DNA of 64,000 nt from Paracyclopina nana (taxonomy: Eukaryota > Arthropoda > Copepoda > Cyclopoida > Cyclopettidae): NCBI GenBank assembly GCA_019096065.1, contig JAGUCH010000003.1:310001-374000 (forward strand), in the 5' to 3' direction. Shown here one piece after another: positions 1 to 64,000 of this stretch. Position 1 is the stretch's first letter, and each line of letters starts with the position of its first letter. Under the pieces are notes generated by a model. That model was given only the letters and a program-made list of their open reading frames with translations, did not search any database and was not told the DNA's origin. A program made the translations under genes and the position numbers.

Positions 1-2016
1 CATATGAAGGTTTTGGAGGGACATTCTGTAAAAATGGAATTTCTTGTGCGTACATGCGTGCCTCGCGCTCGCATTATTTCTGCTTGCTAGCTTCTTCTCC
101 AAGTCGAGCCAGCTCAGGTATACGACTTAGTCGTCGTCATCGTCGTCGTCGTCGTCGTCGTTTGTTTGGGTTCGAGCAAGAGCAGATCATCGAGGAGCAG
201 TTGGATGACACACTCGCTTCGTGGGAGGATATCACTGCGCTCATGACTCACAAAACGACATAAAAGGTAAGCCTTATTTATTTTCATATGCAAAGTTGCC
301 AAACAGGTGGCAGATTGCAGATTGTTAGGCCTAAAATAGCAAATAAATCAAGTTAGGCTCATTTTCTAAAAAAAACCTACATATGTTTAGTGCTTGAAAT
401 TATGGAATAAGATAATGATTTATGTTGCAAAGTCAATGAAAAGTTGCGCTGATTTCATTCTAGGTGGCGCTGAGTGTAGTTGTATAGATTAGAAGATTAA
501 CCTGTCCAGTATTTGAAGTGGTTAATTGCTTAAATTGGTTGTTTCAAATCAAATAATAGCCAAATATGTGGTAGATAGCCAAAAATAGGCTCAAAATAGC
601 CCTTAAATTGAATTTCGCTCAAGTTGCACCGTTTCCAGTGTAGGTGGCGCTGCGTGCACTCTTATGTACTGAAACGCTGCATGTTTATAATATTTCAAGT
701 TTTGGCTTGGGATCCCGCATAGATTATTGAATATGTACTTAAGCAAAAAGGGCTGTTTTCATGTTTGACATTGCTGTGATTCGTGTTGGTGAAAAGACAG
801 TAGCAATTCCTGCAGTAGAGCACACAACTTCAAGGCTGTTTCACTGTCGACTTTCCTCAGTTTATTCTGACCAAGTAAACAGAGTATGTATACAGCTATG
901 CACTCGTAATAACGGAATGTCTTGACTCATACATGAATGCCATTTTAGCATTAATTGGCGCCGCAGGAGCACTAACAATAATAATAATTTTAATAACGCG
1001 TGTAGTAATCATCATATCGCATTTCCGTTCCTTCGAAGTAGTTGAATTCGAGCTTTTGCCCTCCTCACAGCTCAAGAATAAAAAATTGAAAATCGTGCCA
1101 CTTTTCACACAAAGTCCCATCGTATTCAGAGTAAATGAACCGAGCCTGCAGTTTTTAGGCATGAAATCCAGAAATCGTAGCTTGACTTTGAGCTCGATCC
1201 ATTTTAAATCAGACCTCAAATTTAGCTCTACTTAACCAGTTCTATTTAGCATTTCTAAGTCAGTTCTATTTAGCTTTGCTTAACCAGTTCTATTAAGCTT
1301 TACTTCACCAGTTCTATTTAGCATTTCTAAGTCAGTTCTATTTAGCTTTGCTTAACCAGTTCTATTAAGCTTTACTTAGCCAGTTATATTTAGCATTTCT
1401 AAGTCAGTTCGATTTAGCTTTGCTTAACCAGTTCTATTTAGTTTTACTTAGCCAGTTCTATTTAGTTTTACTTAACCAGTTCTATTTAGCTTTACTTAAC
1501 CAGTTCTATTTAGCTTTTCTTAACCAGTTCTATTTAGCTTTTCTTAACCAGTTCTATTAGCCTTAATTAAGCTTTACTTATCAGTTCATTTTAGCTTTAC
1601 TTAGCTAGTTCTATTTTGCTTTACTTGGCCAGTTCTATCTAGCTTTACTTAACCAGTTCTAAATTAAGCACATGGCTCGACTCTGAGCTCGATGCATGAC
1701 TAGATTTCACTCCTTAAATAATGTGACAACCAGCATCATAGAAAAGCTTAAAAAAACTCCATTTTCTAACTTGGTGAGTTCCCTGCATTGCATTGCATAC
1801 TTAATCCTCTTGGAGAAAATGAGCTTTCAGTGAAATAAAAAAATAGTTAGCAAGCAGAGTTGGCAGGATAAAAGATGGCCCGAAATGCCATCAAGGCAAA
1901 GATCATCAGTGTGACATAGTAGCTGCCATTTGCTGACCTCACCACCACATGTTAATTTAGGCTTATAACAAGAGAAGGTCATCAGGATCCGACAATGGCT
2001 TCCCGCTGATTGCATC
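1..2016. other. Gene-free left flank
   Basis: No convincing gene is visible. A GTC/GTT-type trinucleotide run lies near 127-161 and creates artificial open frames rich in Arg or Thr. Two short similar segments around 440-480 and 610-660 share the phrase 'taggtggcgctg'. A minisatellite fills about 1225-1665. The stretch just before 2017 is a plausible promoter and 5' UTR for the kinase gene, but I see no TATA box. Confidence 0.5.
1225..1665. repeat. Minisatellite, about 24-30 bp unit
   Basis: About sixteen head-to-tail copies of a unit close to 'ccagttctatttagcttt' plus 'acttaa' are visible, with small length changes between copies. The array is AT-rich and has no coding potential. It ends about 350 bp before the kinase start codon. 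Confidence 0.9.
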
Positions 2017-4409
2017 ATGGACTTTTATTCGAAGCCTCTGTCAGAGCTCCGCAACAGCTACTGGATGATCCAGAAGCTGGGAGTGGGCGGATTTGGCAAG
2101 GTCTACCTCATTCGACACCGAGAAAGCCGCGAATTCAGAGCTGCCAAGCATCAGAAGTGGACGAGCAATGATGTGCCAAAACTCGTGAGAAGAGAAGTAC
2201 TTGTCCTCAGGAAACTACTCCACAAGCAGGTGCTATACATTGTCAAAAAAGAACGATATTCCTCCTGAAAGGAGACAAAGAAGCAGTAATTTCCTCCCTT
2301 TGTGCTTTCACACTTTGCTTTCTCTTTTTTAAGTGAGTTGGGTAAATAATAATGGTGAGCTTTCTAAAATTGATTGAGAACGAGCCTTGAGAACTAGAGC
2401 AAATAGCAAAGTTTCAATGTCATGTTTTGCCAATTTGCAATATTTAAAGCCGAAAATGGAGCTTTTTCCCCAGGAAGAAGCCAAGTGAAAGCCTAGAAAG
2501 CTGCTTTTTTCATAAGGAAGCGAGCACATCCTCTCTTGGAGGAAAAAAGCTGCTGCTTACAAATATTTAAGTTTTGTTTACTTTTGAAGCTTGGGTCAAA
2601 TAGCGCCAGTGCAGATTCCTCCGCGCGCATACTATTGGGGGCTTAAATAGTTCCTCTTGTTACCCACTTTAGTAATAGTGAAAGCAATTTTTCAGCAAAG
2701 TTGTGCTTTTGGCAGGATACGAAAATCTAGCCTAGATTTCAATTGCAGGACCACGTGGTTCAATTCGTCGATTACTTCGAGGGCGAGCAGCAATCTGTCA
2801 TTCTTACCGAGTACCTCGAGGGCGGAGAGCTTTTCCAGCGAATCTCCTCAGCTGACTATCACCTCACAGAGGCCAAATGCAGAGACTTTACGAGGCAAAT
2901 CCTCAAGGCCATCGACTTCATACACAGCAAGAGAATCATCCATTTGGATCTGAAGCCTCAAAACATTGTGCTATGCAGCAAGCCTCTATCAGCTGCTGAT
3001 GTCAATGGCTCTAATGGAAAGCACTCAGAAGTGGACAGATTGAAGATCATTGACTTTGGCCTCGCCAGAGCCTTGGGCCCGCCAGGCTCGGGTGACAGCA
3101 TTCCAATCAACATGTGCGGCACGCTGGAGTTCATGTCACCCGAGGTCATGCGGTGCAGCCACGCCTCGCCAGCCTCGGACATGTGGAGCCTCGGCGTCAT
3201 TTTGTACATGATGGTCTCGGGTGGGTTGTCACCCTTCTGGGACGGGAACGAGTACAGGACTCAGCGGAAAATTCTTAGGTACAACTCATAGCGTTTATAG
3301 GGCTTTTGAAGTCGGAGAAAGCTCAATATTTAGCCTCAAAAGCCGAAAGCCTTTATCGTACATAAAAATGCTTGATCCGCTTTTGCTCACCGTTTCTGCA
3401 CGTATCTGCATCAGAGTGGCTTTCGACAACTATGTAAGTACGACATGGAAAACAGAAGTGTAACTCGCGGCCATCTGTGTAATACATACTCTTAAAGCTT
3501 GGTGAATGTTCTACATGTGTGCAACACTTATAAAATAGGGGTAATGTTCCGTTAAAAGTGAATTTGGCTCATTATCTTCCGCGTCTTTGATCGTGGCATG
3601 CTTACGGTTGTTATCGGTTCTTATTTACTGACAAGGTTGCGATGTCAGTAAATAAGAAGCGATAACAACCGTAAGCATGCCACGATCAAAGAAGCGGAAG
3701 ATAATGAGCCATTGATATAATGATAATACAGACACCGCAACTTTTGGATACATTGTACGTAGCATATACTATGTCGTTGTTACATGGAGAGTGAAAGCCG
3801 CCCTGTGGCAGTGATGTGCAGCAAAGTCTGGCAAAAACGGACGCAACATTTTTCTGAGCTCCAAAGGCTGCGGGTTAATAAGGCTGAATATTTCATTGCT
3901 CGTCGACCTCCGCCAACTTCTCCCCATGCATCCCTAATGTGAAAGCATTAAGGAGACGTCTCATGCTTTAAAGTCTTTGAAGGTGGAGGTGGAAAAAAGC
4001 ATTGCTTTCTCTTTGCAGGGCCAGCTTTGCCAACAATGGCTTCGAGCAGGTCCAATTTGGGGAAGTCTCCCCTTCTGCAATTGACTGCATTTCCAAACTG
4101 TTACGCCTGGACCCGAGCAAGCGGTTGAATGCCAAGCTTTGCTTGGAGCACAAATGGCTGACCACGACCTACTTGGACACCATCAAAAGCCTCGAGACTG
4201 CCTTGATACGCAAGTACTTGGCTCGCAGGAGGTGGCAGCGATGGTTCAATGCCATCAAAGCCATGAACCGGATGAAGAGCTTTGCCAACCCTGGAGCCAG
4301 CCTCAGGCTCACTGGCTCCACCGTAGTTCCTGGGGAAGAGGCTGACATTGGCCTCGAGCTCACCACCACGACTGGAGCAGCCACCAGCTTAACCGGTCGC
4401 TGGGTGTAA
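2017..4409 (+). CDS. Myosin light-chain kinase-like Ser/Thr kinase
   Basis: Three exons, 2017-2229, 2749-3278 and 4019-4409, join in phase to give 377 residues. The kinase fold is complete: glycine loop at 22-29 (GVGGFGKV), ATP lysine K44, helix-C E60, catalytic loop HLDLKPQN at 136-143 (D138), DFG at 173-175 and the SPE of the activation segment near 201-203. After the kinase core, residues 310-335 are strongly basic and aromatic (LARRRWQRWFNAIKAMNRM). This resembles the calmodulin-binding autoinhibitory helix of smooth-muscle MLCK, so the enzyme is probably Ca2+/calmodulin controlled and acts on myosin or a related substrate. There are no Ig or Fn3 domains, so it is far shorter than giant MLCK/titin kinases. 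A DAPK/DRAK-type kinase is the alternative. The start is the ATG at 2017. An insert of about 20 residues lies between the catalytic loop and DFG. Confidence 0.85.
3566..3710. repeat. Near-perfect palindrome (68-nt arms)
   Basis: The left arm 3566-3633 and right arm 3643-3710 are reverse complements at about 66 of 68 positions, with a 9-nt loop. It sits in the second intron of the kinase gene and would fold as a long hairpin in the pre-mRNA. The arms have not diverged, so the palindrome is recent or constrained. It may be a foldback element or a small-RNA precursor. Confidence 0.9.
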
Positions 4410-5362
4410 TCATGCCAAAAGTTGCGAAGATTATATACGAGTCCCATGGGACTGCAGCAGCTGCTGCAAGAGGCAATTACAACTACATATTTCTTTGTTC
4501 TACTGCAATTTGCTTCTGAGCTAACTAGGATGAGTGTGAACACTGAAAGCTCTCTATATAGTGTATTAGGTGTGTTTTTTAATATTGTGATACTAATTGC
4601 AAACAAAAAAAAAGCCATTTCTTTTTCTACTTCCCAATTACTAATTTCATGCTTGGTTGGTCAGTTTTTTCAGCATGTTTCACAACCACACATTCTCCAC
4701 TTGTTCTACAGCTGTTTTAATTTCGAGAAATACACGATGTAGAACTACTATTACCAGATGAAAAACAAGCTTTCTCTCGATCCCGCCATAAATTATGTAC
4801 ACCTTGATAAGGACAGCTCAAATATTTGCTATTAGCTCAAGCTGCAAAAACATTCTTATGACTTTTTGGCATCCTATTATATATGAAAAGCATAGAGTTC
4901 AAAAGCTCCGCTAGATGGCAGATACCGAGTGCTTCAGAGTCACCAGATTGTACATAGCGTTTCAGGCCAAAAAAACACTAGGACTACCTTAAGTAAGGTT
5001 TTCATATTTAAAAAATGCCAAGCTACTAGCGCCATCATTCGAGGTAGCGGCCATTTGATGAACTAAAATGTAGATTGTTGATCTCTGAAGCCGAATGAAA
5101 AGCATAGAGTTCAAAAGCTCCGCTAGATGGCAGATAATGAGTGCTTCAGGGTCACCAGATTGTGCATAGCGTTTCAGGCCAATAGCTTACACTTCACGCC
5201 AAAAAAACACTATAACTACCTTAAGTAAGGCTTGCATATTAGAAAAATGCCAAGCTACTAGCGCCATCATTTGAGGTAGCGGCCATTTGATGAACTAAAA
5301 TGCAGATTGTTGATCTCTGAAGCCGCAGCAAACCATCTGTGCAACAAAAGGCTGCATTTAAA
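4410..5362. repeat. Intergenic region with tandem duplication
   Basis: The stretch from about 4883 to 5094 is repeated at about 5095-5324. Both copies begin 'atgaaaagcatagagttc' and end near 'gatctctgaagccg'. The second copy carries an extra ~19 bp. The duplication ends about 40 bp before the first ATG of the sulfotransferase gene, so it probably duplicates the promoter or 5' UTR. The rest (4410-4880) shows no gene. Confidence 0.85.
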
Positions 5363-8300
5363 ATGGAGGTGTCCACGCATGCACTTCAGTTCATCATCAT
5401 GACCGCCATTTGCATTCTGAGCTACCAGCTCCTGGAGTACAGATTCCAAACGGAGCTCTTCGATCCGGCCCCTATTCCATCATTGGAGGAAGATCTTCCC
5501 TATGATGATCAGGTGAAGCTCAGTGGGCTGCGATAGATTTTTAATAACTGTCTGTCATCATTGAAGCCTCCTCCTTTCACGCCAGAGCCCAATGGAAGCC
5601 TCACGCATGATGTGAAAGAAGATGAGGACATCAATAATGACAATGAGATCCGGCTCCGGACTCTAAAGAAAATCGAACTCAAGTTGGCCAACTCTCGGAA
5701 AACACACGATTTTGACAGCCAAGAAGTGGCTTTCACTCCAGCTCCTCCACTGAAGTAAGACATGATCGCACGCAAATCACTGCTAAAATATTCATACTAG
5801 GTCACGTCTCCTTTTGAACCATGATCTAAATTGGTTTTACACACATTAGATCACATATTTTTCGGGAGAAAATAATAATTTTAATGTTCTTAATGGAGCA
5901 AGCTGAAAATTGAGTCATTTGGTAAATGCCTTAAAATTGTAGGCACGGTTTCATGTACAGGTTACTCACATCCAAAATAGTGGGGATATCTTATTAAGCT
6001 TATAATCAAAGCCAGTTTGTCGTCTCAATAATTAGCGATGCTCCTGCTTACATTTGCATTTTGGGAATTGTTACTTGAGACAGTTCCTCCAAGCAAAGAG
6101 CTGACAGCAAAATTCTTACTGAGTAATTTGAAAATTAACTAGCAAGAAAGTCCAAAGTAACTTTTATTTTATTATCAGAAATGATTTTTTCAATTATTCA
6201 TTGTGATAAAAAAGCAAATATTTTCCTTTGTTATGTTACGAATTTTTGAACAGCGCAAAACTCATCGGAAAAGTAAACTTAGAAAAATAAAAATAAAATT
6301 AGTTTTTGTCCTCCAAAATGTTAAGAAAGAGCTCTGATATAAAAGAACTGAGTCGGGTTAAACCTAATAACAACACTAGGAAATCAGTTTTTTTTTGTTT
6401 TCAATACATTAAATGTATTTTCAGCCATCACTTTTTCGGTAAAAAAGGCTTCAATAACCTCCTATTAAATTTAGAGGGCTAGCGTTTTATATTTCATAAG
6501 CAAGTCGCCAAATTGACCAGGAAAAGAGTTGAAATCTAATTTTTGAACTATAGCTATTAAACTCTCCTCCATTCTGCTGTGAAGTTTGGCACTAAATATC
6601 TCGATTCATGGTCGCTCTAGCGATTTGCTTATGAAGTAAAAAAAGGTAGCTCTTTGACTTTTAGAGGGGGTGATTGAAGCTCATGAAATCAAAAAAACTA
6701 AGCGGGCCAGAGCTAGAAGTGTTTCTTTTTAAAATTATATTATTTTGAGAAGTAGGCCAGGAGTTTAAAATTTTCCCAGAATGAGCCCATGTTACATAAG
6801 CTTTCAGAATAAACATAAACCTAGTCTGCACTAGGAAATCTCTCAAGGAAATGTGGCTTTCAAAAATTTAAAGCTTTGGCTGCTAAAAAAAACCATCTCA
6901 AAGTATGCAAATGGAGTTTGTCAGCTCTTTGTGCTCAGGCTCTCGAAGTGATGTTTTTTTCTTCTTTTTGTCAGCCTCTCTCACAGTGGAATAAGTGTGA
7001 ACAAGAGCAATTCTCACGGACTCTTGATTTACAATAAGGTGGCCAAAACGGCCTCGACCTTCGTGGTGAGTTTGCTTGGTGAGTTATCGAGGCGGAACCA
7101 TTTCAACCACATCCACGTGCCGCAAAAGCACTACTTCAACACGAGCCGGAGTGGAGAGCTGAGTTTTTTATGGCACCACTATTTTATGCAATGGCCCTAT
7201 TGCTCGGACCAGCACATCATGTTTGTCAATGCAGTGGAGGACTACGGCCTCGCCGATGATGAGAGGCCCAACTGGTTCAATATTGTGCGACAGCCTCTGC
7301 AAAGAATTGTCTCCGAGTTCTACTTCCAGCAGAAAATGAACTTTTCCAAGGCAGTTCAAGTGAGCGCATTTTCAAAATCAACACAATTTTTAATAACTAT
7401 TTTCAATGCGACAGTTGAAGTTTTAGCTCAGTTTTTCATTAGTGACTAAAGAGGGCGCCACTTTAATTGTAGGAAATTACCAGATGAGGATAATTCTCGA
7501 AGATAAAGAATTTAGGCGTTTTTTGGAAACAAATGGCTCCAAAAGGCTTGTGCCATGCCATAAAACTGATTTTCACATGATTAATTTTACCATTTCATGC
7601 ATACTAAAAAATAGATGTGAAGTGTTAAGAGAGGCCCAATACGTTCAATATTGTGCGATAACTCCTGCAAAGAATTGTCTCCGAGTTCATTTAAAAAATC
7701 ATCGCAATTTTTAATAACTATTTTCAATGCGAAAATTGAAGTTATTGTTTTAGCTAAGTTCTTCACTAGTGACTATAGAGGGTGCCACTTTAATTGTAGA
7801 AAATTACCAGATGCGGATAATTCTTGAAGATAAGGAATTTAGGCGTTTTTCAGAAACAAATGGCTCCAAAAGGCTTGTGCCATGCCATAAAACTGATTTT
7901 CCCATAATTAATTTTACCATTGCCTGCATACTAAAAAATAGATGTGAAGTGTTAAGAGAGGCCCAATATGTTCAATATTGTGTGATAACTCCTGCAAAGA
8001 ATTGTCTCCAAGTTCCACTTCGAGCAGAAAAGGAACTTTTCCAAGGCAAAACAAGTGAGCTCATTTTAAAAATCAACACAATTTTCATTATTTAAGCTAG
8101 TTTTTTTAATGCAAAAATTGATGTTTTTGATTTTGTTTTTCACTTGTGTCATTAGAGGGCGCCACTATATTTGTAGAAAATTACCAGATGCGGATAATTC
8201 TTGAAGATAAGGAATTTAGGCGCTGTTCAGAAACAAATGGCTGAAAAAAGGCTTGTGCCATGCCATACAACTGATTTTCCTGCAATTAATTTTACAATTA

Positions 8301-8833
8301 ACTGCATATCAAGCAATAGATGCTGAAATTAAAAGCATAGCGGAACATTACTTCCAAAGAGTCACGCAACCTCTTACAAAAATGTTTGCTTGAAGGTTAT
8401 GGACTTTGATGAGTGTGTGGAGAGCAAGCATTGCGCTCAGTTGGATGATGAAGGCATCTTCCAGTTCACCTACTTTTGTGGCTCTTCAAGGCCATGTCGA
8501 AATGGGCAGAGCCTTGAGGCCGTGCAAAGGGCCAAGTTCAACGTGGAAGCCTACTACTCAGTCGTGGGGCTTTCACACGACCTCAAAAGGTCATTTCAGC
8601 TCCTCCAGGCCTTGCTTCCAGCCTTTTTTGAGGGGGCACCCAAATTATATGAAAAGGCCAAAAACACTTACTTGAACAGCAACAACTACAAGTCCCCCTC
8701 AAATGCGACCATTGCCAAATTGCAAGGAATGGCAGCAATGAAGAATGAGCTGGATTTCTACCACTTTGTGTGCCAGCACTTTGAGCTTCAGTTCCGTTCG
8801 ATGGTGGCCAAGAAGAATGATACTCAGCAATAA
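5363..8833 (+). CDS. 2-O-sulfotransferase, UST/HS2ST/pipe-like
   Basis: Four exons, 5363-5512, 5567-5754, 6975-7359 and 8396-8833, join in phase to give 386 residues (UST is about 406, HS2ST about 356). An N-terminal hydrophobic stretch at about 8-22 is a type II Golgi signal anchor. The PAPS 5'-phosphosulfate loop is IYNKVAKTAST at 131-141 and the 3'-phosphate loop is NIVRQPLQRIVS at 215-226. H193 in HIMFVNAVEDYG aligns with the catalytic-histidine region. C-terminal features such as FTYFCG, AKFNVEAYYSVVGL and DFYHFVCQHFEL resemble uronyl 2-sulfotransferase slightly more than HS2ST. Known role: sulfation of uronic or iduronic acid in glycosaminoglycans. Intron 1 is only 54 nt. The acceptor of exon 3 could also be at 6986, which is also in phase. 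The last intron holds decayed copies of exon 3. Confidence 0.88.
7441..8340 (+). pseudogene. Decayed tandem copies of sulfotransferase exon 3 end
   Basis: Segments near 7630-7692 and 7958-8060 repeat the end of exon 3 (7263-7359), including 'ttcaatattgtgcgata' and 'caaagaattgtctcc', followed by copies of the downstream intron. The repeat units start at about 7441, 7769 and 8146, giving periods of about 329 and 376 bp. The third copy keeps only intron sequence. The PAPS-loop codons are changed (for example VRQPLQ becomes IT-like) and the frames are not joined, so these are non-functional exon relics in the last intron. Confidence 0.85.
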
Positions 8834-8834
8834 A
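8829..8834 (+). terminator. AATAAA overlapping sulfotransferase stop codon
   Basis: The stop codon TAA at 8831-8833 lies inside the hexamer AATAAA. If this signal is used, the 3' UTR would be only about 15-30 nt long. Confidence 0.5.
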
Positions 8835-8940
8835 AGCTCCATTTGGAAGTCATTCAAGATGAGAAATTCCAATGCCAAATTGCTCAAATCATATTATAGT
8901 ATACAAGGGTCGGTCCCAAAACAGTTTTAGGCACCTAAGC

Positions 8941-9246
8941 TTAAGCAAGCTAGCTTTGATTGCACATTTCTCAGCAACTTCTCAACTGATTGGAACCAAA
9001 ATTGGTGGGATTCACCAGAGTTGGCCAATAATTGGTTGTGCTTAATTCCGTCCAAATCCGAGGCCAAGATCAAAAGATGAATTTTAAGCAAAGCAAGCTG
9101 AGGTAAGCAAAAGCAAATTGGTTAACACATTTGCAGCCTCGGATTTGACATCAACAATTATTAGGTTATGCTAATGAATCCCACCAACTTTGGCACCAAT
9201 GGATGTAGAGATTACTGAGAAATGAGGCAAATAGCTTTGCTTAGCT
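8941..9246. repeat. Inverted-repeat (foldback) element
   Basis: The left arm of about 8941-9065 and the right arm of about 9135-9246 are reverse complements over some 110 bp with scattered mismatches, for example 'ggtgggattca' against 'tgaatcccacc' and 'aaatccgaggc' against 'gcctcggattt'. The spacer is about 70 bp. It has no coding capacity and looks like an old foldback or MITE copy. Confidence 0.75.
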
Positions 9247-9625
9247 ATTTTGTTGGTGTGAGACCTACCTTTTATGTAGGCAATTTTCGATCAAGCTATT
9301 AGAAAAGCTAATCAATTTGATGACCATAAATGTCCACTGCTGATGCATTGTTGCATTATCTTCGAAAAATGATGGCAAAAGGAGGAAGTATAAGGCTTGT
9401 CTCTCTTTAATGTATAAATTGATTTTCGTGCCAAAGCAGCCCATAAAAAATCTAGTTTATGGAAAAGACATGTGTCTCTATACGCCAGTGGAGGCACAAA
9501 CTTTTTCGATAGATGGCGCTTTTTGAGCAAGTATTTGTGCGCGAAACTTGTAAAATCTGCCCATAAAGCACAGCCACCTCATTTCACTTTTGGACCCGAA
9601 GAATGTGCTGGAAAAAGCAATAAGC

Positions 9626-9998
9626 CATTGGAGCGACAAACTTTTTCGACAGATGGCGCTTTACGAGCAAATATTTTTGATAAAACTGTCATGTTCGACA
9701 CTTGTCATGTGATTACGAGCAGCAATTTGATTGGCTGATCTGAGTAACTAGGCTCGACAAATTTGGTTTCAACAACAAAAAACTTGAAAATTTGCGATAT
9801 TTCCAGGTGGTTTTATGGCTTGAAAGGGGGCCATTTTATCAGTAGATTATGTCATATTAATAAAGTTTTCGGCACAAGTGCGACAAAAGCCAAACAATTG
9901 CTGATTATCGGTCATCTATGTAGAGTAGCATTATCAAATGTACTTGTTCAAGTTGCCAGGATAGATGGCGCTGCGAATCTAGCGACTTTACACCCTTG
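9626..9998 (+). mobile_element. Dispersed short inverted-end element, copy 1
   Basis: This copy begins 'aataagccattggagcgac', contains 'ttcgacagatggcgcttt' and ends 'gcgactttacaccc'. The same ~380-bp sequence recurs at 21551-21937, 23881-24266 and 26273-26646. The upstream flank of this copy (about 9545-9625) is also shared with copy 2, so the two were either duplicated together or are nested in a larger repeat. It is non-autonomous, with no coding frame. Confidence 0.8.
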
Positions 9999-10824
9999 AA
10001 GAAGCATGACTTATAAAACCTAATCATTCAAGGCCTCCATATCGATTAATCAAGAGTAAAACTGATGTGTGTGTCTGATCATTTTCATCCCCAAAAGTTT
10101 CCTGCCAAAGAAGATGCTTGGTGGCAAGAAGAGGCCTTGATGCAAAGGCAAGAGGAAATGAATCCCACCTATTCAATAGGTGTGAAAATTGCTACTCCAA
10201 ATAGATTCCACAGCCAGATAATTAAACTCCATCTTCCTTGTTGGCGTGGCAAAATTACATTGTGGCATTTTTTAATGATTTGTGGCTCCCAAGTTATGCT
10301 TAGTCTTTCTTACATAACATAAAATCAATATATGGTTAAATTTTCATTTGTAAGCATTCCTTATGCATCAATGGAGTTCAATGCCAAGATTAGAAAAATG
10401 GCGCAATAGTTTATTTACCAGGAATTTCTGGTCTAATTTTCCACACTCATTTATGGCTATATAATATAAGGTTACTTAATAATTACGCCCTCTTTCTTGC
10501 AACTGCTCAAGAAAATGGACTAAAAACTCCTTGATCAAAAGGAAAAATAATGCTAATTGAGGATTGGTCAGCTGATGTCGAAAAAATCAGATCGACTTTG
10601 GGTCAGCTTCAAAACACAAAAAGCCTTACTTTTTGATTTAAAAGCGTACAAAATCAGATAATTTCCAACCTTCCAAAAAAATAAATTTTGAACATCAAAA
10701 TGCTAAAAAGCTTTCTGATTACATGAAAGATTTTAATTAAGAGAAGCCAAAGTAGCCTAATTTGCCCCCAAAAAATATTCTCCGTCTCAAGCTGAACTGG
10801 TCAATCGAACAACTTTGAACCTTG

Positions 10825-11215
10825 AAAATTAATTTTATATTTGAAAATTATATTTATAGTTGAAAATTATATATATAATTGAAAATAACATTTATAATTT
10901 GAAAATTACACTTATAATTGAAAATTACATTTATAATTTAAAAATTACATTTACAATTGAAAATTATATATTTATAATTGAAAATTACATTTACAATTGA
11001 AAATTACATTCATAATTGAAAATAAGATTCATAATTGAAAATTATATTCAGAATTATGAATTACATTCATAATTGAAAATATTCAGAATTGAAAATTATA
11101 TTCAGAATTATGAATTACATTCATAATTGAAAATATTCATAATTAAAAATTACATTTATATTTAAAAATTACATTTATAGTTGAAAATTACATTCATAAC
11201 TGGAAACTATATTTA
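10825..11215. repeat. AT-rich minisatellite
   Basis: Some twenty imperfect copies of a ~19-bp unit close to 'aattgaaaattacatttat' run head to tail. No coding potential. Confidence 0.9.
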
Positions 11216-11539
11216 TAAACTGGTTGATCTTCAGAGCATTTGGGATATTTACTGTCCATCAAAATTCTCACTAGCGGAATTGACATTACCAAATAGCTGT
11301 TTTCAAGACTGAGAAGGATACCGCAAATTGACGGAATTCTGATTGTTTTATTGATCCACTTTTTAAGCTGCCAAAGTCACTTGAAGCATGAAGAGTTCCG
11401 TTCACAGAGTGGACCGTAATTTGACGACAACAAAGAATTCGGAAAAGATGCCCTTTTTCGGCTGCAGCATTCAATTATGCCGCGGGGGAAAAGCGACAAT
11501 TCCCTGCCATTATTCAAAATTCATTTACGCCCATTGTAT

Positions 11540-12150
11540 TTATGTCCCGTTCATGTACTGACGCGCTTCTTTTTACGATTTATAGCCCATTGTTACACCT
11601 TTTTCGCCTGACACAATCACATCCAGAAAGTCCCATTTTCTTGGTATAATTTTATACACTATGTCCCATTACTTTTAGCACTATTTCATACAATATGTCC
11701 CATTATTTTTAGCACTATTTTGGAAAGAATGTCCCATTGCAATTAGCACAATTGTGTGCAAAATGTCCCATTATTTTAGGCACATTTGTGATCGGAATGT
11801 CCCAATATTTTTAGTTAAAATATATACTTTATGGACAGAATGTCCCATTTTCTTGAGTACAATTTTATGCAATATGTCCCGTTACTTTAGGCGCAATAAT
11901 ATACAGAATGTCCCATTTCTTCAGCACTTTTAATTAAAGAATGTCTCAATTTATTATAGAACACTTATATACAGTATGATTATTTCTGGTAGAATTATGT
12001 ACTGAATGTACCATTATTATTTTTAGCAGTATACATAATGTACCATTATAATTAGCACAGTTGCATACTAATGTCCCATTATTACTAGCACATTTACTAC
12101 CAGAATGTTACTTTTAGTAAAATTATGCAAAGAATGTCCCATTATTTTTA
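11540..12150. repeat. Tandem 'aatgtcccatta' repeat, ~45-60 bp period
   Basis: The phrase 'aatgtcccatt' recurs about twelve times, separated by variants of 'tttagcacaatttta'. The same 'tgtccc' core occurs at the ends of inverted-repeat elements elsewhere in the window (for example near 23175, 31550 and 63061), so this array may have grown from an element end. Confidence 0.8.
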
Positions 12151-15100
12151 GTCTTGACAAGATTCCAGGTAAAACCGAGTCCACAATTTTAAGGCCTATT
12201 ATTAGCCCATTTCATCAAAACGCCAGCTGACATTTGACAAAAATGTCGATCTCAAAACCTGAAAAATAGGCTTTTGAAAGTGCTTCTTCCTGTTTTCAAT
12301 AATTGTCTCACTTTTAGGGGAAAATTCAGTAGGCCTATTTATTCTCGATCTGCTGCAAAGCAGAAAAAACGATCATCATTTTATTGTTATTGCTACACCA
12401 CAAACTAAAAGTAGCGGATTGACAAATTATCAGCTGAAGCTACCATAAACACGTGGGACTAACCACGTGTGCTGAATTTGCCGACATTTCAAATGCATCG
12501 TGCAAGTTCCATTATTATTATTTCAGACATGTGATCACACAAAGCACAAAAATTGATAGCATTTTTCAGCATTACTTCCAAGTTTTGATATTTTGAACAC
12601 CAGATGGCGCTGCTCAGCGTCCATTTTTACGGTAAATACAATTAAAAACAAATACTATACTTTCTACTCACATCCATTTATCTTGATTCCTGTCCAAAAA
12701 GAGAAGGCCAGGGAAAATGCTATGTGGAACACATGCTGGCCTTTTCATAAGTGAATTTTGATCAAAGGTCAGATGTGAAGATTTATATTAATTATCATGG
12801 GATGTTGGAAATGTCAGCATGGTTTTCAGCCCAACATTTTCCTGCTGAGTGGAAAATAGTTCCGCAGTGCAATAGCTATTTCTTTACGGTGGCTCAGCAT
12901 AAACAACGTCAACAAAAAGTCAAAAACATTGATTAATCAGATTGTGTGGCTAAACCTGTTTAACCTGTATATATATGAGAAGATGCTTATCTATTAAGCT
13001 CAACTTGGCTACAATGAAACATTTCATTATATGGTCAAATTAAAGTGTTTGCCCAAAAAAAACCAAAATAATTATATCTTGAAAAATGGCTTTTAAAAAA
13101 TGGACTCTAAATGCCTCAATCACATTGAAACTCGTTTGAATTAATAAAAAAATACATGACTGCTATTTTTAAGATCATTTAAAGGTATTCATCTTTTAAA
13201 TTACATTTTTGAATCTTTTAAAAAAAAGTGAATTCCTGACGCGGTTTTCGCTTCAGGTAAATTCTACATGAGCATGAAAAGCAAAGAAAGAAGCCATGAC
13301 TCGGCGTAAAGAGGCAACAATTAGCAGTTCACAGCTGAAGAAATTGGGCCTTCACGCCTTAAAGGACTTTTTCTGTTTTTTAGAGTGTGTGCACACAGAG
13401 CCACTAATGAATGTGAAGCCCTTGAGAATTCAGGGGCCCAAAAAGCAGACCTTGAAGTCGTTTTCGAATGGCCAAAACTCATCCTGAAATCCAGAACTCA
13501 AAGAATTGACCCGTGTCAAAATGCAAAATTAGTAATAATTGCTTTTTTTCCCAAGCTTCTGTAGCTTCTAAGCTTAATTGGCACTAGCGCCACCTAGCGG
13601 GCATTTTGGCCAAAATGATTAGGTCAAAGCAATTTGGGCCTTTTATGGCCTGTTGCTCCATCTCTGTAGGGGTTTTGATGGCAGCTGTCAATAGTATTAC
13701 TGTGCACTTCCTATTCTAGCTCCATATAAAATTGACCTGCCTTTGTTGTGGCCTTGGAAAATCTTTACACCTCTAATTACTGCTAGCTACCTTGAAAACA
13801 GAGGATGAGTTTTCACTGAGCTGCAATTAGTATGCACATGGGTTCACTGTCATTTTCTAGAGATGGATCACATTTGCATCAAGCTAGGCTGGACAGTGCC
13901 ATGGGCACAGATTCAGATCCCTGCCAGGCCAAAAATTTAAAAAAAAAAACAATAAAAAGATTGCCATAAGTACATGGATAAAAGAAAATGAATAAGAGAG
14001 GTTGCGCGGCGAGGATTTAAAATGTTGCGCAACTAGTGCAACTGCATTTGTAAACAAACTCGAAAAACTTACTGCTTTTAAGCCAAACAGAACACACTTT
14101 TTGCTTGCCTATCAAACACCGCAATAAGCAGTAAATGTACAAAATGGCAAGAAGTGGGCCAAGATTGCGGTTTTTTCCGGGCTGCCAAAACTTCCGACTA
14201 GTGAAGCTGTCTCGGTTTGGTTGGCTAATAAACATTGCTATTTCATGTTGATTGATTCCTGAAGAAATAAGAAATGCACTTAAATACTCATCATGACCTA
14301 TAAATCTTGTTGCACTTCCTCAAGAAGAAAAGGGCTTCAGAAAGATCAGCTGCTGCATGCCAATCTTTGAGTGAGGCGAGCAAAAAGAATGCTAACCAGC
14401 CATAGAACATCCGTAAATCATTTAGCTAGACCAGCTCAACTCCGCGCGCGCATCCCAAATTATAAATGCGTAGCATCCACATTTCCTGATAAACTGCTAA
14501 TTAGCTAACAAGCTTTGAAAATCCAGCTTAAATCTGGGGAAAAAGGGGGCGGACTATTTTGTTGTTGTTTGTCCGGTGCGCGGAGGAATTGGAGTGGCGC
14601 CCTCTAGCGGAGCTTTTTGTTGACATTCTTTGAAACTCCTTGTGAATCAACCGTCAAATGTCAGCATTGAGACCGCGCGAAAGGGCGGATTTTTTGGAAT
14701 GCTTCCGAATTTTTTGTCTCCTTCCAACTTGGCGTGGATGATTAGGCTCATAATCACCTCATCCAGCATGTCGTGGGAACCGAAGCTTTATTTGTATTAT
14801 GAAGCATACTTCAATTGAAATTGCTCCACTATGAAGCAACTTCCGAGGTCAGCAGAGTGAAAAAACCCTTTGGGCTCCTGACAAGATGACTTTGCTTACA
14901 TTTGCATCGTGCCACGTGGTTTTTGTTTACAGCCCAGATTCAAATCTTTACTTGTTTAAAATGAGGAGAAAAAAGTCTTTTGTTGTCATGGAAAAATAGC
15001 TGAGCAGAAACCTGATTTATCAGGAATGCTCCAGGAAAAGCCCGATCCTTGGAGCCGAGCTGGGTTTTTTCAGGCCTTCTTTTCTTTTTTGTTCCCTTTG

Positions 15101-16904
15101 ATATTAAAAAGTTGAATGGGAGTTGTATATGTATAGCTTAATAATTGGCTGCTCTTTGTTCACCCAGTTTTGCTGCGGAACGAGCCTCTTTTTCTAAGGC
15201 TCTTTGAGCTCAAATAGAATGGGTGAAATATTATTGCATGTAACTAGATTTCCTTTAGCATTGTTCGCGATCATGAAAAGCGTTTTTTCATGGCTGCCAT
15301 TGACATTTAGCTTCCAAAATGTGATGTCAGGAGCTAAAAGCAGCCAAAAATTCAATCAGGATGTTTTGGCAACAACATCTGTAGCTGCAACAACAACAAC
15401 TTGGATTTGCTCTAAAATGGCGTGGAATTTGACAGCAGCACTTCGAATCGTGACAGCAATCAAGCAGATTTTAAATTAATCCACTACTACAGCAATTCAA
15501 TAAGCCAGCTCTTCCTTATGGCTGCAGTTTCTTGGGCAGTTGTAAAAAAAAGCCACAAAAAGTGGAATGATATGTGAGTAATCGATGCAAAAAGTGTATA
15601 AAGCTGATTCATCACTGAATCACTTCCTAAGTGGAGCCAGCAGAGTCTGTTCCATATTTCCAATGTGGGCCATAATCTGATGATTTTTCATGCGCTACTA
15701 TTAGAATTGACATGAGGAATCGGAAACATTTTTCAACAACTCTGATCTTCCTGCAATTCTCCTTCTACCCTATATACTGGTATCCTGAATCAAATGATGA
15801 GTTGTTGTGCACCAGGATGTGTGGCATCAATTTTACTGGCCTGGCTCCTTATAAGGCTGGTGGAAGAGTAGTACTTTAATGTGTGAAGATGCCAGAGAGT
15901 AAAGTTGGAAAATTGGCACTCTCATATCAGTTGACCTGGAACCAGGAAAAACAGAGTGAAAGAGTTGGGAGTTCTAGCCAATGGGAGCGCAGGACGCGTC
16001 AGCCAATCAGAGCGCTGCAAAACTAGCAGCGACATCTCGCGGAAATACCGCAGGACTAACTTTAACAACATTACATGCCATTCACCTGTATAAGGGCAAA
16101 ACCCAAGAAAAATGGAATGAGGCAACAAATGACTGTTATAGCAGTAGTGAGGATATATCATGTTGAGGAATCCTTGAATGATGAACTTGCCTCAAGCTCG
16201 TTTTTGCATTTACTAGAAGCCACCATGTCCGGAAGATTCCCATGCAGGTTTTTCACAAATCTCCGGACACATTTATTATGATGATCATGATCATGATAAA
16301 AGTTTGCATGACCTGAAAACCAACTCGACTAATCATCATGGAAATACGAGCTGCTAAATGCTCTTCCTCAAGATTCAATTGCAGCACACTTTTAAAAGTA
16401 ATCAGCCAACTAAAAATGGCTGAACTTCCGGGCATCATTGCACTGCAAGCACGTGGCAAAGTGACCTGGAAAAAACCTTTTCCAATTGATCCATCCCCAG
16501 GGCTGGTTTTTCTGAAACAGTGGTTGTGGTGGTCGTATACAAGCATGGATTCTGCTGAAAATTGTCAAAAGTTCGTGAAACTGCCTCAAGGCCCTCTTTC
16601 CTCACCAGCAAGCCTTGCTACCATATGCAAAGAAAAAGGTGTCTTCGTGAAAGATGTGAACGGTCCTCTTAGCATATGCCATCCATCATCACCTGTGTAT
16701 TGTAGGATGACCATGCACAGTGCCAATAATCGAATTTGACGAGGAGGAGAAATCACCAATTGATGCCTAGCCAAATTCCACTGAGGGTGAGCAAGATTGC
16801 AATCTTAAGCTTTGTAATTGGAAATTAACGAGCATGAATTGTTGCAACATCATCGTGAATGGCACGCGTGAAGCAAAAAAGGATGAGTTTTCTCATTGTG
16901 GCGT

Positions 16905-17565
16905 CCGACTCAGTTCGAGTTTCCAGGCGGTCAAGCCAAAAAACGATCAAGAGCTTGGAATTAATCGAGGTGGAACTAGGATAAAAAACATGGGAGGGAT
17001 AAGCGTTGCATTTGTCGAAGATCAAGCACGATTGTAAAATCCATTTTGTTGTTGCGAATGAACGCAAGTGAGTGCATTGTTCCAGAGTACTCTGCATTGT
17101 TCCATCATCAAGATGAATGTTGACTGCAAATTAACTATTTTTTACGCGTGAATGGCGTAAAGTTATGTCCTGTATTTGCTTTTGAACAGCTATAGTAGAT
17201 GTACACACGCTTTTCTCAGACAATGTCTTTGGATGATTTATGGCGCAATTTCAAACTACAAGCATGACTACAAGGAAATAAAGCTGGACTTGTTAGCTAC
17301 CCTTTTAAGAGCATCTCATATAATGCAAAGCAGTAAATTCTTGCAAAGAGAAACTTTTACTGCTAATGAGGTTTTGATTATATGGTTACAATTACTCTTA
17401 CGCGTTCATTAACATCAACAAAATGGATTCTCAGATCGATCTTGATCTTTGGTAAATGTTACTATTAAGCATGCCATGTTCATTAGACTAGTTCCGTCCA
17501 GGTTAATAACAAGCTCATGATCTTTTTTTGGCTTGACCGCCTAAAAACCGAAACTGAGCACAATA
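16905..17565. repeat. Inverted repeat pair, possible MITE
   Basis: A segment near 16905-16990 ('aggcggtcaagccaaaaaa', 'gatcaagagctt') matches the reverse complement of about 17490-17565 over roughly 70 bp with mismatches. A second nested pair involves 'ttacgcg' near 17130 and 17400. There is no coding frame inside. It may be an old terminal-inverted-repeat element. Confidence 0.55.
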
Positions 17566-20020
17566 TATATAAGTGCAAAAAACGAAAAACAATAGCAAAA
17601 GGTTGCATTGTTCAGTCGGCAGCAGCATTTTCAGTTATATTTTATGCAAATTGAACATCAATGATGTCTTGGTCACAATGCCAAAATTGCCGTGTCACGA
17701 AAGGGACTTGAATTGAATTGGTATGCCAATGAGAGAGAAATTATCTGCAATCTTTATCATCTCAGCCATGATTTGTATGACTTGCCATTGGCAAAAAAAC
17801 CTTTTTTCACATGTTACCTTGAGCTAAGGAGCATTTCAATATGGAACAATTTGAATGGAAGGCAAAGCAGATGTGGATTAATGATAAGCAAGTGACATCA
17901 CTGAGGAACCCAAATGACTGTGCAAAAAGTGCCTACCAAAGCTACTTTTTTCCACGTGTAGTTGCAGTTTCATCTTCCTACGTAAGGATATGAATCACTA
18001 TGGGCCTTTCATTTCCAAAAGTCATGACCTATTTTCATTTTCATGCTTAGATTCACAATTTTTCAACAATAAACTTGCTTTTCCATCAGCATTTTTTTAT
18101 TGCTTTTTTGTATGTGAAAAAGTGTAATGCCCATTTTACAAGAAGATGCATTGTTGACCAGGAAGCAAAAATAAAAAGCTTAGTGCATCTCTTCCGATGA
18201 TCTTCACTGGTACCAAACGTCCATTTATGGAGAATGTGGTGCATCCGCGTGTCCCATAACTTCTGGCCTGCGATTTCCTATACTACATATTTGCAATCTG
18301 ATCCTGGCCAAAACTTGCAATTTTGGGCTGTAAAATCCAAGCACTTTTCTTGTAATATACCATGCTATTTCTGCACTGGAATTTAGTTCCTCAAATTCCA
18401 GGAGCCAAATATGAATTTCCACAACAACATCATTTCTTTTTTTTTTTTGAGGGGAAAAATTCAAAGTGCTTGTCATCTTATTTCAGAAACAAATGCATAT
18501 TCCAAAAAGTGGGACAAGGAAATGGTTTCTCATCCATCAAAAGGATCAGGGTCAGTGTTTTCCCTCCCTAATAAATACTCACTTTTGTCCTTCTTCTTCC
18601 AGCCACTGATTAAGGCCAATTTTGGGCCAACTTAAAGTAGGTCCAATTTTCCACTTTGTCATCTGCATTTTTCATAGCCAAAATGGCCTGGTGCACACAC
18701 AAAAAAAGCATTACTTTGGACCAAGGGAAATTCTCTAGGAATTTTTCCATACTTACTCCACCAGCCATAATTTCTTCTTCTCAGCAGTTCCTACTTCCCG
18801 AATGCAAGTGAAAATAATGATCTCCAGCTGATGACCATCTGATTGTTGTGAAACTTTCAGCACACAAAAAGCAGGCAGATTCACTGTTTTTACTTAGCAT
18901 ACAAATGGTGAGATTTGCAAGTGAAAAGGAAAAGGAATTCCATCCTTTTTTTTCCAGCTCATGTAAATATTCATAGAAGTAAACAAAGAAAAATCGGACC
19001 GGGCACCAAGTCAAGCTGAGTGATTAAAATGCCCTAGAATCATAGGCTCGGTTTCTTTGTTTATTTATATTCTAGCACGTGGGTCAATCTGCAGAAAGAT
19101 TTGTTTTCATGGTCAAAAGTTTTAGTAGTGAGAGGTCATAATAATCCATCTTTTAAGGTAAAAGTAGAAAATAGCTGACATTCACATGGATTTGCTGATG
19201 AGAGATAAGTACTTTAGGCTATTGCTCAAGTGCCATGGCATATTTTAGAAGAAAACCAAGAAGTTTCGCAACTTCCACCTTCATGCTTAAGCATTCTGTG
19301 GTCAAATTAGCAAAATTATGAGCCATGAGAGGACCGTAGCAGATCTGGCTTAAAAAAGCCACCTTCTTAACCTTTCAGACTAAAAGGAAAGTTGACACTA
19401 CTAAATTAGGACCCACACACAAATTTAAAAAAAGTCAGGAAGACACTTGGCACCTCATCTTTGGCACCAGGACACTAACTCTCACTTGAAGAAATTAACT
19501 ATTTAAAAGAAAAATTGAGTTCTGTAATTTTGAATAAAAATCAGGATTTTTTCCACTTTAGACAAAAATCAGGTTTTTAATGAATTTCAATGTCTTTTTC
19601 ACCCATTCTTGCATCACCAGGAATTCTCCTCATAATTCTTTGCCAAGTAGGAATATCCCACAGAATTTGACTACTTTCACCTCATATAGCTTAGCAGGTA
19701 GGAATAGGTCAGTGATGTTGGCTTCAGGCTATTCAAATGCATCAAAGCTTGTATAGAAAAATCTTCTGCACCACTGAGTGGCCAATGATTAAAAAGGCAA
19801 AAAAAGTTGAGAAAAGGCAAGCCAAAATGCAGTTCTCAGCCTTGAGATAATTGATTTTTTTTAGTTGGTCAATTAGAGTCAGTTATGTGCTCACTGTGCA
19901 AGCAGACAAAGAAATGGGTGGAGATCTCAATCTTCTGGAGTCATCATCATTTTCATGGATTTCTACATCCTGTGAACTAGAAATTGCTCCTTTTCCTACT
20001 ACCCAAGCGGAAAAATGAAA

Positions 20021-20870
20021 ATCAGCTGACCTACGAGCTATACCACATTAGCCAGAGTCAGCTTCTGCAGTTTGGCGCGAAAATTCAAAATGGCAAACTT
20101 ATAGCTATCTAAATAGAGGGTATTTAACAAACTTTTCAGCCTCTGAAATAGGCAAGGGAAAAACTAGAAGAAATCAGCTGACTTACTAGCTATACCACAT
20201 TATCCAGAGTCAGCTGCCACATTTTGGCGGGAAAATTCAATGTGAATAACTTATTTACTTTTTCTAAATAGGATATTTAACAAACTTTTCAGCTTCTGAA
20301 ATAGACAAGAACTAGAAGAAATCAGCTGACCTACGAGCTATACCACATAATCCAGAGTCAGCTGCCACATTTTGGCGGGAAAATTCAAAATGGCAACTGA
20401 TAGCTATCTAAAAAGAGGATGTTTAACAAACTTTTCAGCCTCTGAAATAGGCAAGGGAAAAACTAGAAGAAATCAGCTGACCTACTAGCTATACCACATT
20501 ATCCAGAGTCAGCTGCCACATTTTTGCGGGAAAATTTAATGTGAATAACTTATTTACTTTTTCTAAATAGGATATTTAACAAACTTTTCAGCTTCTGAAA
20601 TAGACAAGAACTAGAAGAAATCAGCTGACCTACGAGCTATACCACATAATCCAGAGTCAGCTGCCACATTTTGGCGGGAAAATTCAAAATGGCAACTGAT
20701 AGCTATCTAAATAGGATATTTAACAAACTTTTCAGCTTCTGAAATAGACAAGGGAAAAACTAGAAGGAATCAGCTGACTTACTAGTTATACCACATTATC
20801 CAGAGTCAGCTGCTACATTATGGCGGGAAAATTCAAAATGCCAAGCTCATGACTATCTAAATCATTTTGA
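20021..20870. repeat. Six tandem units of about 150 bp
   Basis: Units begin with 'atcagctgac' at 20021, 20173, 20321, 20472, 20620 and 20769, giving periods of 148-152 bp. Each contains 'ctataccacat', 'ccagagtcagctgc', 'ttttggcgggaaaattcaa' and 'aacaaacttttcagc'. Two alternating subtypes are visible (with or without 'aatgtgaataactta'), which suggests growth by duplication of a two-unit block. Noncoding. Confidence 0.9.
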
Positions 20871-21550
20871 GGCACAAATGTTTGCAGAAATGGAGCAGGT
20901 TGGCAGTTTTTCCAACCATGAAGTGAGTGCAACTGTTCAAGTTATGAAGTCTGGACTATGTAAATAAGTAAGAGCGTGGGAGGAAAGCGGGAAAAATAAT
21001 GCATTGTTGCACTTGTTAGAGAGGACAAAAACAGGTGGCATTGAATTGGAGTTGCCTATTTGCTTTTCATGGTTGTATATAAAATCATTTTCTCCATCCA
21101 GATGACGTGATCTCAATAAGTCTTCTTGAGGCAACAACTTTCACACCAAGCCAAGTTTAGCCACACGAATTTCACCTGTCCGAATAATAGCTAAACTCGT
21201 GCAGATGAAAGTTGAATTCTTTCTCTAAAAAAAAAAGAACTGTGCAATAACTATTCAGGATTTTTGCTGCAGATTAGAAATCTTTGTGAATATAGCTTTT
21301 TTATGGCCACTCTTGGTCTTTTTCACCCTCATTTCTCACTAGTAAGAATAAAGCTCATTTGTCCTGCATGGTCATTTTCTCCATTGAGAAGGAAGAAAAT
21401 GGAAGTGAAATCTCCTTTTTGCTGATGATGCTTTTTTTGCCATGCAATTACAAATCTCCTTCTCTGCATAATTCTTGTGTAACTTGACCAATTAATGATG
21501 GGAAAAAGCTTCTTTTGATGGATGAATTTCGCTCTTGTGAATGATATTAT

Positions 21551-21937
21551 AAGCCAAAGGCGTCAAGTCGCTAGATTCACAGCGCCATCTAGCACGGCAA
21601 CTAGAGCATGTACATTTGATAATGCTACTCTACATAGATGACCGATAATCAGCAATTGTTTGGCTTTTGTCGCACTTGAGCCGAAAACTTCATTAATATG
21701 ACATAATCTACCTATAAAATGACCCCCTTTCAAGCCATGAAAACCATCTGGAAATGTAACGCAAATTTTTTAGGCTTTTAGTTGTTGAAACCAAATTTTT
21801 CGAGCCAGGCTCCATTAATCAGCCAATCGAATTGCTGCTTGTAATCACATGACAAGTGTCGAACGCGACAGTTTGCTCAAAAATACTTGCTCGAAAAGCG
21901 CCATCTGTCGAAGAAGTTTGTCGCTCCAATGGCTTAT
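21551..21937 (-). mobile_element. Dispersed short inverted-end element, copy 2
   Basis: Reverse-strand copy of the 9626-9998 element, from 'ttataagccaaaggcgtc' to 'gctccaatggcttatt'. The flank to about 22015 also matches the upstream flank of copy 1 in reverse. Noncoding. Confidence 0.8.
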
Positions 21938-23156
21938 TGCTTTTTCCAGCACATTCTTCGGGTCCAAAAGTGAAATGAGGTGGCTGTGCTTTATGGGCAG
22001 ATTTTACGAGGGTCACAAAAGGTGACATTCAGACTATACGCACACACACCTCTTTGGAAAGTTTTCGCGCATTAGCATAATCCAATCACTGCCTAAACTT
22101 GAAAAATATCTAGTTTTTGGCCGCCATCATAATAACTGCTTTGATGACGAGACAAGAAATGCAAAATGAACTGCATAAGAAAATGGACAAATGAAGTCTT
22201 GAAATTGCAATTTGTCCTCTCCTATCATAATAATACAAAAACCAATGTAATCCTTTGAATTGCCATTTCTTGCAGCCATTTTGGAAACGAGCAAGTCGTG
22301 ATTCTGAACATCAACAGCTGGGCGTTTTTTCAAGCCATTATTTTTTATGAAGCCCACAGCTGGACTCAAAAAATGAAACAAAAGACAAAGTGCAATTACA
22401 CAAATATGAGTTTGGCGGAAACCTGCATTATATTGTTGTTCCCAGTTCAAGGAGAAGCTGAAATTGAATTAGCATCGTGGCCTCGGTTGACAGAGAAAAT
22501 GTGTACAAGGGCAATTATCGAAATTATGCCATGTTTGTGGACAATTTTGTGGATTCCCACGTGTACATAAAAAATCACAAAGAACAGTAGGTCAACATCA
22601 TTACAATAATATACAGATTGTCCCAAAGTTAGCCATGATAAATTGGATCGGGCTCCAAGTCGAGCCTCAAAAATATAGGCTCGATTCATGTGAATTTCAA
22701 TCTGGATAATTTTGAGAAAATTAGTTTCTTGTGAAATGCAAAAAGTAAAAAATGCCCAGCTAAGTTATGTATGAGTGAAGAAGATATCAGATGAACCGAT
22801 CCTATTGTTTTGGGGCATAAACTCTTTTTACTCCAAAAACTCCGACAATTTTGCACAAACACTTGGGAGTTGGGCTCAAAATCAAGTTTTATTTTGTAGA
22901 GTCCAGTCACTATTTTTAAGGCAAGTAGTGATTATAAATGAGTTATTTTATTTCACTCAAGCTTACCATCATGACTCTAACAACTTGATATTTAGTTATT
23001 TAGTAACTTATAGCTGTTATGGATTCAAAACCGATTTGAGGTTTTTACTCAAGCAGTTTAAGCTGAAAATCCCAGCTGTTGCTCAAAAAGGCCGCTAGGA
23101 TCGCTCTACATCATTGCTGTTGTTTTGATACTGCTGGATATGAGACAACTTAAAGT

Positions 23157-23284
23157 ATATAACAATCAGAATGTCCCATAGTTACCTGAGCAAAATAAGA
23201 TTAGTTTATTAAGATAAACCGAGCCTGAAGTTTTAAGGCAGTAACTCTTTTATCTCAGGAGACTCAGGGACAATCTGTAAAGTA
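23157..23284. mobile_element. Small 'tgtccc'-ended inverted element
   Basis: The left side has 'caatcagaatgtccc' and the right side has 'gggacaatctgta', which are imperfect reverse complements. The pattern matches the ends of the elements at 31546 and 63061. At about 128 bp it can only be a MITE-like relic. Confidence 0.45.
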
Positions 23285-23880
23285 CTCTTTTAAAAGGAAT
23301 GCTGGATATCATATATGGACATGGCAACTTGGAAGTAGTAGCATTGATCCAGGGTCAAGCTTTTCAATCATGTGCATAATTCATGACAAGTTCTTTATGC
23401 TGCTTGAATAGGCCACCACCACTAGCGAAAGTGAATCTGATTGCAAATGACATGCAAATGAGCATAATACTAAACTACCACTATACACAAAATAGCATAC
23501 TCGAGTTTTCAAGGCATTTTTTGCTATATTTACAAGAAGATGACAGGCGTAACTTTTTAATTGCAGCCTGCCAACTAACTACAGAATTCACGTTGATTTT
23601 CGGTGTGATATTCCCTTTGTCTATTTTGATGGCAAATTAGTTTGGAGCAGCATGATTGGACACAAAATACTATATGCCTTCTTGCATAGCTTCTGGCTGC
23701 ATACAAATTCCAAGTCTTGGCCACTAAAACTGCGAAATGTGAGCTCGTCGTGACAAAGGAAACCAGCAGGAGTCCGGAATGTGGTCTAAATACCACTGAC
23801 ACATCAATGATGAGGATCAACAGGTCCAGACACGCCTAAGCTGCAATACTACGCGATCACATTGTTCGTTAATCAGCGTT

Positions 23881-24266
23881 AAGATAAGCCAGTGGAGGGA
23901 CAAACTTTTTCGACAGATGGCGCTTTTCGAGCAAGTATTTCTGGAAAAACTGTCGCGTTCAACACTTGCCACGTGATTACGAGCCGCAGTTAGATTGACT
24001 GATTAACAGAGCCCGGCTCGAAAAGTTTGGTTTCAACAACGAAAAGGTTGAAAAATTGTGTTATTTGCAAGTTGTTTTACGTCTTGAAAGTGGGCTATTA
24101 TATAGGTAGATAATGTCATGTTCAAATAGTTTTCGGCACAAGTGCGACAAAAGCCAAACAATAGCTGATTATCGGTCATCCATGCATCGCAGAGTTATCA
24201 AATGTACTTGCTCTAGTTGCCGTGCTAGATGGCGCTGTGAATCTAGCGACTTTACACCTATGGCTT
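23881..24266 (+). mobile_element. Dispersed short inverted-end element, copy 3
   Basis: Starts 'aagataagccagtggaggg' and ends 'acctatggctt', so the tips are short inverted repeats around AAGCC. A 20-bp near-identical direct repeat ('attgttcgttaatca', then g or a, then 'cgtt') lies at 23861-23880 and 24267-24286, directly at both borders. It may be a long target-site duplication or an unequal exchange product. Confidence 0.8.
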
Positions 24267-24424
24267 ATTGTTCGTTAATCAACGTTGCTCTTATCATCAA
24301 GGAGCATGTTCGGGTTTTGAAAGGTCAGACTCTTGATGGTGATTAGGCCTTTGCGAACCGTCAAAAGGGCGGAGTGAAGCACGTTGCCCTACTAAAAAAC
24401 TAGTTTTGGGTTTCAATTATGTAT

Positions 24425-25014
24425 TTTTATATGATGGAAAGCAATTTTCGCATGTATAATTCAGTTTACCAATTCGTCTCAGTTCATATTACTATACATA
24501 TATAAAAGCTCTGACGTTTAACTTTATCAAGTGACACGCATTATAAAGTATTTTATAAGGTGTGTTGCTCCTCTGTTTGACCAGAGACCATGATATTGTC
24601 CAAGAAGGAAATCCCATGTTAGAAAAAAGGAGAAAAAATGCCGAGTATGGGGATCGAACCCTGATCATCTAGATTAGGAGTCCAACGCTCTACTGACTGA
24701 GCTACCAATACAGACAGAATAATCATTGTCAGAATTCCTTCTTATTCTTCTTCTCAGCTGAGCTAAGCTTAGTAGAACAGTAGAGCCTTTTCAGAGGTAC
24801 CAGACAAAACTTAATCTAACACATCTTTTAGCCCCAAAAAATGCCAAATTCTAAATGCACAATTTTTTAATTGATTGATTAACACTTTCTGTTACTCTTG
24901 CACTACTGAGGGCCTCTCAACCCTAGCCTTCAAGTAATGGATCAGGTGCTAAGTCAAGATCGCCTGGTCTCGTAACTTCATTAACATTTGAAAATTACTT
25001 TCCATCATATAAAA
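24425..25014. mobile_element. Composite TIR element with tRNA-like core, copy A
   Basis: The tips 'ttttatatgatggaaagc' (24425) and 'actttccatcatataaaa' (ending 25014) are inverted repeats extending imperfectly to about 35 bp. Between them lies a tRNA-like sequence on the minus strand (24640-24711). A long hairpin follows at 25020-25204. Copy B at 46253-46997 has the same order of parts, and copies C and D are related. No protein is encoded, so movement would need enzymes supplied in trans. Confidence 0.8.
24640..24711 (-). ncRNA. tRNA-Arg(CCT)-like sequence, probably pseudo or SINE-like
   Basis: Read on the minus strand it has an A box (TAGCTCAGTCAG), an anticodon arm with loop CTCCTAA, a B box (GGTTCGATCCC) and a T run just downstream that could end Pol III transcription. 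The acceptor arm and part of the T stem do not pair well, so a working tRNA is unlikely. It lies inside the inverted-repeat element and a degraded cousin occurs at 46465-46510. Confidence 0.6.
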
Positions 25015-25019
25015 TCGTA

Positions 25020-25204
25020 TATATATGTAAACAAATTATAAAACAGGCTTACAAAACATCTGAGCTCATTTTGCAAAGTAAAAATCTCGTGGCATTACTT
25101 GGCTCTCGCAAGCTCGAGCCCGCAAAAATGCCACTCGATTTCTACTTTACAAAATTTGCTCAGCTATTTTATTAGCTTGTTTTATAAATTGTTTACATAT
25201 ATAA
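25020..25204. repeat. Hairpin following composite element A
   Basis: Arms of about 25020-25106 and 25113-25204 are imperfect reverse complements: 'atatatgtaaacaa' against 'ttgtttacatatat', and 'gcaagctcgagcccgc' forms the centre. A matching hairpin sits in the same place after copies B and C. Confidence 0.8.
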
Positions 25205-26272
25205 ATAGATATTATATAGCACACTGTGTATAAACGTGTGCATATGGCATTAAGAAGTGTCTCTCATCCAGGAAATGGTGATTTCTTGCCCAGATACCAT
25301 ATAATGAAATGAGCTAATTAGTTACTATTTAGAGCATAATTAAAATAGGAGCTTTTAGCCTAATTAGCTCAATATCAGCTACGTCAGCCCCAAAAGTCTC
25401 TTAAAATTAAAAGCTATTTTTCCTTATTATGGAAATGACCTCATAACTTTGGCAACTTTAAAAGCAAAAAATGGAGTTATGCAGTAGTAGCCAGGGGCGA
25501 ACAACATCCTAATGGAGCAGAAAAATGGCAAAAAAGGGACAAAAGGACCTGAATAATAAGTGACCACATCGTGTTTAAGCCAGTCTATGTAATAAAATAT
25601 CGGTACAAGCTAATGAAGTTAAATGAACTGTGCACTAACTGTGTTCACGGCATGCGGCGAAAAAAGGAACTAATTGCATATAGGGCTTAATTTCGAGCAA
25701 TCCGAAAAATGACCTCAAAATGCCAAGGACTTGATGCCTTCGTGCCAATTGAAGGAAAAACGCGCCACTCGCTTGACATTTCTAGCGCCTTGACGTAAAC
25801 CGCAATGATTTTCGGGCGTTGAAATCTCCACGCGCGGCATATGGAAAAAACCCAAAAACAACTAAAAAAAAAAGCCAAATAACAATTTCTACTCAAAATT
25901 AAATAGTTGCAATTAAAAATGCTAAATTTTATTATGCTGGATATTCAGGCACCAAAAAAATACAAAGGCATTTGCATTGTTGCAAAAAGATTCAATTGTC
26001 TCAAAAATGATGCACAGTTGTGGGGGAAAAAATGTTTTTCGAGCAATTGCCAGTTCGGAAAAGGCCGTTTCATCCTTGTGCGAAAATCGTACTTTCATGC
26101 TAAGTAGAGCACGAAAAGTAATCTCTTCTGATTAGTTGCGGTGCACTTAAGTAGTAGCCATTTTGGTTGCATAGCACGAGAATGATAAAAATGGATCAGT
26201 TCCGCTACGAGCCCAATTTCTTGGAAGTTAAAAAGCTTCAGGGGGAAAAAGAGTTTCCTAGTTATAAGCCAA

Positions 26273-26646
26273 AGGCGTAAAGTCGATAGATTCACAGCGC
26301 CATCTATCATGGCAACTTGAACAAGTACATTTGATATCGCTGCGCTACATAGATGACCAATACTCAGCAATTGTTTGCCTTTTGTCGCACTTGCGTCAAA
26401 AAAACATCATAAACTTAATTAATGTATGGATAAAATGGCGCCTTTACCAGTAATAAAATCATATGCGAATAAAGCAAATTTCCAAGCTTTTCATTGTTGA
26501 AACCAATTTATCGAGCCTGGCTCCGTTAATCAGCCAATCAAATTGCCGCTCTTAATCAATTGACAAGTTTCGAGCATGATAGTTTGTCCAGAAATACTTG
26601 CTCGAAAAGCGCCATCTGTCGTAAAAGTTTGTCCCTCCACAGGCTT
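26273..26646 (-). mobile_element. Dispersed short inverted-end element, copy 4
   Basis: Reverse-strand copy, from 'ataagccaaaggcgtaaag' to 'gtccctccacaggcttat'. Both tips read ATAAGCC inward. It ends about 185 bp before the first coding exon of the Expansion-like gene, so it may lie in that gene's promoter. A (CG)n-type stretch at 26668-26700 follows it. Confidence 0.8.
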
Positions 26647-26831
26647 ATACTATCACGTTGATGTAGTGCGCGCGCACTCAAGAATACGCGCGCGCGCGCG
26701 TCAGTCCCAAAGTTGCGTCGCGGTGGTGCAAGTTGGCTCAGTAGTGCGTCACACTTAGCAAAGGCTGTAACTACTCAAATCATGTGCTGCTGAAAAGAGT
26801 GCTCATAATTCCATAATTGTAAGAAAAGGTG

Positions 26832-29800
26832 ATGGTGTCTCGACGCAAAATTCTGTCTCGCTCCAGGGACGAATTGCACCAGTCTGATATCTACTTTATG
26901 AACGAGGACGACGACGAAGACATATGGTACTCCAAGGAGAAACTTTACCGAGTGAGTGGATTTCACTTTAAAAACTGCAAAATCAGCCTTTTCACATTTT
27001 AGTTTTTTATCTCGAAAATCACTGAGCTTATCATGCAAGTTTCATAATTTAACTTTTTGGAATTTTGCCAGAAAATAGAGCACCCTTTTTAATTTTCAAT
27101 TTTAGCAGTGCAAAATCGACTTTGGATCTCAAGCAAATTTGGGAGATGAATTATTTATAAAATGGCCATTGGGAAATTCTGAAGATGCCAAAAATGTAAA
27201 GTGAACCAGCATTTTTTTTTAGTCTTGCACAACAACTCTGGCATCTTTTCAACCACAAATTTTAAAATGGGATTCCTATCCACAGATTCAGGAAATCCTT
27301 GCGCTTAACCAGAATCCTCATAGCTTAAATATCATAAGTGATGAAAAATATATTCTTTAAAAGGTTATAACGGTGTGTAATAGATGGCTAATTAATTAAA
27401 AACTAGTTTATGGATAATCTAAGCAGGAAACAGTTATGTATAAGAATTTTCTCAATTTTAGTCTATTTGGACAAGTGTGAAAAAGTTGCGCAAGTGGCCA
27501 TATTGTGAGACGTGCTAAAGTGCTCTGAAAGCTGTTAAAAGTTCCATTTGGACCACAATTTAAGAAATGACTGAAAAACCTCATGAGAAATAGCAATTTT
27601 CAAAAAATCATTTTTGAACCATTTCAAGAATTGAAATGCCTATTCTACATTTTATTATTTTATATAAAAGCTTTATGCCAACAAAAATAATGCAAATTCA
27701 ATGCCATTTTTCCGAAAAAAGGACTTCATGCCCGACGAGCTTTTAATCGATCGGTGGACACAAATGTATTTTTTAAGGGTAATTAAAGACCCTTTTTTTG
27801 GTAGGAGGACAAGTAGCAAAACTGGAACTGATAGATTGTTGTTGATCCATCCCTTTGTTCTTGTCATTTAACCATTTAATGCAGTGAATCGTGATCCTCG
27901 CATTATTTGCAAATACCAACATGCTGCACTTGATGGACTACCATTTTTAGCCAGCCGCCTTTTAGCCAAAGGAGACAAAAAACCAAAAAACCCTTTCAAG
28001 GTATTCCAGTTTTTTGTACACACGCCCCTGCAATTACAAAAAGTTGCTCTCATAAAGCAGAAAGTGCTCAAAAGTTGAAAGAAAAAATTCAATTGGGTTG
28101 TTATTTGAATGTTTGTTTACTTTTCAACTGACAGCGCACGGGTCAGTTGAAGTTGTGTCAGCTGCCAAAATAAAGCTTTTTTGTGAATATTGTTCAAGTG
28201 CCCTCCAAGCATGATTAAGAAAGTGCTTGCTGAAAAAAATTGAACTTTTTTTATTTTTGACTTTGAATGCTTGTTTACTTTTCAACTGACAGCGTACGGG
28301 TCAATTAAAGTTGCGTCAGCTGCCAAAATAAAGCTTTTTTGTGAGCATTGTTCAAGTACCCTCCAGCATGATTAAGTAAGTGCTTGCAGAAAAAATTTGA
28401 GTTATTTTGATTTTTGAAAATGAATGTGTGTTTACTTTTCAACTGACAGCGCACGGGTCAATTAAAGTTGCGTCAGCTGCTAAAATAAAGCTTTTTTGTG
28501 AGCATTGTTCAAGTACCCTCCAGCATGATTAAGTAAGTGCTTGCAGAAAAAATTTGAGTTATTTTGATTTTTGAAATTGAATGTGTGTTTACTTTTCAAC
28601 TGACAGCGCACGGGTCAATTGAAGTTGCGTCAGCTGTCAAAATAAAGCTTTTTGACTGCTTTTTTTGTAAATATTGTTCAAGTGCCCTCCAAGCATGATT
28701 AAGAAAGTGCTTGCTGAAAAAATTTGAACTTTTTTATTTTTGACTTTGAATGCTTGTTTACTTTTCAACTGACAGCGCACGGGTCAATTAAAGTTGCGTC
28801 AGGTGCTAAAATAAAGCTTGTGAATATTGCTCAAGTGCGCACCAAACATGATTAAGAAAATAGTTGCTGAAAGAATTTGAGTTGTTTTGATTTTTGAAAT
28901 TGAATGTTTGTTTACTTTTCAACTGACAGCGCACGGGTCAATTGAAGTTGCGTCAGGTGCTAAAATAAAGCTTGTGAATATTGCTCAAGTGCGCACCAAA
29001 CATGATTAAGAAAATAGTTGCTGAAAGAATTTGAGTTGTTTTGATTTTTGAAATTGAATGTTTGTTTACTTTTCAACTGACAGCGCACGGGTCAATTGAA
29101 GTTGCGTCAGCTGTCAAAATACGACTTTTTAGCTGCTTTTCTTCATTTTGTTCAAGTGCCCTCCAAGCATGATTATTGTAATCCTCATAATTGTCATGGC
29201 ATCCTAAAGCGCTGGATGTACGTAGTTCACTCGCTGCCTTAGGAATAAGAACGGTTAATCAATTAGAAGTGGAAATCTTGACCGGCCAGCCTGCAGGGGC
29301 GTCACAAAAACAGAAATTTACATCATAAAAATTTTTAATTTTTGTATAGTCTTGAAAAATATCCAAATATCATTTAGTTGAAAAATATTTTTTTCAGTGG
29401 TAATTTTCATTTTTTAATAGTCCTTTTGGGATGAGCTCGATTTTATTGAACTGCTGATTGACTTAGTTGAGGCTTTGCAATTTGTAAAGCCTTTTAACCT
29501 TAAAATGTGAGTAAAAACTAAAACAATGGAGCAGTGCCATTCTAGAACTAGCAATATAACAGAAAATTCAATGTAAAGTGAAAAGTAAAGTCACTTTCTT
29601 AAGTTATTCTTTTGTTAAAAGCCTTAAAAATATAAGCACAAAGATGGTTTCCACTTATACCATAGCTACTTTGAGCGCACGCTTCCTCAAAAACCGAGAT
29701 CGTCCGTTCTTATTCTCTAGGCAGTGAGTGACGTCACTGACTAACACGTACATACAGGTCTTTACATCCTGAGAAAACCATTAGCTCACATTATGATTAG

Positions 29801-32800
29801 GAAAATCTGTGCATGTCAATCATTGCAAGGCAAAAATTAATTACACACCACAGCTAATTTCCTCATTTTTTTAACAAGCTATCAAAGGACTATTACAAGG
29901 AGAATGGCATTTTAGCATTGTAGTAGATTCAAGCAAAGTTTCTAGCATGACTTTGCAAAACTGGTCCAATTATTGAAGCAAAAAAAAAGGTGAACATTTT
30001 TGACAAAAGCTTAAAATTCATGATTAATGGCATCCCCTTAAAAGTAGTTTGTAAAATTAATGGGCTGCTGTATTTCCTCAACTGGGATTAAAATGACCAC
30101 GTGCTTTGTTCATACTGCCTATTATGTAATACATAAAAAATTGAACCACTTACAGCCACAAAGAGACTTTGAAATTGTTGCTGTCCATAATTTTTAAAGC
30201 TCTCAATGGCGGGAGGCACTCGATAATTTTCGGTTTGATCTGTCATTAGAGGTAGCCGAAGAATTCAGCCCTAAGCCCTAATTTTGTGTCAACAATATAC
30301 AATGCTGGGATGATGACAAGTTTTGACCTTGCCATTGGGTTCCCCTGGTTCCGGTTTTTGTTGTGGCACCAAAGAAAACGAGATTATCAGATTACTTCTT
30401 TGGCTGTGAGAACTTTAATGATAATCAAGTGTTTTGAGGAGGTCATGCCTCTAATTGAGCAAATTAACAACTTTTTTCTTTGCACACACTCACTCACAAC
30501 TGATTGTTCAAGGCTAAGGAAATTGCTCTCGTCAATGCCAATGATCAAGAAAATTGCCTCAAAGATGACACTTTTTGCGCCCCAATTTACCCATTTCCTC
30601 TCAAAGAAAATCTTTGCCACCTCATTAATCGCTTTGAAATCCGCCAGATGGCGTAATAAATAATGGAGATTTTCCAGAGGTGGCAACTACTTTATGGCCA
30701 TTAATTTTCGGGAAACGCCAAAAAGCTCCATTATTTGAGGCAATAAGCACACATCTGGAAACGCTGGATTTGTAGAGACACACAGCGCCACCACTTGGTG
30801 TGGCGGCAATAAATTGAACTAATATATTATTTTGCATTTGCAGGATCACATCCAAGAGGTCGTTGACAAGTGGGACAGCATCGATGACGAAATCTGGGCC
30901 AAGGTGATCGTCCTTGAGCGCAATCGCCGAGTGGCCAAGGCCTACGCAAGAGCTCCAGTCATCACTGTGAACGGGAGCACAGACGGCTTCGATGGCTTCC
31001 GGATCGGAGTGGCCGGATTTGACAACCCTCTCCGGGATCCGGACACGAGTGCGGCCATCCATGCTCTCGGCCTCGGCCTCAAGCTGAAGATGGACGACGT
31101 GGGCAACGTTCTGGTCAAGCGGATCACGAGGGGCGCTGCAGTGTCCATCAAAAATACCACAGAAGAAAGTGCAGTCAGCAATGACATACTCAAGCTTCCC
31201 AATGGAGTCCTCAGTCCAGACCAGCCTTACAAGGTACAAGCTCAAATTTAAATTAAATGTCATCATTGGCAATTCTTTTTTTTCTTCAGGTGTTTGATAT
31301 GAAAAAGTTCCAGCAGAACATGAGTCGCGAGCTGAAAAGGTCAAATCCGGACCGGTTCAAGCTGGAGAATCAGTGCATCAGCGCCATCGCATTCGGAGCT
31401 GATGATGATGACCTCGCCAATCAAGACATCATGGACTCTAGCTTGTCAAGTGATGACCCACTCAGATGCCCGCTTTGGATCATTGTCATCAACATTGTGG
31501 CAATGGAGATGCTCCGCTCAAAATTACCTCCAGGTAAAAACGATACAGGTTGTCCCGCAAATCGAGCCTATGATTCTGAGGCGAATTTTCAGGCAGCGCG
31601 CTTGCTGCAGTGCACGCACCGCGTTGCCCTAGCGGAGCTCGGCTCGACTTGGAGCCCGATCCGATTTCGCACTCCGAAAACCGTGGCGCAATCTGTATGA
31701 TTTTTTACCTTTGATTTGTTTGAAGGCCTGAGCCGATACCGCGCACAGTCGGCCCCTGGCCCTTTGTCCTTGATGCCAGGGCCTCAATTAGTCCGGCCTT
31801 TCGGCTCTGGTTCCAGTGATGAAGATCCCTATAGTGTGGCTGGAAGTGGCTCTTCTGGATCCTCAGGCAACCGGCTGGGAAGCAAAGGCTCCTCTCCGAG
31901 TGGAGACCGGCCTCCAAAGCTGCCTCCACGGGACACAACCTCCATCTATGGGGCCTCCATTTGGGCCCGGCCTCTGGGCAGCCAGCTGAGCCGAAGCAGT
32001 CACACCAACGGAGGCCACAATTCACGCAAAGATGGCAACAACAACAGTAAAAAGAGTCGAAAATCGACCGGAGGTAAACAAGCAGAAAACTGGTTGTTGT
32101 TGTTTTGACTTGGCGGCTTTTTGTAAACAAAAAAAGCCGCGAAAGTGGCGCTTTTGCTAACAATTAAGTGATTAAGTGACTATTGCAGATGATCCCTACT
32201 ACTGTGGTTTGCGAGCTCGAATTCCTAATTTTGTGAAGCGGAAGAAGAACAAGCCGGAGAGTAATAATGCCAATGTTTCTGGCTCAAAATCAGCCATTGG
32301 GGTTGTTGGGAAAAACGTGGCTCCTGCATTGGCTCCTCCAACCAATGCCATGATGAATATGAGCATTGTAGGAGCCAAAAGCCAACTTGGAGGCTCGCAT
32401 CCCTTCTGGTGGCATTCCAGGCTTTACCCAGACAGTTCAGGAAACTACAGTAATCTTAACTATTATCATAGGTCATTTTCCATGTTTCTGATTCATTTTC
32501 ATTTTTTAAGGCCTTGCTGGCCCAAATCCAAATGGCCAAGAAAACATTAGAGGCCATCCAATGAGTAGCATGATGCCATATATCCCTACAGGTAATAGTT
32601 AATCAATTTCATATCAATTTTATGAGAAAGTGGGGCAAAAAATGGCATGAGGTTTGCCATCAATCTTTCTCATTATGGCTGAAGGCTTTGTCCTTTTAAT
32701 TTTGATGATTGATTTCTATTCCAGACTCTTCAGACTCGGATTACTCTCATATTTATGGCCGCCTGCCAATTCCTACGAGAGGCATACGAAAGTTTCCGGC

Positions 32801-32822
32801 CAAGCCCCTCTTCCTCAGGTAA
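26832..32822 (+). CDS. exp: Expansion-like MH2-domain protein
   Basis: Seven exons join in phase: 26832-26951, 30844-31233, 31290-31533, 31726-32073, 32189-32449, 32511-32591 and 32725-32822, giving 513 residues. Residues about 41-250 form an MH2/SMAD-FHA-like domain without the MH1 DNA-binding part (RRVAKAYARAP, DGFDGFRIG, FDNPLRDP, IKNTTEE, VFDMKKFQ). The tail is Ser/Gly/Pro-rich and carries the conserved stretches DDPYYCGLRARIPNF and YGRLPIPTRGIR. This order matches Drosophila Expansion/Rebuff, cytoplasmic proteins that limit tracheal tube growth. Family assignment is from memory of conserved stretches, and exact function here is inferred. The start ATG gives MVSRRKILSRSRDEL, typical of the family. 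The first intron is 3.9 kb with tandem repeats; the others are about 60-190 nt. The last codon abuts a possible donor (AG|GTAATT), so a longer 3' isoform is possible. Confidence 0.85.
28085..29185. repeat. Seven tandem units of about 157 bp in exp intron 1
   Basis: The phrase 'caactgacagcg' occurs at 28125, 28283, 28440, 28597, 28766, 28920 and 29074, giving periods of 154-169 bp. Each unit also has 'cgggtcaatt', 'gttgcgtcag', 'aaaataaagctt' and 'catgattaag'. Units 3-4 and 6-7 are nearly identical pairs, which shows recent duplication. Confidence 0.92.
29215..29755. mobile_element. Inverted-repeat element in exp intron 1
   Basis: A left end with 'actcgctgcctta' and 'gaataagaacgg' (29225-29260) pairs imperfectly with the reverse complement of 'gttcttattctctaggcag' and 'tgagtgacgt' (about 29705-29745). 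Part of the right end, 'gtacatacaggtcttta', recurs near 59680, so this is a dispersed family. No coding frame inside. Confidence 0.5.
31546..31704. mobile_element. Short MITE-like insert in exp intron 3
   Basis: The 192-nt intron 31534-31725 is largely filled by a GC-richer segment that begins 'tacaggttgtcccgc' and ends 'gcgcaatctgta'. The ends are imperfect inverted repeats. A related segment with 'tacagattgtccc' and 'ggctccaagtcgagcc' lies near 22612-22690. Confidence 0.55.
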
Positions 32823-33164
32823 TTAATTAGCTAATTAAATAAGCATCCATTTCACTCACGTCCATCATCGTTTCAGTCATTGGGAATGAATTTCATCTAG
32901 TCCTGGCTCGAGGAAATTACACCTTTAATTTATCTTTTCATTACGTAATATTGTTTACGATCGAGAGCGAATTCAGATTTATTCACCTAAAGATAATAAA
33001 TATGGATCATTCACCACCACAATTACAAATGCCTACTTTAACATTCTGTATCATTTAGTACTTAAATGTACATCCAAGATGAGAGCTTCCAAAATCTCGT
33101 CTTGGGAATGCATCATTATCTTCCAAGAATTAACTCTCTGTTGCATGATGACTCCAAAAAGGAA

Positions 33165-33170
33165 TTTATT
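33165..33170 (-). terminator. AATAAA containing the stop codon
   Basis: On the minus strand the sequence AAATAAA holds the TAA stop (33166-33168) of the secreted-protein gene, implying a very short 3' UTR if it is used. Confidence 0.5.
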
Positions 33171-34130
33171 TACTGAGCAATTGCAATCGTTTTTCTGCAG
33201 CAAACTTGAAAAAGTCCAAGTAACCTCTGATTGCTCTTGACTCTGCTGGATTCTCCATTTGCAGCACACACGACAAGGACTTCTGCAGGGAGGAAAAAAA
33301 GTCACTATTACACATGTTTGATACGTATAGCACACACCTCTGCATTTATGCGGAATTTGATGAGGTCCACCCGCAATTTTTGCTCTTGCAGCTTCAGCCC
33401 ACGATCCGTTGCCATCTTCCAAGCGTCCAACTTTTGCTGCAATTTTTCCTTTGCCTTGCTCTGCTTCCAAGCACTGACGCATTTTGTGTCAGGGAGGTTG
33501 AGCAGAAAGAAGCCTTCAGCGTCGTACGAGGCTTCGTCCAGGGCATTTCCCACCACTGACATCACGGTTCCCCACGTGGCCCAATTTTGCCTCCAGAAAG
33601 CAGCCGCAATCTAAAAATGGCACTTTTATCTATAATGATATATACTATAAAAAACCGAGAGAGGTTTTTTAACTTTATAGGGAAAACCACCGAGTGGAGA
33701 TTTACTAGGCCGAGCATGCGAGATAATTTTGAATAATATACCCCTGTCAGCAATGACAAGTCGTAGAGCAACGTTCCCAGTGTGATGGTCACATATGACT
33801 TTTTCCTTTTCCTCACTAGAGTGGCTCGACCTTTAACCACCTGCAAGTCCAGCTCTGTGCAACTGTCACGAATTAGTTCGGCAATTTTGCGCTCAGCCAG
33901 CTCGTCCATATGGTCAAGAGATGTAATCACGTGGCTGAAAAAGATACTGTGTATGATAAATCATCTGGAAGGGATTTCGCGCCATATTGCGGGCTTCATT
34001 TCTAAAATGGAGAATCGAAGACTCACCTTTTCTCCTGGTGGAGTATTGGAACCGTATTATTATCCGGATGAGAAGTGGATGCAATAACTGCCTCAATTAC
34101 CAGCAGCAGCAGAAATGCAAAAGGCTGCAT
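33166..34130 (-). CDS. Unrecognised secreted protein
   Basis: Four exons on the minus strand, 34130-34027, 33934-33742, 33610-33338 and 33282-33166, join in phase to give 228 residues. The N-terminus MQPFAFLLLLVIEAVIAS is a clear signal peptide; in-frame ATGs up to 34235 would bury it, so the start at 34130 is preferred. The mature part is charged and mostly predicted helical, with few cysteines (one near RDSCTEL, one in DTKCVS, one in SLSCVL). I recognise no domain. The two middle exons read through without stops and splice sites are canonical, so it is very likely a real gene. The TAA stop lies inside AATAAA. It converges with exp, whose own AATAAA lies at 32995-33000. Confidence 0.72.
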
Positions 34131-34979
34131 CGTCAGGAGTTGATGAGGCGGCATTTCGAGTCCAAATGCCAAACTTAAATGCTGAGAGAAAGTGCCATCC
34201 TCTTGAGATGATGGCGTAGAAGAAGTCAACATCAACTAATAAGGAAGTCGTTTTATCAGTATAGGCTATGCCATGATCGGGAGTCGCAAGTGATTTTATG
34301 ACAAATTCAGGCTATATAGCAACGTTCTATGGTGCAAGTTGCCTATTTTGCAAAGGTCACATGAATTATAAGGCAGCTCTCAAATGTAGAAAAAATTAAG
34401 TTATGCTTTGTAAGGTAGCATATATGTAGCTAAATCTGAGTAGGTAATTTTGAGGATTTTGAGTCTGTCGGATTTGGTGCAGCCTTGAGCATTGTTGCTC
34501 TCATTATCGACCATTATTTGCTGGCCCAATAAAAATTCTGCCCGCGCGCATCAAAATCTTCGATGCTTCTTGCTTCATCTCATAATGGCGTAATTGAAAT
34601 AAGGTCACGCGTTCGACCTCCATAGATTATTACTCTTTCTTTTGGCACCAAGCAGAGACTCATATGGAAGTCTCTGGCACCAATTATATCTTTTCCCATC
34701 ATATTAATTATTTTGAAAACAGATTATAGATGCACCATTAATCAAATGGCCACAACACTATGTGTTTTTTTCAAAATAGGACTTTGCAGCTCAATGATTC
34801 ATCAACAGGTTATTAATTAAGCGTGAGGAACGCTTTGAAGTTATCTTGTAGTTCATTGTGAACTTATATGAAAAAGGCCTTAAAAATCGCTTTCTGGCAC
34901 GCTTCGATCTGTCATCAGCACTGAATGTAAATAAACAAAAAGTTTTTCGGCAAATGAACGCAGGGAACTTCATAATAAA
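34131..34979. other. Divergent intergenic region
   Basis: This 850-bp stretch separates the 5' ends of the minus-strand secreted-protein gene and the plus-strand DAP3 gene, so it must hold both promoters. I see no TATA box, repeat or RNA gene in it. Confidence 0.5.
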
Positions 34980-36618
34980 ATGCTGCCAGCAATTTTACGT
35001 CAAAGTGTCGCGTGCAAAATTTTCGCCACCAGTGAATTGAAACTGCTCGCCAACTGTCGTGGTTTGAGCTCCGAGTTGCCAAACAATGCTGAAGTTGTGC
35101 CAGACAAGTACTACAGAACCAAAGAATGCAATCCAGTCCACCATGACACCCGACATATTGGCCGATTTTACACTGTAAGTGTGCAAGATTGCTGAATTGC
35201 ATTGAGTATTAAGTATAATTTTTTAGATTCCCGAAGAGGAGTTCAAAGCGTTGGCCCATTTTGAGAAAATCAAAGCTCCGAGCAAGTTTGTCAGCCCCGA
35301 CAAGGAAGTGACCAGGTTTTTGTCCACTAAAACGCTCGAGCGAAATTTGACATTACAAGAGCAAACCTTCATGGTTCGCCGTCATTACGTGGAACTCTTG
35401 GACTACTTTCGCCAAATCAATTGGCCCGAGCAGGACACGGTGCGATTTTGCCTCTGGGGCAAATTGGGCACTGGCAAAACATTGACACTCTCCCAAGTTC
35501 ACCATTTCGGCGTGAATTCCAACTACATCGTCCTGAACTTTCATGATATTCGAAAGCTTGTCTCGAATTATCGGGAGGTAACTTGAATCTTAGAATTACC
35601 TTAAAATTAACAGCATTGTAATTCTCTTAATTTCAGGCTGTGGAGTCAGAGTACAAGCCAGGAGAACGATGGGATTTCCCAATGGAGTCTCAAGAGTTGC
35701 TCGCTGAATTCAAGCGACTGAATCACGACAAATTGGACGGACTGGTGACGCATAAGGCGTACCAGTGGTCAGAAGCGTAAGTGTTACTCTGAAAAATAAT
35801 TTGGATTTTAAGAAAATCCTCTTTCAAGTGAGGGCACGCCCAAAGGAGAACCCTTGGCTGATGTCGTAGAGTTGGGGCTGAACAGGCCCAGATTCGCCCA
35901 GGATTGCTTGAACGTGCTGGTGAAGGAGCTCAAGCTCAATTTCCAAGACGGCTGGAACAAGCATCCCCTTTTGGTCATCGTTGATGGCATCAATGTCATT
36001 TTTCAGGAGAGAACGTACGTCACCAAAAGTGCACCGAGGAGGCATGCCACAAATCCAATCATCCCCAAATTCATCTCCGAAGCTTGCAGGCCCGATGAAC
36101 TTGGGCTCATCGTCGCAATCAAACATTTGCTCAAGTAAGTCTTGTTTTTTGGGGGGGCTTTACTCTAATTAAAGGTTGTCTTAGGTCCGACTATAAAAAC
36201 ACTGCCATCGTGGCCTCCTTGGATCGCAGCCAGCAGCTGAAATTGGACAACAAGGCTGTGGCCAGAAACCAGCAGATTCGCAAGTGGTGGTTCTACAAGA
36301 ACAAAAACATGACACCGACAACCGATCCCGACTATCCGTTTGCCATTTTGGGCGACCAGGGTTGGGAGAAGATGCACCCCTTCGTGCCGATTGAGGTGAC
36401 GAATTATACTGACGGCGAAATGGACGCCGTCATTGACTACTACGTCGACAAGAGGTACAACTTTCAAATCAAGCCATTTTCATCGTTGCATTACTTGTCA
36501 TGTCATTTAACGCAGTTATGTCAACAAAGTGGCCGGCAGCGATTTGGGGCGTCAGGAGATCAAGTTTCTCACCGCGAAAAACCCAGGCGAGTTTGCCCAC
36601 TGGAGCATTCTCTTTTGA
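34980..36618 (+). CDS. DAP3: Mitochondrial ribosomal protein S29 (DAP3)
   Basis: Six exons, 34980-35174, 35227-35577, 35637-35776, 35829-36134, 36185-36454 and 36516-36618, join in phase to give 454 residues. DAP3/mS29 is a GTP-binding protein of the small mitochondrial ribosomal subunit and is also linked to apoptosis. The P-loop is GKLGTGKT at 143-150; LLVIVDGIN fits the Walker B region and the IGRFYTIPEEEF stretch is typical of the family. The N-terminus (MLPAILRQSVACKIFATSELK) is basic and Ser/Leu-rich, as expected for mitochondrial import. Introns are about 50-60 nt. The final exon is copied 322 bp downstream, and that copy still reads to a stop with only two amino-acid changes. The gene converges on RECQL5. 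Confidence 0.95.
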
Positions 36619-37113
36619 AAATAGACCAAGTTCTAGCTTATATTGGCAATTCTCGTTTTGGCGTCTGTCTCTGACAAAACAATCCTGCTCGGGGAGAAGA
36701 ACTTGTCGACCTATGCGGCATATCCGCTTTTGTCCACGGTGGTCATTTTGAGCAGACAGTGAGCCAATTCGCGAGCAACCAGCTTGATCATTTCCAAGCC
36801 ATTTTCGTCATAGCATTATTTGCCATGTCATTTGGAGTTATGTCAACAAAGTGGCTGGCAGCAATTTGGGGCGTCAGGAGATCAAGTTCCTCACCGCGAA
36901 AAACCCAGGCGAGTTTGCCCACTGGAGCATTCTCATTTGAAAATAGACTTAGCTTCTAGCTTATATTGGCAATTCTCGTTTTGACGTCTGTCTCTGACAA
37001 AACAATCCCGCTCGGGGAGAAGAACTTGTCGACGTATGCGGCATATCCGCTTTTGTCCACGTTGGTCATTTTGAGCAGACAGTGAGTCAGTTCACGAGCG
37101 ACCAACTTGAACA
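36470..37113. repeat. 322-bp tandem duplication over DAP3 and RECQL5 3' ends
   Basis: DAP3 exon 6 (36516-36618) reappears at 36838-36940 and the RECQL5 C-terminal codons (from 36956 up to about 37113) reappear at about 36636-36790, each with an offset of 322 bp. The copies differ by a few percent. In the second DAP3 copy the reading frame is intact, with one D-to-N and one F-to-I change, and is preceded by an AG. Confidence 0.92.
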
Positions 37114-40100
37114 TTTCCTTGCTGCCAATGGATCCCTTTTTGAAATGAGGCACAAGCAGTTTGACCAAAAGATCCGCAGTCTCCATCTTGGCCTTTTTGT
37201 CCAATTTCTCATGCTGCTTGCTGACTTCATCATTGGGATCTTTGCTCTTGTGCTTCGATGTGCTAATCCTAGGTTTGTGAGGGCTCTCTCTTTTCTTATG
37301 AGGACTTGAACTCTCTCGTTGCTTATGAGGACTTGAACTCTCTCTTTTCTTGTGAGGACTTTCTTTCTTGGTAAAGGAAATCTGACCATGGTTACTTTTG
37401 TGGGGACTATTCTTATTGCCTGAGGTTTTAAGTAGGTTAGGTTTGGCCTCGCCAACTTCCACGCGAATTTTGATCTTTTTCTTGTCGGGTGGCGAGACTT
37501 TGCGAGGTGGCTTGAACGCCTTGTCAGGCTTCTTCTTTTCGGGAGTCTTTTGCTTCACCTTGAGCCTGTTGAGCCTCTCTTCCTGCTTCTTCTGCTCCTC
37601 CTCCTTTTTTCGCATTTTCAGCTCGAACGCGATGTGGTCGTTGCCCTCGGCCATTTGCTGCTGCAAACTCTTGATCGTCTCCTCCAGTTTGGCCACCTTT
37701 TCAGCAGTATCCTCTTCCTCCTCTTCTGCCTGGTCAGGCAGCTCATCGGGGTGATGCTCCGGCTCTGCTTCCTTGTCAATCATCTCTGTAGGCTTTTCAT
37801 CGGGCTCGGGCGAAGAGCTCGTTTCGCTTCCCTTGGCATCCAGATCTTCAACATCATCCTCTTCGTCGTCATCGCTGAGCCCGAGCATCTTCAGCTTCTC
37901 CTTGGCTTTGGGATCAGCTTCTCCATTTTGGATCCGTTCCTCTTCCAACTTTTTCGATAACTGGAGTGCAGTCTGAAAACCTGTCTTGACCTCGACTTTC
38001 TCTACAGTAGGTTCTTGTGGACTATCATGGACTGGAGGTGAGCACGCGTTCAGCACGACAGGGTGGACTTTCCACGCGTCAGTCTTGCCCTTGATCTCGG
38101 CCATCAGAAAGGCCATTCCGCGTCGGTACATGGTGACAACCTTGTTTTTCGTAAAGATCTTGTACTCCTCCTCAATGGCCAGGCTCTGAATGTCCAACGA
38201 GGCGAGCTTCTGCCCCTGTTCGTTGTCGCCGGATTTCTCGAAGGCGTCGTAGTTATTTCTGATGACGTTCTCGAGCAGGGCCAAGTAGCTTTCACGCTGC
38301 GACACTTCCAGCCCGGAGATCTTCTTGGTGGTGAACTCGGCTCCCCTGACCTTGGCACATCGCAGCGCCTCCTTCTCCTCCTTTTTCTTCTCCTTCTCCT
38401 TCTCCAGCTGCTGCTCCCGATTCAAGTTGCCCTTCCTCTTCTTGAACTCGCTCCGGATCAGAGCTTCTCGCTCTTGCTTGGCCCTTTTAGCCGCGGCCTC
38501 CTCGAAGCTGCTCCCATCTGCGTCGTCGTTGTCAACCATGTCCTCAAAGGAGCGCTTCTTCGACCCTCCCTTGCCACCTTCGTAGAGATCCGTGTCGAGA
38601 TCGCAGTCCCCGTTGGTGATGACCAGTCCGGAGGAGCCGTAATTGCCGCTCGCTTTCGACACGAGGAAATCCGTGTAGACTTTCAGCTTTTTCTCCGCCT
38701 CTTTGGGGTTCGCGCACACGTCGCATTTATCCTCGCAAGGATAAACTTTGTCGCCGAAGAACTCACTGAACACTCCGTGTCGACACCGGTTCGCCGACTC
38801 GCAATACTTGATCATCGTCTGGAAGCTCTTGATCGTCGTCTTCACCTGCTGCTTCTTCTTCTCGGTTTTGGCCTTGGCCAGCTCCTTCTTGAGCAGAAAG
38901 GTCATCGTTTCGCGCTCCTGCCGCGTGTAGTAAATGCGGCACTTGGCGGGGAACCCGTCTCGACCCGCCCGACCCGATTCTTGGTAGTAGCCGGCGACAC
39001 TTTGGGGAGCACACCAGTGCACGACGAACCTCACGGGGCCTTTGTCGACGCCCATGCCGAAGGAGATGGTGGCCACAATCACGGCCACTTTGCCGCTCAT
39101 CCACTCGTCCTGGACTTGCGACCGCTCAGAGTCCTTGAGGCCAGCGTGATACGCCTTGGTGTGGATGCCGCGTTTCTCCATTTGGTAGGCCAACTCCTCG
39201 GTGCCGTCTCGTGTGCGGCAGTAAATGATTCCACAGCCGCTCTGCGGCGTCCTCTCATCGCCAAGATCATCTCCGAGGCAAGACTCGATGAATTCCTTCA
39301 GATCGTCAAATTCTTCGTGGCCATGGAAGGCGTCGCTGTAGATCACGTCGTAGTACAGGTTGGACCGAAAGCAGGGAGTCTTGAACTTTTTAAAGTTCTG
39401 CCCGAACTTGAGGCTTTTGATGACGTCCTCGACGACAGCGGCCGAGGCTGTCGCCGTGAGGGCTGCCCAGGGCACCTTTTTGGTGATGGCCCTCAGCTTG
39501 CCGAGTTTCAGGTAGTCTGGACGGAAGTCGTGGCCCCAGGCCGACACGCAGTGCGCCTCGTCGACCACGAAGTAGGCGAGCTTGTCGTACTTCACCAGGT
39601 TCTCGAGAACGTTCTTGAACGTGCTCGTGGCACACTGCTCCGGAGTCACGTATAAAAACCTCGTGTTGGGCACTACGCAGCTCAGATCAGCCAGCACGCG
39701 TTTCCTCTCCTTGTCACCTGGCAATAATATTAAGGATTAACTTCTTTTAAAGGTAAATTAGTGAAGCATACCCTGCTTGGAGTTGATGGTGTTGGCAGTG
39801 ATGGGAATCTGCCGTAAGTGGTCGATTTGGTCGCGAATCAGAGCGATGAGAGGTGACACGACAACTGTCACTTTTCGCTCGGCCATCGCTCCGGGAAGCT
39901 GGAAAATGAGCGACTTTCCCGACCCGGTCGGCATCGACACGAACACGTCGTACTCCCCGGTCAACAGGCACGAAATGGCGGCCTTCTGGAAGGCCGAGCG
40001 AAACCCGTTGTGGCCAAATTTCCGCTTGAGAATGCTGAGCAAAAGTCCCTCGTCGATGGCGGCGTAGGGATTTTTGGCCGCCGAGGGCTTTTTCTCCTCA

Positions 40101-40189
40101 GTTTCCTCCGATTCGGAAGCCGAGGGGGAAATGTCATGCTGCTTTTTCTTCGTCACTCGTTTTGCTGGGGCTCGATGTTTTGCGCTCAT
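36956..40189 (-). CDS. RECQL5: RecQ helicase, RECQL5 type
   Basis: Two exons, 40189-39772 and 39717-36956, join in phase to give 1059 residues. Walker A is PTGSGKS at 87-93 and the DEAH box (VVDEAHC) is at 192-195; YCRTRDGTEEL, ATISFGMGVDK and YYQESGRAGRDG are helicase motifs IV-VI. A Zn-binding region follows (CESANRCRHG, CEDKCDVC). The ISGLEVSQRESYLALLENVI segment matches the RecQ5 KIX-like region, and the Lys/Glu/Ser-rich linker ends in an SRI-like domain (METADLLVKLLVPHF). RECQL5 unwinds DNA, disrupts RAD51 filaments and binds RNA polymerase II. The 530-codon open frame on the opposite strand (38063-39655) is a shadow. The linker contains a tandem SPHKKRES repeat. A hAT-like element lies 45 bp upstream of the ATG. 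Length and domains match the family. Confidence 0.95.
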
Positions 40190-40233
40190 TCTGTTCGCGG
40201 AATTTTGAGCAGCAGCACAAAAATAAATGGAAC

Positions 40234-40723
40234 TAGTGATGGAACGAGTTTCAGCTTGGCTTGAAAGCTTGAAGCTAAAACCCAGCTTGAGCTACATAAG
40301 CAAAAAGCTTGGGATAGCTCGAACCAAATTTTGAAAAGCTTGAAAAAGCTTGAATCCAAAAAATACAAAGCTTGAAAAAGCTTGACGCCAAAAAATTTCA
40401 AAACTTTATCCACTTTTTATCAAAACAAAAAAGGGCAAATTCTAAAATTAGCAAATACTTGAGGGAGTGAAGGACTTAATCAAAGTTAAAGCTATTTCTG
40501 TCTTTATTTGCGCTTTTTGGGTAATTTTGTCAAATCTGGTGACTAATTGCCATTTTTATGTCAAAATACTAAAAAAGTGAAAAGCTTGAAAAAAGCTTGA
40601 AATGTGAAATTTCGAGCTTGAAAAAGCTTGATAATAATTTTCAAAAGCTTGGGATCGCTCGAACACATTTCTAAAAGCTTGAAGCTTGATCAAGCTGAAA
40701 ATTTCCGGCTCGTTCCATCACTA
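40234..40723. mobile_element. hAT-like non-autonomous element with 8-bp TSD
   Basis: The ends 'tagtgatggaacgag' and 'ctcgttccatcacta' are inverted repeats, and both flanks carry AATGGAAC (40226-40233 and 40724-40731), an 8-bp target-site duplication as made by hAT transposases. The 490-bp interior is built from 'aagcttgaaaaagcttga' repeats and encodes nothing. It lies in the RECQL5 promoter or 5' UTR. Confidence 0.88.
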
Positions 40724-40989
40724 AATGGAACACAATTTGTAAACAAACAGCAGCAGCGTGTCCAGCTACTTTTCTGGCATTGCGTCTGGTAGCGCTTCCT
40801 TTCTATAAAACGCCAACTTTGTCTCAAAGATTCTACTAGAACCTAATGATCCTTCGAAAAGGGTTACGCGCATGTGTCCAGCTCCACGAAAAAGGCTGAA
40901 AAGTTAAAACCCACAAAAACACAGCATCATAGATTTGTTGATTGCCTTCGCAGAAATTAGCACCTGTTTTATAAGAATGATATTTCATA

Positions 40990-42195
40990 TAATAGGAGTT
41001 GTATCACAGAAAATTGTATCATGAGGTATTATATACGTATAAATGTAGTATAATAGCCTTTTGCCTCATCATAGTTACATGTTTCATAGTGAAATGTGTC
41101 ATAGCACTTTGTATCATAAGGAAATATATCATGTTGTATCATAGTGAAATGTACAATCATGGGGAAATGTATCGTAGGAAAATGTATCATAGCATTTTGT
41201 GTCATAGAGAAATGTATCATAGGAAAATGTATCATAGAGAAATGTATCATAGGGAAATGTATCATAGCATTTTGTTTCTCAGGGAAATGTATCATAGCAT
41301 TTTGCATCATAGGAAAATGTATCATAGCATTTTTGTATCATAGGAAAATGTATCATAGCATTTTTGTATCATAGGAAATGTATCATAGCATTTTTGTATC
41401 ATAGGAAAATGTATCATAGCAATTTGTATCATAGGAAATGTATCACAGCATTTTTGTATCATAGGAAAATGTATCATAGCAATTTGTATCATAGGGAAAT
41501 GTATCATAGCATTTTGTATCATAGGAAAATGTACTATCACAGGAAAATGTATCATAGGGAAATGTATCATAGCATTTTGTATCATAGGGAAATGTACTAT
41601 CACAGGAAAATGTATCATAGGGAAATGTACTATCACAGGGAAATGTATCATAGCATTTTTGTATCATAGGGAAATGTATCATAGCATTTTTGTATCATAG
41701 GGAAATGTATCATAGCATTTTGTATCATAGGGAAATGTACTATCACAGGAAAATGTATCATAGCATTTTGTGTCTTAGAGAAATGTATCATAGGAAAATG
41801 ATTTTGTAATCATAGGGAAATGTATCATAGCATTTTGTATCATAGGGAAATGTACTATCACAGGAAAATGTATCATAGCATTTTGTGTCTTAGAGAAATG
41901 TATCATAGGAAAATGATTTACTAATCCTAGGAAAATGTATCATAGCATTTTGTATCATAGGGAAATATATCATAGAATTTTGCATCATAGGAAAATGTAT
42001 CATAGCATTTTGTTTCACAAGGAAATGTATCATAGCATTTTATATTATAGGGAAACGTATCATAGCATTTTGTATCATAGGGAAATGTACTATCACAGGA
42101 AAATGTATCATAGGGAAATGTACTATCACAGGAAAATGTATCATAGGGAAATGTACTATCACAGGAAAATGTAACATAGCATTTTGTATCATAAG
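40990..42195. repeat. Satellite of 'atgtatcatag' repeats
   Basis: About 1.2 kb of imperfect copies of a ~30-bp unit such as 'aatgtatcatagcatttt' plus 'gtatcataggga', with a second variant containing 'tactatcacagg'. Higher-order repeats of about 100-120 bp are visible (for example 41710-41880). All frames stay open over parts of it because the unit is near a multiple of 3, giving false Met/His/Tyr-rich proteins. A short reversed fragment lies at 42400-42470. Confidence 0.95.
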
Positions 42196-43262
42196 GAACT
42201 ACAGCTGATCAAAAGAATGTTTGAAATACTGCTTATCAAATATGACTCAGAAGAACAATTTCAGCTGGCTGATGCTAAGTGCTTGGTTGTGATTCAAGGT
42301 TGGCCTTCGAAGTCGCCTTTTGATGTTCTTTTGAATTGACCTCATCCTTAGCACTTCAAAAAAAAAACATCCCATTTCAGCTGATCAAAATACTACATAA
42401 AACAAAGTGCTATGATACATTTCCGTGTGATACAAAATGCTATGATACATTTCCCTATGATACAAAATGGCACAAATCCTTCTTCGGGTCTGGTGCGCAT
42501 TTCAATTAAAATTTGCTAGTATGAGACAAATGTTCATGGGGCAAAATCTAAGCATTTTTTCTAAAGCTGGAAACGAATATTATGAATTAATTGTATTTGC
42601 GTTAATGAATAGGCCAAGAAATGACGAACGGTGACGGGTTAAATTGGGTATGTATACATCATTGAAGATTAGCAAGTGACGTATGTAGTACGTAGACACA
42701 TAAGTAAGTGCCTAATTAATGATGAATGAATGCATTATAAGCATGTATGCAAGAAACTTCCATAGCAATTCAGGGCCAGGTCATTAGACTAATTACACAT
42801 TAGCGATGTTTTTCGCATGTTTTTCAGGTTTTCCAGCATGAATTGACCCCATGCATGGAACTGCGTACGTAAACTGTGACCTCTGCTGCAGCAGCATTTC
42901 AATCTTTGATCGTGTGCTGAAAAAAAATTGACAATTGCTGCTCCAGCTCTCATTGTTTGTCCAAGTGGTGTCGAATTTTGAGTGTGCGCTCCGAATGTCA
43001 TTACCTAATTCCTCCTTTGTAGCAGTAAAAAAAAGAAGCCTGTTGTCAATGGCCAAAGCGAAACTGGAATGAACCGATATCGCTAAAAAAGCTAGACTGT
43101 TCCTCGACACTTTAGTGCTCAAAGAACTGCTGGCATCAAAAGGCTGCTGCTGTCAATACATAGATCCCACCTTTTAAAAGTGACAACGATGCTAAGGCCT
43201 GGAATAGTCACAGTAGCAATAAAGGGAGAGATAATCCTGAACGAGAAAGCTGCCGCTGCAAG
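42196..43262. other. Gene-free stretch before secreted-peptide gene
   Basis: Apart from the reversed satellite fragment at 42400-42470 I see no repeat. A minus-strand open frame at 42793-43122 (109 codons) starts with a signal-like hydrophobic stretch, but it lacks supporting splice or promoter signals and I do not call it. Confidence 0.4.
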
Positions 43263-43270
43263 TATATAAA
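43263..43270 (+). promoter_or_regulatory. TATA box of secreted-peptide gene
   Basis: TATATAAA lies about 145 bp upstream of the ATG. A probable noncoding first exon runs from about 43295 to a GTGAGT donor near 43343, and the coding exon begins after an AG at 43406-43407. Confidence 0.6.
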
Positions 43271-43408
43271 GGCCTAAGGCCAATTGCTTCTCCTCTCACA
43301 GTTTGGCCTTCTCCTCACCTGCACAGACATAATAAATCTTCTGAGTGAGTATATACACGCAATCACATTATATTCATGAATATAGATACAAATCCGGGCG
43401 ATTTCAGT

Positions 43409-44186
43409 ATGAGGATTTGTGTAGTCATTGCCCTGGCCACTCTTGTCATTTTGGCTGAAGCCTCCAACAACTCCCAACGACAGAGGGCTTTGACCTCTCG
43501 AGCCGTTCGACTCAACAGCCAGCAAATTCACACCGTAAGAATAATGCATTGAATATTTAAAATTAGACAATGGCATCATTTCACCACATATCTAAATATA
43601 GGAGCAATCGAAAGGGACTCTGAGGAATATGGTTGCTCGGGTGATGAAACGCGGTGATCCGACCTTGTCCAAACTCGTTTCACGAGTCATGAAGAAATCC
43701 AACCTAAGAGGTGATTTTCATTTTTTATGCATCGAGCTCCCGGGGAACATAAAGTAGGGCAGTGAAAGAGCCCAGTGGTTTGAGTGTAGTAGTCTAAATT
43801 CAGCCGTCTCAGGTTCGAATCCCGGTCATGCTTTTTGATTTAAAACTTTTTTCTAAATTAATAATTATATAATTACTTTATGTCCTCCAAAGTTGAATCC
43901 CGGGCTATGAAATATTCAAAATCCCCCAAATTACTCAGAAAGAATTGTGACAGAAAAAACTGAATTATAACGCGAGGAAATCGTTTTATAGCACATAAAA
44001 AACATCACGGTTGCTATGCGTGATTGACGACAAAAACATATACTAGCAAATCACCCAAAGTACCTCTACTCTCTTAATGCTGATGAATTAATAATGTGAT
44101 GCCTTGCATTTTCAGACAGAAATGTGAAAGAAACCGACTTTGAAGAAGAAGTGCGAGCGTTGTTCCTCAAGAAAAATATGCTCTAG
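43409..44186 (+). CDS. Small secreted peptide precursor, unknown family
   Basis: Three coding exons, 43409-43534, 43602-43710 and 44116-44186, join in phase to give 101 residues. The first 19 residues (MRICVVIALATLVILAEAS) form a signal peptide. The mature part has no cysteine and contains an internal repeat, MVARVMKR then LVSRVMKK, in a basic amphipathic stretch, followed by an acidic C-terminus (KETDFEEEVRALFLKK). KR and KK pairs could be cleavage sites. The TATA box, short 5' exon and AATAAA at 44255-44260 support a strongly expressed small gene. It could be a peptide hormone, an antimicrobial peptide or another secreted effector; I do not recognise it. Its second intron holds composite element D. 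It converges with the oxysterol-binding protein gene, 80 bp away. Confidence 0.75.
43735..43994 (+). mobile_element. Composite TIR/tRNA-like element, truncated copy D
   Basis: In the intron 43711-44115. From left to right it has a fragment like the hairpin arm of copy C ('ataaagtaggg'), a tRNA-like sequence (43759-43831), and then the reverse of copy C's left part ('cccccaaattactcag', 'gaattataacgcgaggaaat'). It is thus a reversed, shortened member of the same family. Confidence 0.7.
43759..43831 (+). ncRNA. tRNA-like sequence in copy D
   Basis: Has an A-box-like segment (AGCCCAGTGGTTTGAGTG), a perfect B box (GGTTCGAATCC) and a TTTTT run directly after it. The acceptor and anticodon stems pair poorly, so it is probably a pseudo-tRNA or Pol III promoter of a repeat, not a working tRNA gene. 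Confidence 0.5.
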
Positions 44187-44266
44187 AGTGTATAAATAAT
44201 ATTGCTATATAATTCATCAAAAATCGGTTGGTGAGAAAAGTCTAAAAAAGGAACAATAAAATGTGA

Positions 44267-47200
44267 TCACCACAATTGTGTTAAATTCAGGCCCTGGAAG
44301 CCAGGATCTGCTCGTTTGCTCCAGTACTCGTTCGTGAATGTCCAGCATTGGGAGTCCTTGCGGAACCACTGAGGATTATGGTGGACTCCGGATTCCTCCA
44401 GGCCTAAACGTCGTTCCCTTTGAGCCTGCTCCAGCTTCAGCTTGAGCGTTTCAGCCTCAGACACTTGGCCCTCCTGAAAATTAATTTTTTGAGTACATTC
44501 CATTTTTTACATTGGCTGTCACCAGGCCAATTTTGCCAATAATCGAATGTCAATAAAATAGCAGTATTCCATGAAGGCAAAATATGAATTACCTCAAGAG
44601 CTCTTTGGTCGGGCCTGAATCTGGTGTCAGTGATGGGAAGAAAAGACCTCTCCGAGTCCAGGATCTCGTTCAGCTCAATCGCGAACCTGGATAATACATG
44701 CTCATATAAAAGGATTCACAGATGCAATGGGGATTTTTTACCTTGAGAAGCCATAGAAAAGCTCACTGTCGTTGGGCAGAGCTCCTGGCCTCCAAATGCA
44801 CCTGGCTGAGGGAGCCTGGCCGCAATAGAGAGCCTCGGTGCAAATGCCGAAAAGGTGCTGCAACACTTTGCCTGGAAATATCGGTTTCAACATCATATAT
44901 GACGAAAAGCAGGTTTCTCAGGAAGCAGATTTTGGAAATGACCCATATTTCAAGGTCCAATTAGTAACTTCCTACAGGCACCAAAAAAAGCGAGCCTTTT
45001 TCCATATTTTCTTGCAGATGTCGAACGAGCCAAAATTTGAGTATAATGAGGATTTTGTAACAATTCTGAGGGAAACAGTTTAAAATGGCTTCATTAAAAA
45101 GGATCAATTGCAGTTTTGGCACAAGTGACAGTCTTACACCAAAAATTCATGCAAAAATGTCAACTTTCATAAAATACAGTAGCTGAGTCAAAATGTTGGG
45201 TTAATTGCTGTGAATGTACAATTTTTATACGTAAGCAAAAATAATCCGCAAGATGGAGCATCGATTTGTTTTGACAGAGTTCGCGCTCACTGCTTAAAGT
45301 TTCCGCCATTCGTTTACCAAAAATGCCAAAAAGCATAAATAGCTAAAAAATCCACTCCTGGTATTTTGTAATGCAAAACCACCCAAATTAAATCTCTTGG
45401 TGCAGTATGTAACTAGGCCATTAAAAAAGGCTATTTATGGAACTAATAACGATTATAATTAAGGAGAAATTGCAATTATGACTAAAACTCGCGCTTTTTA
45501 GGCGATCATAATTATTCCATGAAATCGTGATTAGAGGGTTCGTTTTGTGATGCTCATGATAATAAGATAATGAGCTGAGCCAATAATTAGGTAGACTTAT
45601 ACCGAAATTGGCTGTTCCCAAGCATCTCCAAATTGGAAGCTTCGAGATAAAAAGTTTCTTTGGAACCATTCTAATGCCACCAGATTTTCCATGATGCTCG
45701 AGCAAATTATTCCACATGCCAATTAAGATCCTTTAACCACTAAATTGGCCATTTAATTAAGAAGCTATGAGAAATGTCACTTAGCGCGGAATCGAAAATT
45801 GCCGCACATTATCCCATTACACGAGTAATTGAGAAAATTGAAAAATTGAAAATTAAAGGAGTTGCTTTCTAAAATAAAAAAGTTACCTTTGGGTCCGTTG
45901 ATTGTGCCAATGACCTCGTGCCTTTTGCCAGTTGTCCAGTAGCCAGAAGCCTTGAGGAACTCAAGTTTGCACGTCAAGTTCTTTGAGCTGTCACTGGTAT
46001 TGATGGCTTTCTTTTGGATTTGACACTCGCCGTAGAGGTCAGCCCATCGATCCGAGCCAGAACTGAACAAGTTGTGAATGCAAGTGGTAATCTAGATGAG
46101 GGGGAAGAAAAAAAACATTATCCACTGCGGAAAAATACTCTTGTAATAATCACTGGTTGAATCTGGATGTGAAAGTGGCTTTGGAAGAGATTCAATTTGG
46201 TAATTTTATCAGCATAATAATCCTCTCAAGTGGAAAAGTCCCTCTTTGGAAATTTTATATGATGGAAAGCAATTTTCGCATGTGTAATTCAGTTTACCAA
46301 TTCGTCTCGGTTTATTCAACTACACACATATACAAGCTCTCACCTTCTACTTTATCAAGTGACACACATTATAAAGTATTTTATAAGGTGTGTCGCTCCT
46401 TTGTATGACCAGAGACCATGATAATGTAAATCCCATAGCAGAAAAAATGCCTTATTCTCGTATGGGGATCGAACCCTGATCATCAAGATAAAGAGTACCT
46501 ATACAGGTTTAGTTAATAATACTGTTGCTAACAGTGACATTTGTACTCAGCTAAGCTAGTAGAAGAGTAGTCTTTTTCTGAGATACCAGACAAAACTTAA
46601 TATAACACATCGTTTAGCTCCAATAATTGCCAAATTCAAAATGCACAATTTTTAATTGATTGATTAACGCTTTCAGCTGCTCTTGCACTACTGAGGGCCT
46701 CTCAACCCAAGCCTTCAAAGTGATGGATCAGATGCTAAGTCGAGATTGCATGATCTGGTAACTTCATTTACATTTGAAAATTACTTTCCATCATATAAAA
46801 TCGTATATGTATGTATGTTAACAGTATACAAAACAAGCTAATAAAATACCTGAGCTCATTTTGTAAAGTAAAAATCTCGTAGCATCACTTGGCTCTGACA
46901 AGCTCGAGCCTGCAAAGTTGCCACTAGATTTTTACTCTACAAAAGTTGCTCAGCTATTTTATTAGCTTGTTTTATAAATTGTTTACATATATAAATAGAT
47001 ATTACTAGCTGCCACAACTCTAATTATTGCCAAAAGAAAGAGTACACTTTTTTCCCAATATGTACGTACCTTGTTCCATGTGTACTGCTCCTTTGATCCA
47101 TCTGACAAGACTAGCATCAAACTGACAATTCCTTCAGGTTGAAATTCCATGGACTGCAAAAGCATTTTTATTTATTTGATTTAAGGTTTAAGGATTTGGT

Positions 47201-50200
47201 GATAGGAGTACCTTTCCCCAAAACTTGGTCTTCACCCGGAAATCTTGCCACCAAGTCCAGCTTTTTCCTTGGGCGTGACACGTTGTGACCGGAGGGTGAT
47301 GGCTCACTTGCTCAGCAACATATTTAAAGCCTTTGTCGTCTCGTATGCATTCGTACGTTTCACCTAGAAACTTGAATAAGTTAGGCATCCTAATAACTTA
47401 ATATCATGCAATTGGAGAATTTGTGCAATATTCAATGTAGGAAAAAAAGAGAACCGGTCTGAAACAACTCAAAATCCCTCATCTGATCCTTGCTTGATTA
47501 GTTCACAATTTCTTCACATTGACTTGAAGGAGGTCCTAACCCAAACTCTTTACAACACCCAAAAATTATACATTTTCTGAAAGCTTGTGTTCTTAGGGTT
47601 CTTTTGGTAGTAATTGAAAGTATTCCCATAACATAAAATTTTCAAAAACGTCTAGCACCTACAGTTTATTATTTTTCGAGATTATTAATAGCAATGACCC
47701 CCTCTGAAAAAAAGAAGATCAACTTTTTTTACTTCATATGCAAGTCTGTAAAATGCACTCAAATTGAGATATTTGCTGCCAAACTTATTATGCAAAGTTA
47801 ATCAAGTTGGCAGTAATCAACTTTTAGCATAGCCATATCTCCGTTTCTGTTCATCCTAGCGATTTTACTATGAAGTAATTTAAGTTTTATTTTTGAATTT
47901 TAGTGGGGGTCACTGAAGCTAATTATCCCCAACAATTGAGCCGTGTTTGCGCAAAACGTATTTAAAAATTTTATATACTGTAATACGATTTCCTCGTGTT
48001 ATAATTCAGTTTACCGATCCGACTCAGCTCTTTAATGTCACATTTCTTTCTAAGTAATTTGGGGGATATTAAATACTTAACGGCCCTGGAATCAAATTTG
48101 AGGGATTTTAAGCAATTTAATGCCCTCATTTTCCATGGAAGTAATCCAAATTCCAAAGAAGTTGGAAAAAGAGAGGATCATCCAAGATTCAAACCTTAGA
48201 CAGTTGGATTAGCATTCCAATGCTCTAACCACTGAGCTATGGAAACATGATGAAAATTGCATGCTATGTATAGGACTTTACCTTAATTTAAGCCAGATAA
48301 GGAAATAAAAAAAATGTTAAGGAATGACAGGGGTTTGAACCCTAGACTACTGAATCTAGAGCCTAACGCTATAACCATTGTGCCATAGGAGCACTTCTTT
48401 AGAAATGGATTTTAAAAGTCTGTTTTATTGCTCCCAAACCACTGGATGCCAGCTTATGAGAGCCAGTGATATTCACACAGGAACTAAAAACCGAGCAGTA
48501 TTTTCTAGGGCATGGGGCAGCCCGGTAACTTCATAAAAACACTCAAAAATCGTATTACAGAATATAAAATTGTATATTTTGAGCTGGGGCACGTAAAATC
48601 GGGTCATTAAATAGCTGAGTGAGGATTTTAAAATGGAAAAACACTCGTACAATTACAGCCCTCGCAGGCTTGGGCTAGTAAAGCTGTACTCGAGTTTTCC
48701 CATTTTAAAATCCTCACTCAGCTATTTAATGACCCTACTTTACGTGCCCCAGCTCGAAATAAATAACTATTATGTTATTGGAAGCGATAGGCCAGGATTT
48801 TTATTTTATCACCAAATGAACCCTTGGGACATAAGCTTTCAGAAATATATATAATTATTGGGTGTTGTAAGTAGTTTGGGTTAGGTCCTTTGTCAGGTCA
48901 ATGTGTCTTAAAATATGTATGTAATTTTTACTTCAGAAAAGGCCTTTGCTATTAAAAAACATTTTTGACCTTTTGGAAGCCCATCGAATTTGACGAGTGC
49001 AAGATTAAATATTAAACTCATCCAATTTTCAGTTCAAATACGCAGTTTTTCCAGCAATCAAAATCAGTAGGATGTTCATAGATCATAAAGATATCAAACA
49101 TGTTTCTGTTTTGCAGCAAAGCTGCAAAGATATTTGTGAAAAAGACCTTTTTTTACTGGCTGATTCAAGAGCATTGTGAACACTATTGATTTTGCTTTAG
49201 CATCTAAATTAACACACTTGCACTTACTTGCTACTTAAGTTTGACAATGTAAACAGAGGCCATCATCAAACAAAAGTATATAAAAATAGATGAATTGAGT
49301 GGCCCGAATAAAAGAAACTTTTCCTCTGCCCAAGTCTTGATGTAGTCACTCCAATCAGAACATTGATAAAAACACATTTAGAGCTATAAAAGTCGATTTA
49401 CGTATAAGCTTCGAAAGTGGCAAAAAAGCCATTGAAGTACGCGGCCAAAATGTCAGAATCTCAGATCGTATCTAGTTGACATTTTGAAAAAAGTCATATT
49501 TTTTTTTCAAAATGTCAGCAAGGTTCAATCCGAGTCCCAGTGCATTTTTATGTTTTTAAAACGCTTAAAAAGTAGGACAAGTAAGACATTGGACTTTGTT
49601 AGTTTACCTAAAAGGGGATTGAAGGGTTTGTGACCCGCACGTGCAGTGCAGTATCCATAAGCTGACACTGCAAAAGCAGCCACGTAGGTCATTCGCTCAA
49701 CTGCGTCGGAAGATGCAGCAGCCTTGTCAAGCAAATCCGAGTATTCGAGCTCTTCGCAAAGCCTGAAAAATAGTTGAAACATCATAAATCTACGCAGCAA
49801 ATTACGTTCAAAAACGAGTCAGCGTTGGCCTACTTCGTTTGCCCCACTTTAAAGCAAAAAAAAACAGTGTACGCTGACACAGAAAAACATGATGATGATG
49901 ACCTTTGCAGAGCAGAGAGCGGTTCGTTGAGCGTCACCGGCATGGAGATCTTGGACAAGTCCTTGCCAATGTTCTTGGTGAGTAGGTTCCACAAGTTCAA
50001 GCCTGCAGTGTCGGCCTTCATGGCGGGCAACTTTTGCCGCCTCCCAGTCATCCTGGTGAGAGTGGAGGTCACCACTCCAGGCGGGCCAAGTTCAGCCTCG
50101 GAGCGGCCTCCCAATGCCGACGACTTGGGAGGAGGCTCCAAGGACGACGAAAACTCCAACGAGCTGGGATGCTGCCTCGCTTCCTCGTACATCTACAATT

Positions 50201-52069
50201 TAATTCAATTAACCTGCTGCTGCTGCTAATAATTTGATCGCTATCTTAACCTGTTCGTCATCCGTGGAATTGGACTCGTCGCCGTTTTCCGAGCCAAAAT
50301 CCTCATCGGAGCTGTACTCGGAAGGAGCCCCATCCTCGGCCGTGTATTCCCTCGCATCAAAGAACTCGGAAATGCACGAAGAGCTGGAAAAAATCCAATA
50401 TGCACTATTATATATCAATGAGCCATTTGAAGGCACTACTTGCTGTTGTAGTAGTGAAAAAGGTTCCATAAGGCGATGGGCTTCAAGCAAATGTTGAACA
50501 TGCTGCTCGCTGCAGAGTATCGCTTCGATTGAACATATTGTGCATATGTCATCCATAGCACAATAAATAAAAGGCACATGTGTGCACTTTACCTGTAGGA
50601 CAGGGACTGTTGCTGGCCCAGTCCCCTGATGAGCGTGTCGCTCGCCAATGAAGGCATGTGTGGCACATCCGTGAGCTCAGAGTCCAAGTGGATCTTCTGG
50701 AGCTTGGCCCGCAGCGAGGCGTTCTGGGCCTGAGCCTGGTTGTACGCCAGCCTCAAACTGGCCAATTGCTGCATGTTTCCATTCAGCGTCGAGGTCTTGG
50801 TCATGAACAGCGTCTGCTCCTCTTGCTGCACAATCATCGCTTTCAGCTTCTCCTTGTCACCGGTGTAGGATCGCACGAGTGAGGCCAGCTCGTGCTGGAG
50901 GTCTTGCACGATGTTCACCAGCTCCTCTCTGGTGACCAGCGAGAAATTCAAGGCCTTTGGGTCGGTGGGCATGGAGACAGGCCTGCCCAGGTTGAGAGTG
51001 GACGCCAACGAGGGATTGGACGATGACATTGCTCCCATGGTGGCCAAGTTGGTGTCGTTGATGTCAATGTCAATCAGGGAGGGACTGTTGGGCCGCTGCA
51101 AGTCTTGCTGCAGTGATGTCAGCGTGGAGGACCTGGAATTGCACTCGGATTTCTGCGGAGGCGGCCCATTGTTGGTGTTGTTTCCAGATCCGGACTTTTT
51201 CTTGCGGAGGCCGAAAAAGTTCTTTTGCTTGGCCGGTCCAGACCCGTAGTCGTCCTCGAGCTTCTGGGCAATGAGGCCAAGGTTGACAGCACTCTGCTGG
51301 ATGGACAGCATCTGATTGGTCATTCGCTCGTCCATAGCGTTGAATTCTTGCAAAATGCTCTTTTGCCCTAGTGGAATTATACTATTTAGGAATTTTTCCA
51401 TTTTCGTAGCAGGAATTTTACCTAGAGGCGGCTTCAAGCCTCGATTCAAGGAGCTCCGAGGACTATGATTGAAATTGGGCAAAGAGTGCGAGGGACTGCC
51501 GTTGAGTTGAATAATCGACTCATCAGTGACAGCAGAAGTGTTGATCTGATGCTGCCTGTAAAACCGATGCTGCTGCAGCTGCTCCAGCCACAGCGCGAAG
51601 GACTCGACATCTCCAGCCTTCAAGTGATGAATAAAGTTCTCGTCATCAATGTCGATCCGGAACAGCTCCGTCTTCGCAGAAATGACCGACAGCCCCACAT
51701 CGATCTTCCCATGCGTTCGGCCTCGATTGACCTCGGTGGCGGACTTTCCATAGGTCAAGTAGCCGCTGTCCAGCAAAAAGTACCTAAGCAACAAAATATA
51801 CTTGTCATCTCTCGAAAAACGAGTTTTCGTCGCCTTTAGAAATTCAATACTTGCTTGGATAAAGCTTTATGCAATTACCGCTTATGCCAGCCTTTCAAAG
51901 GCCATTTCCGCCGCTTGGTCAGCATCCCCTCCATTTTCTTGGGCTTGATGGTGTACGCAGTCCCGTGGTCCAAGTTGGTCAAGATCTCCCACTTGGAGTC
52001 CTTCCTTCCTCGCTTGGCTTCCATTGTGTCCATTTTGGACACACGTCCGTGAATTCGTGGAGACGCCAT
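44267..52069 (-). CDS. Oxysterol-binding protein-related protein, ORP3/6/7 type
   Basis: Twelve exons on the minus strand: 52069-51879, 51783-51422, 51367-50593, 50383-50251, 50192-49903, 49762-49608, 47363-47212, 47153-47070, 46091-45887, 44871-44742, 44686-44593 and 44473-44267. They join in phase to 925 residues. An N-terminal PH domain (about 40-150) is followed by a Ser/Asn-rich linker with a coiled segment. A clear FFAT motif at 449-455 (EFFDARE) binds VAP in the ER membrane, and the lipid-binding ORD carries the signature EQVSHHPP at 653-660. Such proteins move sterol or phosphoinositide at ER-plasma membrane contacts. The 54-nt intron 51368-51421 is a multiple of three without a stop, so retention would add 18 residues. 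Two introns carry composite tRNA-like elements. Confidence 0.93.
46253..46997. mobile_element. Composite TIR/tRNA-like element, copy B
   Basis: Inverted tips 'ttttatatgatggaaagc' (46253) and 'actttccatcatataaaa' (ending 46800) enclose a tRNA-like remnant (about 46465-46510, minus strand) that keeps the B box and T arm but has lost the D arm. The hairpin 46805-46997 follows. Similarity to copy A runs end to end. It lies in the ORP intron 46092-47069. Confidence 0.85.
48171..48247 (-). ncRNA. tRNA-like sequence 1 in copy C
   Basis: Minus strand: A box TAGCTCAGTGGTTAGAGC, a well-paired anticodon stem (TTGGA/TCCAA) with loop ATGCTAA, a B-box variant GGTTTGAATCT and a TTTTT run after it. Acceptor pairing is poor. 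Probable pseudo-tRNA within the repeat. Confidence 0.55.
48321..48393 (-). ncRNA. tRNA-like sequence 2 in copy C
   Basis: Minus strand: A-box-like TGGCACAATGGTTATAGCG and B box GGGTTCAAACCCC with a good T stem. The anticodon loop would read CTA but its stem is weak. Probable pseudo-tRNA. Confidence 0.5.
48577..48760. repeat. Hairpin following composite element C
   Basis: Arms 48577-48650 and about 48688-48760 are reverse complements over about 70 bp with few mismatches ('gctggggcacgtaaa', 'tcattaaatagctgagtga', 'ggattttaaaatgg'). The centre 'ccctcgcaggcttgggct' resembles the centre of the hairpin after copy A. Confidence 0.9.
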
Positions 52070-52828
52070 GTAAACAGCACTATGTCACCAACATCTGCTA
52101 TCCTATGATCGCAATGTTTACCATGTCACCCTTAATTGGAGATAAATGTCCGCTTCAATTCCTCGTGCTCTTTTTTAATAATAAAAGATAAGGCTCGCGA
52201 GTTTTTTGTTTGCGTGCAATGATAACCATACCTGGAAGATCTTGATGAATGCGGCGGCAGACACTATCAAGGGATGTTCATTGACTCATGACAAACATGA
52301 TTACTCTTGCGATTTTTCGGGTTTCTTCTGCTTGCTACAGGTTACAAAACTGCGCTCTCAAATCTAAGGCAACTACTCAACTTGTTTTAAACAGTAATTG
52401 GAAAAATTTGATCCATTATGCTATTTAAGGACAATTCATTGCATGGAGTCAAATACGAAAATTTGACTTGATTTAATTTTTAGCTAGAATATTTAAGAAA
52501 CTCAGAAATCATCCGGTCTTTTCAATGGGATTGACTTGGGGTTCCGATCAGGCGATAGAAGTCAAAGTCGCTGCTTTGCGTATTTTCATAGTAAATAGTG
52601 CGCGAAATGGCCTTTTTGTAAACACTCGGGCGATTTCTCGTCAAACAACCTTTGACAATTGACACAAGTCAGTGACACACCTCTTTGAAAACAAAAGTTC
52701 AATAATTTTCAGATAAGGACAGTCTCCTTATCTGTCGAGGCCGATTCTCCGCCTCACAATCTCGAAATACAGCAGCAATTTGTCCGTGTTGACTGACCAG
52801 AGTCCACGGACGAGAAAATAATTGCAAA
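52070..52828. other. Divergent intergenic region between ORP and ARPC1
   Basis: Must contain both promoters. I see no TATA box, repeat or RNA gene. The run from about 52700 to 52828 is GC-richer and is probably ARPC1 5' UTR. Confidence 0.5.
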
Positions 52829-54069
52829 ATGGCGACGAAAATCATCTCCAACTTTGGCATTGATCCCATCACGACTCATGCCTGGTCCTCTGATGGCAAA
52901 AGCATTGCCCTCTCCCAAAACAACAAAGAAGTCAAGATTTTCAAGGAGGAAGGCATTGGAAAGTGGAGCGAAACGGCCGTGCTGGACCAACACGACCTCA
53001 GGGTCACTGGGATCGATTGGGCGCCCAAGACCAACCGGATTGTCACTTGCTCGGCCGACAGGAACGCCTACGTATGGACCTTGAACGAGGACGGGAACTG
53101 GAAGCAAAATCTGGTTCTTCTCAGGATCAACCGGGCAGCCACCTGCGTCAAATGGAGCCCCGAGGAAAATAAGTTTGCCGTTGGATCCGGAGCTAGGTAA
53201 TTAGAATTGGCTCCAGCTTAAGTATATCTCTCAAAATGTCTTCTCAAGGCTCATCTCGATTTGCTACTTTGAGCAAGAAAATGACTGGTGGGTGGCCAAG
53301 CATATTAAGAAGCCAATCAGGTCAACCATCACCACTCTGGACTGGCATCCCAACAATGTTTTGTTGGCTGCTGGATCCTCTGGATTCAAGGTCAGAGTCT
53401 ACTCTGGATATGTCAAGGACATTGAGCCTAAGCCCTCTGCAACTCCTTGGGGCAACAAGATGCCGTTTTCCAATATGCTGGCCGAGTTCTCCAACAGCGT
53501 TCATGTAAAGAAAATAGCTTGAAATGGCCTTATGATAATTTCTAAAGATGATTCATGATTAGGGTGGAGGCTGGGTTCACTCGGTGTCCTTTTCTGCTGA
53601 TGGCAACAAGCTGGCATGGGTTGGCCATGACTCTAGCATTTCAGTGGCTGACGCCACCAGGGATATGGCAACGCACAAACTGAAGACCCAGTTTTTGCCA
53701 CTCTTGTCTTGCATCTGGATTTCGCCCACTTCCATCATTGCTGGTGGGCATGGATGCACTCTGATGCTTTTCAGCCTCGATGCTGCTGGCCAAATCTCCT
53801 TTGTGTCCAAATTGGAAGAGGACAAGAAAGTGGAGAGCAACAACAAATTCAGCGCCAAAGCCTTGTTTCAAACACGCGACAAGATGGGCACCTCTGAAGT
53901 GGCTGATACCGTGCTCAACACAACGCACCAAAATCAGATTTCTTGCATTCAAATCAGGGATGGGGACAAGAATGAGGCCAACAAGGTCTCGACCACTGCT
54001 GGTGATGGCAAAATGGTCGTATGGGACTTGCGAAGCTTTGAAAAGCAGATGAATGGTCTCAAGCTTTAA
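52829..54069 (+). CDS. ARPC1: Arp2/3 complex subunit 1 (ARPC1/p40)
   Basis: Three exons, 52829-53196, 53249-53504 and 53563-54069, join in phase to give 376 residues (family about 370). It is a WD40 propeller: [58 protein letters not shown] and [16 protein letters not shown] mark successive blades, and the C-terminus ends in [14 protein letters not shown]1 helps bind nucleation-promoting factors and is part of the complex that starts branched actin filaments. The introns are 52 and 58 nt. An AATAAA lies at 54094-54099, 25 bp after the stop. A decayed second copy of the last codons and 3' UTR seems to follow at about 54255-54370 ('tcttgcaatcaaatta', 'ggtgacaagaatgagg'). Confidence 0.96.
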
Positions 54070-54459
54070 AAGAGCTTTTTGCATTGAAACACAAATAAAC
54101 AAGGATCTTAGACTAGTTACTATAGGGGGCATTTTTATATCCATAGCAAATCAAAACAATGCAATTCACCCTTTTATGTCTTCGGTTTTTTCATTAAAGT
54201 CACAGAGGAAATAGAGAGTGGAGAGGTGCCAAAAAAATCCCATACTTGCATCAAAATCATATTTCTTGCAATCAAATTACGGATGATGGTGACAAGAATG
54301 AGGATCTAAAGATGATGCCAAGGTCACTTGTCAAGCTTGGAAAGCAGTATTAGAAGAGCTTCGAGCAACGAAAAAAATGAACACGAATCATAATAACAAT
54401 TTATAATATTTCTGTGCAAAACCCACAGAATCGAGGCATAAATTGAAACTTCCATTATT

Positions 54460-54465
54460 TTTATT
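54460..54465 (-). terminator. AATAAA overlapping SRP14 stop codon
   Basis: The minus strand reads CAATAAAAATAA, so the TAA stop (54461-54463) lies within AATAAA. Additional AT-rich sequence follows, so a later signal is also possible. Confidence 0.45.
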
Positions 54466-55009
54466 GAGTGGCCTTTTTCAGTTTGGTCTTCTTCTGCCTT
54501 TTCAGACCGTCCATGTGGTTCTTCAGTAAGTTGCAATACGCTAGCTGGAACTTGTTCACATCTCTTTGATGGACCTGAAAAGAAATCGTTTGAAGCATTA
54601 TGCAAAACTATAAGAATAATAGTAGCCTTACCACAGTGGAAATCTTCTCGGAATGATACAGGGCTCTGATGAGGCAGCTAAACTCAGGGTCAGCATTGTG
54701 AGAAGAGGTTGATTCTGACCTGGGCTTGGTGGCCTTTTGCCCTTTACTGGACATTTTCACCTTTTCCTCTGGCCTTGGGGTAGGCTTCGTCTTTCCATCG
54801 TCTAAAAGGACAAAAATTAACCCAAAAGCTCATTTTCAACAAGTCCAATCTTACATCTTTTCATGGTGAGTTGGACGTGGCCTTTAGACCTGGCCTTATC
54901 AAACATCAACGTGAGCCTCGACAAAAACTGAAAAATCAAACGGCTCTCAAGTTAAAGGCCAAACTTGACTACATGATGACATTACCTGATCTCCGTCGAG
55001 GAGGACCAT
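54461..55009 (-). CDS. SRP14: Signal recognition particle 14 kDa protein
   Basis: Four exons on the minus strand, 55009-54986, 54927-54855, 54801-54632 and 54574-54461, join in phase to give 126 residues (human 136). Diagnostic stretches are MVLLDGDQFLSRLT at the start, MKRYDGKTKP across the second junction and VNKFQLAYCNLLKNHMDGLK near the end, followed by a lysine-rich tail. SRP14 pairs with SRP9 on the Alu part of 7SL RNA and slows elongation during targeting to the ER. The first coding exon is only 8 codons. The middle region (EEKVKMSSKGQKAT) is shorter and more basic than in vertebrates. The stop overlaps AATAAA. Confidence 0.95.
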
Positions 55010-55652
55010 ATTTGTCTGAACTTTCTTCAACTATTTTTTCTGCCTATGTGGAATGCAAAAGCTTTGTTTTGATTTTGCTCACTTTCCTTCTGTCTCAGCT
55101 GAAGGGTTGAGCCGACCAAATTAAGGCATGAAAAGATGCTACAAATTGAGATATTGAGGAAAGCCTTTCAGCCTAAGGCTGGGTAATGAAAGAATTATGT
55201 ATGCAGTTTACTCAACTGTTGGTAAATTAAAGTAATTTACGTCTTTACGTCACGAAACTCTAAGACTATGAAAACATTTTTGGTGATCGCTGACAGTTCG
55301 GTTGACAGGCTCCACTTTCAAACTGATAACACAAACTGAGCTAAAACTGAGACTAACAAAAAAACAGGCTCAGTAATCATAAGACTCAGTACTGACTACT
55401 AAGTTAAATAGCTAACTGAGTGAATGTCAGCTATTTTTCGGAACTCAGCACTGCACTGTCAATGAGATATGAGAAATCAAGTCAAGCAAATTCAATGCAA
55501 TCAGTGATTTATTTAACTTAGAGACAACTTTTGGCGTATTCAGAGAGCCTCAACAACACCAACACACATTTACAGGAGTTTTTCACAAAAGTTGGAAAGC
55601 AAATCTGCTTATAAATTGGGCCGCACCATCTGTCCACCAAAAAACTAGAAAA

Positions 55653-56066
55653 TTAGAGCCTTCCCCATTGGTATTGGTTCCTCCTCATTCTGGACCATTG
55701 GTAATTATGACCTTGTTGACCAGCCTTTTTCAGCCTAGACCACATGTAGTTTTTGGGAGCATCAGATTCTTTGTCTTTCTTCCTTCTTCCCAACCAGGGT
55801 TGGTAGCCTTGATCCTCCCTCTTTTTACCTGTCCATGGCTGATATCCAGACCTTCTTTCAAGCTCAATGGCTTCAGGAATCATATAGAGGTCAAAGTCAT
55901 CCCCAACAACTTCCAAGCCTGGCTCAGCTCTCTCCTCATGCAAGTCTTAAATATGCAATACTTTTTTATGATTGCCAAAATGATTGACCATAGTCTACTT
56001 ACTTTGCTGGCATGTGGTCAAAGTGGCCAAAAACAAAAAGGTGATAACTGCTGGTAGTAGTGACAT
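55653..56066 (-). CDS. Putative multi-peptide neuropeptide precursor
   Basis: Two coding exons, 56066-56003 and 55945-55653, join in phase to give 118 residues. Residues 1-19 (MSLLPAVITFLFLATLTTC) are a signal peptide. After an acidic spacer (22-51) come basic cleavage sites that free five short peptides: SGYQPWTG (then KKR), EDQGYQPWLG (then RRKK), a segment ending NYMWSRL (then KK), a segment ending NYQWSRM (then RR), and the C-terminal NQYQWGRL. The first two end in Gly before the basic site and would be C-terminally amidated. The shared Y-x-(P)-W core repeated five times is the hallmark of a peptide precursor. I do not recognise the family; the YQPW core is faintly kinin-like but lacks the WG-amide end. 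A TATA box and a noncoding 5' exon support expression. Divergent from CutC. Confidence 0.85.
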
Positions 56067-56185
56067 CACTGAAAAAGATAAACCCATTTTAACAAAAAAT
56101 TATCTAAGTTAAAAATTATTCTTTGCTACCTCCTGTTGTGAATTGGTCTGGTTGACTGATGTGACTTTTCCCCATCATGTTTCAC

Positions 56186-56193
56186 CTTATATA
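56186..56193 (-). promoter_or_regulatory. TATA box of neuropeptide-like gene
   Basis: The minus strand reads GTATATAAGG about 125 bp upstream of the ATG. A likely noncoding first exon ends at a GTAGCA donor near 56128 and the coding exon begins after an AG at 56069-56070. Confidence 0.6.
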
Positions 56194-56282
56194 CTCACAT
56201 TTTTAAGGCTGATCTTAGCCTCTGGGTGTCATTTTGGCCTTCATGCAGTGTAATTATCCCTTGTTAATCTCTCTCTTGCAGG

Positions 56283-57124
56283 ATGAGAAAAGATTGGCCT
56301 CCAATCAAGATGGAAGTCTGTGCAGACAATCTAGAGTCTGTAAAAAATGCTCAAAAGGGAGGAGCTTCAAGGATTGAGCTTTGTTCTGCTCTCTCTGAAG
56401 GAGGATTGACACCTTCTCTTGGCTTTTTTCTCATAGCCAAACAAGTTGCATCCACCATTCCCATATTTTGTATGCTCAGGCCTAGGGGAGGTGACTTTAT
56501 GTATTCACCTGATGAAATTGAGGTAATGGTCAAAGATGCTCAATTGTTTGGTCAAAATGGTGCTTCTGGCCTTGTTCTTGGAGTGCTCAAGTCCAATGGA
56601 AGTTTTGATAGTGCAGCATGCAAGAGGATAATCAATGCAGCTAGTAGCATCAATAGAAGCATGGAGTTTACTTTTCATAGAGCATTTGATGTCATGCAAA
56701 ATCCTTTAGAGTCTGCTGAAGAAATAAGAACATGTGGTTTCTCCAGGATCTTGACAAGTGGACAAGTAATGTGTTAGCTTAGTTTTAAGGTCCTTTTCTA
56801 TGTATTTGATTATTTCAGAAAAAGAATGCTCAATCTGGAATACCTTTGATCAGGGAGCTAGTAAAAAAATTCAAGAATTGCAATTTTCATATTGTTCCTG
56901 GCTGTGGAATCAATGAGGGTAATCTCAAAGAAATCCTTGAAGCCACAGGCGCCGCAGAATTCCATGCCTCTGCCAGATCAATAGTTCAATCAGCCATGGA
57001 GTTCAAAAATGAAAATTGCAGCATGGGCTCAGATAGCTCTGAATACTCTTTGATGGTGACTTCTGAAGAAAAGGTCCATTGTCTCAAAAGTATTTATGAC
57101 CAAGTCAGGCATGAAATAATTTAA
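56283..57124 (+). CDS. CUTC: Copper homeostasis protein CutC
   Basis: Two exons, 56283-56765 and 56819-57124, join in phase to give 262 residues (human 273, E. coli 248). It is a TIM-barrel protein. Recognisable stretches are MEVCADNLESVKNAQKGGASRIELC at the start of the barrel, GGLTPSLG, MLRPRGGDF, FHRAFDV, RILTSGQ and VPGCGIN. CutC binds Cu(I) and is linked to copper tolerance, but the reaction it performs is not settled. An AG just before 56281 suggests an upstream noncoding exon. Its stop codon overlaps that of the minus-strand gene at 57121. Confidence 0.95.
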
Positions 57125-57494
57125 CATGAGCATGAATATTCTCTTTTTCTTCTCATCATTCTTCTTTTTCTTCCTCCTCCCATCATTGCATCATCTTGGT
57201 TGGTGTTTAAATTAAGATTGTTGTTGTTATTGTTGTTGTCATTGTTGTTATTGTTGTTGTTGTTATTGTTGTTGTTGCTTACTAAAATCACTTTATATAA
57301 GCTAAAATGCTTCAATTATGAGTTTTCTCACCTGTTATCACATTTATGGCTACCTGAACAGTAATCATGAGAAACACAGCAAAACCAAATGTTGAGAAAG
57401 TGGATCCACTTGGGCAAAATTCTGATGAAGAGGCTCTTGGTGCAAACTTAAAGGAAGCAATCTCATGAAAGCTTAAATCACTCAAGTTAGCCAT
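57121..57494 (-). CDS. Small membrane protein with poly-Asn tract, unknown
   Basis: Two exons, 57494-57332 and 57281-57121, join in phase (donor GTGAGA, acceptor TTTTAG) to give 107 residues. One hydrophobic segment (FGFAVFLMITVQVAINVIT, about residues 36-54) could span a membrane. It is followed by a run of about 20 Asn coded by AAC/AAT and a basic tail ending REYSCSC. I do not recognise it, and the triplet repeat makes part of the frame look open by chance. The good splice sites and the ordinary amino-acid make-up of exon 1 favour a real gene. Its TAA stop shares three bases with the CutC stop region (57121-57124). Confidence 0.5.
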
Positions 57495-57965
57495 GTGAGT
57501 TGCTTGAAATAAATTTCCAGGTGAATTTTGCAGTACTGTTACAGGAACAGTTGCAACCCTAGCTCAATGTAGTGATAAAATCTTGTCATTATAAGGTACT
57601 GTTCCATGTTATGGCCTATTGTATTATTCAGCTTCCGCCTTTTTTAAGCTGCAAGCGCTCTTGTATACCCTTGGAATGTCCTTAACCTCTCAACAGGATT
57701 TGAAGAGCTGCAGTAAATACACAGTGATGTGAAGCATAGCCTTACCCAACTACTATAATTCCTGCTGCTTTTAAAAACTGTATAATTATATGATCCAGAG
57801 TTGGTTAGAAGTAAGAGTAAATTTACAAGAATACCTAAAAAGATTAATACAAGCATAGTGAAGGCAGGAATTGCTTTATGTAAGGAGGCTTGTTTAAGAG
57901 TAGCATTCTGTGGAATTAAGGGAATTGGAAGTTCAGTGTCTTGACAGTTTGTGCTGTGGATAGAT
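57495..57965. other. Divergent spacer before IYD
   Basis: This ~470-bp stretch holds the 5' ends of the poly-Asn gene (minus) and the deiodinase gene (plus). I see no repeat or RNA gene. Minus-strand open frames here are shadows of the deiodinase gene. Confidence 0.4.
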
Positions 57966-58947
57966 ATGGCTATTCTTGCACCTTTTCTGCTGGCAAATGC
58001 TGCCACTTTGATTGAAACTGCATTTGTCCTTCTCACATTTTTCATCTCTTGGCAATTCTTTTTCAATAAGGAAAGGCCTGCAAATCCTTCAAGAGAGAGG
58101 AGAAATAGCACCAACAAAGCAATATTTGAAGCTACTAATTATGAAGAAAGTGATACTGAGGAAGATGATCCCATTTTACCAGCTGATTTAGTACACCACC
58201 CAGTCAACTTTGAAAGGCTCTCAGAGGAAGAAATGCTATCTCGGTCCTTTGACTTTTACAAATTGATTGACAAAAGAAGATCAATCCGGAAATTCAGCCC
58301 TGACCCAATTCCCATGGAAGTTGTAAAAAACGTCATCTTAGCAGCTGGAACAGCTCCAAGTGGTGCCCACACTGAGCCTTGGACTTATGTGGTGGTAAGC
58401 CATTGCATAATTCTTAATTTGCAAATTAATAATGCTTGGCCAGGTGACAAGTGCAGAGGTGAAGTCGCAAGTTCGAGAGATTGTGGAGCAGGAAGAGCTG
58501 ATCAACTATGAAAAAAGAATGGGCAAACGGTGGACAACCGATTTGAAGCCACTTGGGACCAATTGGCAGAAACCATATTTGCAAGAGGCTCCAGCTTTGA
58601 TTTTGCTCTTCAAGCAGACATATGGATTGACACCTGAAGGCCGCAAAAAGAACCACTACTACAATGAAATATCCTGCTCAATTTCTGCAGGTAATTAACT
58701 TGCCAAGCATACTGAATGTCTACTTTATGATGCTTTTACAGGGCTGCTGCTGGCTGCAATTCACCAAGCAGGACTTGCCACTCTGACATCAACTCCACTC
58801 AACTGTGGACCAGCTCTGAGGACTTTACTTGAGAGACCTTCAAATGAGAAACTTCTCATGCTTTTGCCTATTGGGTACCCAGCACCAGATGCAACAGTTC
58901 CTGGCTTGCACAGAAAGAAAATTGATGAAATCATGGTGCTGATGTGA
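57966..58947 (+). CDS. IYD: Iodotyrosine deiodinase (halotyrosine dehalogenase)
   Basis: Three exons, 57966-58394, 58444-58690 and 58742-58947, join in phase to give 293 residues (human 289). It belongs to the nitroreductase fold. An N-terminal transmembrane segment spans about residues 12-33, followed by an acidic linker. FMN contacts are RRSIR at 104-108 and the [16 protein letters not shown] stretch; the active-site lid is [11 protein letters not shown] and the flavin loop is TSTPLNCGP. The enzyme reductively removes iodine (or other halogens) from mono- and di-halotyrosine using FMN and NADPH. Arthropods lack a thyroid, so the substrate may be bromo- or chlorotyrosine. The ATG at 57966 was chosen over the upstream non-ATG codons. 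An AATAAA occurs at 59037-59042. Confidence 0.95.
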
Positions 58948-59149
58948 GAAAAAACTAACTTAAATTGCATAAGGTAATTCAAAGCCTTCAAAATGTAAGT
59001 AGTGCTCCTAATCTTGCACAAAACAAAAGGTAAAGAATAAAATAGTTCAATTATTTGACTTCACACCTATATATAGTCTTGTTCAATTTAAGCTTTTTTA
59101 GGGCGCACATCAGAATTACTCAAAAACTGCTTAAAAAGCACGTACAGCT

Positions 59150-60490
59150 TTCATGAATCGTTTGGTGGACACGGACATACAGTATTCGTCGCGCGTAAAG
59201 TCGCGCTTAAATTCGCGCTTAAAGTCGCGCGTAAAGTCGCGCGTAAAATTGCGCGCACATACAGTACTCGTCGCGAGTAAAGTAGAGCGCACATGCAACA
59301 CTCGTTGTGCAGTATATGCAGTACTTGTGATGGATAAAATCGCGCGCAAATGTAGCACACGTCAAGTGTAAAATCGCGCACGCATCCAGCACTCGTCGCG
59401 CGTAAAATTGAGCGCACACACTGCACTCGTCGCGGGTTTAGGCGAGCGCACATGCAATACTCGTTGCATTTGCAGTACTTGTCAAGGGTAAAATCGCGAA
59501 CAAGTGCATTCCTCGTCAAATAAACTAAATACCGCAAACAAACGCAACGCAATGCACACTACTAAATACCGCACAAAGCTAAAAAATGGAGATGCATTTG
59601 AAAAATTGACGCGCAATTATTCTTATACACTAATATTTAATATAAATTGGCTGCCAGTGAGTGACGTCTCTGACTAACCCGTACATACAGGTCTTTAGCA
59701 GGGAAGTGATTTGGTCTTAAGTGTAAACTATTTTTCAATGATGGAACCGGGCTAAAGCAATTTTTATGGTTGCAAAATGAGAATTTGGCGACGAGACAGA
59801 ATTTCTCATGCCCATGAAAATGGCTTTTTGAACCACCATCAAAATGGCTTGTAAGTGCCAAACAATGATTTTCTGTTGCTTTGCAAGTAAGCCAATTTTG
59901 GATAAAAAATGGACCTTTAGTAAGTATATAGTAGGCAAACATACTAAATGCCGCACACACTTATATAAAACGGCAAAAAATGGCTAAAAAAACAGATTCT
60001 GATGGAGCTGTCACAATTCACACACTAATATATGTATGAAATCATGCTTACTAGTGTTTCTAGATAATAAAAAAAATAATTTATGTTTTCCTCTGGCCTG
60101 TTTCATACGTTCATTGATGTGATATATAATATTATATTACAAGTAGTGTGCATTGCGTTGCGTTTGTGTGCGGTATTTAGTATGTACCAATACTTGTGGC
60201 GCGAATGTAGCAATCGTCAAGAGTACAAGTTGCGCGCACATGCAGCGCACTCGTTTAAGGTAAAGTCGCGCAGACATGCCGCACTCGTCGCGCGCAGATG
60301 CCGCACTCGTCGCGCGCACATGCAGCGCACTCGTTTAAGGTAAAGTCGCGCAGACATGCCGCACTCGTCGCGCGCAGATGCCGCACTCGTCGCGCGCACA
60401 TGCAGCGCACTCGTTTAAGGTAAAGTCGCGCAGACATGCCGCACTCATCGCGCTTAAAGACGCGTGCGCATGCAGTACTCGTGACGCGCT
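59150..60490. repeat. CpG-rich repeat arrays flanking an inverted pair
   Basis: Two arrays (about 59170-59520 and 60185-60490) contain phrases such as 'actcgtcgcgcgtaaa' and 'taaagtcgcgc', in sharp contrast to the AT-rich surroundings. In the right array an 80-bp unit starts at 60241, 60321 and 60401; the first two copies are identical. Between the arrays, 59530-59575 and 60144-60180 are inverted repeats of each other ('accgcaaacaaacgcaacg'). The middle (59600-60140) is ordinary AT-rich sequence with 'gtacatacaggtcttta' as at 29745. No gene is seen. Confidence 0.85.
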
Positions 60491-60581
60491 CTTGAGCACT
60501 TCATGGAGCACATTTCTGCTGGGGCAAAAATGCAGGATTTTTGATAAGAATTTCTCTTAGAGAGTAAGGATGAGCGCGTTT

Positions 60582-60587
60582 TTTATT
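60582..60587 (-). terminator. AATAAA overlapping BTB-gene stop codon
   Basis: The minus strand reads AGC TAA TAA AAA; the last two bases of the first TAA stop start an AATAAA hexamer. Confidence 0.45.
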
Positions 60588-62607
60588 AGCTTGCTTTAGG
60601 CTCCGAGGGAGATTTAGATTGCTCAGGAGGAGACTTGGATTGCTCAATGGGAGACTCACTTTGCTCCCTATGAGGCCTGGATTGCTGGCTTGGAGATGGA
60701 GATTGCTCTCTGGGAGGCTCAGCTGGCTCCAATGGAGCTTTAGATTGCTTCATGGGAGACTTGGTTTGCTCCAAAGGAGTTTTGGATGGTCCCATGGGAG
60801 ATTTAGGTTGCTCCCTTGGAGATCTCGACTGGTCCATTGGAGATTTACAATGCTCACTTGGAGATTTGGATTTCTCCCTTGGAGATTTGGATTTCTCCCC
60901 TGTTGGAGATTTGGATCTTGGAGACTCAGGTTGCTCCCTTCGAGTTTGTTCAAGGCTACGCTCCCTGTTGCGCCTGATCAATTCCTTGAGGTCCTCTTGG
61001 CGCTCAATGTAGGCCTGGCAGAACTTCTCCATGAACTCCGCAGTGAAGAATGGAGGAAACTGCGTGGTGCCTTCCAAGGTCACCACGGTGGCTCCCTCAA
61101 GCCTGCCATTGGGCAGGGTAGGCCGATCCTCCCATCCTGGTTGTGGATGGTTGACCAGGCTGGACGTTGGCACCAACGTCAGCCTTGCAGGCTCTTTGGT
61201 GTCCTCATTGGCGTCATCATTATCGTCGTCGTCGTCTAAAAGTAGGTCATTGGTGGGCTCAGCAGTCTTTTCAGTGTTGTCCGAAGCGTCAGAAAATTCC
61301 GGGAGCGACACCGATCCTTCTTGACTTGTCATCGCGCTGGACCGAGACGAGCTCGGCGTTGGACGTTGGTCATGATCATCCTTGACGGAGTATTCGGATT
61401 GGGCGTGGTCAGAAGATCGCCCATCTTCATTGTCAACCTTGGCCCGTTTCTTCGGAGCCTTCCTCTTCCTGCCTAATTTAAAGTAATTAATTAAAGTAAT
61501 TATAATGATTTATGGCATACTTTTCATCTCCTCTGACAGTGTGGAGTTGGTCGTGGTGGTTTCTTCGCTGGATGATTGCTCACAGCCCTCGTGTGGAAGA
61601 TGATTGTACTTGCTCTTCTTCTTCCGCTTGCTCGCGTGGTGAGCAAAGATGTGAGGCTGCAACCTGCATAGCCCAACAATTTGCAGCTCATCCGCAGCCC
61701 GCATCACCCCCACAATATCCTTGAATGATTAACTAGTTTTCATCAGCTATGGCAACTCCAGGCTTATATAAACTCACACTTTCGGGCACATTGACCTCGC
61801 CCTTGTAGATGTAGTCCATGAGGTAGGAGAACTCCTTGGGCGAGCACATGTCAATGGAGATGCAGAGGAAGTTTTGCGCCAGGGTTCCGCATTTGGGAGG
61901 CAGGCAAATGCTCGTGATTTTCTCCTTGAAGTAATTGGAGGCCACGGAGAGAAGGACCCGGTGGGCTGGAAAGGCTGTGCCTCGGACCATCACGTTCATG
62001 TCGATCAGTTGCTTATTCTACATATAGCATAAATTGTACTTTTTGCTCCAACTCGAACAGTTCAGCTCACCTCTCTGTAATTCTGGAAGGCCTCGTAGAG
62101 CAGAGCTCCGTGGAGGCTCTCCTGGATGTGATAGGAGTTTGGCCCGCTTTCGTTGGGGAAGAGCACAAGGGGATGGTCATTGTCGTGTCGGTACTCTGGC
62201 TTGAGGATGAGCGCTGGTCGCCGAACCGGATGGCCTTGGGGAGGCATTTGAGGCAGGAGCAGAGGCGGGGGCCTCTCCGGCATTGGGAAGGGGGGCAAAT
62301 TGATGAGGGGGCCTTGGGGGGCCATCCTTGGACTGTGTGGTCTTCGCACCTGATGAGGATGCATCATGGGTGGCGGCAAAAAAGGCCGATGCATTTGGAG
62401 CCTTTGCATCATGTGCAGGTGGGGGTGCATTTGCAGCATGTGAGGGAACATCTGGGGCATGTTGGCACGCATGTACTGCATGAACAGCTCGGGCCGCATG
62501 CCACTGCGGACCATCATGGGGGCAAAGCCCCTCAGAAAATCCTGGTAGGCCGCCGGGGGCATGAGAAAGGGCGGCAAGTTCGGGGGGAGATTGTTGCGGG
62601 GGTCCAT
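60586..62607 (-). CDS. BTB-domain protein with SP-rich repeat tail
   Basis: Four exons on the minus strand, 62607-62071, 62017-61778, 61719-61521 and 61472-60586, join in phase to give 620 residues. The first ~160 residues are rich in Met, Pro and His. A BTB/POZ domain follows at about 165-290 (MVRGTAFPAHRVLLSVASNY, YIYKGEVNVPE, MRAADELQIVGL), of the type in tramtrack/broad-like transcription factors that dimerise through BTB. A Lys/Arg cluster (SKRKKKSK, SRKRKAPKKR) is a likely nuclear signal. The C-terminus has about 17 imperfect repeats of 8 residues like SPxEQSK, coded by a 24-bp tandem repeat. No zinc finger is found in this model. Zinc fingers lie just upstream on the same strand at 62725-63984, in what I take to be a separate gene. 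The ATG at 62607 is the first in-frame ATG. Confidence 0.82.
60598..60935 (-). repeat. 24-bp coding tandem repeat (SPxEQSK)
   Basis: Units close to 'ggagatttggattgctcc' plus six bases repeat with a 24-bp period on the plus strand, encoding Ser-Pro-rich octads on the minus strand. The Ser-Pro pairs are conserved while other positions vary, as in proline-directed kinase target arrays. Confidence 0.85.
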
Positions 62608-62724
62608 CTTCAAATTTGTGACAAATGAGAATAAAAACGACTGAGACGAGCTGCTCAATGTAAAAATGAGACAATTCAGTTATTATGCAAAACATATGGT
62701 TCTTTACAAGACAAAATACTGTGA

Positions 62725-64000
62725 TCAGTTTTCTTCAGTCATCGATTCTTCGTCGTCATCTAGCTTGAGCATGGGCTCCTCGTTGTCCACTACTGCATCG
62801 GGGTGGAGGCTGGTGATGTGCTGAGACAAGTCCTGCTCGGACCTGAACGTGATTGAGCAGTGCGGGCACTGGTTGCCAGCATGGGCCAGGCTCATGTGCT
62901 TGCGCAAGTTGGTCTTTTGGGCGAAGCGTGACCCGCACGTGGGGCACTTGAAGCTTTTGTGGCCGCGATGGTAGAGCAGGTGCGACTTGAGGTTCTCCTG
63001 CGTCAGGAACTGCTTGCCGCAAATCGTGCACTTGTTCAGGCTGAAACGCAATTCTGGTTATACAGACTGTCCCGGAGATTTCTGCACACTTAGAAATCAA
63101 AAGTGAGTGTTACAAATTAAGGAAATATTAGACACAATGGATATCATTGGAAAGCTTGAATCTTTGGCCATCTTTTTTTGCTTCAATGGATAAAAGAAAT
63201 TTTAAAAAATGAGAAAACTTAATTTTCCTGAGGTACCCTTAATTTTTCTCCCAAAAAAGGAAATTTGCCAAAACCGGCTATTATTGACCAAATTTTCAGC
63301 TAAGCTAATCCTGGCTATTTTTTGGCACTTTTTCATGAAAAAAAAATCTTGCAGCACTGTGCTGGCTCATCAGAAAGAATATTTTTCAGTAAAAAGAAAA
63401 AAGACGATTAGGCCACTGCCTACTAAAAATGTTTCAAAATTAGTGCTTTTTAAATGTTTAAAAACATCAAATCTTTGGGATTTTTTGTTTATGAAGATCA
63501 AATGTTTCAACCAATTTTATGTGATATTGAATAAATAATTTTTTTGTGAAAGCGACTATTCATAAAAAAAAAATCAGTGAAAATGGGCATGAATTTGGAG
63601 TAACTATCAATTTTGTGGTCTAAATCAAAATTTGAATTCATACTTTTTGAAAATTAAAAAAGATGGCTTAGGTTTCAAGCTTTCCAACGGTATCCATTGT
63701 GTCTAGTATTTCCAAAAGTTTTAACACAATAAACTTTTGATTTCAAAGTGTACAGAAATCTCTGGGACAGACTGTATAGTAACTCATGCGGGAATAAAGC
63801 TAAAGTGTGCAGTACTTGGACGGAACCGGAGATTTCACAGCAGAAGGTTTCGGAGGACTCTTGGCGGAGGGAGTTGTCTTCACCAGTGATTGGTGGCTCG
63901 TTTTTTTGGCGGGCTCTCCATGCGAGTCCCTCATGTGGACGGAGAGGACGGATTTCGTGGTGAAAGCTGCGGAGCAATGGGTGCACTTGAACCCCTCGGC
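62725..64000 (-). CDS. C2H2 zinc-finger protein, 3' part
   Basis: Runs off the right edge, so the N-terminus is missing. Two exons are seen: 64000-63816 (open to the edge) and 63040-62725. They join in phase across donor GTACTG and acceptor TTTCAG. The upstream exon has one finger (CTHCSAAFTTKSVLSVHMRDSH without its last residues) and a Lys/Ser/Pro linker. The last exon has three fingers starting CTICGKQF, CPTCGSRF and CPHCSITF, then an acidic tail (DNEEPMLKLDDDEES). C2H2 fingers bind DNA or RNA. The donor is weak; without splicing the first exon would stop at 63801-63803. It could also be an alternative part of the neighbouring BTB gene, though the order (fingers before BTB) is unusual. An inverted-repeat element fills most of the intron. 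Confidence 0.78.
63061..63776. mobile_element. TA-flanked long-TIR MITE in zinc-finger intron
   Basis: The ends 'tacagactgtccc' and 'gggacagactgta' start inverted arms of about 130 bp (63061-63190 and 63645-63776, including 'gacacaatggata' and 'ggaaagcttgaa'). TA dinucleotides flank both ends (63059-63060 and 63777-63778), as in Tc1/mariner insertions. The interior has no transposase, so it is non-autonomous. It fills almost the whole 775-bp intron. Confidence 0.88.

Follow-up and report, generated by a model that had tools for sequence, protein, structure and literature searches.

The minus strand at positions 55653-56066 of the 64,000-nucleotide stretch of Paracyclopina nana DNA analyzed here (the window) is the exact stop-to-start span of a peptide-precursor gene with two coding exons, whose spliced product is a precursor of 118 amino acids. 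With a probability of roughly 85%, we believe that this is an apparently single-copy copepod gene for a secreted multi-peptide precursor of the neuropeptide or peptide-hormone kind, whose products would be released by convertases, partly amidated and active on a G protein-coupled receptor. The assignment as a neuropeptide-type precursor is strongly supported because the predicted protein has dibasic cleavage and amidation sites after a signal-like start and shows cross-species conservation focused on the peptides and their cleavage sites.

The features of the gene are collected in Table 1. A search of the 92-Mb genome with the spliced protein matched both coding exons separately. An acidic spacer lies between the signal-like stretch and the five peptides. 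The preliminary description had proposed a TATA box and a short non-coding first exon. The TATA box is present (TATATAA at 56193, minus strand), and the TCAGT element near it is what we take to be an arthropod initiator-like consensus. The first exon (about 56157-56130) is plausible and stays a prediction, built on a candidate donor GTAGCA with its GT at 56129 and an acceptor that ends at 56069. When the candidate 5' intron is kept, an upstream ATG stands in frame (MGLSFSV-MSLL...), so that the mature peptides are independent of this splice. A CutC-family gene (window 56268-57120, plus strand) starts about 100 bases from the inferred start of the peptide gene in a head-to-head arrangement, and the short intergenic region may therefore be common to both genes.

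Table 1 Features of the peptide-precursor gene in the window
Feature	Position	Strand	Remark
TATA box TATATAA	56187..56193	-	34 bases upstream of TCAGT (start to start)
Initiator-like TCAGT, probable transcription start	56155..56159	-	putative role
Short non-coding first exon (predicted)	about 56130..56157	-	donor after ...CAGGAG, acceptor TTTTTCAG
First coding exon, signal-like MSLLPAVITFLFLATLTTCQQ	56003..56066	-	ATG at 56066
Intron, 57 nt, phase 1, GTAAGT...TTTAAG	55946..56002	-	splice signals
Last coding exon, holding all five peptides and the stop codon	55653..55945	-	spliced reading
Peptide 1, SGYQPWTG, predicted SGYQPWT-NH2	55827..55850	-	then KKR (55818-55826)
Peptide 2, EDQGYQPWLG, predicted EDQGYQPWL-NH2	55788..55817	-	then RRKK (55776-55787)
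Peptide 3, DKESDAPKNYMWSRL (...NYMWSRL), predicted free acid	55731..55775	-	then KK (55725-55730)
Peptide 4, AGQQGHNYQWSRM (ends YQWSRM), predicted free acid	55686..55724	-	then RR (55680-55685)
Peptide 5, NQYQWGRL, predicted free acid, precursor C-terminus	55656..55679	-	then stop
Polyadenylation signal AATAAA	55508..55513	-	sequence match

All five peptides named in the preliminary description were found, and every one of them ends at a run of dibasic residues or at the stop codon. Its two amidation-ready peptides are likewise confirmed, as a Gly precedes the basic site in peptides 1 and 2 (YQPWTG-KKR and YQPWLG-RRKK), and peptides 3-5 have no such terminal Gly. The absence of an amidating Gly from three of five short bioactive peptides is unusual and counts against a neuropeptide. 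The proposed signal peptide agrees with the hydrophobic core at the N-terminus, where the best nine-residue Kyte-Doolittle mean is 2.76, a value that describes hydropathy only.

In the proposed maturation, the signal peptide would be removed and prohormone convertases would cut at KKR, RRKK, KK and RR. The basic residues left by these cuts would be removed by a carboxypeptidase, and peptidyl-glycine amidating monooxygenase would then convert the Gly-ended pieces to [S]GYQPWT-NH2 and [EDQ]GYQPWL-NH2. The remaining three peptides would be freed as acids ending in YMWSRL, YQWSRM and YQWGRL. We infer that the precursor is processed in this way, expressed in neurons and secreted, and that the released peptides have a G protein-coupled receptor.

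Of 14 candidates from a homology search with the precursor, 12 proteins reached E<=10, the lowest value being 3.2e-23. A profile search had 619 candidates, of which 20 proteins reached E<=10; eight of these (P0013-P0020) were new, and the best new homolog, P0013 (E 6.4e-28), is outside the query profile. This profile consisted of 11 rows, from which P0001, whose start resembles a translated sequencing adapter, and P0009 were excluded; P0001/P0002 and P0008/P0009 are near-duplicate pairs. None of the 20 homologs carries an informative name (P0015 is a “hypothetical protein”), and they are probably likewise from copepods. Hydrophobic N-termini with a best 9-mer mean above 2.2 were found in P0002, P0003, P0005, P0011, P0012, P0014, P0015 and P0019. 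P0020 also exceeds 2.2, yet its N-terminus looks truncated, and P0001, P0004, P0006-P0010, P0013 and P0016-P0018 look truncated or are without a signal-like start.

The gene structure and the motifs can be read directly from the sequence, and so can the conservation across 21 precursors, the one in the window included. The amidation motif [YF]xPWxG[KR] occurs in 19 of the 21 and is missing from P0011, whose copies read RPWSPG in place of [YF]xPWxG, and from P0020. All 21 precursors have one or more W-x-[RH]-[LMI] units followed by a dibasic site or by the C-terminal end, and the order of amidated and then acid peptides is the same in the homologs as in the window precursor. YQPWTG or FQPWTG, the type of peptide 1, is present in several homologs, the PWLG of peptide 2 is conserved among them, and so is peptide 3. 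The cores before the amidation Gly in this family include FQPWT, FQPWN, FQPWL, YEPWR, YQPWL, YRPWL and YSPWL. Q104, W105, R107, M108 and R109 of peptide 4 and Y113 and W115 of peptide 5 are invariant in a 13-row alignment. P0015 carries seven acid-type units, four of them MMW[SG]R[LM], where the window precursor has three. The divergent members P0010, P0019 and P0020 carry RFamide-type RFG[KR] peptides such as MSRFGR beside YxW peptides in one precursor.

Mean identity of 10 aligned homologs to the window precursor is 0.72 over the peptides and basic sites (47 residues), against 0.14 over the rest (50 residues) and 0.18 in the signal region (21 residues). The difference between peptides and spacers is in part a product of the search, which picked out homologs by the words they have in common with the window. 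Still, the pattern of 0.72 against 0.14 is the one that selection acting on peptides and cut sites would give. Together with the signal-like start and the dibasic and amidation sites, it upholds the neuropeptide precursor proposed in the preliminary description.

The motifs are also rare by chance. The window holds [YF]xPWxG[KR][KR] twice, WxR[LM] with a dibasic site or the C-terminal end after it three times, and one ORF with at least two of each; for these three counts, 100 first-order Markov surrogates averaged 0.0, 0.73 and 0.0. For TAYNNNCCNTGGNNNGGNMRRMRR there were 2 matches versus 0.00 expected from 100 shuffles. Above all, the 20 homologous proteins with their repeated plan argue that the gene goes beyond chance. 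The pattern [YF]xPWxG was found at 14 places in the 92-Mb, 10-contig genome (reversed control 4), two of which are the peptide gene itself. Seven of the 12 other places were read and gave no paralog, all being short frames without a second motif. Of the remaining five, three are without a dibasic site and two (FVPWCGKK and YLPWCGKR) have Cys at position 5. No second locus for the precursor was found in this genome by protein search and motif patterns.

Searches of Pfam, NCBIfam, PDB and Rfam gave no significant match for the precursor (best PDB E 0.8), and over 11 members Pfam gave only two chance-level matches, in one member each (E 0.12 and 0.19). Seven longer peptide strings were absent from the literature searched, a collection that lacked the main copepod peptidome papers; the four letters YQPW occur in nine papers there, none of them on neuropeptides as judged by title. 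Of 13 signatures of known families, 12 are absent from all 21 precursors, and the RFamide signature occurs in three, the window precursor not among them. The signatures absent from all 21 include the myoinhibitory peptide (AST-B) motif W(x5-8)W-NH2, the pyrokinin end PRL-NH2 (PRLG[KR]), the kinin end FxxW[G/A/S]-NH2, allatostatin A YxFGL-NH2, and the copepod motifs FxGGx-NH2 (FXGGXamide) and DxxRL-NH2 (DXXRLamide, a signature taken from the family name). No strong match to a named neuropeptide family was found among the 20 homologs. All the above agree with the placement in the preliminary description outside the standard families, with myoinhibitory peptides, pyrokinins and kinins as its examples. 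They also favor its view of the precursor as undescribed, in that the Pfam, NCBIfam and PDB searches yielded nothing significant, no homolog has an informative name, and none of the longer strings was found in the literature searched. The family is apparently undescribed, though this is not proven.

The window precursor has likenesses to several known systems. That to pyrokinins and tryptopyrokinins is superficial: YxWSRL ends in R-L behind an aromatic residue, but the family is without PRLG[KR]. As in allatostatin A, amidated repeats with Tyr stand in tandem and are set apart by dibasic sites, but FGLG is not found in the family, and the allatostatin A gene of the genome is a separate locus (C9:2310303-2310656). 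FXGGXamide and DXXRLamide are also neuropeptide precursors reported only from copepods, according to the passages of PMC4696782 and PMC6158917 that cite Christie 2014 for these two copepod-only families. Unlike DXXRLamide, the RL-ending peptides of the window precursor are without amidation. The closest likeness is to the kinins and leucokinins of arthropods and molluscs, which are likewise short amidated peptides with an aromatic-x-Pro-Trp-x-NH2 frame in several copies per precursor. In contrast to these, the present family has Tyr or Phe at position 1, has T, L, R or N in place of G or A at position 5, adds conserved non-amidated YxWxR[LM] peptides in the same precursor, and shows the canonical motif in none of the 21 precursors.

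Recognizable precursors of the allatostatin A, GSEFLamide and FXGGXamide types are found in the same genome, which we count in favor of the neuropeptide reading. They were recovered by repeat queries, for which they served as positive controls. A GSEFLamide precursor with 13 GSEFLGKR copies in one open frame (L005, G000:C6:490359-493520, minus strand 1294-1836) surfaced with the kinin repeat query. An allatostatin A precursor exon with tandem DPYAFGLGKR copies lies in L008 (G000:C9:2308803-2311955, minus strand 1498-1971), and an FXGGXamide-type precursor (GWNSFAGGYGKR, AWNSGFAGGMGKR) in L010 (G000:C9:3626435-3629623, minus strand 1495-2084).

The repeat-type query of the genome found no kinin precursor. 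Motif patterns gave 185 matches for FxxWG (100 listed; reversed control 124), 64 for F-x-[SPA]-W-G with a dibasic site and BCN codons (all listed; control 22), and 27 for the same pattern with Ser as AGY codons (all listed; control 7), nine of the last being one repeated 20-mer. By pattern only, the form with Ala or Ser at position 5 had 7 matches (control 3), no two near each other. We read 34 kinin-like places in context (20 + 6 + 8), comprising all matches from the complete lists whose codons we read as able to encode a dibasic site and a few other FxxWG places. None resembles a secreted precursor and most are short frames; F..WG[KR][KR] is present in 15 of the first 20 and not in the other 5. 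One candidate, L013 (FDSWGKR), was rejected as a kinin, as the motif precedes an RKRR run and looks like the processing site of another protein. L069 (G000:C8:935500-942000) holds three tandem frames with GDRNINxIIxFHSWGNN that are membrane-receptor-like and apparently a local expansion.

The genome contains at least 155 7tm_1 matches (147 of 334 candidates scored). L061 (G000:C5:5109500-5116000, minus strand), a gene with five putative exons, was considered as a kinin receptor for its TM3/TM7 words and rejected, since its named relatives are of the RYamide-receptor type. Its six best matches are P0021 and P0026 (both Tigriopus californicus), P0025 (Lepeophtheirus salmonis), P0023, P0024 and one unnamed protein; P0023 and P0024 are taken to be from Tigriopus by their gene-model prefixes Tk and TCALIF. 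Among the 120 matches listed of 757, the names are mixed, most often RYamide receptor, and others are tachykinin-like 99D, substance-K and neuropeptide Y receptor, and a kinin or leucokinin receptor appears in no printed name. In a tree of 18 rows (L061 plus 17 proteins picked from the 120 so as to cover different groups), L061 and the copepod rows split from all other arthropod rows with support 100/99. Only one Tigriopus pair is resolved on the copepod side, where two rows are long-branched. The relatives and tree position of L061, along with the FXGGXamide-type precursor, make a copepod source of the genome very probable.

Other explanations of the locus differ much in their probability. 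That there is no gene, or that the true product is the overlapping plus-strand frame of 194 amino acids, is hardly credible. The stop-to-stop frame at 55473-56057 is indeed open, but the homologs match the spliced minus-strand product at E down to 3.2e-23, and the promoter, splice and poly(A) signals are all on the minus strand. A secreted Trp/Arg-rich antimicrobial precursor, or a gland-secreted, non-neural one, whose cationic W-R units would act on membranes or as external signals, is somewhat easier to entertain and still improbable. Trp/Arg-rich antimicrobial peptides exist, and W, R, K and Y abound in the C-terminal third of the precursor. However, antimicrobial precursors usually diverge fast, and the window precursor has short units with dibasic convertase sites between them, two amidation Gly residues and units far more conserved than the spacers.

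It is possible, though we would bet against it, that the precursor is the copepod arthropod-kinin (leucokinin) gene, in which the last Gly has become variable, the acid peptides represent additional copies that have degenerated, and the products act via the kinin receptor. To our knowledge, kinin precursors contain nothing comparable to the acid peptides. The amidated units are mostly [YF]xPW[T/L/R/N]-NH2, in the same aromatic-x-Pro-Trp-x-NH2 frame as the lobster kinins quoted from PMC4696782, which include QAFHPWG-, ASFNPWG-, NTFAPWG- and TRFSPWA-amide. These show G or A at position 5, which varies freely in the present family, and F..W[GAS]G[KR] is in none of the 21 precursors. No canonical kinin precursor was found in the genome with the repeat query, the motif patterns and the 34 places read; given this result and the kinin-like frame, the precursor may be a remodeled kinin. 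The patterns could nevertheless miss a kinin gene whose motif is unusual or interrupted by an intron, and their matches exceed the reversed controls (185 vs 124, 64 vs 22, 27 vs 7), though they are scattered. The only receptor followed up, L061, is of the RYamide-receptor type and not of the kinin type. The preliminary description had contrasted the peptides with kinins, which holds for the canonical kinin end; the amidated half is nearer to kinins than it claimed. By the defining C-terminal motif, the family is not a kinin, and its amidated half may have kinin ancestry or kinin-like action. We see about even odds for an unnamed copepod family in which amidated [YF]xPWx-NH2 and YxW[S/G]R[L/M]-OH peptides would come from one precursor, and which would have its own receptor system and derive neither from kinins nor from another named family.

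Copepods are very abundant animals, and most knowledge of their peptide signaling comes from in-silico surveys with known families as the starting point. A conserved precursor outside these families is a candidate regulator of plankton physiology or behavior. If the precursor were a remodeled kinin, a hormone could drop its most constant last residue with the rest of the core kept. A precursor that yields both amidated and free-acid peptides would amount to a structure-activity experiment supplied by evolution.

Elsewhere in the window, the minus strand at 36956-39736 encodes a RecQ helicase with an SRI (Set2 Rpb1 interacting) domain, RECQL5-like in our reading.
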